Positions 1 through 54,274 of a stretch of 54,274 bases of DNA are shown piece after piece. Under the pieces are notes generated by a model. That model saw only the letters and a program-made list of their open reading frames with translations. It had not been told where the DNA came from and ran no database searches. A program made the translations under genes and the position numbers. This DNA comes from Vulcanimicrobiota bacterium. GTDB taxonomy: Bacteria > Vulcanimicrobiota > Vulcanimicrobiia > Vulcanimicrobiales > Vulcanimicrobiaceae. The stretch's first letter is position 1, and the number at the start of each line of letters is the position of its first letter. Location: NCBI GenBank assembly GCA_027452165.1, contig DAIDGX010000021.1, positions 1 to 54,274 of the forward strand. The letters run 5' to 3'.

Positions 1-1
1 G

Positions 2-268
2 AAATGGGGCGGCTTTCCCGATACGTGGGAATTCAACATCAGCGAGAACACGATCGATGGCCTCTCGCAAGAGAAGACCGGCACGCTGCTCTGCCCGCGT
101 ATCTACGAAACGAGCGCCGGCTAGCGACGGTCCTCAGCGTGGCGCGAGCACGAATTCCGTGATGCCCGCGCAAACTGTGTGTCGATTTTCGAGGGCGGTC
201 ACATGCCGCACCTTGAAGCCCCAGATCGCTTCCTTGACGCCGTCATGCCGTTTCTGCTGGCCAACTAG
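2..268 (+). pseudogene. alpha/beta-hydrolase C-terminal remnant
   Basis: One reading frame enters from the window edge, stops at TAG 122-124 and stays open in the same frame to TAG 266-268. The second part reads GGHMPHLEAPDRF followed by a short helix. This is the C-terminal catalytic-histidine motif of alpha/beta hydrolases. The part before the stop (PDTWEFNISENTIDG, then GTLLC, then YETS) resembles the stretch before the acidic residue of proline iminopeptidase-like hydrolases. The sequence around 105-150 fits no family pattern well, so a frameshift there as well as the stop is likely. No start lies in the window. I read it as a decayed gene; an assembly error at the stop is the alternative. 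Confidence 0.6.
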
Positions 269-382
269 CCGATGTCGGCGCAGCATCGCGGTGATCACTG
301 GCGTTGCGGACAGAAACTCTCGGAGTGGGCGCGGCGCACGGGTCGGAAACTGCTGCGCAAGCTTATCGAGGGATAGGATAAC

Positions 383-405
383 GGCAGCGGACTTTTGACT
401 CCGCC
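383..405 (+). repeat. inverted partial copy of the tRNA-Gln anticodon arm
   Basis: This 23-base stretch repeats, in opposite orientation and with one extra T in the loop, the anticodon arm of the tRNA-Gln at 466-540 (matching 498-519). The flanks do not fold into a tRNA and no T-arm sequence follows. It may be a tRNA fragment left by a rearrangement or by a lost integrated element. The rest of 269-425 holds nothing else I can recognise. Confidence 0.5.
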
Positions 406-425
406 GACACCCTTCATACCGGCTG

Positions 426-466
426 AAAACAGCACAGACCGGGCAGTGCCCGGTCTGTGCTGTTTT
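426..466 (-). terminator. intrinsic terminator of tRNA-Gln
   Basis: Two perfectly complementary 20-base arms (426-445 and 447-466) flank a single central base. On the minus strand the stem ends in TTTT, directly after the CCA end of the tRNA. The symmetry would let it act on both strands. Confidence 0.85.
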
Positions 467-540
467 GGCTGGGGTGGCTGGATTCGAACCAACGCATGGC
501 GGAGTCAAAGTCCGCTGCCTTACCGCTTGGCTACACCCCA
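466..540 (-). tRNA. tRNA-Gln (anticodon TTG)
   Basis: On the minus strand the acceptor strands TGGGGTG and CACCCCA pair over seven bases. The discriminator is G and the CCA end is encoded (468-466). The anticodon loop CTTTGAC sits on a GCGGA/TCCGC stem, giving anticodon TTG, and the T-arm holds GGTTCGAATCC. The terminator follows immediately. It seems to be a single-tRNA transcription unit. Confidence 0.95.
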
Positions 541-610
541 TCGGTCTTTTGGGATCTGCTCCCAATGACGGCGACGGGCGAGAATACGGCGCTTCTTCCG
601 CGGTCCCTTG

Positions 611-1000
611 TTACCTCGGCGTGCTCCAGCGTTTGGTGATGCGAGCGACCCAGGGAACGTCGAAAAGCTCGCCGTGCCTTGCTCGACGACTGTAGCGCAT
701 CACGAGAACGAGCCATATGACGAAGAGCGTACAGTCGAGGAGGATCGCGACGCCGTAGATCCAGAGCGTCGCGGTCAGGTTCCCGAGCATGGTGCTCGCA
801 ACCAACGGCCACACGAGCGCAGCAAACCCCACGAGCGTGCTGATCGCGCCAAACCAGAGCGCCTGCCGAATGTGGAAGCGGTACCAGGCCGAGACCTCAT
901 CGCGCGGCGCAACGCGCTCGTAGATCGCAATCGGCCAGACGATGTAGGCGACGGAAGCCAGCCGCGACTCGTCCGCGACCCGCTCGGGCGAGGTAGCTAT
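611..1000 (-). CDS. DUF4870/Tic20-like small membrane protein, start uncertain
   Basis: About 129 residues. It opens with SPERVADESRLASVAYIVWP, continues with YERV and WYRFHIRQAL, and has two further long hydrophobic segments. This is the three-helix layout of the DUF4870 (Tic20-like) family of inner-membrane proteins, whose function is mostly unknown. The frame has no ATG, GTG or TTG between the family-typical N-terminus and the inside of the upstream gene. The codon at the expected place is ATA (1000-998), which overlaps the nlpC stop as ATAG, just where an ATGA overlap would normally sit. Either an AUA start is used with coupling to nlpC, or initiation is at a CTG downstream. The family is fairly clear; the start is not. 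Confidence 0.6.
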   Translation of the reverse strand: MATSPERVADESRLASVAYIVWPIAIYERVAPRDEVSAWYRFHIRQALWFGAISTLVGFAALVWPLVASTMLGNLTATLWIYGVAILLDCTLFVIWLVLVMRYSRRARHGELFDVPWVARITKRWSTPR

Positions 1001-1599
1001 CGCGTCGCGATCAGGCGCTTCGCGCCGATGAAACGATGGGCCCAGTACGACTGCGACAGGCTCGAGATCATCACGCCATGCGAGCTCGCGTGCACAAAAC
1101 GGCCGTGGCCAAGGTAGATCCCGACATGCGACGGGCCCGGCAGATACGTCTGGAAGAACACCAAGTCGCCCGGCTTCATACCGCCGACGATCTTCTTCCC
1201 GGCGTAGTACTGGGCGTCGGCCGTGCGCGGCAAGCTGATACCGAGCATCGCGAAGACATGCTGGACGTAGCCCGAGCAATCGAAACCGGCCGAGGTCGTC
1301 CCGCCGAAAACGTAGGGAACGCCCAGGAATTTAAGCGCGCTCTTGGTGAGCTCTTGGGCGATCTTCGAAGTCCGGGCAAGCACGCCGCCGGCGAACGAAC
1401 GAATCTGTCCGTTCTTCGCGCCATGGTTGGAGGCGACGATCAGACGCGCCGTCCATTCGGCAACATCGGGGCTCACGGGGACCGCCTTATGGGCGGAAAC
1501 CATTACCGGACGGTGCGCAACAGACGGCTGAGCATCCGCGACGGCAAACGATCCGATCAGCAACAGGGCAAATGCCCCGGCAGCTAACGCTTGACGCAA
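997..1599 (-). CDS. secreted NlpC/P60 cell-wall peptidase
   Basis: 200 residues: a signal peptide (about 1-23), a linker, and an NlpC/P60 domain from about residue 85. The catalytic cysteine is Cys108 in FDCSGY and the histidine is His158 in PSHVGIYLG; VHASS follows. Such enzymes cut D-Glu/meso-DAP bonds of peptidoglycan stems outside the cytoplasmic membrane. The start is TTG at 1599, because AGGAG lies ten bases upstream and the signal peptide begins there. A ydaO-type c-di-AMP riboswitch occupies its leader, so expression should follow the c-di-AMP made by cdaA, a few genes upstream on the same strand. A small membrane protein overlaps its stop. Which bond it cuts cannot be told from sequence. 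Confidence 0.92.
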   Translation of the reverse strand: MRQALAAGAFALLLIGSFAVADAQPSVAHRPVMVSAHKAVPVSPDVAEWTARLIVASNHGAKNGQIRSFAGGVLARTSKIAQELTKSALKFLGVPYVFGGTTSAGFDCSGYVQHVFAMLGISLPRTADAQYYAGKKIVGGMKPGDLVFFQTYLPGPSHVGIYLGHGRFVHASSHGVMISSLSQSYWAHRFIGAKRLIATR

Positions 1600-1620
1600 G
1601 AAAAAACTCCTCTTTCACAA

Positions 1621-1745
1621 CACTTGCGAGGTTAGTTGACGGGTTCGGACGGGAAAGATCGCCCTAGGGCCGACCGGCCCATTCACCCCTATTCCTGGGA
1701 GTCCCCCGCTCCGGCGCCCAAGCCGGATTCAGTGCTCTTGTGCAG
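1621..1745 (-). promoter_or_regulatory. c-di-AMP (ydaO/yuaA-type) riboswitch
   Basis: The leader of the NlpC/P60 gene holds, in the known order, the hallmarks of the ydaO-yuaA class. These are CTGAATCCGG, GCCGGAGCGGGGGAC, AGGGGTGAAT, a GGCC/GGCC hairpin with CCTAGGG, CTTTCCCGTCCGAACCCG, and finally TCAACTAACCTCGC closing the first helix. The ribosome binding site follows about ten bases later. Known members bind c-di-AMP, usually as OFF switches, and often sit before wall hydrolases. No covariance model was run, but the match to conserved blocks is extensive. Confidence 0.92.
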
Positions 1746-1753
1746 GCGTAGGT

Positions 1754-1778
1754 GTCGCGAGAAGCTATGCCTCGCGAC
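1754..1778 (-). terminator. GC-rich hairpin after glmM, possible terminator
   Basis: GTCGCGAG (1778-1771) pairs perfectly with CTCGCGAC (1761-1754) across a nine-base loop, between the glmM stop and the riboswitch. There is no T-run, so it may be a weak or factor-dependent stop, or the 5' edge of the riboswitch transcript. Confidence 0.3.
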
Positions 1779-1835
1779 TGGGTCTTTCGGTTCAGCTCGC
1801 CAAGGCCGCCCTCCTGCCTCGCCTTTGCACTTCCG

Positions 1836-3188
1836 TTACAGTCGGGCGGCCGTCTGCTCGATGGTCCGGGCGAGCTCGGCGGCCACCGCCTCGATCCGGG
1901 CCCGGTCGTCACCCTCGGTCATCACCCGGATCAAGGGTTCCGTCCCCGAGGGCCGGATCAAGACGCGGCCCGACCCTTCAAGCATCAGTTCCGCCCGTGC
2001 AATCGCCTCGCGCACGCCGGCGTCCTCGAGCACGTGTTTGTGCGGCGTGCGAACGTTGACGAGGATTTGCGGCGCGACGACGACCTCGCGCACGAGATCG
2101 TGTAGCCGCTTCCCGCTGGCCCGCACGATACCGAAGAGCGTCACCGCGGTCATCGGTCCATCACCCGTGGTATTGCGACGCAGATCGATGATATGCCCCG
2201 ACTGCTCGCCGCCAAGCACGAAATTGCCGGCGCGCATCCCTTCGAGCACGTACCGATCGCCGACGGCGGCACGCACGAGCGTGATCCCGTGATGCTGCAA
2301 CGCGCGCTCGAAGCCGATGTTGCTCATCACCGTGCCGACGATCGTATCGCCGCGTAACTCGCCGCGATCGTGCAGCGCGCGGCCGATGGCAAACATCACG
2401 TGATCGCCCGATACGAAGGCACCGGTCTCGTCGACGAAGAGCGCGCGATCCGCGTCGCCGTCGAACGCCACGCCGACGACGTGTTCCTCTCCCGCTGCGA
2501 TCAGTTCGCGAACTTTGGCTTGCAGGGGCGCAAGATGGGTTGCGCCGCACTCCACGTTGATTCGCGCGCCGTCGTTCTCGCAGTTGATCTCCGTGACCGT
2601 CGCGCCCAGTTTACGCAAGGCATACGGCGCAATCGCATACGCGGCGCCGAACGCGCCATCAACGACGACGTGCAATCCGTGCAGATCGACCCCGGTGCCG
2701 TAGAGTTCGTCGTAATAGTGCTTGCCCAGATTCTGCGCTATCCGCGCAACGCCGATTCCGGTACCGGTCGGCCGGGGAAGCGACTCGTTCCCGATGAGCG
2801 ACTCGATCTCGGACTCGATCTGATCCGACAGCTTAAATCCGTCCGGACCGAAGAACTTGATGCCGTTGTCCGCGATCGGATTATGCGAGGCACTGATCAT
2901 CACGCCGGCCGCCGCACCTTCGGCGACGGTCGCGCGTGCGACCGCCGGCGTGGGCACGATGCCGACGCTCGCGACGTCGCGCCCGACCGACGTGATGCCG
3001 GCCACGATCGCCGCTTCGAGCATCGTGCCGGAGCAGCGGGTGTCGCGTCCAACGATGACCGGGCGATGCCGGTCGCTCGAATGTGCGAGGACGGTCGCGC
3101 CGGCCCGTCCCACCGCGAAGGCAAGCTCGGGCGTTAGATCGGCGTTCGCAACACCGCGAACGCCATCGGTTCCAAAAAATCGACCCAC
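1836..3188 (-). CDS. glmM: phosphoglucosamine mutase
   Basis: 450 residues, the usual GlmM length. It converts glucosamine-6-phosphate to glucosamine-1-phosphate, the precursor of UDP-GlcNAc for peptidoglycan. Visible are FGTDGVRG at the N-terminus, the phosphoserine loop SASHNP (residues 99-104), the metal loop DGDADR near 240, and the sugar-phosphate loop RPSGTEPLIRVM near the end. The frame is open further upstream, but GTG 3188 has GGAG at good distance and gives the family N-terminus. It lies eight bases after cdaR, forming the cdaA-cdaR-glmM order known from Firmicutes and others, where GlmM binds CdaA and inhibits it. Confidence 0.97.
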   Translation of the reverse strand: MGRFFGTDGVRGVANADLTPELAFAVGRAGATVLAHSSDRHRPVIVGRDTRCSGTMLEAAIVAGITSVGRDVASVGIVPTPAVARATVAEGAAAGVMISASHNPIADNGIKFFGPDGFKLSDQIESEIESLIGNESLPRPTGTGIGVARIAQNLGKHYYDELYGTGVDLHGLHVVVDGAFGAAYAIAPYALRKLGATVTEINCENDGARINVECGATHLAPLQAKVRELIAAGEEHVVGVAFDGDADRALFVDETGAFVSGDHVMFAIGRALHDRGELRGDTIVGTVMSNIGFERALQHHGITLVRAAVGDRYVLEGMRAGNFVLGGEQSGHIIDLRRNTTGDGPMTAVTLFGIVRASGKRLHDLVREVVVAPQILVNVRTPHKHVLEDAGVREAIARAELMLEGSGRVLIRPSGTEPLIRVMTEGDDRARIEAVAAELARTIEQTAARL

Positions 3189-3195
3189 CGTACTC

Positions 3196-3879
3196 CTATC
3201 GTGCTCCCGTGCTCTGTACGAACATCGCTTGAACGCGCACAAGGTCCGGTGCGACCTCAAGACCCGTAATCTCCTGCCCAAGCGAATCGACCGGAACCGG
3301 ACGGACCATGGAATCGTAGTCCAGCGGGGTGGAGGGAATCGGGATATCCACGCGCACCGCCGCGACCTCGGAGAGCAGGCTCGTGGGTCCGTGCACGGTG
3401 ACGGTCGGGGGATTCACCGTGGCCGAGTTCACCACGATCGCACGATCGGTGTCCCCAGAATAGTGCAGGGCGATCGGGAACGGCCGTTGGTCGATATGTT
3501 CGATCGTCAGACTTACCGACGCCGGGCTCAAACTCTGCACGGCGATATCGGGTGCAACGAGTTGCACCGGCACGTTATACACGCCCGCCGTTTTGTCGGA
3601 AAGGTCGAGCACGGCCTTGATCTCGTCGGGCTTGATCGGTGGCTGGTTACGCTTGCTCGCAATGGTCACGACCGCTTCTTTGTCCGTGAAGCGCGCAATG
3701 TAGCCGACCGGCAGATTCGCCGCGACGATCGGAACCGAGAGCTGCTGATCGAAGCGCGCCGCGATCACGGGGTTCGCAGCGAATCGAAAATACGCCCACC
3801 CGGTGATCGCAAGGGCGAGGGAGAGGACTTTAAGTCCGAAGTTCTTTCGGATGATCTGCACGAGATTGTCCCTTGTCAC
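3196..3879 (-). CDS. cdaR: YbbR-domain regulator of diadenylate cyclase
   Basis: 227 residues. A cytoplasmic stub with KNFGLKVLSLALAITGWAYF (one membrane helix, about 10-32) is followed by an extracytoplasmic part with repeated beta modules typical of YbbR domains (patterns such as VTVHGPTSLL and VRVDIP). In characterised systems CdaR modulates the CdaA cyclase from outside the membrane. The start GTG 3879 gives a short N-terminal stub and overlaps the cdaA end by 50 bases. Upstream extension only yields arginine/serine-rich sequence from the cdaA shadow frame. Identity rests mainly on the topology and on its place between cdaA and glmM. Confidence 0.9.
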   Translation of the reverse strand: MTRDNLVQIIRKNFGLKVLSLALAITGWAYFRFAANPVIAARFDQQLSVPIVAANLPVGYIARFTDKEAVVTIASKRNQPPIKPDEIKAVLDLSDKTAGVYNVPVQLVAPDIAVQSLSPASVSLTIEHIDQRPFPIALHYSGDTDRAIVVNSATVNPPTVTVHGPTSLLSEVAAVRVDIPIPSTPLDYDSMVRPVPVDSLGQEITGLEVAPDLVRVQAMFVQSTGAR

Positions 3880-4726
3880 GCGATGGTGCGATGCGCGCGC
3901 GCAACTGCGTGATGACGTCGTTACCGTTGAAGCGCCGGTGATCGCGCGGGGGACGCGTAATCGCAAGCAGCATCTTCACCAAACGCTGCTCTTCTTCAAC
4001 CGGGCGCGATAATTTGCCCTGACGCGCGATCGAGATAGCGCCGGTCTCCTCCGAGATGACGACTACCACGGCATCGGTCTGCTCGGTGAGGCCGATCGCG
4101 GCGCGATGGCGCGTTCCCACGCGCCGTTCCGCAAGCGACTGCTCGGCCAGCGGCAAGAAGCACCCGGCGGCTTCGAGGATGTTTTCACGCACGATGACGG
4201 CACCGTCATGGAGTGGCGACCGCGGCATGAACAGCGCGAGCAAGAGCTCGGCCGAGAGTTCGGCGTTGAGAAGCGTTCCGCTCTCGATGAACTCCTTGAG
4301 CCCGCTCTGCTGTTCGATCACGATGAGCGCGCCCAGCCGATTGCGCGAGAGCAAAAACGCGGCGCGTGCGAGGGTGAGCACCGCTCGATCCTCGGGGCGC
4401 GTCCATTCGCCCGTCTCTTCACCGATGTGCAGCAGGCCGCCGCGACCGATCTGTTCGAGCGCACGCCGGAGTTCGGGCTGAAAGACGATCGGCAGCGAAA
4501 CCGCTGCGCCGACGACGAGCCATTGCAAGATCGTCCCGAGCAGATAGAGCCGCAGCAGGTTGGCGAGTCCGAGCAATCCCACGAGCACGAGCACGCCCGT
4601 GAGAATCTGCACCGCACGCGTTCCGCGAATCAGCAAGAGCACGTAATAGATCAAGACGCTCGTCGCGAGGATGTCGAAGATATCGGTGTAGCCGAGATAG
4701 TTGGCGAGCGTGCTAATGAGGGACAT
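3830..4726 (-). CDS. cdaA: membrane diadenylate cyclase CdaA
   Basis: 298 residues. Three membrane helices (about 15-35, 39-58, 63-82) precede a DAC domain with the signature DGA (174-176, in PLHDGAVIV) and RHR (206-208, in GTRHRAAIGL). It condenses two ATP to c-di-AMP at the membrane. ATG 4726 follows GAGGG. The gene overlaps the preceding unknown ORF by 14 bases and cdaR by 50 bases, so the operon is tightly coupled. A c-di-AMP riboswitch lies downstream of this operon in the same direction. The C-terminal 30 residues beyond the catalytic domain are basic and probably flexible. Confidence 0.97.
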   Translation of the reverse strand: MSLISTLANYLGYTDIFDILATSVLIYYVLLLIRGTRAVQILTGVLVLVGLLGLANLLRLYLLGTILQWLVVGAAVSLPIVFQPELRRALEQIGRGGLLHIGEETGEWTRPEDRAVLTLARAAFLLSRNRLGALIVIEQQSGLKEFIESGTLLNAELSAELLLALFMPRSPLHDGAVIVRENILEAAGCFLPLAEQSLAERRVGTRHRAAIGLTEQTDAVVVVISEETGAISIARQGKLSRPVEEEQRLVKMLLAITRPPRDHRRFNGNDVITQLRARIAPSRDKGQSRADHPKELRT

Positions 4727-5258
4727 GTGCACCCTCGAGCAGCGCTTCGAGCACGCGATCGGGGGCGATCTCCGGCGCTCCCAACCCCTGCGCCGCAATC
4801 CGCGTCCACCACGCAAGCGGGAGCGGCGAAAGCAGCACGGTCCGGCGCGCGCTCCCAAAGCGCGCGCATTCGATCTCGATACAACCGAGAATCACGTCGT
4901 GGCCCGTAACCTCGAGGTCCCATTCGATCAGAATGCCCGTACCTAGCTGCTCGCACGTGCGGACGCCTGCCGGCCGCCCCGGGCCGCCAAGCGCATGGAG
5001 CAGGTGCGGCAAGGCTTCGGCGACGCTAGGGAAAACTGCACACGCGATGATCGGACTCTCCGTCACCGTGGCCGACGCTCGTGCCCGCAAGCGCTCGACG
5101 AGCGCCGTATCGACGCCCTCGACGAGTGCGTATGCCGGTTCACCCTCACGGTTGCGTTGCCACGTGACGCGCCCCGCCGCGGTGCGCGCCAACACCTCGA
5201 CGACGCCGATCTCGGCATCGTCGGGAATGTTCCGGTAGCGAAGGGTGCAGGCGTTCAC
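4713..5258 (-). CDS. unknown protein, first gene of the cdaA operon
   Basis: 181 residues that I do not recognise. No signal peptide or convincing membrane helix is seen. The sequence looks like a small alpha/beta protein with regular hydrophobic spacing and a tryptophan pair near residue 152. It starts with ATG 5258, 45 bases from the divergent rsgA start, and its end overlaps cdaA by 14 bases, so it is probably translated from the same mRNA and coupled to cdaA. Three cysteines are scattered and form no obvious metal site. A link to c-di-AMP or wall synthesis is suggested only by position. Confidence 0.7.
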   Translation of the reverse strand: MNACTLRYRNIPDDAEIGVVEVLARTAAGRVTWQRNREGEPAYALVEGVDTALVERLRARASATVTESPIIACAVFPSVAEALPHLLHALGGPGRPAGVRTCEQLGTGILIEWDLEVTGHDVILGCIEIECARFGSARRTVLLSPLPLAWWTRIAAQGLGAPEIAPDRVLEALLEGAHVPH

Positions 5259-5303
5259 GATTCTCCCGGTGACGTTAGGCGCGGCACGGCCGCAATCATT
5301 CGC

Positions 5304-6185
5304 ATGAGCGAGTTGCAGCGCGCGCTCGTCGTCTCTACCGGAAAAAACGCCGCATGGGTCTCACTCGATGGTGAAACGCACCCGCGCGTGGCACAGTTGC
5401 GCCGGCAAACGGGCAAGCGTTTCATGCCCGTACCCGGTGACATCGTCCATGTCCGCATTCTCGAAGACGACAAGACCGTGATCGACCGGGCCGAACCGCG
5501 CGCGAACGTGCTCGAGCGGCGCACCGTCGACGGACGCGCCAAGACCATCGCCGCCAACGTGAACCTGCTCGCCACGGTCACCGCGCTCGCCGATCCTCCG
5601 CCACGCTTGGTGACGCTCGATCAACTCCTCGCCTTCGCCGCGTTCGACGATCTCGAAGCCCTGGTCGTCTTCACCAAGCCCGATCTCGCCTCGAGCCGGG
5701 AATGCGACCAGCTCGTCGAGCTCTACCAGGTGCTCGGCTACCGCGTGGTCGTCGTCAACCCCAAGGCCGCAGGCAACATCGACGCCTTGCGCGCCGCCAT
5801 CGATGGCCGCCACGCGCTCCTGTGCGGCGTTTCGGGCGTTGGCAAGAGCTCGATCTTCCGCGCGCTTGGGGGCGACGCGAGCGTCGGCGAGGTCTCGCGC
5901 CACGGCCTGGGCCGCCAAACCACCACCACCGCCCGGCTCTATCGCCTCGGAGAGGGCTTCCTTATAGATAGTCCGGGCGTCAACGAGTTCGGCCTCGGCA
6001 AGATCGAACCGGCCGCGCTGGTACATGGTTTTCGCGAGTTTGTCGAGCCCGCGCGCGCCTGCCGCTTCAGCGACTGCACCCATCTCCGGGAGCCGGACTG
6101 CGGCGTCCAAGCCGCCCTCGCGCAGGGACGCATCGCCCAGAGCCGGTACCAGAGCTACCGGAAGATCCTCCTCGAACCCACGTAG
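5304..6185 (+). CDS. rsgA: ribosome small-subunit GTPase RsgA
   Basis: 293 residues: an OB fold (about 1-75), then a circularly permuted GTPase with the motif order G4 (FTKPDL, about 123), G1 (GVSGVGKSS, about 175-183), G3 (DSPGV). A zinc finger CRFSDCTHLREPDC lies near the end. It acts in late maturation of the 30S subunit. The frame is open far upstream, but that part is shadow of the divergent unknown gene. ATG 5304 gives the standard N-terminus, although no strong ribosome site precedes it. rpsT follows on the same strand under its own promoter. Confidence 0.96.
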   Translation: MSELQRALVVSTGKNAAWVSLDGETHPRVAQLRRQTGKRFMPVPGDIVHVRILEDDKTVIDRAEPRANVLERRTVDGRAKTIAANVNLLATVTALADPPPRLVTLDQLLAFAAFDDLEALVVFTKPDLASSRECDQLVELYQVLGYRVVVVNPKAAGNIDALRAAIDGRHALLCGVSGVGKSSIFRALGGDASVGEVSRHGLGRQTTTTARLYRLGEGFLIDSPGVNEFGLGKIEPAALVHGFREFVEPARACRFSDCTHLREPDCGVQAALAQGRIAQSRYQSYRKILLEPT

Positions 6186-6202
6186 GGCCGCTCATGGCCC
6201 TA
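6183..6202 (+). terminator. hairpin over the rsgA stop codon
   Basis: TAGGGCC (6183-6189) pairs with GGCCCTA (6196-6202) over a six-base loop; the rsgA stop is the first three bases. There is no T-run, so termination may be partial. Confidence 0.35.
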
Positions 6203-6208
6203 AGCAGC

Positions 6209-6238
6209 TTGCGTCCGAGGGAAGGCCTCTGCTATACT
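6209..6238 (+). promoter_or_regulatory. sigma-70-type promoter of rpsT
   Basis: A -35 box TTGCGT (6209-6214) and -10 box TATACT (6233-6238), 18 bases apart, lie about 25 bases before the ribosome site AAGGAG of rpsT. The leader is short and has no notable structure. Confidence 0.65.
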
Positions 6239-6269
6239 ACGGCGCGTTGCCATCCTAAGGAGTTTTTCT

Positions 6270-6578
6270 TTGCCGAACATCAAGGCCGCCGAGAAGTGGG
6301 CGCGTCAGACCGACAAGCGTACGGTCCGCAACAAAGATGCGAAGACCCGCCTGAAGACCGTGTACAAGAAGGCCGTCTCCACCCAAGACCCCGCGCTTGC
6401 ACATAGCGTCGAGTCGGAGTTCGACAAAGCCGCGCAAAAGGGCATCATTCACCCGAACAAGGCTGCACGCAAGAAGTCGCGCCTTGCGAAGGCGATCGCG
6501 CGTGCCGCGACCGCGCCCGCGCCGAAGGCAACCGCAAAGAAGAGCCCGGCCAAGAAAGCCGCCTCGAAGAAAAAGTAA
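6270..6578 (+). CDS. rpsT: 30S ribosomal protein bS20
   Basis: 102 residues, about 15 longer than the typical protein. The N-terminal motif PNIKAAEKWARQ, followed by RNKDAKTRLKT, and the centre IHPNKAARKKSRLAKAI are standard bS20, which binds 16S rRNA early in 30S assembly. The surplus is a C-terminal Lys/Ala/Pro tail (KKSPAKKAASKKK), like the tail of HU in this window. The start is TTG 6270, seven bases after AAGGAG; no ATG or GTG fits. It has its own promoter and terminator. Confidence 0.96.
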   Translation: MPNIKAAEKWARQTDKRTVRNKDAKTRLKTVYKKAVSTQDPALAHSVESEFDKAAQKGIIHPNKAARKKSRLAKAIARAATAPAPKATAKKSPAKKAASKKK

Positions 6579-6603
6579 CGCCCGCGCGTATACGATTCAA
6601 CGG

Positions 6604-6636
6604 ACCCGTCTCCGAGAACGAGGCGGGTTTTGTTTT
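6604..6636 (+). terminator. intrinsic terminator of rpsT
   Basis: ACCCGTCTC (6604-6612) pairs with GAGGCGGGT (6620-6628), with one G-T pair, and is followed by TTTTGTTTTT. It separates rpsT from the exporter gene. Confidence 0.85.
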
Positions 6637-6654
6637 TGCGCGTATAGTGCAGGC

Positions 6655-7920
6655 GTGAGCGAGAGCACGAGCGACGCGATATCGGCGATTGCCGACGACC
6701 CGAAGGCGGTCTTCGTCGCCACGATGGCGCGCGAATTGCACCTCGCCGGGCTGGCGACCGACGCGCTCGAGACCACGCTCTCCGACATCGCAAGCGCCAT
6801 CGGCCTCACGATGCAGATCCTCGCCCTGCCAACCAGCATCACGATCGCGATCGGTCCGCGTTGGAACCAAAAGCTCGTCCTGATGCGCTTGGAGCCGGGG
6901 CGCGTGAACCTGCGTAAGATTTCCTTACTCAACATGATCTACGACGAGCTGCGCGCGGGAAAGATCGATTTTCGCGAGGCGAGCGTACAAGTCGCGAACA
7001 TCGATCGCCGTTGGCCCGGGCTCAATCCCCTCTGGCAAATCCCTGCGCTCGCGAGTATCGCCGTTGCCGTGGGCATCTTGCTCGGCGCGGGCGTTCGCGA
7101 GTTGCTCGTCGCCGGGTGCATCGGCCTTTCCACCGGCATCATCTCGGCGCTAGCGTCCAAGAACAATACGATCGCGCGTCTCTTCGAGGTGATCGCGGCC
7201 TTCGTCGGCACGCTGATCCTCGCCATCTTCACCAAGTTCATCGGCCCGACCAACATCTACGTGTCGATCGTTGCAGGCGTCGTCGTGCTCTTACCGGGAT
7301 ACTCGCTGACCCTTGCGCTCCACGAACTCGCCAACGGCGACCTCGTCGCCGGCGTTGCACGCTTGGGAAAGGTGCTCTCCGTGCTGCTCGCCCTCAGTTG
7401 TGGCGCGTTGCTCGGCTTTGCGATCCTTGGGCCGTCGCTCCTACGCATGGGCGACGTGCAGACCCATCCGGTGCCGGGTCATCTGTGGATGTTCGCCTCG
7501 GTCCTGATCGCCATCGGCTTCTGCGTCGATCTCGACGCGCGCTTGCGCGACTTCGTATGGGTCTTTGCCGCCTGTTTCGTAGCGCTTTTGATCTCGCACA
7601 CGCTCGGCGGCACCTCGGTTCACCAGGTCTCGGCGTTTGCTTCGGCATTCATCTGCGGCATCGTCGCGAACCTGGGCGCACGGTTCCTGCGCATCCCGCA
7701 AGCGATCATGCTCGTACCGGCCCTGCTCGTCCTGGTTCCCGGCAGCTTGAGCTACGAGAGCGTGCTCTTTGCGTTTCAGCAAAACATTTCGACCGCCGTC
7801 ACCTTCGGCATCGATGCCGCGTTTGCAGCCGTTCAACTCGTCGCAGGCTTACTGCTCTCGCAGTTGCTCTTCCCGACCCGGGCCCTGCAAGTCACGACCG
7901 GCACGGGACGCTTTCGCTAG
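6655..7920 (+). CDS. ThrE-family threonine/serine exporter
   Basis: 421 residues. A soluble N-terminal part (about 1-115, with FVATMARELHLAG and IGLTMQILALPTSI) leads into about ten membrane helices. This is the fused arrangement of the ThrE/ThrP family (PF06738 plus PF12821-type halves), which exports threonine and serine. The start chosen is GTG 6655. A perfect -10-like TATAGT (6643-6648) ends six bases before it and there is no ribosome site, which suggests a leaderless mRNA. Translation from further upstream would run through the rpsT terminator. It ends 13 bases from the convergent priA end. Substrate range is inferred from family only. Confidence 0.85.
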   Translation: MSESTSDAISAIADDPKAVFVATMARELHLAGLATDALETTLSDIASAIGLTMQILALPTSITIAIGPRWNQKLVLMRLEPGRVNLRKISLLNMIYDELRAGKIDFREASVQVANIDRRWPGLNPLWQIPALASIAVAVGILLGAGVRELLVAGCIGLSTGIISALASKNNTIARLFEVIAAFVGTLILAIFTKFIGPTNIYVSIVAGVVVLLPGYSLTLALHELANGDLVAGVARLGKVLSVLLALSCGALLGFAILGPSLLRMGDVQTHPVPGHLWMFASVLIAIGFCVDLDARLRDFVWVFAACFVALLISHTLGGTSVHQVSAFASAFICGIVANLGARFLRIPQAIMLVPALLVLVPGSLSYESVLFAFQQNISTAVTFGIDAAFAAVQLVAGLLLSQLLFPTRALQVTTGTGRFR

Positions 7921-7933
7921 CCGCGGTGGCGGC

Positions 7934-10327
7934 TCACGGATCGACGTTGATCGCCAGTCGCGTGGCCCGATCGGCGCGCGCAAGCGGCACGATGCGCTCG
8001 CGCAGCGCCGCACGCATCGGCTTGGGCGTACGCGTCTTCAGCGCGATACGAAAGCGCCACTCGTCGTTGAGACGCGCGATCGGATAGGGCGCCGGACCGA
8101 GCACCTCGCCCACCTCCGCGGTGCGCAGCAGCTGCGCGTAGCGCAGCGCCGCGTCCCACGCGGCGCTGCGGCTGCGTCCGATCACGCCCACATAGACCAA
8201 CCGCGCGAACGGAGGATACTGTAACGCCCGCCGTTCGGCGAGCTCGAGGCGCGCAAATCCATCGTAATCGTGCGCGGCGGCAGCCACGATGGCCGGATGG
8301 GTGGGCGCGTACGTCTGCACGATCGCCTCGCCCGGACGCGCGCGTCCGCTCCGCCCGCACACCTGCGCGATCAACGCAAAGCTGCGCTCGGCGGCGCGAA
8401 ACTCGGGAACGTGCAACCCGACGTCAGCGGCGACCACGCCGACGAGCGTCACGGTCGGAAAGTCGAGCCCCTTGGCGACCATCTGCGTGCCTACGAGCAC
8501 GTCGCCCACCTCTTCGAACTCGCCGAGCAGCCGCGCATGGTCGCCCACGCGCGTCGTCGTGTCCGAATCCATGCGCACCACGCGCGCACGCGGAAAGAGC
8601 CGCATCATCTCGTCAACCACACGTTCGGTTCCGATGCCGAACTCACGGATCGTCGGCAATCCGCACGCCGGGCAACTGCTCGGCAACGGGGCTTGCAGAT
8701 CGCAGTAGTGGCAGCGCATCAGGCCTTCGCTGCGATGCGCGACGAGCGAGACGTCGCAGCGCGCGCACTCGGGGACAAAGCCACAACTACGACAGAGCAC
8801 GAAACTTCCGCTTCCGCGACGGTTGACGAAGAGCACGCTCTTTTCGCCGCGCTCGAGACGCTCGCTGAGTGCTTGCGTCAACGCCGTCGAAAAGATGCGC
8901 TTGTTCCCGGTCTCGAACTCTTTGCCGAGATCGACCACGCGCACGACCGGCATCGGTTGCGCCGTGGCACGTTCGCGCATCCCGATGTAGGCGATCGCGC
9001 CGCGTTGCGCGGCCTCGAAGTTTTCGAGCGCGGGCGTCGCGCTCCCGAGCAGTAACAATCCTCCCGCGCGCCGCATCCGTTCGCGCGCCACGGCTACGGC
9101 GTGATATCGCGGCGAGGTGTCTTGCTTGTACGAGCGTTCGTGCGCTTCGTCGATGACGAGCAGCCGCACATCGTCGAGCGGGGCGAAGACGGCACTGCGC
9201 GCGCCGACCACCACGTCGATATCGCCGCGCATGCACGCCTGCCACGCATCGAACCGTTCGCGCTCGGAGAGCGCTGAGTGCAACACCGCCACCCGTTCTC
9301 CAAATGCCGCTTCGAAGCGGCGCGCCGTCTGCGGTGTGAGGGAAATCTCGGGAACCAGGACGATCGCGCGACCGCCCTCGCGTACGACGCGCTTGATCGC
9401 CTCCACGTACACGTAGGTCTTCCCGCTTCCCGTCACGCCGTGAATCAGCGCCTCGCGAAAGCCGCGCTCATCGAGCCACGCGTCGATCCGTGCCAGAGCC
9501 GCCGACTGTTCCGCGGTCGGCGCAAACGGTGGGGGCGGAACCGGCGCGCGCTCGCGGACGGCACGCGGTTCGACCTCGCGTTCGTCGATCGCCCCCGCGC
9601 CGACTGCCCGAGCGATGACGGCCGGTGAAAATCCGGCCAGCACGGCGTCCGCGCGAGGTACACCCGGTTGTTCGCGCACGAATGCTGCAAGCAAGGCGGC
9701 CTTCTTCCCGCGGATCGAGGCCGCGCCCGGATAGAGCACGCGCACACGATAGCTTTGCGTCTTGGGCGCCACAAAGCGCCGTTCACGTCGCAACTCGCCG
9801 CTGCGAACGATCGCCTGCACGTAGCGCAGCAGCGTCGCCCGATCGCCGGCACGGCGCGCGTCGGGATGGCGCAGGAGCGTTTCCAACGCGAAGCCGTCGG
9901 GAAATGCCTCCCAGATCGTGCGCACGAGGCGCGGCGGGACCGACGGGTAGCGCGTGAGCGTGGGCGTGGCGAGCGTACGGACGAACGTATCGACCGTGCG
10001 TGGAATGGCTCCCGACAAGACCACCGCGGAGAGCGCCTCGCCGAGCGTGCAAACGTAATACTCGCTCACGAAGCGCGCCATTTGCAGCCCGGTTGCGTCA
10101 AACGCGCGCGGAACGTCGAGGCGTTCGCTCACGGGTTTGACGCGTGGATCGGCTTCGATCACCCGCGGCTCCGCGACGACGAACGCGACCACCTCGCGAT
10201 TTCCGAGCGGGACACGCACGACGTCGCCGACGGAAAGTGCTAGTTCGCCCGCGTCGTAGGTGAGCGGAAGGTCGAATCGCGAGGAACGGATCGCCGCAAG
10301 CGCGTCGATCGCGCGGATGCTAGCCAA
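7934..10327 (-). CDS. priA: primosomal helicase PriA
   Basis: 797 residues. The N-terminal 3'-DNA-binding and winged-helix parts come first, then a superfamily 2 helicase core with Walker A GVTGSGKT (about 297-304) and DEAH box IDEAHERSYKQD (about 390). Paired zinc sites follow at about 512-546 (CRSCGFVPECARC, CHYCD, SSCPACG). PriA restarts collapsed replication forks. TTG 10327 lies inside the last codons of aroB, five bases after CGGAG, so the two genes overlap by eight bases and are probably coupled. The frame is open further upstream, but that is the shadow of aroB. Confidence 0.95.
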   Translation of the reverse strand: MASIRAIDALAAIRSSRFDLPLTYDAGELALSVGDVVRVPLGNREVVAFVVAEPRVIEADPRVKPVSERLDVPRAFDATGLQMARFVSEYYVCTLGEALSAVVLSGAIPRTVDTFVRTLATPTLTRYPSVPPRLVRTIWEAFPDGFALETLLRHPDARRAGDRATLLRYVQAIVRSGELRRERRFVAPKTQSYRVRVLYPGAASIRGKKAALLAAFVREQPGVPRADAVLAGFSPAVIARAVGAGAIDEREVEPRAVRERAPVPPPPFAPTAEQSAALARIDAWLDERGFREALIHGVTGSGKTYVYVEAIKRVVREGGRAIVLVPEISLTPQTARRFEAAFGERVAVLHSALSERERFDAWQACMRGDIDVVVGARSAVFAPLDDVRLLVIDEAHERSYKQDTSPRYHAVAVARERMRRAGGLLLLGSATPALENFEAAQRGAIAYIGMRERATAQPMPVVRVVDLGKEFETGNKRIFSTALTQALSERLERGEKSVLFVNRRGSGSFVLCRSCGFVPECARCDVSLVAHRSEGLMRCHYCDLQAPLPSSCPACGLPTIREFGIGTERVVDEMMRLFPRARVVRMDSDTTTRVGDHARLLGEFEEVGDVLVGTQMVAKGLDFPTVTLVGVVAADVGLHVPEFRAAERSFALIAQVCGRSGRARPGEAIVQTYAPTHPAIVAAAAHDYDGFARLELAERRALQYPPFARLVYVGVIGRSRSAAWDAALRYAQLLRTAEVGEVLGPAPYPIARLNDEWRFRIALKTRTPKPMRAALRERIVPLARADRATRLAINVDP

Positions 10328-11435
10328 GAGACTCCGGGGTATAGCGCAGTTGCGCGAGCACGGAACGCACGGTGCGTTCGGGCACCTCGACGCCGTATTC
10401 GACGTCGCCGATCGCCCGCGGAAGCACAAACCGTAGCTTGCCGTCACGACGCTTCTTGTCGCTTTGCATCGCGCGATACGCCGCATCGGGATCGACACGC
10501 GTCTGCAGCGGCATGCCGAGCAGCGCTACGGTACCGAGAACGCGCAGGTACTCGCGCTCCGAGAAGCGCCCGGTGCGCAACGCCAAGAGCGACGCGGCGC
10601 GCAGGCCGAGGGCCACGCCGGCGCCGTGCGTCACGCGGTATCCGCTCGCGGTCTCGAACGCGTGCGCAAACGTATGCCCCAGGTTCAAGAGTTCGCGCAT
10701 GCCCTGCTCGAGCCGATCGTCCATCACGATCATGATCTTCACCCGCACCGCTTCAGCGACGATCGCTTGCCAGGGCCAGCGCCAAAACGGATGCGGCGAG
10801 AGGTTCTCGATGGCCTCAAAAAACTCGTTCCCCTCGATGATCGCAGCCTTGAGAATCTCGGCAAGACCTTCGCGAAGGTGACGGTATTCGAGGGTTTGCA
10901 GGGCATCGACGTGCGAAAACACCGCGACCGGATCGCTGAAGGCGCCGACCAGATTCTTCCCCGCGCGCAGATCGACGCCGGTCTTTCCACCGACGGCCGC
11001 ATCGACCATCGCGACGAGCGTCGTCGCGACGTGAGCGTAGGGGACACCGCGCATGTAGGTCGCCGCCGCAAACCCAAAAAGATCGCTTGCAACGCCGCCG
11101 CCGACCCCGACGACGAGCGTATCGCGGGCTGCCCCAAGCGCAAGCAGGGCTTCGTGTACCTCTTCCACCGTTGCCAAGCGTTTGCGCGCTTCACCGAGCG
11201 TCACCGCTCGCACGCCCATACAGCGCGGATGGCGCGCCAACCGTCGCGCCAAACGACGCACGTGCGTTTCGCCATCGAAGAGGACGACGAACGCCTGCGA
11301 ACGTTCGGTGAGAAATCGTTCGGCGTGCGGCAGCACGTCGTCGGCGACGACGACCGGATACCCGAGGTCGTTCGAAACGAATACCTCGTCGTTGAGCGCG
11401 TCGTTCAGAACTCGATGCCTTTCTTGTGCGTCCAT
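10320..11435 (-). CDS. aroB: 3-dehydroquinate synthase
   Basis: 371 residues. It turns DAHP into 3-dehydroquinate, the second step of the shikimate pathway, using NAD and a divalent metal. Seen are VGVGGGVASDLFGFAAATYM for NAD, TTLVAMVDAAVGGKTGVD, KNLVGAF and the metal histidine motif GHTFAHAFE. ATG 11435 lies 31 bases inside the end of aroK. The longer open frame upstream is aroK shadow. Order in transcription is aroC, aroK, aroB, priA. Confidence 0.95.
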   Translation of the reverse strand: MDAQERHRVLNDALNDEVFVSNDLGYPVVVADDVLPHAERFLTERSQAFVVLFDGETHVRRLARRLARHPRCMGVRAVTLGEARKRLATVEEVHEALLALGAARDTLVVGVGGGVASDLFGFAAATYMRGVPYAHVATTLVAMVDAAVGGKTGVDLRAGKNLVGAFSDPVAVFSHVDALQTLEYRHLREGLAEILKAAIIEGNEFFEAIENLSPHPFWRWPWQAIVAEAVRVKIMIVMDDRLEQGMRELLNLGHTFAHAFETASGYRVTHGAGVALGLRAASLLALRTGRFSEREYLRVLGTVALLGMPLQTRVDPDAAYRAMQSDKKRRDGKLRFVLPRAIGDVEYGVEVPERTVRSVLAQLRYTPESLG

Positions 11436-11929
11436 TGCACGATCGCATCGACGATCTGCGAGGTGCTCATGCCGTCGGCCTCGAGCACGAGATCCGCATG
11501 GGCGTATTGCGGCATCCGCTTGCCGTAGAGTTCTTTGATGCGCGAAAGTGACGGCGTTGGACCGAGGAGCGGGCGTACGCGGCGGCTCTTTCGCAGACGC
11601 TCCAGCACCTGTTCCGGCGTCACCTTGATGAAGATGCGGTAGCTGCGTTTTTTTAAGAGCTTCTGCGTGGGTTCGTACGTGAGGGCGCCGCCGCCAAGGG
11701 CCATGATACCGGGCTCGCCCTCTTCGAGCACGTGCGCGATGGCCACGTGCTCGTACTCGCGAAACGCTTTTTCGCCCTCTTCGTAAAAGATATCCGAGAT
11801 CTGTCCGTGATCCTTGGTGATCAGATCGTCGGTGTCGAAGAACGCGCATTTCAGTTTGCGCGCGAGTTTCTTGCCGATCGTCGATTTGCCCGCGGCCATG
11901 AAGCCGACAAGCGCGATGTGTTGTTTCAT
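11405..11929 (-). CDS. aroK: shikimate kinase
   Basis: 174 residues, normal length. The P-loop GFMAAGKSTIGKKLA lies near the N-terminus, DTDD binds shikimate (about 32-35), GGGAL lies near 80, and the lid arginines are in RRVRPLL. It phosphorylates shikimate with ATP. Its ATG overlaps the aroC stop by four bases, and its end overlaps aroB by 31 bases, giving a coupled aroCKB block. Confidence 0.95.
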   Translation of the reverse strand: MKQHIALVGFMAAGKSTIGKKLARKLKCAFFDTDDLITKDHGQISDIFYEEGEKAFREYEHVAIAHVLEEGEPGIMALGGGALTYEPTQKLLKKRSYRIFIKVTPEQVLERLRKSRRVRPLLGPTPSLSRIKELYGKRMPQYAHADLVLEADGMSTSQIVDAIVQWTHKKGIEF

Positions 11930-13098
11930 TCGCCCTCCTGTGCTGATTCGAAGAGTGCGGTGGCAGCGGCGTTCGCGCGCGTGAGATTATCACGCGTCTC
12001 TTCAATGGAATCACCGCCGTATTTTTCCAAGACCGGGCCCACGAGCGCGAGGCGCACCATCGCCTCGCCGACGATACCCGCCGCCGGAACGACGCAGACG
12101 TCGCTGCGCACGATCGTCGCCGGCGCATCGGTCTTGTCGTGCAGGTTGACGGAGGGGAGCGCGTTCATCAACGTCGGAATCGGCTTCACCGAGACGCGCA
12201 GCACGATCGGCTGGCCGTTGCTCATGCCGCCCTCGATGCCGCCCGCGCGGTTGCTGCCGCGCACGACGTTTTCCCCGTCGAGTGCGAAAGTGTCGTGCGC
12301 CTGCGATCCGGCGCGCGCCGCAACGTCGGCGCCGAGCCCCACCTCGACGGCCTTGACCGTTTGCATCCCCATGAGCGCACCCGCGAGCACGCCGTCGAGC
12401 CGTGTATCGGGCTGACGATTGCTTCCCACGCCGACGGGAACGCCGTCGATCCGCACCACGAACGTGCCGCCAAGCGTGTCGCCCGCGGCTTTGGCGGCAT
12501 CGATCGCCGCGATCATACGCTGCGCGCTTGGCGCATCGGGGCAGCGCACCTCGCTCGCCTCGACGTCGGACTGCGACCACTCGTCGAGCTCGGGTGCGGC
12601 CACGTCACCGATGCGGTGAACGTAGCTGCGCGTGCGGATGCCGAGCGCTTCGAGAAACTGCGCGCAGATCGCGCCGAGCGCCACGCGCATCGTGGTTTCC
12701 CGTGCGCTTGCGCGTTCGAGCACGTTCCGCAGATCGGTGTGACGATACTTCAGCGCACCGGCGTAATCGGCGTGGCCCGGGCGCGGGTTGGTGAGCGGCG
12801 CACCGCCACCGGTGAGCGGATCCATCAACGCGCGCACGTGGGGCGTATCGAAATCGCGATTGCGTACCAGCACCGCGATCGGCGAGCCGAGGGTAGAACC
12901 ACCGCGCACGCCTGCAAGAAACTCAACCGTATCACGCTCGATCTTCATGCGTCCGCCGCGGCCGTAGCCGCCCTGACGCCGCGCAAGCGTTTCGTTGATG
13001 CGATTGACATCGAGCGCGAGCCGCGCCGGGATCCCGTCGAGGATGCCGACGAGCGCCGGGCCGTGGGATTCGCCCGCAGTAAGGTACCGGAACACCAC
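11926..13098 (-). CDS. aroC: chorismate synthase
   Basis: 390 residues. It makes chorismate from EPSP with reduced FMN. Signature stretches are TAGESHGPALVGILDGIPA at the start, RRQGGYGRGGRM, the RPGHADYAGALKY region, RASARETTMRVA and the SNRAGGIEGGMSNGQPIV region. The start is a GTG at 13098. The gene lies 39 bases after sdaA and overlaps aroK by four bases. Confidence 0.97.
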   Translation of the reverse strand: MVFRYLTAGESHGPALVGILDGIPARLALDVNRINETLARRQGGYGRGGRMKIERDTVEFLAGVRGGSTLGSPIAVLVRNRDFDTPHVRALMDPLTGGGAPLTNPRPGHADYAGALKYRHTDLRNVLERASARETTMRVALGAICAQFLEALGIRTRSYVHRIGDVAAPELDEWSQSDVEASEVRCPDAPSAQRMIAAIDAAKAAGDTLGGTFVVRIDGVPVGVGSNRQPDTRLDGVLAGALMGMQTVKAVEVGLGADVAARAGSQAHDTFALDGENVVRGSNRAGGIEGGMSNGQPIVLRVSVKPIPTLMNALPSVNLHDKTDAPATIVRSDVCVVPAAGIVGEAMVRLALVGPVLEKYGGDSIEETRDNLTRANAAATALFESAQEGE

Positions 13099-13137
13099 GA
13101 TGTGCTTACGTGCGCTTCCGCGTGCGGCCTGCTTTCG

Positions 13138-14496
13138 TCAGCACTCCACCACGCTCACGGCAAGGCCGCCGAGCGAGGTCTCTTTGTATGCGGCCTGCAT
13201 GTCGAGTCCGGTGCGGTACATCACCGCGATCACGCGGTCGAGCGAGACCACATGATCGCCCGCATCCTCCATCGCCATACGCGCCGCGTGGATCGCGCGT
13301 ACCGCGCCAACGGCGTTGCGTTCGATGCACGGCACCTGCACGAGTCCGCCGATCGGATCGCACGTCATGCCCAGACTATGTTCCATCCCAATCTCGGCCG
13401 CGTTCTCGACCTCAGCCGTGCTGCCGCCGAGCGCCGCCACAAGCCCACCCGCCGCCATCGAACAGGCCACCCCCACCTCGCCCTGGCAGCCCACTTCGGC
13501 ACCCGAGATCGAGGCGTTGGCCTTGTAGAGTGCGCCGATCGCGCTTGCGGTGAGGAGCAACCGCCGCTCGCCATCACGCGTGGGCGCATCGGTGAAACGC
13601 CGATAGTAGTGCAGCACCGCCGGCAGCACGCCCGCCGCACCGTTGGTTGGGGCGGTGACCACACGTCCGCCCGCCGCGTTCTCCTCGTTGACGGCCATGG
13701 CGCAGGCGTTCACGTAATCCATCATCGCGAGCGGGTCGCTAGGACGCTCCGTATAGCGCCGATAGATGCGCGACGCCCGCCGGCGTACGTTGAGCCCGCC
13801 GGGAAGCACGCCGTCGGTTGCAAGGCCACGCTCGGTGCAGGCGGTCATCGCGTCGAGGATACCATCCACATAGGCAAGCGTCTGCGCGCGCGGACGTAGC
13901 GCGTCTTCATCGAGCAGCACGATCTCGGCGATGTCACAGGCACGCTCGGCCGCGCACGCGATCAACGCCGCCGCCGACGCGAACGCAAACGGCACCTCGC
14001 GCACCTCGGCTCGTTCCGAGCGCGCCCCCTCGACCTCGACGAAACCGCCGCCCACCGAGTAATAGGTGCGAGCGAGGAGCATGGCGCCGTCACGCCAAGC
14101 CTGCACGACCATCCCATTACTGTGCCCCGCGAGCACCTCGGAGCGATGCCACACGATCGCGCTCTCGGGATCGAAGGCGATCGGCGCCCTCCCGCCCAGC
14201 AGCAACGTGCGCCGCGCGCGCACCGCCGCGACACGCGCCTCGGCCTCGTGCGGATCGATCGCGTCGGGACGGTATCCCTCAAGGCCCAGCATCACCGCAC
14301 GATCGGTGCCGTGCCCTATGCCGGTGAGCGCAAGCGATCCGTAGAGATCCACCTGCACGCGCAGGCCCGCGTCGAACGCGGTTCGTTGTGCGAGTTCGGT
14401 GACGAAAAGCGCAGCCGCGCGCATGGGACCGACGGTGTGCGAACTCGACGGACCGAGCCCGATTTTGAAGAGATCGACGATGGAGGTATAGGACAC
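13138..14496 (-). CDS. sdaA: L-serine ammonia-lyase, iron-sulfur type, single chain
   Basis: 452 residues. An N-terminal beta-domain with [14 protein letters not shown] is fused to the C-terminal catalytic domain with [31 protein letters not shown] and [18 protein letters not shown]. The three cysteines in these last two motifs and the CIERN segment fit the [4Fe-4S] site. It deaminates serine to pyruvate. The start is GTG 14496; the ribosome site is weak. It follows the HU terminator and may head the aroC-priA operon, since only 39 bases lie before aroC. Confidence 0.95.
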
Positions 14497-14514
14497 GTCG
14501 CGCAGCTTCGCACA

Positions 14515-14554
14515 AAGAAAACGAGCCGCCTGGTCGCAGGCGGCTCGTTTTCTT
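14515..14554 (-). terminator. strong bidirectional terminator after HU
   Basis: Perfect 18-base arms (14515-14532, 14537-14554) with loop GTCG. The arms begin with an A-run and end with a T-run on both strands. It ends the HU transcript and insulates sdaA. Confidence 0.9.
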
Positions 14555-14571
14555 ACGCGTTACGTGCGTGC

Positions 14572-15036
14572 TTAGCGGCCCTTTTTGCGGCCCGCACTCT
14601 TCTTCGCGGCGGCTTTCTTGGCCGGAGCGGCCTTGCGAGCCGGAGCCTTCTTCGCAGCGGCCTTCTTCGCCGGAGCGGCCTTGCGGGCCGGCGCCTTCTT
14701 TGCGGCGGCCTTCTTCTTGGGGGCAGCCTTCTTCGCTGCGGGCTTCGCAGCGCCGCGCTTGGCCGTACCGACGGCTTCCTTCAGCACGCGACCAGCGATG
14801 AATTTCAACACGCGCTTCGCGGGCACTTTGATGGGCTCGCCCGTCTTCGGATTGCGGGCGATGCGCGCCGCGCGATCGCGAACTTTGAACTGGCCGAACG
14901 GGGTGAGTTGCACCTTGTCGCCGGACTTCAGGACATCCATCATCTTCTCGAGGATGGCTTCGATGATCTCGACAACCTGTTTGCGCGGCAGTTCGAGCTC
15001 TTCTGCGAGCTCACGAGCTAACTCGTTCTTGGTCAT
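14572..15036 (-). CDS. hup: HU-type nucleoid protein with Lys/Ala-rich tail
   Basis: 154 residues. Residues 1-90 are a full HU domain (MTKNELARELAEEL, then LTPFGQFKVRDRAARIARNP with the DNA-intercalating RNPKTGEPI arm). Residues 91-154 form a tail of Lys, Ala, Pro and Arg resembling histone H1 tails and mycobacterial HupB. The tail contains a 16-residue unit repeated twice and a partial third. ATG 15036 follows AAAGGACAG. Such tails raise DNA affinity and compaction in studied proteins. It is transcribed alone, with a strong terminator after it. Confidence 0.96.
   Translation of the reverse strand: MTKNELARELAEELELPRKQVVEIIEAILEKMMDVLKSGDKVQLTPFGQFKVRDRAARIARNPKTGEPIKVPAKRVLKFIAGRVLKEAVGTAKRGAAKPAAKKAAPKKKAAAKKAPARKAAPAKKAAAKKAPARKAAPAKKAAAKKSAGRKKGR
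14620..14715 (-). repeat. 48-base tandem repeat in the HU tail
   Basis: Two adjacent 48-base units encode the same 16 residues (KKAAAKKAPARKAAPA, residues 108-123 and 124-139); a partial third follows at 140-146. Synonymous differences show that the copies are not brand new. Slippage-driven length variation is expected. Confidence 0.85.
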
Positions 15037-15128
15037 ACTGTCCTTTCGAAAGGGGGCAGCTAATTTTCCAGACGGATTAGCAGAAAACGCCGTATTCCCT
15101 TGCGAAAACGCCCGTCTTTGAAGAAATT

Positions 15129-16514
15129 TTATCGGCCGCCCAGAGCCGCTCGAGGCGGTTCGATCACGTGCGGGGTAATCAAAAACACGATTTCGTCGCG
15201 TTCGTGGTGAGCGGCTTTATTGCGAAAAAACGCCCCTAAGACCGGAATTTGCGAAAGCCCGGGGATCCGCGAGATCGTCTCGCTCGTAACGTCGCGCATC
15301 AACCCGCCGAGTACGATGGTCTGCGAATCCTTCACGCGCAAGACCGAGTCGATTTTGCGGTTCGCAATGATCGGGTAGCCATTACCGCTCACCCCGAGCA
15401 GTTCGCTGTACTCCGGATGTAGTTCCGCGGTCACGGTTCCGTCGCTGCCGATCGTCGGTGTCAGGCGCAATTTCACGCCGATATCCACAAATTGCACGTT
15501 CTGACCACCGAGCACGGAGGTGTTGTACACGATCGGATAGGTTTCGCCGATCAGCAGATCGGCTTCCTGATTATTGAGCGTTACGAGCTTCGGCGTCGCC
15601 AGTATTTGCGCACGGCCTTGTGATATGAGCGCATTGAGCCGGACATTCACCGGAATCGCGCCCTGCGTAAACGCATACCCGGTGGAGCCGAATGTCTGAT
15701 TTCCTTTCAAATCAGCGCCGCCCCATTCGACGCCCAGGTTCACGTCGTCGTTGCGCGGGGTCACGTCGGCCACCTTGACCTCGAGCAATATCTGCGGGCT
15801 CGCGCGGTCGATCGTGGCAAAGAGTTTCGTCGCCGCCGCCTGGACGTCGCGATTGCCGCGCACGACGACGGCGTTATGGTTGGCGTCTTCGATGTAGGTG
15901 CCGTCCGGCTCGAGTACCTTGAGCTCGCCAATCGCATCCTTGGCTCGTACGTACTCCATGACGTACGAGCGTGTGAGCGCTCCTTCGCCGCCGCTTCCCT
16001 GATCTTCATCGAGGGCGCGTACCAGCCGTCGTGCGCGGGCGATGGTGAATTCGTCCCCCGTAACCACGATCGCCGCCGTCCGGCGATCGGGCACCAGCAC
16101 GGTTCCATCCGGGAGTGCAGGCGCGAGTTCCTTGACCAGCACGTCCGGGTCGGCGTGAACGAGATGCAACACGATCGTCTGAGCTCCGAGCCGCGAGTTT
16201 GCGGCATCGTAGCGACGGTTCATCGCGTCGGCCGCGCCGACGATCAAGATGTTACCATCACGGCGCACCTGGAGCCCGTGCGAACTCACGAGCGCAGCCA
16301 ACGCCTCATCGACCGTAACGTGATGCAGGGTGAGGGTCACGCGTTCGGGCTTGAGCGAACCGTCGGCGACGATGTTCACGCCGGACTCTGCCGCGAGCAA
16401 CGCGATGACGTCGGCGATATCGGCGTTGTGGACGTCGATTTCGAGGTGCGCCGTAGCATCCGCTCGCCCGCACGCGAGCAGGGCAATAAACAGGATGCCC
16501 AACACACGCCTCAT
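15129..16514 (-). CDS. pilQ: type IV pilus secretin PilQ
   Basis: 461 residues, shorter than proteobacterial PilQ (about 700) because the AMIN repeats are absent. There is a signal peptide (about 1-20), an STN/N0-like domain (IADVIALLAAESGVNIVADG), N1-type domains, and a secretin domain from about 270. The secretin domain includes ILATPKLVTLNNQEADLLIGE, LRLTPTI and VLGGLMRD. It should form the outer-membrane pore for the pilus. It is the last gene of the pilus operon, its start overlapping pilP by four bases. The presence of a secretin argues for an outer membrane. Confidence 0.93.
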   Translation of the reverse strand: MRRVLGILFIALLACGRADATAHLEIDVHNADIADVIALLAAESGVNIVADGSLKPERVTLTLHHVTVDEALAALVSSHGLQVRRDGNILIVGAADAMNRRYDAANSRLGAQTIVLHLVHADPDVLVKELAPALPDGTVLVPDRRTAAIVVTGDEFTIARARRLVRALDEDQGSGGEGALTRSYVMEYVRAKDAIGELKVLEPDGTYIEDANHNAVVVRGNRDVQAAATKLFATIDRASPQILLEVKVADVTPRNDDVNLGVEWGGADLKGNQTFGSTGYAFTQGAIPVNVRLNALISQGRAQILATPKLVTLNNQEADLLIGETYPIVYNTSVLGGQNVQFVDIGVKLRLTPTIGSDGTVTAELHPEYSELLGVSGNGYPIIANRKIDSVLRVKDSQTIVLGGLMRDVTSETISRIPGLSQIPVLGAFFRNKAAHHERDEIVFLITPHVIEPPRAALGGR

Positions 16515-16948
16515 CGCGCGGCCTCATCGAGTGCAACCCGGCGTCCGCCTGCAAGGGTGAGCCCATGCGCGTCGATCCCGGTAATCATCGCCCCTGCGAG
16601 TCGCGTGCCGACGCGCACGACGGCGACGTGCCCGTCGATCTCGACGAGCGCACGGGGCTCTCTGCCGAGCACGACGGCACGCACGGCGAGCGCACCATGT
16701 GCGAGCCCGAAGGCCGGAGCGTCTCCACCGGCATTCTCCGGCAAGACGAGACCGCCGACGGCCGTCGACGCATCGGAGTCAGGCGCGCGAAACGGATCGC
16801 GCCGCGGCGCAACCGGCGCGATCGCAACCGGCGCCAAACGCATACGAGCCGACGGGGCCACCCGCACGCCGCCCACGGCGGCATCGACCTTCCCGTTACT
16901 TTGCCCGGTAAGCGGTAACATACAGACCCCACCAAGCAGCAGCATCAT
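16511..16948 (-). CDS. pilP: PilP-like pilus assembly protein
   Basis: 145 residues. A hydrophobic N-terminus MMLLLGGVCMLPLTG (signal or anchor) is followed by a Pro/Ala/Arg-rich linker with RRDPFRAP, and a small C-terminal beta domain (ALVEIDGHVAVVRVG, ITGIDAHGLTL). This is the PilP/GspC homology-region pattern that links the inner-membrane PilMNO complex to the secretin. RDPF is typical of PilP. ATG 16948 is chosen because the frame upstream overlaps the pilO end and looks like shadow sequence. It lies 31 bases after pilO. Confidence 0.72.
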   Translation of the reverse strand: MMLLLGGVCMLPLTGQSNGKVDAAVGGVRVAPSARMRLAPVAIAPVAPRRDPFRAPDSDASTAVGGLVLPENAGGDAPAFGLAHGALAVRAVVLGREPRALVEIDGHVAVVRVGTRLAGAMITGIDAHGLTLAGGRRVALDEAAR

Positions 16949-16979
16949 CGCGAGCCGTTCGAGCGTTTCACGCTGATCG

Positions 16980-17597
16980 TCAAACAGATGCGGAATGTAC
17001 GTGCCTCGCCGTCGCAGCCGGCGGATCGAAGTGAACGCGATAGACCGTCGTATGCAAGGTTGCATCAAGGAGCGGGTGTTCATGGTCATCTCCATCGGCT
17101 AGTGACAATTCGACGCGTGAAAGGCCCAGGATCACATCGCCTCGAGCCACCTCGGCGATGCACGCGATCAGGTCGGGATATCGCCCGCGTAGAACGATCG
17201 TCAGCCCGCCCGATGCTTCGAGTACCGCACGGCGATCCTGGATCGCTGCGGACGCATCCGGCGCGATCTTGACGATACGGGCATGGTGTCGAACCGCGAT
17301 CTGGTATACATCTTGTAGCGTTCCCGCGATCAGAAGCCCGTTCTGGCGTCGCCGTGCAAACCGCGCAAGTTCCGCGCCAACCCGAGCACGCATCGCGACG
17401 AGCCCCGAACCTCGTGCAAGGATCGCATCGTCGTCGCGCGTCTGCTCGTACGCCTCGCGGCCGTGACGCTGCAGCGCGTCGATCGCGAGCGTGCTTGGCC
17501 ACCAAATCAACCCGATGCCCACACCAACGAAGAGCGCGGTACAGGCGACCCACGTCAGCCGTGCGAGAGCATGAACGCTCAACCTCATCGGCCGCAT
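16980..17597 (-). CDS. pilO: PilO-like pilus assembly protein
   Basis: 205 residues. One N-terminal membrane helix (about 12-34), a coiled-coil-like stretch, then an alpha/beta periplasmic domain with LTIVLRGRYPDLIACIAEVARGD, the ferredoxin-like pattern of PilO. It should pair with PilN on the periplasmic side. Identity rests on topology and on its place between pilN (three bases upstream) and pilP. Confidence 0.8.
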   Translation of the reverse strand: MRPMRLSVHALARLTWVACTALFVGVGIGLIWWPSTLAIDALQRHGREAYEQTRDDDAILARGSGLVAMRARVGAELARFARRRQNGLLIAGTLQDVYQIAVRHHARIVKIAPDASAAIQDRRAVLEASGGLTIVLRGRYPDLIACIAEVARGDVILGLSRVELSLADGDDHEHPLLDATLHTTVYRVHFDPPAATARHVHSASV

Positions 17598-17600
17598 GCG

Positions 17601-18143
17601 TCACTCATCGACACGAACCTCGTACACGATCGCCCGCGCGTTGCCAAGTCGCGTCACCTGCATCAGCCGGACCGTCGATGCGCCCGGCGATGCGTCCATC
17701 GCCGCGACCATCAGCGACGGAAGCGTCACAAAACGCAATGCTCGCCCATCGATCGTTACCCCGCGTTCATCGCTCGCGATGCTGGTAACCCACGCATCCG
17801 CCGGAAGAGCATTGCCCAAGCGCGCAAGGTGATTTGCGATACGAATGCCGGTCGCACGCACGGAGCGGATGCTCGTATCGAGACGTACGAGGCGTTCCAA
17901 ATCGACGCGCTCCAGGCGACGTGCCGCAAGCGCGCTTCTCGCAAGGCGCACACCCCTGAGCGCAGCCGCGTCCTCTCGCACCGCGACGCGAACGAGATGC
18001 TGCTCGTAAAAAAACCATGTCGTGAGCACGATCAGCATCGTCATCACCGCCGCGAGCGGTGAGCGCATCTCGCGCGGCACGGAGATCGCGTGCAGAGCCC
18101 GAATCACGTTCGATCCGGTATCGTCGATATAGGTAAATCGCAT
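17601..18143 (-). CDS. pilN: PilN-like pilus assembly protein
   Basis: 180 residues. A short cytoplasmic N-terminus (FTYIDDTGSNVI) of the sort that docks on PilM, one membrane helix (about 30-46), a helical stretch, and a C-terminal beta/alpha domain with GNALPADAWVTSIASDERGVTIDG, as in PilN/GspL-type proteins. It begins three bases after the pilM stop. The family assignment comes mainly from topology and context. Confidence 0.82.
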   Translation of the reverse strand: MRFTYIDDTGSNVIRALHAISVPREMRSPLAAVMTMLIVLTTWFFYEQHLVRVAVREDAAALRGVRLARSALAARRLERVDLERLVRLDTSIRSVRATGIRIANHLARLGNALPADAWVTSIASDERGVTIDGRALRFVTLPSLMVAAMDASPGASTVRLMQVTRLGNARAIVYEVRVDE

Positions 18144-18146
18144 ACG

Positions 18147-19115
18147 CTAAGCCGATGCGTGCAGTGCGAGGCCTGCCGCGTGCGCCCAATCGGTCGCCGC
18201 CGAGCGTACGACATCGTCCGGATAGGCATCCCCACGCAGTATCTCGGCGACGGGAACGTCGATCTCGACGTCCCTGCGGTGCAGACGGAGATGCGCCACG
18301 ATCTCGGTCAGGCGCGCCCCATTGCCCGTTACGCCCACACGCCGAATCGCTATGCGTTGCTGAGCCTCGTGGATCATGCTCGAAAGGTTCGTAGCGATCT
18401 GCGCAACCTTACCGTTCTCAATACCGGCGAGGCCAACGATTCTTTTGCGTTTCTCCGCGGCTTCGGCATCGAGTCCAAACTCGGCCGCGATCGCGCTCGT
18501 CATATCGCTTCCGCCCACATCGGTATACCACGAACACGGCGTCCCGGCGATAAAGGCATGCAGCCGCGAACGGTGGGTGCCGATATCGATGATCGCATCG
18601 AGATCGGGAAATGCGCGCTGCAACGCAAAGCCGTCGTAATCCAGCGCCACGAGCCGCAACCCGGCGGCGCGCACCACGGCTCTTCGTGCGGCAAGAACCG
18701 CCGTACGCAGCACCCCCACGACATACCGGTACTCCGCGCGTTCCGCGATCTGCACCCGCACGACGCTCTCCTGTTCCTCGACGTCCCAGGGAGCGATCCG
18801 TTTGGCTTCGAGTCTCGCGGCGCCGGCTCTCTCAAGTCCGGTCATCTTTGGAAAGGTCATCGTATGAACGAGCGCATCGGGGGCGCCGACCGAAAGCACG
18901 CACCGGCGCTCCTTCGTCCCGATCTCCGCCCGCATGCTCGCGATGATTGCGCCGAGCTCTTGTGGCCGGCCGGCGCTCGATCCGGCGTTTGGCAGGCTAC
19001 GGGCAGCAACCGCACGCAACCGCACGAAACCACGGCGTCCACGCTCGAGGAGCACCATGCGCACGCGAGAAGTTCCGATATCGAGGCCGAGCGGAAGCGA
19101 ACGATAGTCAGCCAC
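18147..19115 (-). CDS. pilM: PilM-like actin-fold pilus protein
   Basis: 322 residues. The N-terminal LGLDIGTSRVRMVLL is the phosphate-1 motif of the actin/FtsA-like fold; IIDIGTHRSRLHAF and VGVTGNGARLTEIV are the later nucleotide-binding motifs. PilM is the cytoplasmic partner of the PilN N-terminus. GTG 19115 is chosen because it gives the family N-terminus; it overlaps the pilD end by eight bases. Longer upstream reading is shadow of pilD. Confidence 0.88.
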   Translation of the reverse strand: MADYRSLPLGLDIGTSRVRMVLLERGRRGFVRLRAVAARSLPNAGSSAGRPQELGAIIASMRAEIGTKERRCVLSVGAPDALVHTMTFPKMTGLERAGAARLEAKRIAPWDVEEQESVVRVQIAERAEYRYVVGVLRTAVLAARRAVVRAAGLRLVALDYDGFALQRAFPDLDAIIDIGTHRSRLHAFIAGTPCSWYTDVGGSDMTSAIAAEFGLDAEAAEKRKRIVGLAGIENGKVAQIATNLSSMIHEAQQRIAIRRVGVTGNGARLTEIVAHLRLHRRDVEIDVPVAEILRGDAYPDDVVRSAATDWAHAAGLALHASA

Positions 19116-19716
19116 GATACGCACTCCAGCACAAGGCAACGAAGACTCCCAGCGCGAGTGCAGGTGCAAACGGAATGATGCTGCGCCGATCGGCTCCACG
19201 CATCGCAAGCGCGAGCACGCCAACCACCGCGCCGAGTACAAACCCTGCAGCAAGGGCGATGATACCGCAGAGCCACCCGAACCCAGCCCCGATCGCCGCA
19301 GCCAGCTTCACATCCCCCAAACCAAGCCCTCGCCGAGCGCTTGCCATATAGATTACGCCCATGACCGCCGTGCATGCACATGCTCCGAGGAGCGCCGATT
19401 CGAACCTGCCCTCGAACGCGGCGAGCGTGACGATGGCAAGGGTGCTCACGATCGACGTGACGTCGAGGACATACCCGCTGCTCGCATCCGTTATGGCGGC
19501 CACACTTAACGCCGCACAGCACACGGGCTCAAGCGGGGTCACGCCGCGCACGACGATCGCAACCGTGAGGCTCACGACTCCGGCAAACGCGACCATCACC
19601 CCGAGCGGTGTCACCCGCAAAGGCACCGCGCGTTGCGCTAGTCGCCATCGCGCAAGGGTCAGCTGTGCTCCGAGAGCCGACACATAGACGGTAACGGCCA
19701 ACCACGGCGCAATCAT
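19108..19716 (-). CDS. pilD: prepilin peptidase, minimal form
   Basis: 202 residues with about six membrane helices. The two catalytic aspartates of the A24 aspartic peptidases are seen in ITDASSGYVLD and GLGLGDVKLA. It cuts the pilin leader before the phenylalanine of GFTLIE. The N-terminal cytoplasmic methyltransferase domain with its four cysteines, usual in bacterial PilD, is absent, so pilin N-methylation would need another enzyme or does not occur. Its ATG overlaps the TPR gene by four bases. Confidence 0.88.
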   Translation of the reverse strand: MIAPWLAVTVYVSALGAQLTLARWRLAQRAVPLRVTPLGVMVAFAGVVSLTVAIVVRGVTPLEPVCCAALSVAAITDASSGYVLDVTSIVSTLAIVTLAAFEGRFESALLGACACTAVMGVIYMASARRGLGLGDVKLAAAIGAGFGWLCGIIALAAGFVLGAVVGVLALAMRGADRRSIIPFAPALALGVFVALCWSAYRG

Positions 19717-20252
19717 CGCGTCACCCGATTGCGAGCGCGCCGGGCCGCAAGATCCGCCGGATCGTAGCGAAGTGCCTCATCGAGCCATCGCCTCGCGCGC
19801 GCCGTCTCCCCCGCATGGAGGGCGTCGATACCGGCAAACGTGAGCGCCCGCGCATCGTGCCGTCGCATCCCCACCACAGCAAACTCTTGCGCGGCCGACG
19901 CGTAGCGTTTAAGCATCTGCAGCCCGAGCGCTCGGTCCTGTCGTACCTCGTCGCTCGCGGCATCGGCTTTAAGGAACAGCGCGCTCCTCTCGAGCGCATC
20001 TTCAATCGCTGAACGGCGATGCGTCATGAGCTCCGAAAAGACGAGCCGGTCCTCCGCGATCGGATCGCCGGGTGAAAACAGCAGCGAACGCTCGTACATG
20101 AGCCGAGCGCGCACGGCGTCCCCGCGGTACGTCAGATCATCGCCGCGCGTCACGAGCGCAGATGCGATCTGTGCGTGAAGAAGCACGCCGGCAAGCGCGA
20201 CGGCGATAACGACGGCCGTCATGCGACGCAGCGTTTGCGGCACATCGATCAC
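19713..20252 (-). CDS. TPR-like protein of the pilus operon
   Basis: 179 residues. An N-terminal hydrophobic segment (about 10-30; signal or anchor) is followed by helical repeats such as YRGDAVRARLMYERSLLFSPGD and ALHAGETARARRWLDEALRYDPAD, typical of tetratricopeptide repeats. A periplasmic scaffold role, comparable in place but not in sequence to PilF/PilW pilotins, can be imagined; there is no lipobox cysteine. It overlaps both neighbours by four bases. Confidence 0.75.
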   Translation of the reverse strand: MIDVPQTLRRMTAVVIAVALAGVLLHAQIASALVTRGDDLTYRGDAVRARLMYERSLLFSPGDPIAEDRLVFSELMTHRRSAIEDALERSALFLKADAASDEVRQDRALGLQMLKRYASAAQEFAVVGMRRHDARALTFAGIDALHAGETARARRWLDEALRYDPADLAARRARNRVTR

Positions 20253-20914
20253 GCGAGCAGCCCGTAGTACAGCGCAAGGGCAATCGAGAGCCCGCCGCTG
20301 ACAGCTGATACGAACTCGCCACCCAACCCGCGAACGACCGGCGCCAGCGCGCGGACGCCGAAAATTACGCTCGCGAGCGGAAGCACGTGACCAAGGGCAA
20401 AGGCTGCGATGACAGCGGCTGAAAAGGCCGGCCTATGAACGACAAACGCGTAACTTCCGACCGCCGCAATCAGCGGCGTGCAGCACGGGGATGCAACGAA
20501 CGCCGAAGCCGCGCCGAGCATAAAGGCACCGCCGTGTGACGTGTCGAGCATCCCTCGATGCGCGCGACATGTGTGGCCCGTACGTACGACCAGCGTCACC
20601 ACGCCGCCCACCAAGAGCGCGGCCGCCAACACGCCGTACAACCACGGCGCCCCCTGCGCGATTCGTACCGCGGAGGAGGCCAGCATCCCGAGCGCAACGT
20701 AGCCCGCAACGATACCGATCATGAACCCAACGGACCGCTGCAAGCGAGCTCTGCCCGGCGCACCGCTCACCAGCGCTGCAAGCGCAACGTACCGCGGTGC
20801 CACACACGGCCCTACGCTCGTCACGATCCCCGCACCGAATGCGACGAGCACAGCTGCCGGGTTTGCGTAAGAAGTCTGTGCGTACGTCAGGCGGACCAAA
20901 TCGGGGACGTTCAC
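20249..20914 (-). CDS. CcdA/DsbD-type thiol-electron transporter
   Basis: 221 residues with six membrane helices. Conserved cysteines occur in SVGPCVAPR and ASPCCTPL, the pattern of the CcdA/DsbD transmembrane domain, which passes electrons from thioredoxin across the membrane to periplasmic thiol proteins. An additional cysteine lies in GHTCRAHRG. Here the gene is fused into the pilus operon between the pilin and the TPR gene with four-base overlaps on both sides. The pilin has exactly two cysteines in its mature part, so a role in its disulfide handling is an attractive inference. No cytochrome c maturation gene is nearby. Confidence 0.82.
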   Translation of the reverse strand: MNVPDLVRLTYAQTSYANPAAVLVAFGAGIVTSVGPCVAPRYVALAALVSGAPGRARLQRSVGFMIGIVAGYVALGMLASSAVRIAQGAPWLYGVLAAALLVGGVVTLVVRTGHTCRAHRGMLDTSHGGAFMLGAASAFVASPCCTPLIAAVGSYAFVVHRPAFSAAVIAAFALGHVLPLASVIFGVRALAPVVRGLGGEFVSAVSGGLSIALALYYGLLA

Positions 20915-21360
20915 TGGGCGGCCGTAAACCCGGCATTCGAGGAGTACTCGATGTGCTGCGTTCCGGCGGAACCGCCGATCGCGCTCATCGTCCCGGGATC
21001 GTGCTGGCCTGGACAGGTGATCGTGTACGATGCATCTCCCTGCGCCGGGTTTACCGTCGTGTAGGTATATTGACCCGCCGGATTAACCGGATCGATCGGC
21101 GTCTGCTTGAGGTAGGGCGCAAGGTTTGGATCGGTTGCCACGACCGGGCTGTTGTTGGCCGTGGGGTACTGCTCGTGGTCCGTTTGATACAATTCGAGCG
21201 CGGTCGCAATCTCCTTGAGATTGGCTTCACAAGCGGCCGTCTGTGCCTGGGCGCGCGCTCGAACGAAATTCGGAACGAGAATCGCTACGAGGATCGCTAT
21301 GATCGCAACCACGATCATCATCTCGATGAGGGTGAACCCACGTTCGTGTTCGTATGTCAT
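20911..21360 (-). CDS. pilA: type IV major-type pilin
   Basis: 149 residues. A leader of eight residues ends in Gly before FTLIE, with Glu at mature position 5 and the usual hydrophobic helix (MMIVVAIIAILVAILVPNF). The mature head holds Cys44 and Cys116, probably a disulfide, and a Thr/Asn/Pro-rich C-terminus. ATG 21360 follows CGGAG and gives the short leader. It follows the sigma-factor gene after 44 bases, the only real gap in the operon, where an internal promoter could lie. It could instead be a minor pilin; it is the only pilin in the window. Confidence 0.92.
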   Translation of the reverse strand: MTYEHERGFTLIEMMIVVAIIAILVAILVPNFVRARAQAQTAACEANLKEIATALELYQTDHEQYPTANNSPVVATDPNLAPYLKQTPIDPVNPAGQYTYTTVNPAQGDASYTITCPGQHDPGTMSAIGGSAGTQHIEYSSNAGFTAAQ

Positions 21361-21404
21361 TGCACTCCGTACCGCTCTTGCGTGTGCGTATGTCGGTGCC
21401 CATG

Positions 21405-22079
21405 TTAGCCTGCACGGTGACACGCAAACGGCGCCAGCTTTCGCAATGCGTTTTTATGCAGCCGGCTCGCATGGCGCCGTGAGTAGCCTAGGCGCTGCGC
21501 AACCTCTCCAAGAGGACGATCGTTTTCGTAGATTTCTTTGATCACTTCGCGTTCGACTGACGATAGTGTTTCAAGCGCGTCCACCAACGTAACGTGGTCC
21601 AGATGGCTGTCGATCGTGTACGAGAGCACGAGCGCTTTGGATGGCGGAATCGCGTCCACGGACATCGTTATCTCGCTTTCCTGGAATAACCGTAGTTCGC
21701 ACTCGTCCTCGCGACCGAGGTTCAGTGTTTCGTACACGTCGTTATCCGTAGGTTCGCATCCACGCGCGCATCGCAGGCGTGACTGCTCACCAAGCCACCG
21801 CCGTTTGAGATCGAGCACGCGACGCGGGACCCGGATCGTACGCTCGGCGTCGCGCACGTAGTGCATCAGTTCGCCGAGAACATAGACCCAGGCATACGCC
21901 TCGAAAGGGGTTCCGATATCGGCGTCATAACGGTCCGCCGCCTTTATCAGGCCAATGGCTGCAATCTGAACGAGGTCCTGGCGATCGATGCCGTCGCGCA
22001 CGAATTTACGCGCCGCTCGCTCGCACAGATAGTGATGGGATTCGATGACGTGATTGCGTTTCGCAGCCGGATCGTTCAC
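21405..22079 (-). CDS. sigma-70 family factor (SigB/SigF/FliA-like) in the pilus operon
   Basis: 224 residues. Region 2 reads LVQIAAIGLIKAADRYDADIG, then FEAYAWVYVLGELMHYVRDAERTIRVPRRV, the form found in group 3 factors of the SigB/SigF/FliA class. Region 4 is at the end (LSSVEREVIKEIY, then PLGEVAQRLGYSRRHASRLHKNALRKL). The middle (about 95-140) is short and acidic. GTG 22079 overlaps the pilC stop by four bases, so it is made with the pilus machine and directly precedes the pilin gene. No anti-sigma or anti-anti-sigma gene is nearby. Targets are unknown. Confidence 0.9.
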   Translation of the reverse strand: MNDPAAKRNHVIESHHYLCERAARKFVRDGIDRQDLVQIAAIGLIKAADRYDADIGTPFEAYAWVYVLGELMHYVRDAERTIRVPRRVLDLKRRWLGEQSRLRCARGCEPTDNDVYETLNLGREDECELRLFQESEITMSVDAIPPSKALVLSYTIDSHLDHVTLVDALETLSSVEREVIKEIYENDRPLGEVAQRLGYSRRHASRLHKNALRKLAPFACHRAG

Positions 22080-23293
22080 TTGATACTCCCTATTATGGAA
22101 TAAAGCGGAATCAGTACCGAGGCAAGAATAACGCCGACGATCGTACCAAGACCGATCATCATCACCGGCTCGATCAGCGTTCCGAGACTACTCAAAGCCA
22201 TATCGAGATCAGCCTCGAGGTGCGCGGCGGCGCGTAGAAGCAGCGAGTCCAGATCGCCCGTTTCGGCCCCTACCCGCACGAGTTGTTTCACTAATGGATC
22301 GAGCACGTTCGCGCACGCAAAACTACGCGCGAGACCCTCGCCGCGACGAATAGCCGCGACCGACGAGCGCAACAGATCGGCGAAGGGACCATCTCCCACG
22401 ACGTCGATCGTCACCTCGGCCGCCGTTACGAGTGGTATTCCCGCACAGAGGAGCGTCCCCAACGTGCGGGTGAGGCGCGCTGCAAGCGCGGTCCGCGCGA
22501 TCGTTCCGATGACCGGGATCCTCAATTGCGCGGTGATGAGCAAGGAGCGAGTCCGGCGCGACCCGACAGCCCGGTTGAGCAGCACGATGCTCGCAACAAG
22601 AAGCGCGAAGGCAAGCCACACGCTCGGCGTTGCGAGAACGTGGCCCACCGCTATCAAGAAGACCGTCGTCGCGGGAAGCGCGACATGCATGTTTGCGAAC
22701 AAGCCGACAAATGACGGGACCGTCTGCGTCACGAGGAACACCACGAGCCCGAGGGCCATGGCGCAGACGATCGCAGGGTATGTCAGCGCCGCGATGAGTT
22801 GCCGGCGCAACGCCACGTCGCGCTCCAAAAGCGTCGCGAGACGGTCCAATACCGCGTCGACGTCGCCGGTAAGCTCCCCCGCGCAGACCATCGCGACGGC
22901 CAACCGCGAGAACTCGTGCGGGCGACTCCGCATCGCCTCGGAGAGTTTCACACCTCCTTCGACGTCGCTCGCAACCGACGACCACGCTTCGCGTAGGCGC
23001 CGGTCGCGGCAATGCTCGATCGTGACCGCGAGGGCTCGATCCATCGGAACGCCGGCCCGCAGCAACGTTGCGAACGAACGAATCGCGATCATGCGCGCCC
23101 GCGCATCCACCGGCACGATCCCGGAGATCGACGCGAGCACTCCGTACGCCGATTGCGCCGGGACGAGCGATGTCACGAGCAGCGCGCGGGCGCGCAGATG
23201 AGCGGCAGCAGTGTCCCGATCGGCCGTGGAGAGCGAGCCGACGACGAAGACGCCGTCAACCGTCCTTGCCGTGTACCGATAGGTGACGCTCAT
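22076..23293 (-). CDS. pilC: type IV pilus platform protein PilC
   Basis: 405 residues, full length. Two homologous GspF domains (FATLLRAGVPMDRALAVT and LLCAGIPLVTAAEV) each end near a membrane helix; three helices in total (about 170, 215 and 375). The N-terminal YRYTARTVDGVFVVGSL is the usual small beta segment. It forms the inner-membrane platform driven by PilB and PilT. Both ends overlap neighbours by four bases. Confidence 0.95.
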   Translation of the reverse strand: MSVTYRYTARTVDGVFVVGSLSTADRDTAAAHLRARALLVTSLVPAQSAYGVLASISGIVPVDARARMIAIRSFATLLRAGVPMDRALAVTIEHCRDRRLREAWSSVASDVEGGVKLSEAMRSRPHEFSRLAVAMVCAGELTGDVDAVLDRLATLLERDVALRRQLIAALTYPAIVCAMALGLVVFLVTQTVPSFVGLFANMHVALPATTVFLIAVGHVLATPSVWLAFALLVASIVLLNRAVGSRRTRSLLITAQLRIPVIGTIARTALAARLTRTLGTLLCAGIPLVTAAEVTIDVVGDGPFADLLRSSVAAIRRGEGLARSFACANVLDPLVKQLVRVGAETGDLDSLLLRAAAHLEADLDMALSSLGTLIEPVMMIGLGTIVGVILASVLIPLYSIIGSIK

Positions 23294-24309
23294 CCGTGCG
23301 TCGCCGCCGTACGTGCGCCCCGTGCAAGAGCGCGAGCGCCGGATTCGTCGCTACCGTCGCGAGAAAGGAGCGCAGCGTTCTCGAGTTGATGGGTCCGGCC
23401 TTCTCGAATGACATTTCGAACCGCATCATTGGCGATCAAGATATCCGCGACGAGCGCTCGCCCCTGGCCGCTCCCGCGCGGGACGAGCCGTTGACACACG
23501 ACCGCCGCGAGCGCCCGCGCCAGTTGTGCTCGAATATCTCGCTGCTGCGAACCTTCGAACGCGTCGACGATACGATCGATCGTTTGCGCTGCGCTCCCCG
23601 TATGTAACGTCGTGACCACGAGATGTCCGGTTTCCGCGGCCATGAGCAACGCTCGCATCGTCGATGCTTCCCGTGTCTCCCCAATCATGATGACGTCGGG
23701 ATCGGCGCGCAGCGCGCCCACGATGGCATCGGCGAAGCTCTCCGCGTCTCGCCCAAGCTCGCGCTGGGAGATCAGCGCTCGCCCCCGCGAAAAATGAAAT
23801 TCGACCGGGTCCTCAATCGTCACGATGCGGCAGGCACGGCTCCGATTGATCTCCGCGACAAACGCGGCAAGCGAGGACGACTTTCCGCTACCGGTTGGGC
23901 CAGCGAAGATCACGAGACCGCAGTTCCGGGCGGCGAGCGGCGCGACGGCGCCGGGTAGCCCGAGTTCGACGAGGGTCGGCGCCGCCTGACGATACAGCCG
24001 TAAGGAGAGACAGATACCGGCGCTCGCCTCAAACGCGTGGACGCGAATTCGACGCGCACGTTCGTCGCACCACATCGCCGTTACGTCGTGCCGATGCGAT
24101 AGCTCACGAACTCGTGTCTCGCCGAGAAGGAGCCGTGCCAACGCTGCGGCCTCGGCAGCTTCGATCGCGGCGCCTTCGATAAACGATAGCGCGCCATCGA
24201 CGCGCAGTGCCGGGGCGCACCCGGGATGCACGTGCACGTCGGACGCCTGGCGAACGTCGGCCACATGCAGAAGGTCGCGCAACCGGAGTGGCAGCAGGGC
24301 GTCGCTCAT
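23290..24309 (-). CDS. pilT: pilus retraction ATPase PilT
   Basis: 339 residues. An N-terminal PAS-like domain (ASDVHVHPGCAPALRVDG), Walker A GPTGSGKSS at about 132, the Asp box TIEDPVEF, Walker B DPDVIMIGETR and the His box TGHLVVTTLHT. It depolymerises pili, so twitching or DNA uptake is possible. The ATG at 24309 overlaps the pilB stop as ATGA. The longer open frame upstream is pilB shadow. Confidence 0.94.
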   Translation of the reverse strand: MSDALLPLRLRDLLHVADVRQASDVHVHPGCAPALRVDGALSFIEGAAIEAAEAAALARLLLGETRVRELSHRHDVTAMWCDERARRIRVHAFEASAGICLSLRLYRQAAPTLVELGLPGAVAPLAARNCGLVIFAGPTGSGKSSSLAAFVAEINRSRACRIVTIEDPVEFHFSRGRALISQRELGRDAESFADAIVGALRADPDVIMIGETREASTMRALLMAAETGHLVVTTLHTGSAAQTIDRIVDAFEGSQQRDIRAQLARALAAVVCQRLVPRGSGQGRALVADILIANDAVRNVIREGRTHQLENAALLSRDGSDESGARALARGARTAATHG

Positions 24310-25772
24310 CGCGCTTCCTCGCGACCGAGAACGCGGCGCAGCTCCGCCAGATCGATCACACCGGCTTCGAGCAGGTGCTTGGCATGATCGATCATCGGAG
24401 CATACCCGCATAGCGTGGCTGCGCGCGCAATCTCACCGCTCGAATCGCCCGCCGCGATCAGCGAGCGTAGGCGTTCGTCGATACCGAGGTATTCGAAGAC
24501 GCCGGTTCGTCCGAGATAACCCGTGCCCGCGCACGCGTCGCAACCGACTCCGTGAAAGACGGGGGAATCGGGTTCAAGGCCGAGCGATGACGCATCGAGA
24601 GGATCGGGGTGCGCAAAACGCCTGCAGCATTCACAAAGACGTCGAACGAGGCGCTGCGCGAGAATGCCCGATATTCCCGATGCAAGCGTGGCTCGGGTTA
24701 ATCCAAAGTCCGTCATGCGCTCCACGGCACGCGGCGCGTCGCTTGCGTGCAGCGTCGTCGCAACGAGCGCACCGGAGAGCGCCGCAGAGATGCCCACCTG
24801 TGCGCTCTCTGCGTCACGCATCTCGCCAAGCATGACAACGTTCGGATCTTGCCGCAGAAAGGCACGGAGCGCGACCGGGAACGTGAGGCCCGCCTTGGCA
24901 TTGACCTGCACTTGTGTCGCGCCGGCGAGACGTGCCTCGATCGGGTCTTCCACCGTGCACAGATGCTGCCCCTCGACGTTGCGCTCCGCGAGCGCGGCGT
25001 AGAGCGTCGTCGTCTTTCCGCTTCCGGTCGGACCGCAGACCACGACGAATCCATGGGGCGCGTGAATTGCCGCGGCGAAACGCACGCGGATATCCGGCGG
25101 CATGCCCAGTTCGTCGAGCGTTGGGATGTGCGTGTGGACGTCGAGCAGACGTACAACGACGTTTTCGCCTTCCAACGTCGGCACCGACGAAACGCGCGCG
25201 TCGATCGCGCGTCCGCCGTACTCGATCTCGTATCGGCCGTCCTGCGGTTGTCGCCGGTCGGAGATATCCATCGACGCAAGCACCTTGACGCGCGAGACGA
25301 CCTGCCTAAAGAGTTCGTCGGGAAGATGTCCCGATGCTCGAAGCACGCCATCGACGCGAACACGGATGCGGCCGCCGCTTGCGCACGGTTCAAGGTGGAT
25401 ATCGGACGCGCCCGACGCGATCGCATCGGCTTGCAACGCATCGAGCGTGCGAATCGCGGGCGCTGCGTCGTCGTGTGCGCCAAGATACCGGGCGGTGACG
25501 CCTGCATACGCGGTTTCCAGGCGCTTGCGCAGAAGCGCACCTGGGACGTGCAGCGCTTTCGTGGGCAGCCCCGTGAAGCGCTCGAGCTCGACTAACTCGG
25601 CTTCGGGCTGGTCCTCGGCGACCAGGACGTGGAGCATGCCGTCCTCTACCCGATACGGCAGGACACCCGCACTGAATGCGATCGCTCGTGGCACGCGCGC
25701 AAGCGCGTCCTCTGATATAGCAGGAAACTCACCCGCAGACAAAACCGTCCGGGGCCGAAACGAGAGGGCCAC
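24306..25772 (-). CDS. pilB: pilus extension ATPase PilB
   Basis: 488 residues. Its N-terminal domain is shorter than in proteobacterial PilB. ASDIHLEP, Walker A GPTGSGKTTTLY (about 245), Asp box VEDPIE, Walker B DPNVVMLGEMRD and the zinc tetracysteine set (CECC near 380, CDAC near 409) follow in order. It powers pilus polymerisation. GTG 25772 with GGAG upstream starts the gene and the whole pilus operon. Confidence 0.95.
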   Translation of the reverse strand: MALSFRPRTVLSAGEFPAISEDALARVPRAIAFSAGVLPYRVEDGMLHVLVAEDQPEAELVELERFTGLPTKALHVPGALLRKRLETAYAGVTARYLGAHDDAAPAIRTLDALQADAIASGASDIHLEPCASGGRIRVRVDGVLRASGHLPDELFRQVVSRVKVLASMDISDRRQPQDGRYEIEYGGRAIDARVSSVPTLEGENVVVRLLDVHTHIPTLDELGMPPDIRVRFAAAIHAPHGFVVVCGPTGSGKTTTLYAALAERNVEGQHLCTVEDPIEARLAGATQVQVNAKAGLTFPVALRAFLRQDPNVVMLGEMRDAESAQVGISAALSGALVATTLHASDAPRAVERMTDFGLTRATLASGISGILAQRLVRRLCECCRRFAHPDPLDASSLGLEPDSPVFHGVGCDACAGTGYLGRTGVFEYLGIDERLRSLIAAGDSSGEIARAATLCGYAPMIDHAKHLLEAGVIDLAELRRVLGREEAR

Positions 25773-25800
25773 ACCCGTTCTCCATTGCTATGCGTTCAAT

Positions 25801-25830
25801 TATCTAACGTGCGTCACTTAATCTAAGCAA
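25801..25830 (-). promoter_or_regulatory. possible promoter of the pilus operon
   Basis: On the minus strand TTGCTT (25830-25825) and TAGATA (25806-25801) are 18 bases apart and about 30 bases before the pilB start. The remainder of 25773-25932 is relatively AT-rich and holds no gene. Confidence 0.4.
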
Positions 25831-25932
25831 ACGCCCGGAGCCCTGTTATCGCATATCTGCGCAATTTTCGCAACATCCCGGCAACGAGTTTTCCCTTAAT
25901 GTCCTCGAGGGCCGTCTTCGGGGTACTCCGGG

Positions 25933-26748
25933 CTACTCCGCGTCGATCAGCTCAGCCTCGATCGATTTGCGCATTTGCACCCAGCCGCGAAAGTTCGCAT
26001 GGAATGCAGCATCACCGCTCGGCGTTGCGACGTGCTCGAAGGGGCTCAGGTGACGATCCGCGCGCAGGCGCTCGCAGAGTTCGATATCTTTTGCGATGTC
26101 ACGACTCCCGTCGTGCGTAAGATACGACACACGGGCACAGCGCGCGGCGCTGATCTTCTTCAACTCGTCGATCGGCATGTCGTGCTCGTCATCTTGTACG
26201 AGCGGAAGGTGCCAGTCGCCGATTTCAACCGGGCGTGGTGTCGATGCCGCCATTGCATCGCGCATTAATTCTGCGGCCACGCGGATCTCGGGTTGCGCGT
26301 TCGGTGCGCAGCGCAACGCGTAGAAATTGTTCCATTCGGTGGCGGTGACGATCACCGTATGCCACATGAAAGGTTCGAGGATGCGGTTCACCACCTGCTT
26401 GTGCACGTTGAACCGCTGCAAATTCTGCACGTGTTCAACGGCGCTATCGCGTGCGCGCAGCCATTCGGCTTTTGCTTGGTCGGCGTGTGCATCGGTAAGC
26501 GCTTCGCTTGCCGACATTCCCGGTTTATTCACACCCCATTCGACCGGCATCGCCGGATGGTGCAGCACGCGCTCGATCATCTTCTTGGTCGGCACGGCCC
26601 TGCTGCTCGCGCTATTGCGCGAGAACACCCGGTGCGTGTTAAATTCGCTAAGCACGAAGCGCGGAAAGCGCACTTCGAGGGTCGTCAAACGAACGCCCGC
26701 GGTGCTCACCGAATCGGTGAGCACGCGCGCGCTGAAGCCGTTCTCCAC
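25933..26748 (-). CDS. thyX: FAD-dependent thymidylate synthase
   Basis: 271 residues. ThyX methylates dUMP to dTMP using methylene-folate and FAD. The signature region reads FNTHRVFSRNSASSRAVP (about 36-53), the THR variant of the RHR...S motif, found in a phage-like and bacterial subgroup. WHTVIVTATEWNNFYALR and HLSPFEHVA follow. GTG 26748 lies 12 bases after the ftsZ stop, so thyX is probably read from the ftsAZ transcript, tying dTMP supply to division genes. No folA or thyA is in the window. Confidence 0.92.
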   Translation of the reverse strand: MENGFSARVLTDSVSTAGVRLTTLEVRFPRFVLSEFNTHRVFSRNSASSRAVPTKKMIERVLHHPAMPVEWGVNKPGMSASEALTDAHADQAKAEWLRARDSAVEHVQNLQRFNVHKQVVNRILEPFMWHTVIVTATEWNNFYALRCAPNAQPEIRVAAELMRDAMAASTPRPVEIGDWHLPLVQDDEHDMPIDELKKISAARCARVSYLTHDGSRDIAKDIELCERLRADRHLSPFEHVATPSGDAAFHANFRGWVQMRKSIEAELIDAE

Positions 26749-26760
26749 GTAGGTCTTTCT

Positions 26761-27834
26761 TTAGCCGCGATATCTCAAGAACGCAGGGACTTCGATGTCA
26801 TCCATGTTCATCGGGGTCACCGCGTCAAGCTTACCGGTGTCGAACGTGGTCGAAGCTATCGTCGGGCGATACGCGCGCGCGGTTCCGAAACCTGCGGCGA
26901 GCACCGTCACGCGAACCTTGCCGGTCATATTCGGATCGATCGAAGCGCCGAAAATGATCTGCGCGTCGTTGTCAACGGCACGGCTGATCATCTCGGCGGC
27001 CTCGTTCACTTCGTACATCGCCATATCGGGGCCACCAGTGATGTTGAAGATCACGCCGCGCGCGCCTTCGATCGTCGTTTCGAGCAGCGGCGACGCGATC
27101 GCCTTCTGCGCGGCATCGGCGGCACGATGTTCGCCCGTGCCTTCACCGATGCCCATCATCGCCGAGCCCGCATCGGTCATGATCGTCTTTACGTCGGCAA
27201 AGTCGAGGTTGATGAGGCCAGGCTGCGTGATCAGGTCGCTGATGCCTTGAATGCCCTGACGAAGCACGTCATCCGCATAGGAAAAGGCCTCGTTCAGCGG
27301 AGTGCGCTTTTCGATTACCTGCAGAATGCGCTCGTTCGGAATCGTGATTAGAGTATCGACCTTCGTTTCGAGCTCTGCGATCGCGTGCTCGGCGGTCTGC
27401 AACCGCTTCTTGCCTTCGAAGGCGAAGGGCTTGGTCACGACGGCGATCGTCAGCGCGCCCGATTCGTGGGCGAGTTCCGCGATCACCGGCGCCGCGCCGC
27501 TCCCGGTTCCGCCGCCCATCCCGGCGGTGATGAACACGAGATCGGCCCCATCGAGAATCAGCGAGAGGTCTTCGCGTGATTCCTCGGCGGCTTCGCGCCC
27601 TAGCGTGGGGTTCGCGCCGGCGCCGAGGCCGCGCGTCATGCCGTTACCGATATGCACCGTGTTCTCGGTGAGCGCATTGCGCAGCGCCTGCACGTCGGAG
27701 TTCACCGCAAAGAAGTCCACGCCGGAGAGTCCGGCTTGAATCATGCGGTTGACCGCGTTACAGCCACCTCCGCCGACACCGATCACCTTGATCGCGGCGG
27801 AGTGTTCGGGTTGGAAGCGTCGGGCGTCTGCCAT
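26761..27834 (-). CDS. ftsZ: cell division GTPase FtsZ
   Basis: 357 residues. Tubulin signature GGGTGSG in AGMGGGTGSGAAPVIA, N-terminal IKVIGVGGGGCNAVNRMI, the T7 loop NLDFADVK and a short C-terminal linker ending in the conserved peptide DIEVPAFLRYRG, which binds FtsA. ATG 27834 with GAGGAG upstream. It lies 56 bases after ftsA. The linker is short for this family. Confidence 0.98.
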   Translation of the reverse strand: MADARRFQPEHSAAIKVIGVGGGGCNAVNRMIQAGLSGVDFFAVNSDVQALRNALTENTVHIGNGMTRGLGAGANPTLGREAAEESREDLSLILDGADLVFITAGMGGGTGSGAAPVIAELAHESGALTIAVVTKPFAFEGKKRLQTAEHAIAELETKVDTLITIPNERILQVIEKRTPLNEAFSYADDVLRQGIQGISDLITQPGLINLDFADVKTIMTDAGSAMMGIGEGTGEHRAADAAQKAIASPLLETTIEGARGVIFNITGGPDMAMYEVNEAAEMISRAVDNDAQIIFGASIDPNMTGKVRVTVLAAGFGTARAYRPTIASTTFDTGKLDAVTPMNMDDIEVPAFLRYRG

Positions 27835-27890
27835 ATCGTTATGCTCCTCGATGAACGAGAGTTGGATGGGGGTGTAACCGCGTCGTGGTG

Positions 27891-29117
27891 TCAGTTCCAT
27901 AGGTCCGCGAACCAGTTTTTGATTCGCGTCAAGAGTTGTGCGCCGCCGCCACCGCTGCGACGCGCGCTTTCGCCTGGTTCGAGTTCGCCATTCGCGCCGA
28001 AAAGCACGAGGCCGATCGCCGTAGCGTACTGCGGCTGCATGATCGCGTCGGTGAGGCCGCCGACCGCGCTCGGCACACCCACGCGCGTCGGTAAACCGAA
28101 CACCTCTTCGGCAATCGGGGTGAGCCCAGGCAGGCTGGCGCCGCCACCCGTCAAGACGACCTCGCCGAGCACGAGGTCGCGCGGTACGTTCTCGATGATC
28201 TTCGCTTTCGCCATACGCAGGGTTTCGAGCACGCGCGGAACGACGATCGCGCGCAATTGCTGCGTCGTCACGTCTTTGGTCGTGCGCCCGTCAAGGCCGC
28301 GCACGCTAAAGGTCTGTTCGCCGTTCTCGGCCACGCCCGCGCCGAACTGCTTCTTCACCTCTTCGGCTTCGGCAAGCGAGGTCTTCAGCCCGAGCGAGAT
28401 ATCGTTCGTAAGGATGTTGCCGCCGACGGGTATCGTCGCGGTGTAGATCGCGCTACCGAGCGAATAGACTGCAATGTCGGTCGTGCCGCCGCCGATGTCG
28501 AGCAACACCACGCCGACCTGTTTCTCTTCGCTGTAAAGGGTCGCGTGCGAACTTGCAAGCGGTTCGAATACGAGCCCCGCGGCTTCCAAGCCCGCGCGAT
28601 GCACGCACTTGAGCACGTTCGTGATGAACGTCGTACCGCCGGTGATGATGTGCGTATCGACTTCGAGGCGCCCGCCGGCCATGCCGACCGGATCGTCCAC
28701 GCCTTCTTGCCCATCGACCGTGAAATACCGCGGTAGGGCGTGAATGATCTGACGATCGGCAGGCAAGTTGATGATTTTGCTTGCGTCGATCACGCGACGC
28801 ACGTCGGCCGCCGAAACCTCGCGATCCTCGCTCGTCGTCGCGACGACGGCGCGATTGTTCGTCGAACGAATGTGGTCACCGGTAATGCCCACGAAGACGT
28901 CGCCGACGTGAACACCGGCCATGCGCTCGGCGCGCTCGGTCGCGGCCTCGATCGACTTGATCGTCTCCTCGAGATCCACCACGACGCCCTTGCGCATGCC
29001 GAGTGACGGGGCCTCGCCAACCCCGACGATCTCGAGCCCGTTCGGGCCGTCCACGGCGACGACCGCGCAGGTCTTGGTCGTGCCGATATCGAGGCCGCAC
29101 ACGGTCTCGTGCTTCAT
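27891..29117 (-). CDS. ftsA: cell division actin homologue FtsA
   Basis: 408 residues. CGLDIGTTKTCAVVA (phosphate 1), VVLLDIGGGTTDIAVY (phosphate 2) and LTGGGASLPGL (adenosine) mark the actin fold. The C-terminus has a Gly/Ser linker and the amphipathic membrane anchor LLTRIKNWFADLWN. It tethers FtsZ to the membrane. It is separated from ftsQ by two genes on the other strand, so ftsAZ-thyX has its own start site. TATATA near 29158 might be its -10 box. Confidence 0.97.
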   Translation of the reverse strand: MKHETVCGLDIGTTKTCAVVAVDGPNGLEIVGVGEAPSLGMRKGVVVDLEETIKSIEAATERAERMAGVHVGDVFVGITGDHIRSTNNRAVVATTSEDREVSAADVRRVIDASKIINLPADRQIIHALPRYFTVDGQEGVDDPVGMAGGRLEVDTHIITGGTTFITNVLKCVHRAGLEAAGLVFEPLASSHATLYSEEKQVGVVLLDIGGGTTDIAVYSLGSAIYTATIPVGGNILTNDISLGLKTSLAEAEEVKKQFGAGVAENGEQTFSVRGLDGRTTKDVTTQQLRAIVVPRVLETLRMAKAKIIENVPRDLVLGEVVLTGGGASLPGLTPIAEEVFGLPTRVGVPSAVGGLTDAIMQPQYATAIGLVLFGANGELEPGESARRSGGGGAQLLTRIKNWFADLWN

Positions 29118-29303
29118 CCGTTCGTTCCTGTCACTCCAGAAAGGGCGTTAACCGCTATATATTGGGGACGGGTGCTGGAAACCCTACTAGTAGTTGGGCC
29201 CCGCCAGCATGACCTCGTCGAGACTTTTGCGCTGCGGAAGCGACTCCTTGGGGATAGCCTGTGCATGAAATACGGGAACTGGCGCTGCTATCCGAGCCAA
29301 CCA

Positions 29304-29330
29304 TAAATTGACGGACTCCTCATGCCGATG
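29304..29330 (+). promoter_or_regulatory. sigma-28-like promoter of the chemoreceptor gene
   Basis: TAAA (29304-29307), 16 bases, then GCCGATG (29324-29330), close to the flagellar sigma consensus TAAA-N15-GCCGATAA. The flagellin gene in this window has the same arrangement with the same 16-base spacing. Transcription would begin near 29337-29342, almost on the start codon. The rest of 29118-29341 contains no gene I can defend. Confidence 0.5.
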
Positions 29331-29341
29331 TTTTCACTGAT

Positions 29342-31456
29342 ATGGAAGCGCGCCGCACGAGTCTCGAACGCGGGCTCACGTTGGCTTTTGGCCTCGTGAT
29401 CCTCGTCATGATCCTCTCAATCCCCGTGATGTTCTGGGCCATGAACGGCATCACGAGCCAAGCCTCGGTCCTCGATCATCGGGTCATTGCCGGTCAGCTC
29501 GCGTACGCGAAGGTTGCGGCCGACGCCGACAGCCTGCGCTCCGCTACGCTCGAAGCGGCTACCGCGACCGATCCGGCCCAGGCCGCCGCACAATTACAAC
29601 TTGCCAAGACGCTCGTCAAGCAATTCCCTGACGATGCGCGCAAGATGACGAACATCTTCTGCCCGCCGAACCTCGTCGCCAAGGCAAGTGCGAACGATCT
29701 CTCGGCAACGCAGTGCTCGACGAACTCCGACAGCATCGCCAAGCAAATCGGCAAACTCGTTGACACGTTCGGCACAAGCGCGAGCGCCTACGATTTCCAG
29801 GCGCTCTCGGCAGTGAGCCTGCTGCAAGAGGGGAAACGCGCAGACGCGCTCACGCAGATCAACGGCCCCTCCGGTACCGCGTACGAAAAACAAAGCACCG
29901 ACGGCAACACGATGCTCGAGGCGCTCAACGCCCTCGCGACCGATCGTTACGGACGCCTGATTCAAGCTGGAAACTTCGGCTTGATCGCCATGATCTTCGG
30001 CATGATCGCGGCGATCGTCGTTGCGTTCCTCTCCGCATCGTGGTTGCGTTCGGTGATGCTGCGTAGCATCGGCCGGTGCGTCGAAGTCTTCGAGGCGATG
30101 GGCGTCGGCGATCTCTCGCAACGCATCAACTGGCACGGAAACGACGTCCTCGGACGCTTGGGACAGGCGATCGACGAATTCGCCGGCCGTATCTCCGCGA
30201 TGATCGGCCAGATCCAGCACGCGTCGCGCACGGTGCTCGCCGCGTCGGAGCAGTCGAGCGTGATCTCCGTGCAAGTCGATACGCGCGCGAAAGACGAACT
30301 CGCTGCGCTCTCGCAGGCGCAAAACTACTCGCACGATCTTGCTGCCGCCTCCGGAACCGTCGCCGACAACGCCGAAGCGGTCGCACGGCGTGTTTCGGAT
30401 ATCTCGAGCGCCGTTGCGCAGATGACCGCATCGATTCAGGAAATGGATCAGAATTTGCTCAACCTCGCGACCGTCGTGGAGCAGGCGGTCGCGAACACCC
30501 AAGAGATGTCGGCCTCGATCGTTCAGGTCGCGGGCAATGCCGAACGCGTTCGTTCGGAGTCCAACGTCACCGATCAACAAGTGCGCGAAGGCCGCAACGA
30601 GGTGCTCGCGCTCTCCAAAGGCATGGGCTCGATCAGCGATACCGTCGCCGATGTCGTAACCGAGATGCAGAGCCTCGATGGCGCTTCGCGCCAGATCGGC
30701 GAAATTCTCGGCTTGATCGAAGAGATTGCCGACCAAACCAACTTGCTCGCACTCAACGCCGCCATCGAAGCCGCGCGTGCCGGCGAGCATGGCCGCGGCT
30801 TCGCGGTCGTCGCGGACGAAGTGCGTAAGCTCGCAGAAAACTCGGCAAGCTCGACCAAACAGATCGGCTCGCTCGTAGCCGATATCCAACGCCGCACCTC
30901 AGCGGTGCTCGATCGCACGGCCCGCGCAAATTCGCTCGTTCAGAGCAACGCCGAGAGCGCGCGTAACGTGAACTCGATGATCGAGACGATCAGTGCGCGT
31001 GTTACCGAGGTAGCGCAGTTGGTCAGCGAGATCAGCGTGGCAACCACGGAGCAGGCCCGTGCCTCCGAAGAACTTGCCAAGGCAAGCGAACAGATGGGCG
31101 CGATGACGCACGAAGCCGCTGCGACCATGCGCGAACAGGCAATCACCTCGAACCAGATCTTGGAGAGTGTCTCGGAGATCGAAAACCGCACCGCGCAAGT
31201 GGCCCGCGCCTCAACCGAACAGCAAACCTCGATCGAAGCCCTGGGGACCCGCATCCAGCAGTCGGCCGAACTCGGCCGTCAAAATGCCGACGGGGTGGCC
31301 GGCATGGCCGCGAGCGCCGATCAGGTGCGTGCACAGGCGAATAACCTGCGCGATCTGGTCAGCCAGTTCCAGACGGGACAGCTTGCGTTTTCCGAAAATG
31401 AAAATTCCGGGCCGCAGGCCCTAGAAGACCCGGGGGCACTTGCGCTATCATCTTAG
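29342..31456 (+). CDS. methyl-accepting chemotaxis protein
   Basis: 704 residues. Membrane helix 1 (about 11-35), a periplasmic domain of about 170 residues with two cysteines (IFCPPN, TQCSTN), helix 2 (about 210-235), HAMP (about 236-288) and a long signalling coiled coil. The conserved tip lies near residues 452-507 ([21 protein letters not shown], then [17 protein letters not shown]). The C-terminus has no CheR-binding pentapeptide. The sensory domain is not recognisable, so the ligand is unknown. No ribosome site is evident before ATG 29342. The gene is opposite to the flanking ftsQ and ftsA genes. Confidence 0.95.
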
Positions 31457-31496
31457 ATCGTATCCCCCGCAAAATTCCATTCCACTTGGAGATATC

Positions 31497-31790
31497 GTGT
31501 ACAGACCGTTAACGCTCGTTGCCCTTCTGGCCCTGCTCGCCGCCCCCGCGGTTGCGTTGGCCGCCAATACCATCGATGCCAGCCTGATCCCGGACGGCAC
31601 CTACACCGTCAAGGTCCAGAAGGTCGTGGATAGCAAACACATCCAGGTGACGATGGATAACGGCGCCGAGACCACGCTTTCGGCAGGCCGCGACAGCGTT
31701 GACTTCGGCAAAGTCCATCCCGGCGACCAGGTAAAGCTCTCGCTCCTCAAAGGCGCGGTGCTCGTGTACCTGGATCTCACCAGTCACTAA
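31497..31790 (+). CDS. small secreted protein of unknown function
   Basis: 97 residues: a signal peptide ending near ALAANT, then about 70 residues of alternating beta pattern (GTYTVKVQKVVDSKHIQVTM, VHPGDQVKLSLLKGAVLVYLDL), suggesting a single OB-like or SH3-like barrel. GTG 31497 is chosen because GGAG lies seven bases upstream and it gives a clean signal peptide. It begins 40 bases after the chemoreceptor and is probably cotranscribed with it. Context hints at a surface or chemoreceptor-related role, nothing more. Confidence 0.75.
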   Translation: MYRPLTLVALLALLAAPAVALAANTIDASLIPDGTYTVKVQKVVDSKHIQVTMDNGAETTLSAGRDSVDFGKVHPGDQVKLSLLKGAVLVYLDLTSH

Positions 31791-31816
31791 CCGAAGCCGC
31801 GCACAGCGGGAGAGAC

Positions 31817-31850
31817 AGCGAGAGCGGCTCGTACGCGAGCCGCTCTCGCT
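31817..31850. terminator. bidirectional terminator between the secreted-protein gene and ftsQ
   Basis: Perfect 15-base arms AGCGAGAGCGGCTCG and its complement, loop TACG. It lies between convergent genes; the right arm runs into the stop codon of ftsQ. The T-runs are short. Confidence 0.75.
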
Positions 31851-32607
31851 ATTTGTACACGATGACCGGAGCGTTGAGGGCGCGAAGGTCGATGGCGGCG
31901 ATCGGACGCCCGTGCCGTGCCACCTGCGTGAGGATCGGCTCGATGAGCGGAATCGTCTTTGCGAGATTCGCTTCGTCGCCAAGCAAGACGCGGACGCCGC
32001 CATGCAACGTCGCCACCAGATCCCCGTAGATATTGTGTGCTAACGTCGCGGGAGTAACGTGCGCTGCAAGCAGCGCCGCTTCGTCGTCGCGCAAGGCGAC
32101 GACGCCGGGATCCTTCACGAACGTCCCGGGGACCAACGGCGGTAGCGAACCCGCCACGAAGACCGGCAGCGAGCGCTTCGTCATACCGCCGTACGGCGCA
32201 AGCACCCGCAGGTGCTTGTCCACGAGCACGGCCTGCTCGTCGCTACGCAACACCGCATAGGGCACGCGCTCGGTGATGCTCACGATGATGGTTGCGGGCA
32301 AACGACGCACGACGGCCACTCGGTCAACGTACGGAATCGCTTCGATACGCGCGCGCATCGCCGCCGTATTCTCGAGCCACATGTTCTGGTCGAGCGCGAT
32401 CCGGGCGCGCGCCAGGATATCCGCCCTGCTCACCTCGGAATTTCCGGTAACGACAATCGTATGCGGCCGCAGCGCCGGCCACGTCGCAAACTCATAGGCC
32501 CCGATCGCCGCCAGAATGGCAACGAGCAGCATCAACAACCAAAACGGGCGTACCCGCCGCGTTGCCGACGCGCGACGACGTTTGCGGGGCGGGCGACGCG
32601 GCGTCAT
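31849..32607 (-). CDS. ftsQ: cell division protein FtsQ (POTRA type)
   Basis: 252 residues. A strongly basic cytoplasmic N-terminus, one membrane helix (about 22-42), a POTRA domain (LRPHTIVVTGNSEVSRADILARA) and the FtsQ beta domain (YVDRVAVVRRLPATIIVSITERVPYAVL). It belongs to the FtsQLB branch of the divisome. Its ATG overlaps the HAD gene stop by four bases, so it is the last gene of the dnaE operon. Confidence 0.9.
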   Translation of the reverse strand: MTPRRPPRKRRRASATRRVRPFWLLMLLVAILAAIGAYEFATWPALRPHTIVVTGNSEVSRADILARARIALDQNMWLENTAAMRARIEAIPYVDRVAVVRRLPATIIVSITERVPYAVLRSDEQAVLVDKHLRVLAPYGGMTKRSLPVFVAGSLPPLVPGTFVKDPGVVALRDDEAALLAAHVTPATLAHNIYGDLVATLHGGVRVLLGDEANLAKTIPLIEPILTQVARHGRPIAAIDLRALNAPVIVYK

Positions 32608-33413
32608 GCGAGCACGTACCGTTCGATGGCCTCGGCAACACCGTCATCCTCGACGCTCCCGACCGACGCGTGCGCGACCGCGAGCAACTCGGCCGGCGCC
32701 GAGCCCATCGCAATTCCGAAACCCGCGGCTTGCAAGAGGGGCGTATCGTTCCACGAATCTCCGACCGCCACGACCTCCGAAGGCGCGATGCCGAGATGCG
32801 CGGCGACATAGCGCAGCGCTGCGCCTTTATCCACCGCCGGGTTGAGCACTTCGATGAACTCGGGATAGCTTCGCGTCACGTATGCGAGTCCGCCGAGCGC
32901 ATCCCGCAGGCGGGCTTCATAGGCCGCGGCCGCATCCGGATCGTCGATAATCACCGCCTTCGTCGCCGGGCTGTAGGCGAAACTCTCCCGCAGCGACGGG
33001 ACGATGACCGGCTGCACCTTTGCTAAACCCGCGTAGAGGTCGGAGAACCGATTGCGCCGCTCGCAGTAGTACTCGTCGTTCCGATAGAGTTGCAGGTGAT
33101 GGCCATCCCGTTCGACGAGATCGATCAGCACGCGTACCGTCGCCGCATCGAGCGGCGCATCCCAAAGCACTTGGTCGCGCTGCGGATCGACGATCGCGGC
33201 TCCCTGATAGCACACGAGCGGTGCGTCCAGCTCCAACTCGCGCGCGTATGAAACCGCTGCCCGATACATGCGTCCCGTCACGATGCATCCCGGTATTCCG
33301 GCGTCGCGCATGCGCGCGATCGCGGCACGCACGCGCGGACGAATGACGAGATCCCGCCCCACGAGCGTCCCGTCGAGATCGAACGCGACGAGACGAATAG
33401 CCCTCCGGCTCAC
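32604..33413 (-). CDS. Cof-type HAD phosphatase
   Basis: 269 residues. Motif I AFDLDGTL, motif II VTGR, motif III lysine in VDKGAALRY, and motif IV VGDSWNDTPLL, with an alpha/beta cap (about 85-190) of the Cof/YidA class. These hydrolyse sugar phosphates or flavin phosphates; the substrate cannot be read here. GTG 33413 overlaps the upstream stop as GTGA. The frame is open further upstream but shows only arginine-rich shadow sequence. Confidence 0.9.
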   Translation of the reverse strand: MSRRAIRLVAFDLDGTLVGRDLVIRPRVRAAIARMRDAGIPGCIVTGRMYRAAVSYARELELDAPLVCYQGAAIVDPQRDQVLWDAPLDAATVRVLIDLVERDGHHLQLYRNDEYYCERRNRFSDLYAGLAKVQPVIVPSLRESFAYSPATKAVIIDDPDAAAAYEARLRDALGGLAYVTRSYPEFIEVLNPAVDKGAALRYVAAHLGIAPSEVVAVGDSWNDTPLLQAAGFGIAMGSAPAELLAVAHASVGSVEDDGVAEAIERYVLA

Positions 33414-34624
33414 GCGAGATCTCCGCGTAGCCGTGCGCTCTGGGCGTGAAACGGTAAACCCTCGAGCTCGGCGAGTGCCGCTAGGGTCTGAGCGTCGAGC
33501 GCCGTGCGTTCGGGCGACACGGCCACGCACACGAATGGCCGCGTAAATTCAGCCATAGCGTAACTGCACGGAAGAATAAACTCGCCGGCGACGATCGACG
33601 ACGATTCACCGATAAAGATCGCCCGCGCGTTGCCGATCCGATCCCGGAATGCCTCGGCATCGCGAACGTGCAGCGCTACGCGATCCGGCGCCACGCCATC
33701 AAGCACCGCGAAGATCTCCTCGCGCGAGCCTGCATGCACGAGGAAACACGCGCGCGTCAATCGTGTCTCCCCAAGGGTCTCCAACAACTGGGCGATCGAC
33801 TCGAGTACCGCACGCGACTCCGAGACAACGACGACCGTTGCATCGGGGCCGCGCTCGGCCAATGCGAGAACGTCGACCGCGATGAATTCGCTGCTCGCGG
33901 TATCGTCCACAACGATGAGCGCGGCGGGTGACGGGCCCGGCATATCCACGTTGCACGTACCCTCGACCTGGCGTTTGGCTTCGAGCACCCACGGGCTGCG
34001 CCCACCGATAATCTTTTCAACAGGCGCAAGCGATACCGTACCAAACGCCGCAGCCGCGACGGCATGCGCACCGCCTATCGCGTAGAGCTCGTCCACCTCG
34101 CACAGGCTGCACGCATAGAGGATTGCCGGTGGCACGGTCCCATCCGCGCGCGGAGGCGTCACGACGATCGTCCGCGAGACGCCCGCGAGACGCGCGGGAA
34201 TCACCCCGGCGAGCAATGCAGACGGCCGCGCTCGCTCGCCGCCCGGCACGTACACGGCGAGGCTTGCGTACGGCCTCACGCCGAGCGTCAGGGTCGATCC
34301 GTCGGCATCGCTCCAAACCCGGTCGCGTTCGCGCTCGTACACACGCGTCATGCGTTCTTTGGCATCGCTCAGCGCGCGTGCGATCTCTGGCGCTACCAGC
34401 GCCCGCGCTTGGTCATGCATCGGAATCGGCACGCGCAGCTTCGCCAAATCGAAGCGTGCGTCGTCCACCTTACGGGCCCACTCGACGAGCGCCGCGTCGC
34501 CGCGCAGACGAACGCCCGCCACGATCTCGGCGACCCGCTGCGTCATATCCGGCGTTGAAACGAACGCTCGCGAGCGCGCCGTCACCCACGTGCGATCGCG
34601 CGCGCCCACCACCATGAGGGTCAC
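33410..34624 (-). CDS. HisD (histidinol dehydrogenase) homologue lacking key active-site residues
   Basis: 404 residues covering the whole HisD fold. LAVYVPGGERARPSALLAG, YAIGGAHAVAAAAFGT and LEAKRQV with VDMPGPSPAALIVVDD are recognisable. However, the zinc and catalytic positions differ. The canonical SQAEH is ALAER (about 254-258), so Gln and His ligands are Leu and Arg. The PEHL catalytic Glu-His is ALHV (317-320), losing Glu. The zinc Asp in GDY is Glu in GEF (347-349), and the following NHVLPT block is gone. Only the last His (393) remains. It is unlikely to be a working histidinol dehydrogenase. It sits between dnaE and a HAD gene with four-base overlaps, not in a his operon. Confidence 0.85.
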   Translation of the reverse strand: MTLMVVGARDRTWVTARSRAFVSTPDMTQRVAEIVAGVRLRGDAALVEWARKVDDARFDLAKLRVPIPMHDQARALVAPEIARALSDAKERMTRVYERERDRVWSDADGSTLTLGVRPYASLAVYVPGGERARPSALLAGVIPARLAGVSRTIVVTPPRADGTVPPAILYACSLCEVDELYAIGGAHAVAAAAFGTVSLAPVEKIIGGRSPWVLEAKRQVEGTCNVDMPGPSPAALIVVDDTASSEFIAVDVLALAERGPDATVVVVSESRAVLESIAQLLETLGETRLTRACFLVHAGSREEIFAVLDGVAPDRVALHVRDAEAFRDRIGNARAIFIGESSSIVAGEFILPCSYAMAEFTRPFVCVAVSPERTALDAQTLAALAELEGLPFHAQSARLRGDLA

Positions 34625-37600
34625 GCGCGTTCGCTCTCCACCATGCCTTCGCGCGCGTTGCCACGTCCGAAGATCCGTTCCAGCTCACCCAAGAGCCGTC
34701 GATCGGATGATACGGTGCGCCCGAGCTGCTGCATGCGCCCGCGCGCGTGCATGACGAGCGGCACGTCGCCCGGCCACTCATCGACGAGCGCTGCGAGTTG
34801 GTCGATCTGTTCGCGTGAGCCGACGTCGACATGCCACCCACGCGCCGGCGCCGCCGGTGCGCTGCCACGTGCCGGGGGCACGAACACGCTCACATCGTTT
34901 GCGCTCACCGAAAGTTCGACCGGGGTCTCCTCGCCCGGAACGGCACCCGGGCGTTCGCGCAGGCGCACGCGCCCCTTGATGACGAGAATTGCGTCATCGG
35001 TAAAGAGGCCCTGAACGACCGGATAGAGCTTTGAGAAGACGATCACGTCGCTCGAACCCGTTGTATCTTCGATCTGCGCGATCAACATCTGCTGGCCGCT
35101 CTTCGTCAACGTGCGCCGCACGCCCGTCACCATACCGGCGACGGTCACCGACGCATCGTCCTCCACCTTGCGCAGGTCTTTGATCGGGATCGCGCCTTGG
35201 CGCACGAGCAGTTCTTGATACTCGGCGAGGGGATGACCCGAGACGAAGATGCCGAGCGTCTCCTTCTCCCATGCAAGCGACGTTCGCGTACCGGGTTCAG
35301 GGACGTGCGGCAGCGTCGGCACGAGGGCCGGCGCGTGCTCGGCGGCATCACCGAAAAGCGAAAATTGTCCGGTTTCTGCCTCGCGCGTCGCATGCGCCGC
35401 GAGTTCGAGCGCCGACTCCAACGCGGCGAGCTTCTGCGCGCGATTGCCAGGCAATGCATCGAGCGCGCCGCACTTGATCAGGGCTTCGAAGACGCGGCGG
35501 TTGACCTGCTTTGCGTCCACGCGTTTGGCGAGATCGTAGAGATCCTCGAATTTTCCGCCCGCATCGCGCGCCTCGATGATGCTCTGCACCGCGCCCTCGC
35601 CCACGCCCTTGATCGCGGCGAGACCGAAGCGGATGCGATCGCCGACGACCGCGAAATCGATCAGCGATTCGTTGACGTCGGGCGGGAGTACCGTGATGCC
35701 ATTCTTCTTGGCCTCGTCGATGTACTCGACGAGCTTGTCGGTCTTGTCGCGCACCGAGGACATCAGCGCGGTCAAATACTGCAGCGGAAAATTCGCCTTC
35801 AGATAGGCCGTCTGGTACGAAATCCACCCGTATGCCGCCGCATGTGATTTGTTGAAACCGTAGCCAGCGAAGGGCTCGATGAAGGCGAATATTTGCTCCG
35901 CAAGATCGCGCTCGATTCCGGACGTCGCTTTGGCGCCCTCGATGAACTTCTCGCGGTACATGGGGATCTTGTCCTTCTGCTTCTTCCCCATCACCTTGCG
36001 CAGTTCGTCCGCTTGCCCCATCGTAAAGCCGGCAAGATCGCGCGCCATCTGCATCACTTGTTCTTGATACGCAGGCACGCCATAGGTTTCGGCGAGGATC
36101 GGTTCGAGTTTGGGATGCAGATACTTCGGCTTGGAACGCCCGTGCCGGTTGTTCACGTACTCGGGGATCAGGTCCATGGGTCCCGGGCGATAGAGCGCGC
36201 CGAGCGCAATGATATCTTCGAAGCGCGAGGGTTTTAGATCGCTGCAAAAGCGCTTGTATCCATCCGATTCGAATTGGAACACACCCATCGTCTCGCCGCG
36301 CGAGAGCATCTCGTAGGTCTTCTTGTCGTCGTCGGCAATCTTCGCCAGGTCGAAATGTGGATCGACGGTGCGTTTGATCTCACGGACCGCCGTGTTCATG
36401 ACGGTCAGGTTGCGCAGCCCAAGAAAGTCCATCTTGAGCAAGCCGATCTTTTCCACCCATACCATATCGAACTGCGTGTTCACGCCGCCGTCGTTGAACT
36501 TCACGAGCGGCGCATAGTCGATCAACGGCCCCGCCGAGATCACCACGCCCGCCGCATGCGTTCCGGCGTTGCGCGCGAGTCCCTCGATATCGCGCGCGGT
36601 GTCGAGCATCTTTCGAATCTGTGGCGATCCCGCGTACGCGAGCTTGAGATCGGGAATCTGTTCGAGCGCCTGTTCGATCGAGAGGCCGCCGGGCCCGGAC
36701 GGGATCATCTTGGCCACCTTATCGACCTCAGGGAGCGGCACGCCGAGCGCTCGCCCCGCGTCACGCACGGCCGCCCGAGCGGCCATCGTACCGAACGTAA
36801 CGATCTGCGCGACGCGCTCTTTTCCGTACTTTTCGGTGACGTACGCGATCACCTCATCGCGCCGCTCGACGCAAAAATCGGTATCGATATCGGGCATCGA
36901 GATGCGATCGGGATTCAAGAACCGCTCGAAGATCAGATTGTATTTCAGCGGATCGAGATCGGTGATCTTTAGGCAGTACGCCACGACCGAGCCGACCGCC
37001 GAGCCGCGCCCCGGTCCGACCGGAATCTCGTGATCCCGCGCATACTTGATGAAATCCCATACGATCAAAAAATAGGACGCGAATCCCATCGTGTTGATGA
37101 CGTTGAGCTCGTAGTCGAGGCGCTCGCGCAACGCCGCGTCGTCACGCGCGCGTTCGGGTCCGTAGCGCTCGATCAACCCGGCCTCGCAAATCTCGCGCAG
37201 GTACCCTTCGGCGGTGCGCTCTTCGCCGGGTGCCGCAGGCGGCTGCGGCACAGGATACTGCGGCAGATGAAAGATCTTCTCGGGAATCTTGATGTCGATG
37301 CGATCGGCGATCTTGACCGTGTTCTCGCACGCCTCAGGGAGGTCGTGCCAAAGCGCGTACATCTCCTCCGGTGACTTCACGTAGAACTGGTCCGAGTAGA
37401 ACTTCATCCGGCTCGTGTCCGAGACGGTCTTCCCGGTGCCGATGCACAGCAGAACGTCGTGCGCCGGTGCATCGCGCTGCTCGAGATAGTGTGAGTCGTT
37501 CGTCGCGACGATCGGCACGCTCAACTCACGCGCCACCTTGACGAGGCCGTCGTTGATCACGTCCTCCTCGGGCATTCCGTGACGCATCACTTCGATATAA

Positions 37601-38100
37601 AAGCGGTCGCCGAAAATTTCGGTGAAAATCTTGGCATTTTTGACCGAGGTCGCGTAGTCGTTCTTGAGAAGCGGGGCGGCGACGAGCCCCGACATGCAGC
37701 CGGAGAGCACGATCAGCCCGTCGTTGTGCTCGGCCAGCAGATCCAGGTCGATGCGAGGCTTGTAATAGTAGCCTTCTAGGAATCCCTTCGAGATGAGGGC
37801 GGTGAGGTTCCGGTAGCCCACCAGGTCGGCTGCCAGGAGCGTCACGTGGGCCTCGTCGCGGACCGTCCGGTCGAAACGCCCCCGGGGCGCGATATAGGCC
37901 TCGCAGCCGATGATCGGGGTCAGCTTCGTATCCCGGGCGGCATAGTAGAACTCCATGGCGCCATACATGACCCCATGGTCGGTCAGGGCGACGGCCGGAG
38001 CCCCATCCTCGGCAGCCCGGCGGCAGAGACGATCCACCCGGCAAGCCCCGTCGAGCAGGGAATATTCCGAGTGTACGTGGAGATGGACGAACTGCTTCAA
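34621..38100 (-). CDS. dnaE: DNA polymerase III alpha subunit
   Basis: 1159 residues. An N-terminal PHP domain (FVHLHVHSEYSLLDGAC, with HLHVH intact), a C-family polymerase core with catalytic acidic residues in MPDIDTDF, the GRGSAVGS and FAGYGFNKSHAAAYG segments, helix-hairpin-helix and a C-terminal OB domain (ASVTVAGMVTGVRRTLTKSG). The intact PHP histidines hint at a possible built-in exonuclease. TTG 38100 is the start; it lies 50 bases from the divergent cyclase gene. Its stop overlaps the HisD homologue by four bases. Confidence 0.98.
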   Translation of the reverse strand: MKQFVHLHVHSEYSLLDGACRVDRLCRRAAEDGAPAVALTDHGVMYGAMEFYYAARDTKLTPIIGCEAYIAPRGRFDRTVRDEAHVTLLAADLVGYRNLTALISKGFLEGYYYKPRIDLDLLAEHNDGLIVLSGCMSGLVAAPLLKNDYATSVKNAKIFTEIFGDRFYIEVMRHGMPEEDVINDGLVKVARELSVPIVATNDSHYLEQRDAPAHDVLLCIGTGKTVSDTSRMKFYSDQFYVKSPEEMYALWHDLPEACENTVKIADRIDIKIPEKIFHLPQYPVPQPPAAPGEERTAEGYLREICEAGLIERYGPERARDDAALRERLDYELNVINTMGFASYFLIVWDFIKYARDHEIPVGPGRGSAVGSVVAYCLKITDLDPLKYNLIFERFLNPDRISMPDIDTDFCVERRDEVIAYVTEKYGKERVAQIVTFGTMAARAAVRDAGRALGVPLPEVDKVAKMIPSGPGGLSIEQALEQIPDLKLAYAGSPQIRKMLDTARDIEGLARNAGTHAAGVVISAGPLIDYAPLVKFNDGGVNTQFDMVWVEKIGLLKMDFLGLRNLTVMNTAVREIKRTVDPHFDLAKIADDDKKTYEMLSRGETMGVFQFESDGYKRFCSDLKPSRFEDIIALGALYRPGPMDLIPEYVNNRHGRSKPKYLHPKLEPILAETYGVPAYQEQVMQMARDLAGFTMGQADELRKVMGKKQKDKIPMYREKFIEGAKATSGIERDLAEQIFAFIEPFAGYGFNKSHAAAYGWISYQTAYLKANFPLQYLTALMSSVRDKTDKLVEYIDEAKKNGITVLPPDVNESLIDFAVVGDRIRFGLAAIKGVGEGAVQSIIEARDAGGKFEDLYDLAKRVDAKQVNRRVFEALIKCGALDALPGNRAQKLAALESALELAAHATREAETGQFSLFGDAAEHAPALVPTLPHVPEPGTRTSLAWEKETLGIFVSGHPLAEYQELLVRQGAIPIKDLRKVEDDASVTVAGMVTGVRRTLTKSGQQMLIAQIEDTTGSSDVIVFSKLYPVVQGLFTDDAILVIKGRVRLRERPGAVPGEETPVELSVSANDVSVFVPPARGSAPAAPARGWHVDVGSREQIDQLAALVDEWPGDVPLVMHARGRMQQLGRTVSSDRRLLGELERIFGRGNAREGMVESERA

Positions 38101-38150
38101 CTACCGACCCGACCTAAAGAAAACTCGCAACCTAGACGTTACAGTAAAAG

Positions 38151-39296
38151 ATGGGCGCCAACCTGTCCGACGGGCCGACCCAAGACGCTGAGCTCCTAGA
38201 AGAGATCGAGCGCTTACGCCGTCGCGTCGCCATCTTGGAGGCCGAGCGGGACGAATACGCCCAGCAGAACGCCGAACTCTTCGTCCTGCAACAAGTTTTT
38301 TCCACCATCAATTCGACGCTCGACATCAACGATATCCTCTCGATGGTGTTACGCGGCGTCGTCGAAGCCCTGAAGTTCAAGCGCGTCGTGCTCTTCGACG
38401 TGATCGAAGGCACCACGATCGTACGGCGGCTCGACTGCGATGCCGTCGGCACGGTCAACCATGCGCTCGACCCGCGTGACTATCGCCAAGGCTCGACGCT
38501 CGAAGACGTGGCCCATGGTGACCTGCAACTGGCCTACGGCAACGGCGATGATCCCGACGCGCCGCTCCACGATGCCCGCGGATCGTATTGCGTCGCACCG
38601 CTCGTGGCCCGCGACGTCGTGCGCGGCATGCTCTACGCCGACGATCCGCCGGGTGCCGAAGTCACCGAGAACCAACTGCGCGTGCTGCTCGATTTTGCCT
38701 CACAAGCGGCGATCGCGGTCGAGAACGCCCGCCTCTACGAAGAGACGCGACGGCTCCTGGAAGAGACGCAGCGGATGGCCAACACCGATGCCCTCACCGG
38801 CATCTTCAACCGCCGTGCCCTCACCGAAATGCTCGATCGTGAACTCCACACCTCGGAACGCTACGACACGCCCTTTGCGTTCGTCATCCTGGACCTCGAC
38901 GATCTCAAAAAAATCAACGACTCCGGAGGGCACAGCCTCGGCGATCTCGCTCTCAAGCGGTTCGCGCAGGTGCTCAAGAAAAACGCCCGCAAGGGCGACA
39001 TCGTCGCGCGGTATGCGGGCGATGAATTCGTGCTGATCATGGGCCAGAGCGATCGCGAGCAAACCACGCGCGGCGTCGAGCGCATCATGTCGGCGCTGCG
39101 GCGCAATGGGCTCTCGACCTCGATCGGCGTCGCAATGTTCCCGGCCGACGGCACCGAGGGGCAGACGCTTTTTTTTGCCGCCGACGAAGCGCTCTATCAG
39201 GCCAAACAAGCAGGCAAAAATCAGTACCGCTTCTACGTCCGCGGGAGCAAGTCGCAGGGGGATTCCCCTGCCGGCGCCGCCGACGTAACCGCCTAG
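38151..39296 (+). CDS. GAF-GGDEF diguanylate cyclase
   Basis: 381 residues. An N-terminal coiled coil (about 12-42), a GAF domain (about 45-190) and a GGDEF domain (about 212-365). The active site reads RYAGDEFVL, an AGDEF variant seen in many active enzymes, and RKGD five residues before it is an intact RxxD inhibitory site. It probably makes c-di-GMP. TACAGT ends five bases before ATG and there is no ribosome site, so the mRNA may be leaderless. It is divergent from dnaE. Confidence 0.93.
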   Translation: MGANLSDGPTQDAELLEEIERLRRRVAILEAERDEYAQQNAELFVLQQVFSTINSTLDINDILSMVLRGVVEALKFKRVVLFDVIEGTTIVRRLDCDAVGTVNHALDPRDYRQGSTLEDVAHGDLQLAYGNGDDPDAPLHDARGSYCVAPLVARDVVRGMLYADDPPGAEVTENQLRVLLDFASQAAIAVENARLYEETRRLLEETQRMANTDALTGIFNRRALTEMLDRELHTSERYDTPFAFVILDLDDLKKINDSGGHSLGDLALKRFAQVLKKNARKGDIVARYAGDEFVLIMGQSDREQTTRGVERIMSALRRNGLSTSIGVAMFPADGTEGQTLFFAADEALYQAKQAGKNQYRFYVRGSKSQGDSPAGAADVTA

Positions 39297-39393
39297 AAGC
39301 AAGCGTCGCCCGATAATTGTCGTGGGGACCCCCTCCACCCGGATAGTATAAAGAAGCAAACCGTCCTCTCTTTGTCCCCCGGGAAAGGCTCAC

Positions 39394-41079
39394 GTGATCA
39401 AGCACGACGTAGTCGTTATCGGTGGCGGTCTTGCCGGCATGCGTGCCGCGGTGGAAGCCGCGGAACTCGGTGCCGACGTTGCCATCGTTTCCAAGATGCA
39501 TCCGGTGCGTAGTCACTCGGGTGCAGCGCAGGGCGGCATCAATGCCGCACTCGGCAACCGCGAAGAAGACAGCCCCGAAGCGCACACCTTCGATACCGTC
39601 AAAGGCTCTGACTATCTCGGCGATCAAGACGCAGCCGAAGCGATGTGCGAGGATGCTCCCAAGCAGATCATCTGGCTCGAACATCGTGGATGCATCTTCT
39701 CACGTATGCCCGACGGCCGCATCGCGCAGCGCCCCTTCGGCGGCGCCGGCGCACCGCGCACGTGCTACTCCGCCGACGTCACCGGCCTCGTCATCCTGCA
39801 CACGCTCTGGGAGCAGCTCGAGCGTTTCGGCGTCAAAGTGTACGAAGAGTACTTCTGCACCGCGCTTGCGGTCGAAGACGGTATCGGCACGGGTGTCGTC
39901 GCGTACAACATGCGCAACGGCGAGCTCGAATTGATCACGGCGAAGGCCACGATCTTCGCGACCGGCGGCGCCGGTCGCATGTATGCGAAGACGACCAACG
40001 GCTACGCCTCGACCGCCGACGGCATGTCGATCGCATACAAAGCGGGCATCCCGCTCATGGACATGGAGTTCATGCAATTCCATCCGACGACGCTCAAAGA
40101 GAACGGCGTCCTCATGACCGAAGGCGCGCGTGGTGAGGGCGGCTACCTGCTCAACGCGGCAGGCGAGCGCTTCATGTTCAAGTACGCGCCGAACAAGGGT
40201 GAGCTTGCCTCACGCGACGTGGTTTCCCGTGCCGAGTGGACGGAGATTCTCGAAGGCCGCGGCGTTGATGGCTGCGTGCTGCTCGACCTGCGTCACCTCG
40301 GCCGCGAAAAGATTCTCGAACGCCTACCGCAGATTCGCGAGCTCGCGCTCGACGCGACGGGCAAAGATGCAATCCACGAGCCGATTCCGATTCTTCCCGG
40401 TGCACACTACACGATGGGCGGGATCGAAACCGATAAATTTGGCGCCACGCGTATTCCCGGCGTCTATGCCGCAGGCGAATGCGCCTGCGTCAGCGTGCAC
40501 GGCGCAAACCGCCTCGGCGGCAACTCGCTGCTCGACACGATCGTCTTCGGCGCCCGCAGCGCCCGCCACGCGGTCGAGTACATCAAAGCCGTCGGCGACG
40601 TTCGCCGCTCGGAGCGCACGCTGCAAGCCGAGAAGGATCGCATCAAGGAGCTGCTTTCGCGCACCAGCGGCACCCGCGCGCCGAAGCTTCGCGCCGCGAT
40701 GAACGAGACGATGAGCAAAAACACGTTCATCTTCCGCGACGAAGCTGGGCTCGCCGAAGCCGTCGCCGAGATGGACCGCGTGCGCAAGGAGTTCGACGCT
40801 GGGGTGTACGTGATGGACAAGTCCTCGACGTTCAACACCGACCTCGTCTCCACGTTCGAGACCGACTTCCTGATCGACGCCGCATACGCCCTCGCCAAGA
40901 GCGCGCTCGAGCGCCGCGAATCGCGTGGCGCGCAGTCGCGCACCGATTTCCCCGACCGCGACGACGCAAACTGGCTCAAACATTCGCTCGCGTACCGTCA
41001 ATCCGACGGCTCGCCGCGCATGGATTACTCGCGCAAGGTCACGATCACCAAGTATGAACCGCAGGTGAGAACGTACTAA
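39394..41079 (+). CDS. sdhA: succinate dehydrogenase / fumarate reductase flavoprotein
   Basis: 561 residues. FAD dinucleotide motif [15 protein letters not shown], the flavinylation-type histidine segment [16 protein letters not shown], the active-site MQFHPTTL and TEGARGEGG, and [13 protein letters not shown]. No Tat signal is present, so the active site faces the cytoplasm. GTG 39394 follows GGGAAAGG. TAGTATAAAG near 39345 may be the promoter -10 region. With sdhB (three bases on) and the CCG protein it forms a type E complex. Confidence 0.95.
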
Positions 41080-41082
41080 ACG

Positions 41083-42045
41083 ATGGCTAAGATCAAACTC
41101 GACATCTTCCGTTTCGACGAGGCAGTCGATACGATTCCCCACCGCGACCTCATCGAGGTCGAGGTTCCCGAAGCGACGACCGTACTCGATGCGCTCGAAA
41201 CCGCCAAAGCGGAAATCGACGGATCGATCTCGTTCCGCCGCTCGTGCCGCTCGGCAATCTGCGGTTCGTGTTCGATGAACATCAACGGCGTTACGTCGCT
41301 CGCCTGCAAAACAAATTGCAAGGATGTCGTCAAGGAAGACGGTTCGATCGCGGTCGATCCGATGCCGAACTTCCAACCGATGAAGGACATGGTCGTGCAT
41401 ATGGACCCGTTCTGGGACAAATATGCGCGCTTGAAGCCTTACCTTCAGCCGCAGGACAAAGACGCCGACCACGCGACCGAGCGCCGCGTCTCGCCCGACG
41501 ACATGAAGAAGCTCGTCGATGTTGCGAACTGCATCATGTGCGCCACGTGCTACGCGCTCTGCCCCGTCGTCAGCGTCGATCCGGCGTTTGCCGGCCCGGC
41601 CGCGATCGCGTATGCGTATCGCTTCATCGAAGACGTCCGCGACGGCAAGCGCGAAGAGCGCATCGCTCAGATCTCGGAAGACTATCTCTGGCTCTGCGCG
41701 CACTGCTACGCCTGTTCGTACTGTCCGAAACACGTCGATCCCAACAACCGCATCGTCGACGTCAAACGCGCCGCCATCAAAGATCGCGTCATGTTGAACG
41801 AGCGAGGACCACGCCACGCGCTTGTCGTCGCCAAGACGATCAAACAGACGGGCATGCTCGCCGAGACCGAGGTCATCTTGGGCACCGTCGGCCGCTTCAA
41901 CGTGGTCGGCCTGCTGAAGGCCCTTGCTCCGCTCGCCCCGCGCATGGCCTACCGCGGCAAGACGCCGCCGCCCTTCGTGAAGCCGATCCCGAAGGTCAAC
42001 GAAGTTCGCACCATATTCGAATCCCTGGAGGTTCCGGTCAGCTAA
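41083..42045 (+). CDS. sdhB: succinate dehydrogenase iron-sulfur subunit, long type
   Basis: 320 residues, about 80 longer than classical SdhB. [2Fe-2S] ligands are in CRSAICGSCSM and a later Cys. The cysteine sets CIMCATCYALCP and CAHCYACSYCP supply the remaining clusters. Extra C-terminal residues (about 240-320) are usual in type E enzymes, where the subunit contacts the CCG-domain protein instead of heme anchors. The stop overlaps the next start as TAATG. Confidence 0.94.
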   Translation: MAKIKLDIFRFDEAVDTIPHRDLIEVEVPEATTVLDALETAKAEIDGSISFRRSCRSAICGSCSMNINGVTSLACKTNCKDVVKEDGSIAVDPMPNFQPMKDMVVHMDPFWDKYARLKPYLQPQDKDADHATERRVSPDDMKKLVDVANCIMCATCYALCPVVSVDPAFAGPAAIAYAYRFIEDVRDGKREERIAQISEDYLWLCAHCYACSYCPKHVDPNNRIVDVKRAAIKDRVMLNERGPRHALVVAKTIKQTGMLAETEVILGTVGRFNVVGLLKALAPLAPRMAYRGKTPPPFVKPIPKVNEVRTIFESLEVPVS

Positions 42046-42995
42046 TGTCAGCCACCCTTCTTCCTGAAGACCGCCCGCTCGACGCGCATCGCGCGTCGCG
42101 CTCGCGCGAAACGAAACGGTACGGCTTCTTTCCCGGATGCGTCGCCAAAGAGTCGTGCAAAGAGCTCTTCAACTCGACGATGCTGCTCGCCGATAAACTC
42201 GGCATCGAGCTCATCGAGCTTACCGCGGCCTCGTGCTGCGGCGCCTCGGTCGTGAACGACATCAACCGCGACGTTGCGCGCGTGCTCAACGCCCGCACCT
42301 ACGCGCAGGCCGAAGCCCTCGGCCTCGATGACGTGATCACGATTTGCTCCACCTGTACGGGCCACATGCGCGCAGCAAACAAGGAGCTGCTCGAGAGCGA
42401 AGAGCGCATGGATCAAGCCAACGCCATCTTGGGCAAGTTCGGCGCAAAGTACAATGGCGGCGTCATGGTGCGCCATCTGCTGTGGATGCTGATCGACGAC
42501 ATCGGTCTCGATAACCTACGCAAGATGGTCGTGCGCCCGCTCAACGGCTTGAAGGTCGCGCCATTCTACGGCTGTCACATCATTCGCCCGGAAAACGTGA
42601 ACGGCTGGGAATCGGCTCGCAACCCGCATTCGCTCGAGGATGTGATCGAAGCGCTCGGCGGCGAAGCCGTGGATTACGCCGGGAAGACGCGCTGCTGCGG
42701 ATTCCACGTGCAACTCGAAAAGGACGGCATCGCCCCGAATATGGTCGGTCAGAACATGCGCATGGCCAAGGATCACGGCGCCGAAGCCGTGATCACGCCA
42801 TGCCCGCTCTGCCACCTCGCACTCGACGGCTACCAGCAGGATGCCGGAGCGCGCTGGGGTCGCACCGACCTCCCCACGTTCCACCTGCCGCAGCTCGTCG
42901 CGTTTGCACTCGGCGTACCGGCGGAGAAGCTCGGACTCAACAAGCACTTGATCGACCCGCGTACGATCATGGTGGAGCGCGAGCTAATCAGTTAA
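42045..42995 (+). CDS. sdhE: CCG-domain subunit of type E succinate:quinone oxidoreductase (HdrB-like)
   Basis: 316 residues with two cysteine-rich CCG domains: FFPGC with ASCCGAS and CSTC, then YGC with TRCCGFH and CPLC. These repeats bind [4Fe-4S] clusters in heterodisulfide reductase B and in SdhE/MfrE. No membrane helices are seen; attachment in this class is by amphipathic segments. No SdhC/SdhD is nearby, so this is a type E enzyme. It could run as succinate dehydrogenase or as a fumarate reductase. The symbol sdhE here does not mean the flavinylation factor of the same name. Confidence 0.9.
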   Translation: MSATLLPEDRPLDAHRASRSRETKRYGFFPGCVAKESCKELFNSTMLLADKLGIELIELTAASCCGASVVNDINRDVARVLNARTYAQAEALGLDDVITICSTCTGHMRAANKELLESEERMDQANAILGKFGAKYNGGVMVRHLLWMLIDDIGLDNLRKMVVRPLNGLKVAPFYGCHIIRPENVNGWESARNPHSLEDVIEALGGEAVDYAGKTRCCGFHVQLEKDGIAPNMVGQNMRMAKDHGAEAVITPCPLCHLALDGYQQDAGARWGRTDLPTFHLPQLVAFALGVPAEKLGLNKHLIDPRTIMVERELIS

Positions 42996-43008
42996 CCCCG
43001 CACGCTGC

Positions 43009-44415
43009 CTACACGCTTGGAGCGGCCGGAGCATCGTGCTCTCGGCCGTTTCCTTTTGCTGCGCGCGCGAGCACCATCGCACGGGTCGCATCGAGCGCAG
43101 CCTGCGCTGCGAGGCCACGCGGCGTCAACGCCGCATCGCCGGCGGCTGGGACGATCTTCATCGTGGCGTTGGCCTCGAAGAGCATCACCCGGCGATCGGC
43201 ATCGAGCGCAAAATCCACCCCGAAGTAGTCCAGTTGCATGCGATCGCGCAATGCAGCGAGTGCGCCGGTGGCGCGTGGCCCGAGAACGGCACGCGGATCG
43301 CTCAGAAACAGTGCCTCTTCTTCCATCGCGTCGGGATCATCAACCCGATCGGCGGTGAAGTAATGCACTTTCCACGACGTTGCGCGGGCGAGATGCAGTG
43401 GATACATCACACCATCGATGAACATCACGCGCAGTTTCCGTGCGAGCCCATCGTTTGCGCGCGCGTCGAAGAACTCGAGCGCAAGCAACTCGTCCCCAGG
43501 GAGACGCTCGGCGACCGCCGCGGCGTCGGCGATCCGCTCGACGAGCTCGAAGTGTTCGCCCGTGTGATATCCCGGAGAGCGCAGCAGATAGGGCGGCTCC
43601 CACGCGAGATCGAGCAACTCGTCGCGGCGGAGGCGCCGCACGCGCGGGACACGCAAGCCGTCGATTCCCGCAAAGCGCGCGTAGGCCGCCGCGCGCGCGG
43701 TGCGCGCGACCGCCTCCGGCGCATTGATGACCGGCCGCGTCGATGCCACGGCAACGCGTCGCGCCGCGTTCAGAGCGCCCGGGTCCTTATCCACGTCGCC
43801 CACCGCGTTGAAGACGACGTCATGGACGGGCAACGGCGTCTTGGCATCGATGTATTCGGGAAAAAGTTTGATCGTCGCAAACGTGGTGTCGTCCAAAAAA
43901 AGATCGGTCGCTACGTTCGCCACCTGCGGCGAGAGCAGTACGAGCACGGTGACCGGCGCGCGCTCGCCTCGATACGGCGCCACGACGACCGGTTCCAGCC
44001 GAAAGCCGATCTCGCGATGACGCGCAGCGGCAGGCTCGTCGCCCAGACGCGCGAGCGCGTAGCTCAATCCTTGGTACGCGCGCGCGCAACGGTCGTCGAT
44101 CGCCAGCGCCGCCGCGTACAGCTGCCGCGCGCGCTCCGCATCGCCGGCCTCGAGCTCGAGGTTTGCTAGATTGACGAGCCCAGCAAGGTCGTGCGGATAA
44201 TACTCGAGGAGCCGTTCGTAGGTCAGCCGAGCCGCGCGCCGGTACCGGGCGTTGAAAAGCAAGGTTCCAAGCGCAAGGAGCGCGTCGTGATTGGCCGGGT
44301 CGCGGCGTAGCACGTCGAGATAGGCATCGCGAGCCTCGATCGTCCGTCCGAGTGCATCCAGGCGGGCTGCCCGTTGCAACCCCTGCGCCGCGCTCACGGT
44401 AGGGCCGTTCTCCAT
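43009..44415 (-). CDS. TPR protein with ATP-grasp-like C-terminal domain
   Basis: 468 residues. Residues about 8-140 are four tetratricopeptide repeats (DAYLDVLRRDPANHDALLALG, YERLLEYYPHDLAGLVNLANL). From about 150 the sequence resembles an ATP-grasp fold: VFNAVGDVD, INAPEAVART, RVPRVRRL, a stretch ending LLALEFFDA, and the late metal-binding strands YFGVDFALDADRRVMLFEANATM. Such proteins join a carboxylate to an amine or thiol; the substrate is unknown. ATG 44415 follows GGAAGGGG. It is convergent with sdhE and follows a small basic-protein gene on the same strand. Confidence 0.75.
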   Translation of the reverse strand: MENGPTVSAAQGLQRAARLDALGRTIEARDAYLDVLRRDPANHDALLALGTLLFNARYRRAARLTYERLLEYYPHDLAGLVNLANLELEAGDAERARQLYAAALAIDDRCARAYQGLSYALARLGDEPAAARHREIGFRLEPVVVAPYRGERAPVTVLVLLSPQVANVATDLFLDDTTFATIKLFPEYIDAKTPLPVHDVVFNAVGDVDKDPGALNAARRVAVASTRPVINAPEAVARTARAAAYARFAGIDGLRVPRVRRLRRDELLDLAWEPPYLLRSPGYHTGEHFELVERIADAAAVAERLPGDELLALEFFDARANDGLARKLRVMFIDGVMYPLHLARATSWKVHYFTADRVDDPDAMEEEALFLSDPRAVLGPRATGALAALRDRMQLDYFGVDFALDADRRVMLFEANATMKIVPAAGDAALTPRGLAAQAALDATRAMVLARAAKGNGREHDAPAAPSV

Positions 44416-44531
44416 CCTATCCCCTTCCTACGCCGCCGCAATCCAGCCGCCTGGGCGGGCCCTGCAGGGTCTGCCCTTAGGCGACGCCACATTCCGGGCA
44501 CAAGCGGCCTCTAGAGCCAAAGGATGGGCCG

Positions 44532-44720
44532 CTACGGCCCCGCTAGCGCCACCGTCCCCGCATATGGAAAGCCGCTCTCGGCTTCCCGCCGGAGAGCGGC
44601 CCTTTCTCGCTTGCGATCGTAGCGTCTCGCCGTCTCGTGGGCCCCAGCCGGTCGCCGGTTCTGCGGCGGGCCGAGGCGCGGTACGAGCGAGACACGGGAT
44701 GTGCGTCGTCGTTTGGCCAT
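44532..44720 (-). CDS. small basic protein of unknown function
   Basis: 62 residues, very rich in Arg (RRRTSR near the start, then RRYDRKRERAALRRE in the middle), with a non-basic tail ending VALAGP. ATG 44720 has an excellent ribosome site GGAGGT six bases upstream, the main reason to call it. A nine-base-pair hairpin (GCCGCTCTC/GAGAGCGGC) lies inside the last third, which makes its end less sure. It is 116 bases before the TPR/ATP-grasp gene on the same strand. It may bind RNA or DNA; no family was recognised. Confidence 0.5.
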   Translation of the reverse strand: MAKRRRTSRVSLVPRLGPPQNRRPAGAHETARRYDRKRERAALRREAESGFPYAGTVALAGP

Positions 44721-44803
44721 CTGGTACCTCCGGCGAGATTCTACCATGGGGATGGCCTGCTTGTTTCAACCGGAGCATCGTGACAAAGGTCGAAACTCGC
44801 ACC

Positions 44804-46519
44804 ATGACCGCAGTTGCAACCTCTGACGACATCGACCACGCGCTTGCTGACCTCCGCGAAGGGGCCAAACGCTGGCTCACCCTCACCGCCTCGGCGAAGG
44901 CCGACCTGCTCGAGCAGATTCGCGAAGCGACCTACGAGCAAGCCGAGCACTGGGCTGCCGCCGCGTCGAAGGCAAAGGGAGTCGAGGGGACACCGCTCGC
45001 CGGGGAAGAGTGGATCAGCGGCCCGTGGGCGCTCCTCTACGCGCTCAACCGGTACATCCTCACGCTGCGTGAGATCGCGCGTGACGGCGTGCCCTCCATC
45101 GCATCGAACCGCGTCCACGCCCGTCCGGACGGCCAGACCGTCGTCGAGGTCTTTCCACGCAGTCCATACGACCGGCTGCTCTTGAACGGCGTGCGCGCGG
45201 AGGTCTGGATGCAGCCGGGCGTCACGCCCGCGACGCTGCGCGAGACGATGGCGGTTTGGTACAAGCAGTCGAACCCGCAGCCGCGCGTTGCGCTCGTACT
45301 CGGCGCCGGGAACATTGCGTCGATACCGCCGCTCGACGTGCTCTACGAGTTGATCGCCAAAGGCGCCGTCTGCGTTTTAAAAATGAATCCGGTTAACGAC
45401 TACCTCGGACCGATCTTCGAACGCGCGCTCAAGCCGCTCGTCGACGGAGGGTATCTGCGCTTCGCGTACGGCGGCCCCGACGTGGGCAAGGCGCTCTGCG
45501 CACATCCGCTCGTCGATCAGATCCACATCACCGGCAGCGACAAGACCCACGACAAGATCGTCTTCGGCGACGGACCGGATATGGAGGAACGCAAGCATCG
45601 CAACGAGCCCGTACTCGACAAACCGATCACATCGGAGCTCGGCAACGTGAGCCCGACGATCGTCGTGCCGGGCCCATGGAGCGACGCGGACTTCCGCTTC
45701 CAAGCAGAGCAGATCGTCACGCAAAAGATGCACAACGGCGGCTTCAATTGCATTGCCTCGCAAGTGCTGATCCTGCCGCGTGATTGGGACGGCACGCCCA
45801 AACTCATCGCACACATCGAAGCCGTGCTCGGCGAATTGCGCGACCGTCCGGCGTACTATCCGGGGGCCGGGCAACGGTGTGCGCGTCTTGCCGAACAGGG
45901 CGACGTGAAACGCTTCGGCGCGAATGGCGAGGGCTTCACGCCGCGTACCCTCGTGACGGTCGATGCGACGAGCGCCTCGGCGACTTTCGAAATCGAAGCC
46001 TTCGCGAGTCTGCTGACGGTGACGACGCTTCCAGGCGATACCGCGGACTTTTTGCGCGATGCCGTCGATTTCGCAAACGACCGGCTCTGGGGCACGCTCG
46101 GCGGGAACATGGTCGTCCATCCACGCACGCTGCGCGATCACGCGACCGATCTCGACGCTGCGATCGCGGCACTGCGCTTCGGTTGCGTCGCCGTCAACGC
46201 GTGGACCGGCGTCGGCTTCCTGCTCACCGAGACGACGTGGGGCGCCTATCCGGGCCACACCATCGATGACGTACGCAGCGGCATCGGCGTCGTGCACAAC
46301 CGTTACCTGTTCGACAAGGCGCAGAAGAGCGTGGTGTACGCACCCTTCGCTCCATTCCCGCGCAGTCTCTTCGGGTTTGGTGCGACGCTGCTGCCTAAGC
46401 CGCCGTGGTTCGTGACAAACAGAACCGCGGACCGCACCGCGCAAGCGTTGATCGAGTTCGAGATGCGCCCCTCGCTCGGGCGCGCATTGAAGGTCGCATT
46501 CATCGCGATGCAAGGCTAG
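44804..46519 (+). CDS. aldehyde dehydrogenase family protein
   Basis: 571 residues from ATG 44804; GTG 44780, behind CGGAG, is an alternative adding eight residues. The Rossmann part has VALVLGAGNIASIPPLDVLYEL, TGSDKTHDKIVFG and SELGNVSPTIVV. The catalytic cysteine is in GGFNCIASQVLIL. It oxidises an aldehyde with NAD(P). It is longer than typical 480-residue enzymes owing to an N-terminal helical part and a C-terminal extension. It is a lone gene, ended by the terminator shared with flagellin. Substrate unknown. Confidence 0.85.
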   Translation: MTAVATSDDIDHALADLREGAKRWLTLTASAKADLLEQIREATYEQAEHWAAAASKAKGVEGTPLAGEEWISGPWALLYALNRYILTLREIARDGVPSIASNRVHARPDGQTVVEVFPRSPYDRLLLNGVRAEVWMQPGVTPATLRETMAVWYKQSNPQPRVALVLGAGNIASIPPLDVLYELIAKGAVCVLKMNPVNDYLGPIFERALKPLVDGGYLRFAYGGPDVGKALCAHPLVDQIHITGSDKTHDKIVFGDGPDMEERKHRNEPVLDKPITSELGNVSPTIVVPGPWSDADFRFQAEQIVTQKMHNGGFNCIASQVLILPRDWDGTPKLIAHIEAVLGELRDRPAYYPGAGQRCARLAEQGDVKRFGANGEGFTPRTLVTVDATSASATFEIEAFASLLTVTTLPGDTADFLRDAVDFANDRLWGTLGGNMVVHPRTLRDHATDLDAAIAALRFGCVAVNAWTGVGFLLTETTWGAYPGHTIDDVRSGIGVVHNRYLFDKAQKSVVYAPFAPFPRSLFGFGATLLPKPPWFVTNRTADRTAQALIEFEMRPSLGRALKVAFIAMQG

Positions 46520-46526
46520 GTGTGAA

Positions 46527-46562
46527 AACGAAGAGGCGCCGCAATCGCGGCGCCTCTTCGTT
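46527..46562. terminator. bidirectional terminator between aldehyde dehydrogenase and flagellin
   Basis: Perfect 16-base arms (AACGAAGAGGCGCCGC and complement) with loop AATC, between convergent stops. Each strand ends in a short T-run. Confidence 0.85.
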
Positions 46563-46583
46563 TGTCGATCGAATCGAGGCGAA

Positions 46584-48293
46584 CTATCGGAAGAGTCCGA
46601 GGACCGACTGCGCGTTTGCGTTCGACTGCGAGAGAACCGACGTGCCGACCTGCACGAGGATCTGGAGCTTCGTGAATTCCGTCGTTGCCTGACCGACGTT
46701 GAGGTCGCGAATCGAGGATTCCGATGCCTGCAGGTTCACGGCGGCAACGTTGTCGTTCGAGGCATCCTCATTGAGCCGCACGACGACCGAGCCGATCTGG
46801 GCGCGTTGGTTCAGCACGATTTGCAGCGCGTTGTCGATCTGTCCGATCGCGTCCTCCGCCCCAATTGAGGGGTTGTTTGACGCCGAGAGCGCGAGGTTGA
46901 TATTCGAAACGCGCAGCGTCGAGGTATTCGTCGCCTCGATACCGACCTGAATGACGTCGCCTTCGTTGGCAGCCGACTGGAAGTTGAACGCCGGATTGTT
47001 CGGATTCGTCAGTGCTGCGACGTTTTGACCGATCTTTACGTACGCGGTACTGCCGACGTCAAGCTCTGAAATGCCACCGATTGCAATCGATACGTTCTCG
47101 AAGTCTGCAGAGACTTGAAAGGCACCGTAGAGGGTCGAATCGACCGACACGGCTCCGGTAGCACTATTAAAAAACGTCTCTTGGACGGCGATCGAGGCGC
47201 CCGTATTCACCACCTGCAATTCGATGGTTCCATCGACCGTTGCATAGGTTCCGAGGGCGTTATAGGCAACCGCAGTTCCAACCGTCGTATTGAAGTTCGC
47301 GCTTGATGCGGAGATCGTCGCAATCAAGTTAGTCGCCGCCACTTGGCTCACCGGGACCAACTGCACATCGGTAAACTGGTTGTTTCCGGCACCCGAGTTG
47401 ATGAGCGAAACCGTCACTTGCCCGGCCGCATTGGCAGTGAAAGCTTGCGTCGTATAGGTTGCATAACCCGTGTGGACCGTCGCTGCATTCGTCGGGGTGA
47501 CGTTAACGCCGTTTGCCGTAACGCCGACAAAGGCGCCTGCATTGTCGGCGGCTTGATACGTGAGTTGGTAGGCCGCCCCCGGGGTCAGTCCGCTGAGTGT
47601 CTGCGTTGCCGAGGCTCCACCGGAAAACGGTCCGAGCGCCTGGAAACCGGTCGGAACGGCCGGGTCGAAACCGTCATTCCCATTGATGAGTACGAAGTTT
47701 CCACTCAGCGTCCACCCGGGAAGCGACGTCACCACCGCATTCGAGCCAGCGGGGCGTGGAGGGTCGTTGAAGTTTCCGTTATCAAGCAACACCGCGCCGC
47801 CGGCGAGCGCAGTATTTGCGGTGACGGTCACCGTCGCATTTTGCTCGGCTTGAAATCCCGCGTGCGACCCATCCAGCAGTGACTGTCCGTTGAAATTCGT
47901 GTTCTGGGCGATCCGGTTGACCTCGAGCAGCAACTGCGAGACTTCGACTTGCAGGTTCTGCCGGTCGCTGTTCGAGTTGATGTCGGAGGACGCTTCGACC
48001 GCGAGCGAGCGTATGCGCTGAAGGATGTCGGTCGTGGTCTGCAAGGCGCCTTCCGCGACCTGCGCCGCATTGTTCGCATTCTGCACGTTCTGAACGGCAG
48101 CATTGTAGCCGTCCACTTGCGTCTGCAGGTTCGTTGCGATTGCAAGACCCGAAGGATCGTCGGCGGCTGAATTGATCCGCAAGCCCGAAGAAAGCTGCGT
48201 GACAATATTCTTCAGCGCTTCCTGGTTCTTGTTAAGGTTGAGCGATACGTTATTCGCCAACAGATTGTTGGCAATGCTCAAACCTTGTCCCAT
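46584..48293 (-). CDS. fliC: flagellin with inserted jelly-roll-like domain
   Basis: 569 residues. The N-terminal D0/D1 (residues 1-150; NQEALKNIVTQLSSGLRINS, DDPSGLAIATNL) and C-terminal D1/D0 (about 480-569; LNQRAQIGSVVVRL and TEFTKLQILVQVGTSVLSQ, ending in SVLGLFR) are standard. Between them, residues about 169-316 look like a separate module: LDNGNFNDPP, LPGWTLSGNFVLIN, TQTLSGLTPGAAYQLTYQA, then FTDVQLVP. This resembles DUF642/galactose-binding jelly rolls of secreted proteins. A second variable region (about 320-470) follows. ATG 48293 has GGAGG nine bases upstream; an ATG 18 bases earlier is possible. The promoter is sigma-28-like. Confidence 0.93.
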   Translation of the reverse strand: MGQGLSIANNLLANNVSLNLNKNQEALKNIVTQLSSGLRINSAADDPSGLAIATNLQTQVDGYNAAVQNVQNANNAAQVAEGALQTTTDILQRIRSLAVEASSDINSNSDRQNLQVEVSQLLLEVNRIAQNTNFNGQSLLDGSHAGFQAEQNATVTVTANTALAGGAVLLDNGNFNDPPRPAGSNAVVTSLPGWTLSGNFVLINGNDGFDPAVPTGFQALGPFSGGASATQTLSGLTPGAAYQLTYQAADNAGAFVGVTANGVNVTPTNAATVHTGYATYTTQAFTANAAGQVTVSLINSGAGNNQFTDVQLVPVSQVAATNLIATISASSANFNTTVGTAVAYNALGTYATVDGTIELQVVNTGASIAVQETFFNSATGAVSVDSTLYGAFQVSADFENVSIAIGGISELDVGSTAYVKIGQNVAALTNPNNPAFNFQSAANEGDVIQVGIEATNTSTLRVSNINLALSASNNPSIGAEDAIGQIDNALQIVLNQRAQIGSVVVRLNEDASNDNVAAVNLQASESSIRDLNVGQATTEFTKLQILVQVGTSVLSQSNANAQSVLGLFR

Positions 48294-48362
48294 CCCTGAG
48301 TCCTCCATGAATCCCGGCACGAGCGCCAAACGAGAAGAGATCCTTCCCCTCTCTAGGTACAG

Positions 48363-48390
48363 CTATCGGTTTCACCACTAGGCAACTTTA
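48363..48390 (-). promoter_or_regulatory. sigma-28-like promoter of flagellin
   Basis: On the minus strand TAAA (48390-48387), 16 bases, then ACCGATAG (48370-48363), close to TAAA-N15-GCCGATAA. Transcription would start near 48355, giving a 60-base leader with a good ribosome site. The chemoreceptor gene has a matching element. Confidence 0.65.
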
Positions 48391-48461
48391 GTCCCTCCTA
48401 CGCCAAAGGGGGGCTCGATTGCCCGGGGCTTGCCCGCCGCCAGCGTGGGGCGCCGCCCCGG

Positions 48462-48602
48462 TTAGCGCCAGTCACGTGTCGGGAGCAGCGCGTGGCTGAA
48501 GGCGTCGTCGGCCGGGCGCTCGCGGCGGCGGGGGCGCTCGCTGTAACGGCGCACCCCGAGAATCGTCAGCCACACGACCCCGATAATCACCAATGCGTTC
48601 AT
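48462..48602 (-). CDS. 46-residue single-helix membrane protein coupled to the GntR regulator
   Basis: Starts MNALVIIGVVWLTILGVRRY, so one membrane helix (about 3-17) with basic residues after it, then an Arg-rich and acidic tail ending TRDWR. The ATG (48602-48600) overlaps the regulator's TGA by four bases and has AAAGGAG upstream, so translation is well supported in spite of the size. YtrA-type regulators usually precede ABC transporter genes; here only this peptide follows before a GC-rich hairpin. Function unknown; it may sense or signal at the membrane. Confidence 0.7.
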   Translation of the reverse strand: MNALVIIGVVWLTILGVRRYSERPRRRERPADDAFSHALLPTRDWR

Positions 48603-48997
48603 TGCCTGCTCCTTTGCGCGGCGCGTCCGCGCCGTATCTCTTCCCGCACCGCACCCACGATCTGCGCACCGTCGTACCCGAGCGAACGCGCGTGGGCGAC
48701 GAACCGCTCGGCGATCTCCCGAAGCCGGCCCAGGTCGCTGCCGCGAGTACGCCGCTGCGTGACGAACGTACCGCGCCCGCGCCGGGTCGCGACGACGCCG
48801 CCGCGCTCGAGCTCGGCATAGGCGCGATTGACGGTGTTCGGATTGACCCCGATCGCCGCCGCGACGTCGCGCACGCTTGGCAACTGCTCGCCCGAGCCGA
48901 GCTCGCCGCGCGCGAGCGCCGCGAGCACTTGCTCTTGCAACTGCACGTACACGGGCAACGACGAGTCATCATCGACGTAGAGAGAGGTGAGATTCAT
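48599..48997 (-). CDS. GntR-family regulator, YtrA type
   Basis: 132 residues. A winged-helix domain (PVYVQLQEQVLAALARGELGSG, LPSVRDVAAAIGVNPNTVNRAYAELE, RGTFV) plus a short helical C-terminus of about 50 residues, as in the YtrA subgroup, which has no large effector domain. It probably represses its own operon through the palindrome at 49025-49047. Coupled by four bases to the small membrane protein. Confidence 0.92.
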   Translation of the reverse strand: MNLTSLYVDDDSSLPVYVQLQEQVLAALARGELGSGEQLPSVRDVAAAIGVNPNTVNRAYAELERGGVVATRRGRGTFVTQRRTRGSDLGRLREIAERFVAHARSLGYDGAQIVGAVREEIRRGRAAQRSRQ

Positions 48998-49024
48998 ACG
49001 TTTGCAATTTGTCCTTGCGTCTTA

Positions 49025-49071
49025 ATACACTAGGACACTTAGAGTATAAAGAAATCAGCGTACGCAGTCAA
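49025..49071 (-). promoter_or_regulatory. promoter and likely operator of the GntR operon
   Basis: On the minus strand -35 TTGACT (49071-49066) and -10 TATACT (49048-49043) are 17 bases apart, near consensus. An imperfect palindrome covers the -10 and start region: ATACACTA (49025-49032) and TAGAGTAT (49040-49047), seven bases apart with one mismatch. This suits autorepression by the adjacent YtrA-type regulator. Confidence 0.75.
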
Positions 49072-49086
49072 TCGTTTACAAGAAGG

Positions 49087-49596
49087 TTAGCGTTCGTGCC
49101 GGCGGGGAGTGAGGTACCTCAAGAGATCGCGCCGGTACGCGCGCACCACGCGGTCGAAGGACATCCCGAGGCGATGCGCCAGCGCGATCGAGGCCGCATT
49201 GCGCGGATCGACGAGCGCGACCGCGCGTGCCAGCGCCAGGTGCTCCGTCGCAAACGCCATAACCGCGGTGGCTGCCTCGTTCGCGTAGCCGTTGCCCCAA
49301 ACCCCGGATGAGAATACCCAGGCGATCTCGACCTCACCGTCGGGCAAGCGGTGCAGGCCGCAGCGCCCGACCAGCACGCCGTCGCGCTTGCGCAGCACGG
49401 GCCAGCACGAGAAACCCTCGCGCTCCTGCTCGTCGATCTGCCGCGCAATCCATGCGTCGATGTCGCTGGGCGACGGCGGGCCGCTCACGGGCAGATAGCG
49501 GAGCACCCGCTCGTCGCACGCGATTGCGGCCCATGCGTCCGCGTCGCTCGGCATCCACGTGCGAAGAATCAAACGTTCGGTTTCAAGAAATGCCAC
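49087..49596 (-). CDS. GNAT acetyltransferase, RimJ/RimL-like
   Basis: 169 residues. Starts LETERLILRTW, the usual opening of RimJ/L-like GNAT proteins; acetyl-CoA site region GVWGNGYANEAATAVMAFA and late DPRNAASIALAHRLGM. It acetylates N-termini or small amines; the substrate is unknown. GTG 49596 is the start. It ends just 16 bases from the -35 box of the GntR operon. Confidence 0.9.
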   Translation of the reverse strand: MAFLETERLILRTWMPSDADAWAAIACDERVLRYLPVSGPPSPSDIDAWIARQIDEQEREGFSCWPVLRKRDGVLVGRCGLHRLPDGEVEIAWVFSSGVWGNGYANEAATAVMAFATEHLALARAVALVDPRNAASIALAHRLGMSFDRVVRAYRRDLLRYLTPRRHER

Positions 49597-49606
49597 GGTG
49601 AACGAT

Positions 49607-50782
49607 TTACTGGATCGCCCGCGCCTCGCGAAGCATCCTCAGCACGCGGGCATCGGGTAGCCCGAAGACCGTGATGCCGCGGTTGCCGCTCATCGTCTTC
49701 GCCTCGAAGAGCGCATCGTAGATCGCTGCTTGCGTCGCCTCCGCCGTCGCACGGTAGAGCGCGTTGAGCACCGTGTCGCTCTCCACGATCGGTGTCACCG
49801 GGGGCGCGATGCGAAAGTTCCCCGTGCGTTTGAATACTTCGCTCGTCGAGAAAGCGATAAAGAGATCGCCGCTCCCGACATCCGACGTCAACCCCGTGCG
49901 CCCCATACCGAGCCCGGCCCGCAGCGCGATCGCATGCAACTCCCGGCTATCGAGCGGCGCGTTGGTTGCAACCACGATGATGATTGAGCCGCTGGCCATG
50001 CGCCCGTGCAGTGAGGCCCGCGAGAGGTGCTTGGGAAAGATCGTTTGGTACTGGTTCTTCAACCGCTCGCCGACCGGAACGCCCACAATCGTGAGCGCGT
50101 CGCGCGAACTGCCGGTGTTGTCGTTCACGAGGACGCCGACACGATAGCCACCGAGGCTCGCAGGAAGCACGCGTGAGGCCGAGCCGATACCGGCTTTGAA
50201 ACCGAAGGCTTTCATGCCGGTGCCGGCGCCGACGCTTCCACGGGCGAATTGCCCTGGTTTTGCGGCATCGAGCATCCGAACGACGTCGCCTTGCGTGACC
50301 GCACGCAGTTGGATGTCGTTGAGCAGTTGGTCGTCGCATTCGGCGACCACCGGCAAGGGCACATCATCGGTGCGCCCCACTTGCGGATGGTGCTCGATCA
50401 CCCAATCCACCACCCCGTCATCCACCTTCCCGACGTTCAAGGTGTTGGTGAGCACGATCGGCTCCTCGAGGTACCCCGAGGTGTTGATCCAATGCGTTCC
50501 CGTCATCTCCCCGTTGCCGTTGAAGGCGAGGGTCGCGGCCGCAACCTTGTCATCCCACGGATCCGCGTCGGGCAGAATGCCGGTCGCCCCGGTGCGCACA
50601 TTGCTCCCTTCGACTAAAGTCACTTGACCGACGCGCACGCCCGGAACGTCGGTGATACCGTCGAGCGGGCCCGAGGCAAAGACCCCGAAGTGGAAGGGCA
50701 GGACCGCGCGCGCGGCAGCGGGGAGCACGAGGCAGACGGCGACCGCGATGGTGGCCGCAACGATCGATCGAGGCATGGGCAT
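49607..50782 (-). CDS. secreted P1-family peptidase (DmpA-like)
   Basis: 391 residues with a signal peptide (about 1-26). DmpA family traits: ITDVPGVRVGQVTL, GTHWINTSGYLEEPIVLTNT, VGAGTGMKAFGFKAGIG and the autocleavage region ASGSIIIVVATNAPL, where a Gly-Ser bond is normally cut to free the nucleophilic serine. Such N-terminal-nucleophile peptidases trim amino-terminal residues or beta-peptides. GMGRTG and SGDLFIAFST near the C-terminus fit. Divergent from pckA. Confidence 0.9.
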   Translation of the reverse strand: MPMPRSIVAATIAVAVCLVLPAAARAVLPFHFGVFASGPLDGITDVPGVRVGQVTLVEGSNVRTGATGILPDADPWDDKVAAATLAFNGNGEMTGTHWINTSGYLEEPIVLTNTLNVGKVDDGVVDWVIEHHPQVGRTDDVPLPVVAECDDQLLNDIQLRAVTQGDVVRMLDAAKPGQFARGSVGAGTGMKAFGFKAGIGSASRVLPASLGGYRVGVLVNDNTGSSRDALTIVGVPVGERLKNQYQTIFPKHLSRASLHGRMASGSIIIVVATNAPLDSRELHAIALRAGLGMGRTGLTSDVGSGDLFIAFSTSEVFKRTGNFRIAPPVTPIVESDTVLNALYRATAEATQAAIYDALFEAKTMSGNRGITVFGLPDARVLRMLREARAIQ

Positions 50783-50893
50783 ACCAGCTCATTTGGGAGA
50801 CCAAGCTTGGAGGGCCTGCATGCAGGCGCGGCTCGGCGGAGCGAAAAAAGCAGTACTTACGTCATTTGCTCACACGCCACGAGGATCAGGACC

Positions 50894-52462
50894 ATTCTTA
50901 CCGTTCCGGACAAATTGCAAGCTAAGACGCTGTGGGAGAACCTCACCGCTGCTCAATTGATGGAGCACGCGCTGCGCAACCATGAGGGCGTCCTCGGCCG
51001 CGACGGTCAATTCATCGTGGATACGCGCCCGCACACCGGCCGCTCACCGAAGGACAAGGCGTTCGTCAAGGAACCGTCGAGCGACGCGCATATCGATTGG
51101 GGTGACACCAACGCACCGGTTGAGGCGTCGATCTTCGATGCGCTCTTCGATCGCGTGCAAGACTACCTGCGCGGCCGCGACGTGTACATGCTCGACGCCT
51201 ACGTCGGCGCCGACGAGAATTACCGCGTGCCGATCCGCGTCTATACCGAGTTCGCGTGGCATAATCTCTTTGCGCGCCACCTCTTCATCTCGACCGATGA
51301 ACCGCAGCCGGGCTTTACACCAGAGTTCACCGTTGTCGACGCGGCGCTCTTCCAAGCCGATCCACAACGCGACGGCGTGCGCAGTTCCACGTTCATCCTC
51401 GTGAACTTTGCGCGTCGCATCATTTTAATTGGCGGCACCAAATACGCCGGCGAGATCAAGAAATCGATCTTCACGGTCATGAATTACCTGCTGCCGTTAC
51501 GCGAAACGCTTCCTATGCACTGTTCGGCGAACGTCGGCAAAGGCGGCGACGTCGCCATTTTCTTCGGCCTTTCGGGCACCGGGAAGACCACGCTCTCGTC
51601 CGACCCGCACCGGCCGCTGATCGGCGACGACGAACATGGCTGGTCGCAGAGCGGCGTCTTCAACTTCGAGGGTGGCTGCTACGCAAAGGTCATCCGCCTC
51701 TCGCCGAGCGCCGAGCCCGAGATCTGGGCCGCGACGAATCGCTTTTCAACGGTGCTCGAGAACGTCGTTTATGACGCGCAAACGCGAGCGCTTGACGTCG
51801 ATTCCGACGCCAAGACCGAGAACACGCGCTCGGCATATCCGCTCGAGTTCATCCCGAACATCGTTCCGGGCAGCAAGGGCGGCCATCCCAAGACGATCAT
51901 CATGCTCACGGCCGATGCGTTCGGCGTGCTGCCGCCGATCGCGAAGCTCTCGCGCGAGCAAGCGATGTACCACTTCCTCTCGGGCTACACCGCCAAAGTC
52001 GCCGGCACCGAACGCGGCGTGACCGAGCCGCAAGCGACGTTCTCGACGTGCTTCGGCGCGCCGTTCATGGTGCATCACCCGACCGTGTACGCGCGTCTAC
52101 TCGGTAAGAAGATCGAAGAGCACGACGTCGAGTGCTGGCTCGTCAACACCGGTTGGACCGGTGGTGCCTACGGCATCGGCAAACGCATGTCGATTGCGCA
52201 CACGCGGGCGATGGTCAACGCAGCAATCGAGGGACGCATCGAAGCCGACTTCGAAAAGGAACCGTTCTTCGGTCTTCTCCTTCCCAAGCGCGTACCCGAG
52301 GTGCCGAGCGAGGTGCTCAACCCGCGCAACATGTGGAGCGACAAGGCCGCCTACGACGAACAGGCGCGCAAGCTTTCGCAGCTCTTCTTCGATAACTTCA
52401 AGCGGTTCGAGATGCATGCAAGCGACGGCGTGAAGGCAGTCGCTATCAAGCCACACGCATAG
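50894..52462 (+). CDS. pckA: phosphoenolpyruvate carboxykinase (ATP)
   Basis: 522 residues if ATT 50894 is the start. It interconverts oxaloacetate and PEP. Seen are DTRPHTGRSPKDKAFV, the kinase P-loop FFGLSGTGKTTLS, the metal site GDDEHGWS, NFEGGCYAK and the late WLVNTGWTGGAYGIGKRMS. The family N-terminus (TVPDKLQAKTLWENL) has no ATG or GTG before it. AGGA lies eight bases before ATT 50894, the best ribosome site; TTG 50915 would cut conserved residues. The region 50783-50893 holds the divergent promoters. Confidence 0.93.
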   Translation: MLTVPDKLQAKTLWENLTAAQLMEHALRNHEGVLGRDGQFIVDTRPHTGRSPKDKAFVKEPSSDAHIDWGDTNAPVEASIFDALFDRVQDYLRGRDVYMLDAYVGADENYRVPIRVYTEFAWHNLFARHLFISTDEPQPGFTPEFTVVDAALFQADPQRDGVRSSTFILVNFARRIILIGGTKYAGEIKKSIFTVMNYLLPLRETLPMHCSANVGKGGDVAIFFGLSGTGKTTLSSDPHRPLIGDDEHGWSQSGVFNFEGGCYAKVIRLSPSAEPEIWAATNRFSTVLENVVYDAQTRALDVDSDAKTENTRSAYPLEFIPNIVPGSKGGHPKTIIMLTADAFGVLPPIAKLSREQAMYHFLSGYTAKVAGTERGVTEPQATFSTCFGAPFMVHHPTVYARLLGKKIEEHDVECWLVNTGWTGGAYGIGKRMSIAHTRAMVNAAIEGRIEADFEKEPFFGLLLPKRVPEVPSEVLNPRNMWSDKAAYDEQARKLSQLFFDNFKRFEMHASDGVKAVAIKPHA

Positions 52463-52465
52463 CCA

Positions 52466-52891
52466 ATGAGCGGTTCGGAATTCTTTGGATTCGATCACAT
52501 CGACTGCCGCGTGCGCTCGCTTGCGGCGGTCGAGTCATTTTACGACGAGTTGCTACCGCGCCTTGGCCTGACCGAAAAACGCTATGCCTACATCGATTCA
52601 AACGGTGGATGGCATCGCGAGTTCGACACGTACAACGTCATCGAGTACTACGAACCCGAACATCCGACGAAGCCGCGGCGCTTCATCGGCTTCATCGAAG
52701 ATCCGCTCCACCGCAAGAACGACACGCGGATCGCATTCCGCGTTCCCCTTGCGAGCCTGTCCGCGCTGGCCGAAGTCGCCATGCAACTGGGCGCCGAACA
52801 GCTCGCGTGGAGCGATGCGATGGAGAGCCACCCCGCCTTCTTTTTCGAGGACCCGGCGGGGACCAGGCTCGAGATCATCGGTCGCGCATAA
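52466..52891 (+). CDS. VOC-family (glyoxalase-like) protein
   Basis: 141 residues, two beta-alpha-beta-beta-beta modules. FGFDHIDCRVRSLAAVESFYDELLPRLGL opens the fold. Likely metal ligands are in DHID, in the FEDPAGTRLEII segment (last Glu), and in the HPAFF stretch. Reaction unknown: isomerase, dioxygenase or lyase are all possible. It lies three bases after pckA and is probably cotranscribed. Confidence 0.85.
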   Translation: MSGSEFFGFDHIDCRVRSLAAVESFYDELLPRLGLTEKRYAYIDSNGGWHREFDTYNVIEYYEPEHPTKPRRFIGFIEDPLHRKNDTRIAFRVPLASLSALAEVAMQLGAEQLAWSDAMESHPAFFFEDPAGTRLEIIGRA

Positions 52892-52940
52892 CGCGGCTCT
52901 AACCCCTCGTTCACCACGCGGTTCGGGCGCAAGGAGTACG

Positions 52941-52952
52941 ATGGCGCCATGA
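52941..52952 (+). other. three-codon leader ORF overlapping the next start
   Basis: ATG GCG CCA TGA: the TGA overlaps the ATG of the Spy-like gene. AAGGAG lies four bases before this first ATG but twelve before the second, so ribosomes may start here and re-initiate. Confidence 0.4.
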
Positions 52953-53359
52953 AACGACTCCCTGCGCTACTCCTGGCATCCATGTGCCTTCTTCTTGCGA
53001 TCCCGTTCGCCGCGGGCGCGCAACAGACTGCGTCACCGTCCACGCATCACGGAGCGCCGGGCCGGCTCCAACGCGCGCGCCGCATCTTTCACAATGTCCG
53101 TCTCAGCGCAACGCAACGTGCGCAGATTCGCGCATCCATCAAGCAATTTCGAGCTGCGCATCCTCAAGGTAGCGCGCCGGATCCAGGCGCTCGCAAGGCG
53201 TTACATGCACAAATCATGGGCATACTTACACCCGCGCAACGCGCCCAGGTAAAGGCCAATCGTGCGCGCATGCGCGCACAGCGCCGTGCGTGGCGCAGCA
53301 GCCACGCTATCAACCGCGTCTTCCCGCCCGATCCCGCAGCGACGCCATCGCCGGCGTAG
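52949..53359 (+). CDS. Spy/CpxP-like periplasmic protein
   Basis: 136 residues: signal peptide (about 1-24, cut near AGAQQ), then a basic helical protein with two LTxxQ-type motifs, LSATQRAQI (52-60) and LTPAQRAQV (93-101), the hallmark of the Spy/CpxP family of periplasmic chaperones and stress sensors. The C-terminus is Pro-rich. ATG 52949 gives the signal peptide; see the three-codon ORF at 52941. Confidence 0.85.
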   Translation: MKRLPALLLASMCLLLAIPFAAGAQQTASPSTHHGAPGRLQRARRIFHNVRLSATQRAQIRASIKQFRAAHPQGSAPDPGARKALHAQIMGILTPAQRAQVKANRARMRAQRRAWRSSHAINRVFPPDPAATPSPA

Positions 53360-53367
53360 CGTCCGCA

Positions 53368-53877
53368 TTACCGCTCGATTTCGAAGCCGATCGTACCATC
53401 GTCGATCGACCAGCGCACGTCGGCGAAGCGCTCCGCGACGAAGAGGGCGTCACGTGCGAACGCGACACCGCGCCCGTGCAGGATTGCGAGCGTATCGAGT
53501 CCCGCAGCTCGCGCGGCAGCAAGGCCGTCGCGGCTATCTTCGACCGCGAGCGCGCGCGCCGGGTTGACCTTCAGGCGCGCCACCGCGAGCCGATAAGGTT
53601 CAGCGGAGGGCTTCGTTCGTGCGACGTCGTCTGCGGTCACAAGGATGCGCGGCTCCGGAAGGCCGGCGCGACGCACGAGCGCACGGGCGAGCGCGTCACC
53701 GCACGACGTCACGATCGCCCACCGCTCGGCCGGCAGCATCGTAAGCGCCGCCACGACTCCCGCAAACGCAACGCCATCATCACTGACTAGCGTTCCAAAG
53801 AGATCGAAGCAAACCGCGACGTAAGGAGCGTTCGCAGGCATTACGGAACGGCCGATCCGATCGTCCATGGGCATCAT
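53368..53877 (-). CDS. short HAD-superfamily hydrolase
   Basis: 169 residues. Motif I is FDLFGTLV, with Phe two residues after the nucleophile Asp25 instead of the usual Asp, as in DxFGT-type members and haloacid dehalogenases. Motif II is VTSCGD, the lysine is in RTKPSAEPY, and motif IV is AVEDSRDGLAAARAAG. The cap is almost absent. ATG 53877 follows GGGGA; the longer upstream frame runs into the 5S rRNA region and is not coding. Substrate unknown. Confidence 0.82.
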   Translation of the reverse strand: MMPMDDRIGRSVMPANAPYVAVCFDLFGTLVSDDGVAFAGVVAALTMLPAERWAIVTSCGDALARALVRRAGLPEPRILVTADDVARTKPSAEPYRLAVARLKVNPARALAVEDSRDGLAAARAAGLDTLAILHGRGVAFARDALFVAERFADVRWSIDDGTIGFEIER

Positions 53878-53931
53878 AGTATTCCCCGCCAGCATAGCTA
53901 GAGACTTCGCCACAAGCATTACCATGGATCC

Positions 53932-53971
53932 CAAAAACACGAGAGCCCGCTGCACTGCTGCAACGGGCTCT
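53932..53971 (-). terminator. intrinsic terminator of the rRNA operon
   Basis: On the minus strand AGAGCCCGTTGCA pairs with TGCAGCGGGCTCT (one G-T pair) and is followed by CGTGTTTTT. It lies 16 bases after the 5S rRNA end. Confidence 0.88.
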
Positions 53972-53986
53972 ATCGCGTTCGTATAA

Positions 53987-54102
53987 TCTGGCGCCGACCT
54001 ACTTTCGAGGGACCCTGCGGTCCGACTATCATTGGCGCAGGCGGGCTTAACTGCCGTGTTCGGGATGGGAACGGGTGGGACCCCGCCGCTATGGACGCCA
54101 GA
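53987..54102 (-). rRNA. rrf: 5S ribosomal RNA
   Basis: About 116 bases. On the minus strand the ends TCTGGCG and CGCCAGA pair, and the conserved CCCGTTCCCATCCCGAACACGG and GGCAGTTAAGCCCGC of loop B and C are present, then GAAAGTAGG. The 54103-54207 spacer to the 23S gene contains no tRNA. Confidence 0.95.
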
Positions 54103-54207
54103 AACTTGATCCTCGCCCGCGATGACGAGCCGTAGCTCCAAGTCGATCGCGGTCGAGAAAGCTGTACAGAGAAGAACTTCCAGTGCCAAACGAGCGATGG
54201 CGTTGTT

Positions 54208-54274
54208 TAAAATTTCCGAGCGATTAGTACCGGTCAGCTCCACACCTTGCGGTGCTTCCACATCCGGCCTATCT
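54208..54274 (-). rRNA. rrl: 23S ribosomal RNA, 3' end only
   Basis: The minus strand reads GTGGAAGCACCGCAAGGTG, then AGCTGACCGGTACTAATCGCTC, the last conserved helices of 23S rRNA. The gene runs off the window. The exact 3' end, near GGAAATTTT at about 54208, is estimated. Confidence 0.9.

Follow-up and report, generated by a model that had tools for sequence, protein, structure and literature searches.

Flagella stick to surfaces and, to our knowledge, a dedicated adhesive domain usually cannot be named in flagellar adhesion. Plant DUF642 proteins are secreted, carry two DUF642 domains and contain conserved cysteines. Insertion of folded domains into flagellins has been described by Eckhard et al. 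2017 (PMC5595980), with 61 domain types in the variable regions of 26,587 flagellins and a characterised peptidase type. DUF642 is absent from the printed top ten of the table in that paper, and no DUF642/CBM-type insertion in a flagellin was found in the literature, where DUF642 combined with flagellin gives unrelated plant papers. Inserted domains are already known from the variable regions of flagellins; the DUF642/CBM-type insert described here is apparently new. In work cited in PMC6784106, some plant DUF642 proteins bound cellulose and, to a lesser extent, hemicellulose in vitro, and the plant members are described as seed-plant-specific (PMC4264326, PMC6784106). Among flagellins, p5 of Sphingomonas sp. 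A1 is reported to bind alginate (reviewed in PMC8286568). Alginate binding in vitro was also seen for FliC of E. coli (PMC8286568), which means that p5 need not have a dedicated CBM-type module. The first cultured representative of the Eremiobacterota has no flagellin (PMC9758169), so the insert-bearing flagellins of this phylum have, as far as we found, not been studied in culture.

The window flagellin and its inserted domain

The gene analysed here (Table 1) lies in the window, the whole stretch of 54,274 nucleotides under study. Its reading frame, on the minus strand, has no internal stops. The encoded protein has the domains Flagellin_N (residues 7-143, E-value: 7.4e-36) and Flagellin_C (residues 484-568, E-value: 1.1e-14), both over the Pfam cut-off. 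In a sequence search of the PDB the best matches of the core are flagellins, and the 'Flagellin homolog' chains 3k8v and 2zbi, which we take to be Sphingomonas sp. A1 p5, are among its matches. In a profile comparison the protein is nearer to flagellin than to FlgL models, and in cluster C9 of the same genome the FlgL position, with flgK on one side and fliW on the other, is taken by a separate gene. By its sequence, the window protein can be classified as a bacterial flagellin (FliC-type) with intact ends. It contains no cysteine and one tryptophan (W194, in the PGWT motif). The flagellin gene stands alone, with an aldehyde-dehydrogenase-type gene on one side and a GntR regulator on the other, and these neighbours offer no operon clue. 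Elsewhere the window encodes a methyl-accepting chemotaxis protein (29342-31456) and a GAF-GGDEF diguanylate cyclase (38151-39296), which fit a motile, surface-sensing lifestyle.

Table 1. Position of the flagellin gene, its predicted parts and its upstream signals in the window
Feature	Position	Strand	Description and basis
Flagellin CDS with inserted DUF642/galactose-binding (GBD) domain	46584..48293	-	569 aa + stop; open frame, Pfam
D0/D1 N-terminal core, residues 1-150	47844..48293	-	Pfam Flagellin_N
Inserted DUF642/galactose-binding-like jelly-roll domain (predicted fold), residues 165-317	47343..47801	-	Site A, after TVTANTAL; Pfam, AF2, Foldseek
Native beta-rich outer domain (D2), residues 322-476	46866..47330	-	Common to the family's insert-free flagellins
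D1/D0 C-terminal core, residues 477-569	46587..46865	-	Pfam Flagellin_C
Sigma-28-type (flagellar) promoter TAAAGTTGCCTAGTGGTGAAACCGATA	48364..48390	-	Motif, single window match
Ribosome-binding site GGAGG, 8 nt 5' of ATG	48302..48306	-	Sequence

A sigma-28-type element (TAAAGTTG-N12-ACCGATAG) is found 97 bp upstream of the start codon. Its core pattern has one match in the window and none in 100 shuffles, and a strict or loose version occurs in 38 of 98 flagellin-type upstream regions, mostly 92-117 bp upstream. These features fit control of the window flagellin by a sigma-28-type factor. The pattern was not found for a paralogue in the same genome that carries its insert at another site (site B, described below).

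A preliminary description of the locus had placed a DUF642/galactose-binding module at about residues 169-316 of the flagellin. This assignment is borne out by Pfam, in which DUF642 (PF04862) matches residues 169-306 with 42.9 bits (curated cut-off 27, E-value: 5.5e-11), and the landmark motifs that had been listed are all present (NGNF, 172-175; PGWT, 192-195; TQTLSGLTPG, 230-239; FTDVQL, 307-312). Two orthologous inserts are also over the cut-off (L105/L013, 35.3 bits; L107/L014, 33.5 bits). The insert of the site-B paralogue (L011) stays under the Pfam cut-offs (HpiC1-like, 25.8 bits; DUF642, 17.1 bits), yet it matches DUF642-like HMMs. A control HMM, trained solely on non-flagellin DUF642-type domains from the same bacterial family, matched the window insert with 20.9 bits (E-value: 1.4e-5); all 10 flagellin inserts tested scored at least 20.7 bits, the best of 1000 insert shuffles reached 8.1 bits, and insert-free flagellins were absent among the matches listed. 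When six flagellin inserts (A1) were aligned with four canonical DUF642 domains (A3) using hhalign, the probability was 90.8 (E-value: 1.2e-6). The domain is not a member of the choice-of-anchor C family (TIGR04362; 23.9 bits, NCBIfam cut-off 120). Sequence matches to solved sugar-binding proteins are weak (6yf6, E-value: 0.003; the CBM 1gui, E-value: 0.059), and CBM_35 and CBM60 match a related tandem domain, L056a, under the cut-off. No DUF642 was found in viral contigs, and plasmid records gave no match.

The fold was predicted with AF2 from the isolated domain and five homologous inserts from other genomes (six sequences in all). The model has a mean pLDDT of 87.2 and a pTM of 0.83, with 10 strands and no helices; the whole flagellin, run as a single sequence, gave an uninformative pLDDT of 40.8. 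A Foldseek search of the PDB returned 96 matches at an E-value of at most 0.001. Among the 50 of these that were listed, those with a probability of 1.00 include CBM4-2, CBM61 with galactotriose, CBM16, CBM6, CBM22, a porphyran-binding CBM and the C-terminal domain of the EclA lectin; further matches listed are an alginate-binding CBM, galactose-binding-like domains of glycosidases and Cry proteins, and phage tailspikes, and none of the 50 is a flagellin. TM-scores over the query are about 0.45-0.65, and so the fold class is clear and no single family can be assigned. A named CBM assignment meets the same picture, in that the fold matches several families and sequence matches to PDB CBMs are weak. 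The viral Foldseek library gave a like result, tail fibre and tail proteins of phages being numerous among the matches. In the predicted structure, then, the inserted domain is a galactose-binding-like jelly roll, and by its Pfam score it belongs to DUF642. Structure prediction and Foldseek, the checks proposed in the preliminary description, thus gave an all-beta domain, predicted with confidence, and CBMs and lectin-like modules as the solved structures closest to it; an ordinary flagellin D2/D3 fold lacking a jelly roll, the outcome that would have spoken against the proposal, did not appear in the prediction.

Sister flagellins, distribution and origin of the insert

The source genome (G000; 2.64 Mb in 27 contigs, 95% complete) encodes three flagellins besides that of the window. 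One of these, L010, is insert-free and belongs to the cluster flgG-flgI-flgK-flgL-fliW-fliC (contig C9); it shares 97% amino acid identity with the N-terminal core (residues 1-150) of the window protein. At site A the sequence is VTANTALATNGNIASTGGINYGFLAATV in L010, and VTANTAL, about 155 residues and NLIATIS in the window protein. Judged from these aligned residues, the insertion is clean relative to L010. Two large family-2 glycosyltransferase-domain proteins, one of them with TPRs, are encoded directly after this main flagellin gene (L010:9572-14383), and filament glycosylation is possible. A second sister flagellin (C23:374443-376179) has a related jelly roll at site B, which is about 45 residues beyond site A, between AGFG and TVDGSIQIQV; in the window protein this loop is inside the native D2, immediately before TVDGTIELQ (352-360). 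Close to the end of the contig, the site-B flagellin is followed downstream by an rve integrase-core gene (L011:10518-11399). The genome also encodes a member (C23:6004-7926) of a second class of long flagellins (L012, L066, L070, L082, L084, L088 and L091), which have an outer region of about 400 aa of a different, unnamed type with a motif like QTVKVSDAQYIQPG.

A genome scan using the whole flagellin as the query found 69 relatives, and the domain HMM was applied to the collected flagellin and FlgL-type ORFs. DUF642-type domains are present in flagellins of nine Eremiobacterota genomes, at site A (window, G001/L105, G012/L107, G015/L109 and L106), at site B (G000 C23, G026/L108 and G119/L057) or as a tandem pair replacing the usual outer domain (G038/L056, G113/L058 and G115/L059). 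The domain HMM did not find the domain in about 85 other flagellin or FlgL-type ORFs collected. The inter-core region is mostly 160-240 residues long without an insert, as opposed to 325-353 residues with one. In a profile search of the phylum Eremiobacterota, 9 of 149 genomes match, all from one family. Two flagellins (L016 of G002, and L110) have other, shorter, beta-rich-looking inserts in the same site-A loop. A descent of these from worn-down DUF642 domains was not supported (hhalign probabilities of 10.8 and 4.9; no Pfam match). The orthologous GBD flagellin of G001 (C34:145047-146777, L105/L013) is interrupted in its N-terminal core by a single in-frame TAG. Given this disrupted copy and the different insert in G002, the domain is dispensable in the genus. 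The disrupted gene adjoins an intact insert-free flagellin gene.

A tree of the jelly rolls places the site-A, the site-B and the tandem domains each in a group of their own, and canonical secreted DUF642 proteins fall outside these groups. The tandem domains (L056, L058 and L059) are nearest to the terminal domains of the giant repeat proteins L060 and L061. Giant surface-type proteins are found in G026 (C26, L188:1-5001) and G002 (C33, L060), the former with repeats of about 20 residues ('Q[IV]xAL') and three or four jelly-roll domains at its end. In a tree of D0/D1 cores, each of the GBD flagellins of the window, G012 and G015 is paired with the same genome's insert-free flagellin (support 99/99, 100/99 and 100/99). 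In a tree of the native D2, the window protein, L105, L106, L107 and L110 form one group (98/91), and the G015 flagellin pairs with its own tandem neighbour (93/99). The core and D2 trees disagree, and therefore the outer parts and the cores have different histories; the D2 tree indicates that the site-A state arose at least twice. The paralogous cores in the window's genome are 97% identical as protein and only 55% identical at third codon positions, which excludes recent gene conversion between the two flagellins. The similarity between the cores of one genome may go back to old gene conversion, or the subunits, which would assemble together, may have become adapted to each other.

Proposed function and alternative explanations

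The role that we propose for the inserted domain can be sketched as follows. A flagellin with a sigma-28-type promoter would have gained a DUF642/CBM-type jelly-roll cassette in a surface-facing D2 loop. Its D0/D1 region, in which the cores are intact by sequence, would still polymerise with the other flagellins of the genome, and one jelly roll would point outward from every copy in the filament. The jelly roll would bind polysaccharide with low affinity and high multivalency (biofilm EPS, plant or moss cell wall, or another soil glycan), and the flagellum could then act as an adhesive or tethering fibre as well as a propeller, a role suggested by the fold and by DUF642 and CBM function. The D2 loops would be cassette slots, taking DUF642-type domains in two loops and, in further relatives, other inserts in the same loop. 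We consider the chances about even that, through the jelly-roll cassette in the D2 loop, the filament surface binds polysaccharide multivalently and serves in adhesion. Sugar binding and adhesion are suggested by the binding reported for plant DUF642 proteins, by the mostly glycan-binding fold neighbours and by the Sphingomonas A1 precedent. The single tryptophan is part of the conserved PGW motif, and so there is no obvious tryptophan platform; the jelly-roll fold also serves in protein binding, in enzymes (HpiC1-like cyclases) and in structural spacers. Further points that weigh against sugar binding and adhesion are the weak sequence matches to solved sugar-binding proteins, the rapid divergence of the insert, the in-frame TAG of the G001 copy and the other insert found in G002. 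A broader and more tentative reading is that the Eremiobacterota filament is a modular multivalent lectin, with D2 loops that are standing insertion slots for CBM-type jelly rolls (two loops, single or tandem) and several glycan specificities per genome.

An explanation that we regard as rather unlikely, although sheath-forming outer domains give it a strong precedent, is that the jelly roll is structural and has no sugar ligand: packed with its neighbours, it would form a sheath or a screw-like surface and so stiffen the filament of a cell that swims through viscous or porous media. In soil and gut bacteria, dimers and tetramers of flagellin outer domains form sheaths that affect motility (PMC8931119). 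The insert also diverges fast, with 48% amino acid identity between the two closest species as opposed to 76% for D2, which is more like a spacer or weakly constrained surface than a conserved binding site. However, most of the nearest solved structures are modules that bind glycans, polysaccharide binding is reported for DUF642, and the presence of the same fold in two loops is better explained by recruitment of a ready-made binding module than by a packing interface evolved in place.

Surface variation, in which interchangeable inserts act as decoys against flagellum-using phages, predators or host recognition and the exact fold matters little, is clearly improbable. It would account for the different inserts in one loop among close relatives (mostly DUF642, with apparently unrelated shorter ones in L016 and L110), and also for the quite different outer region of about 400 aa in other flagellins, the conflict between core and D2 trees, and the rve integrase-core gene downstream of the site-B flagellin. 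The inserts are not random, however, as one fold recurs in three arrangements, and several flagellins with differing surfaces are kept side by side in one genome, so that a single variant would bring less advantage. Still less probable, in our estimate, is that the domain binds the cell's own glycans (on glycosylated neighbour flagellins or in its own EPS) and so holds filaments together in bundles or fixes them in the biofilm matrix, rather than binding to a foreign surface. The two glycosyltransferase-domain proteins encoded after L010 in the flagellar cluster would suit this explanation, but glycosyltransferase genes commonly adjoin flagellin genes.

For the adhesion model, the value of the locus is that a recognisable carbohydrate-binding-type module is built into a filament subunit, beside insert-free sister flagellins in the same genome, and so the question of a purpose-built polysaccharide adhesin can be tested directly on the isolated 150-aa domain. 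The locus is also a natural, loop-precise example of a jelly roll carried on a flagellin.

Comparison with known systems

The window protein resembles flagellinolysin and the other flagellins of Eckhard et al. (PMC5595980) in having a folded domain in the central variable region and close relatives that are insert-free. The inserts of note in that paper are metallopeptidases, vWFA and sialidase, whereas the window protein lacks HExxH and has no peptidase family matches in Pfam. Like the DUF642 cell-wall proteins described in PMC4264326 and PMC6784106, of which Arabidopsis BIIDXI is an example, the window domain belongs to PF04862, has a predicted galactose-binding-like jelly roll and is probably extracellular. 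It does not fit the plant-type definition, being a single, cysteine-free domain inside a flagellin; tandem pairs do exist in the flagellins L056, L058 and L059. CBM families 4, 6, 16, 22 and 61 and lectin-like galactose-binding domains are alike in predicted fold (probability 1.00, TM-scores up to 0.65). The likeness is one of predicted fold, with 12-22% sequence identity, and unlike those CBMs the window domain is not attached to an enzyme. Sphingomonas p5 is similar to the window protein in being a flagellin with polysaccharide binding, which is putative here, and differs in that it is a cell-surface receptor for alginate uptake (PMC8286568).
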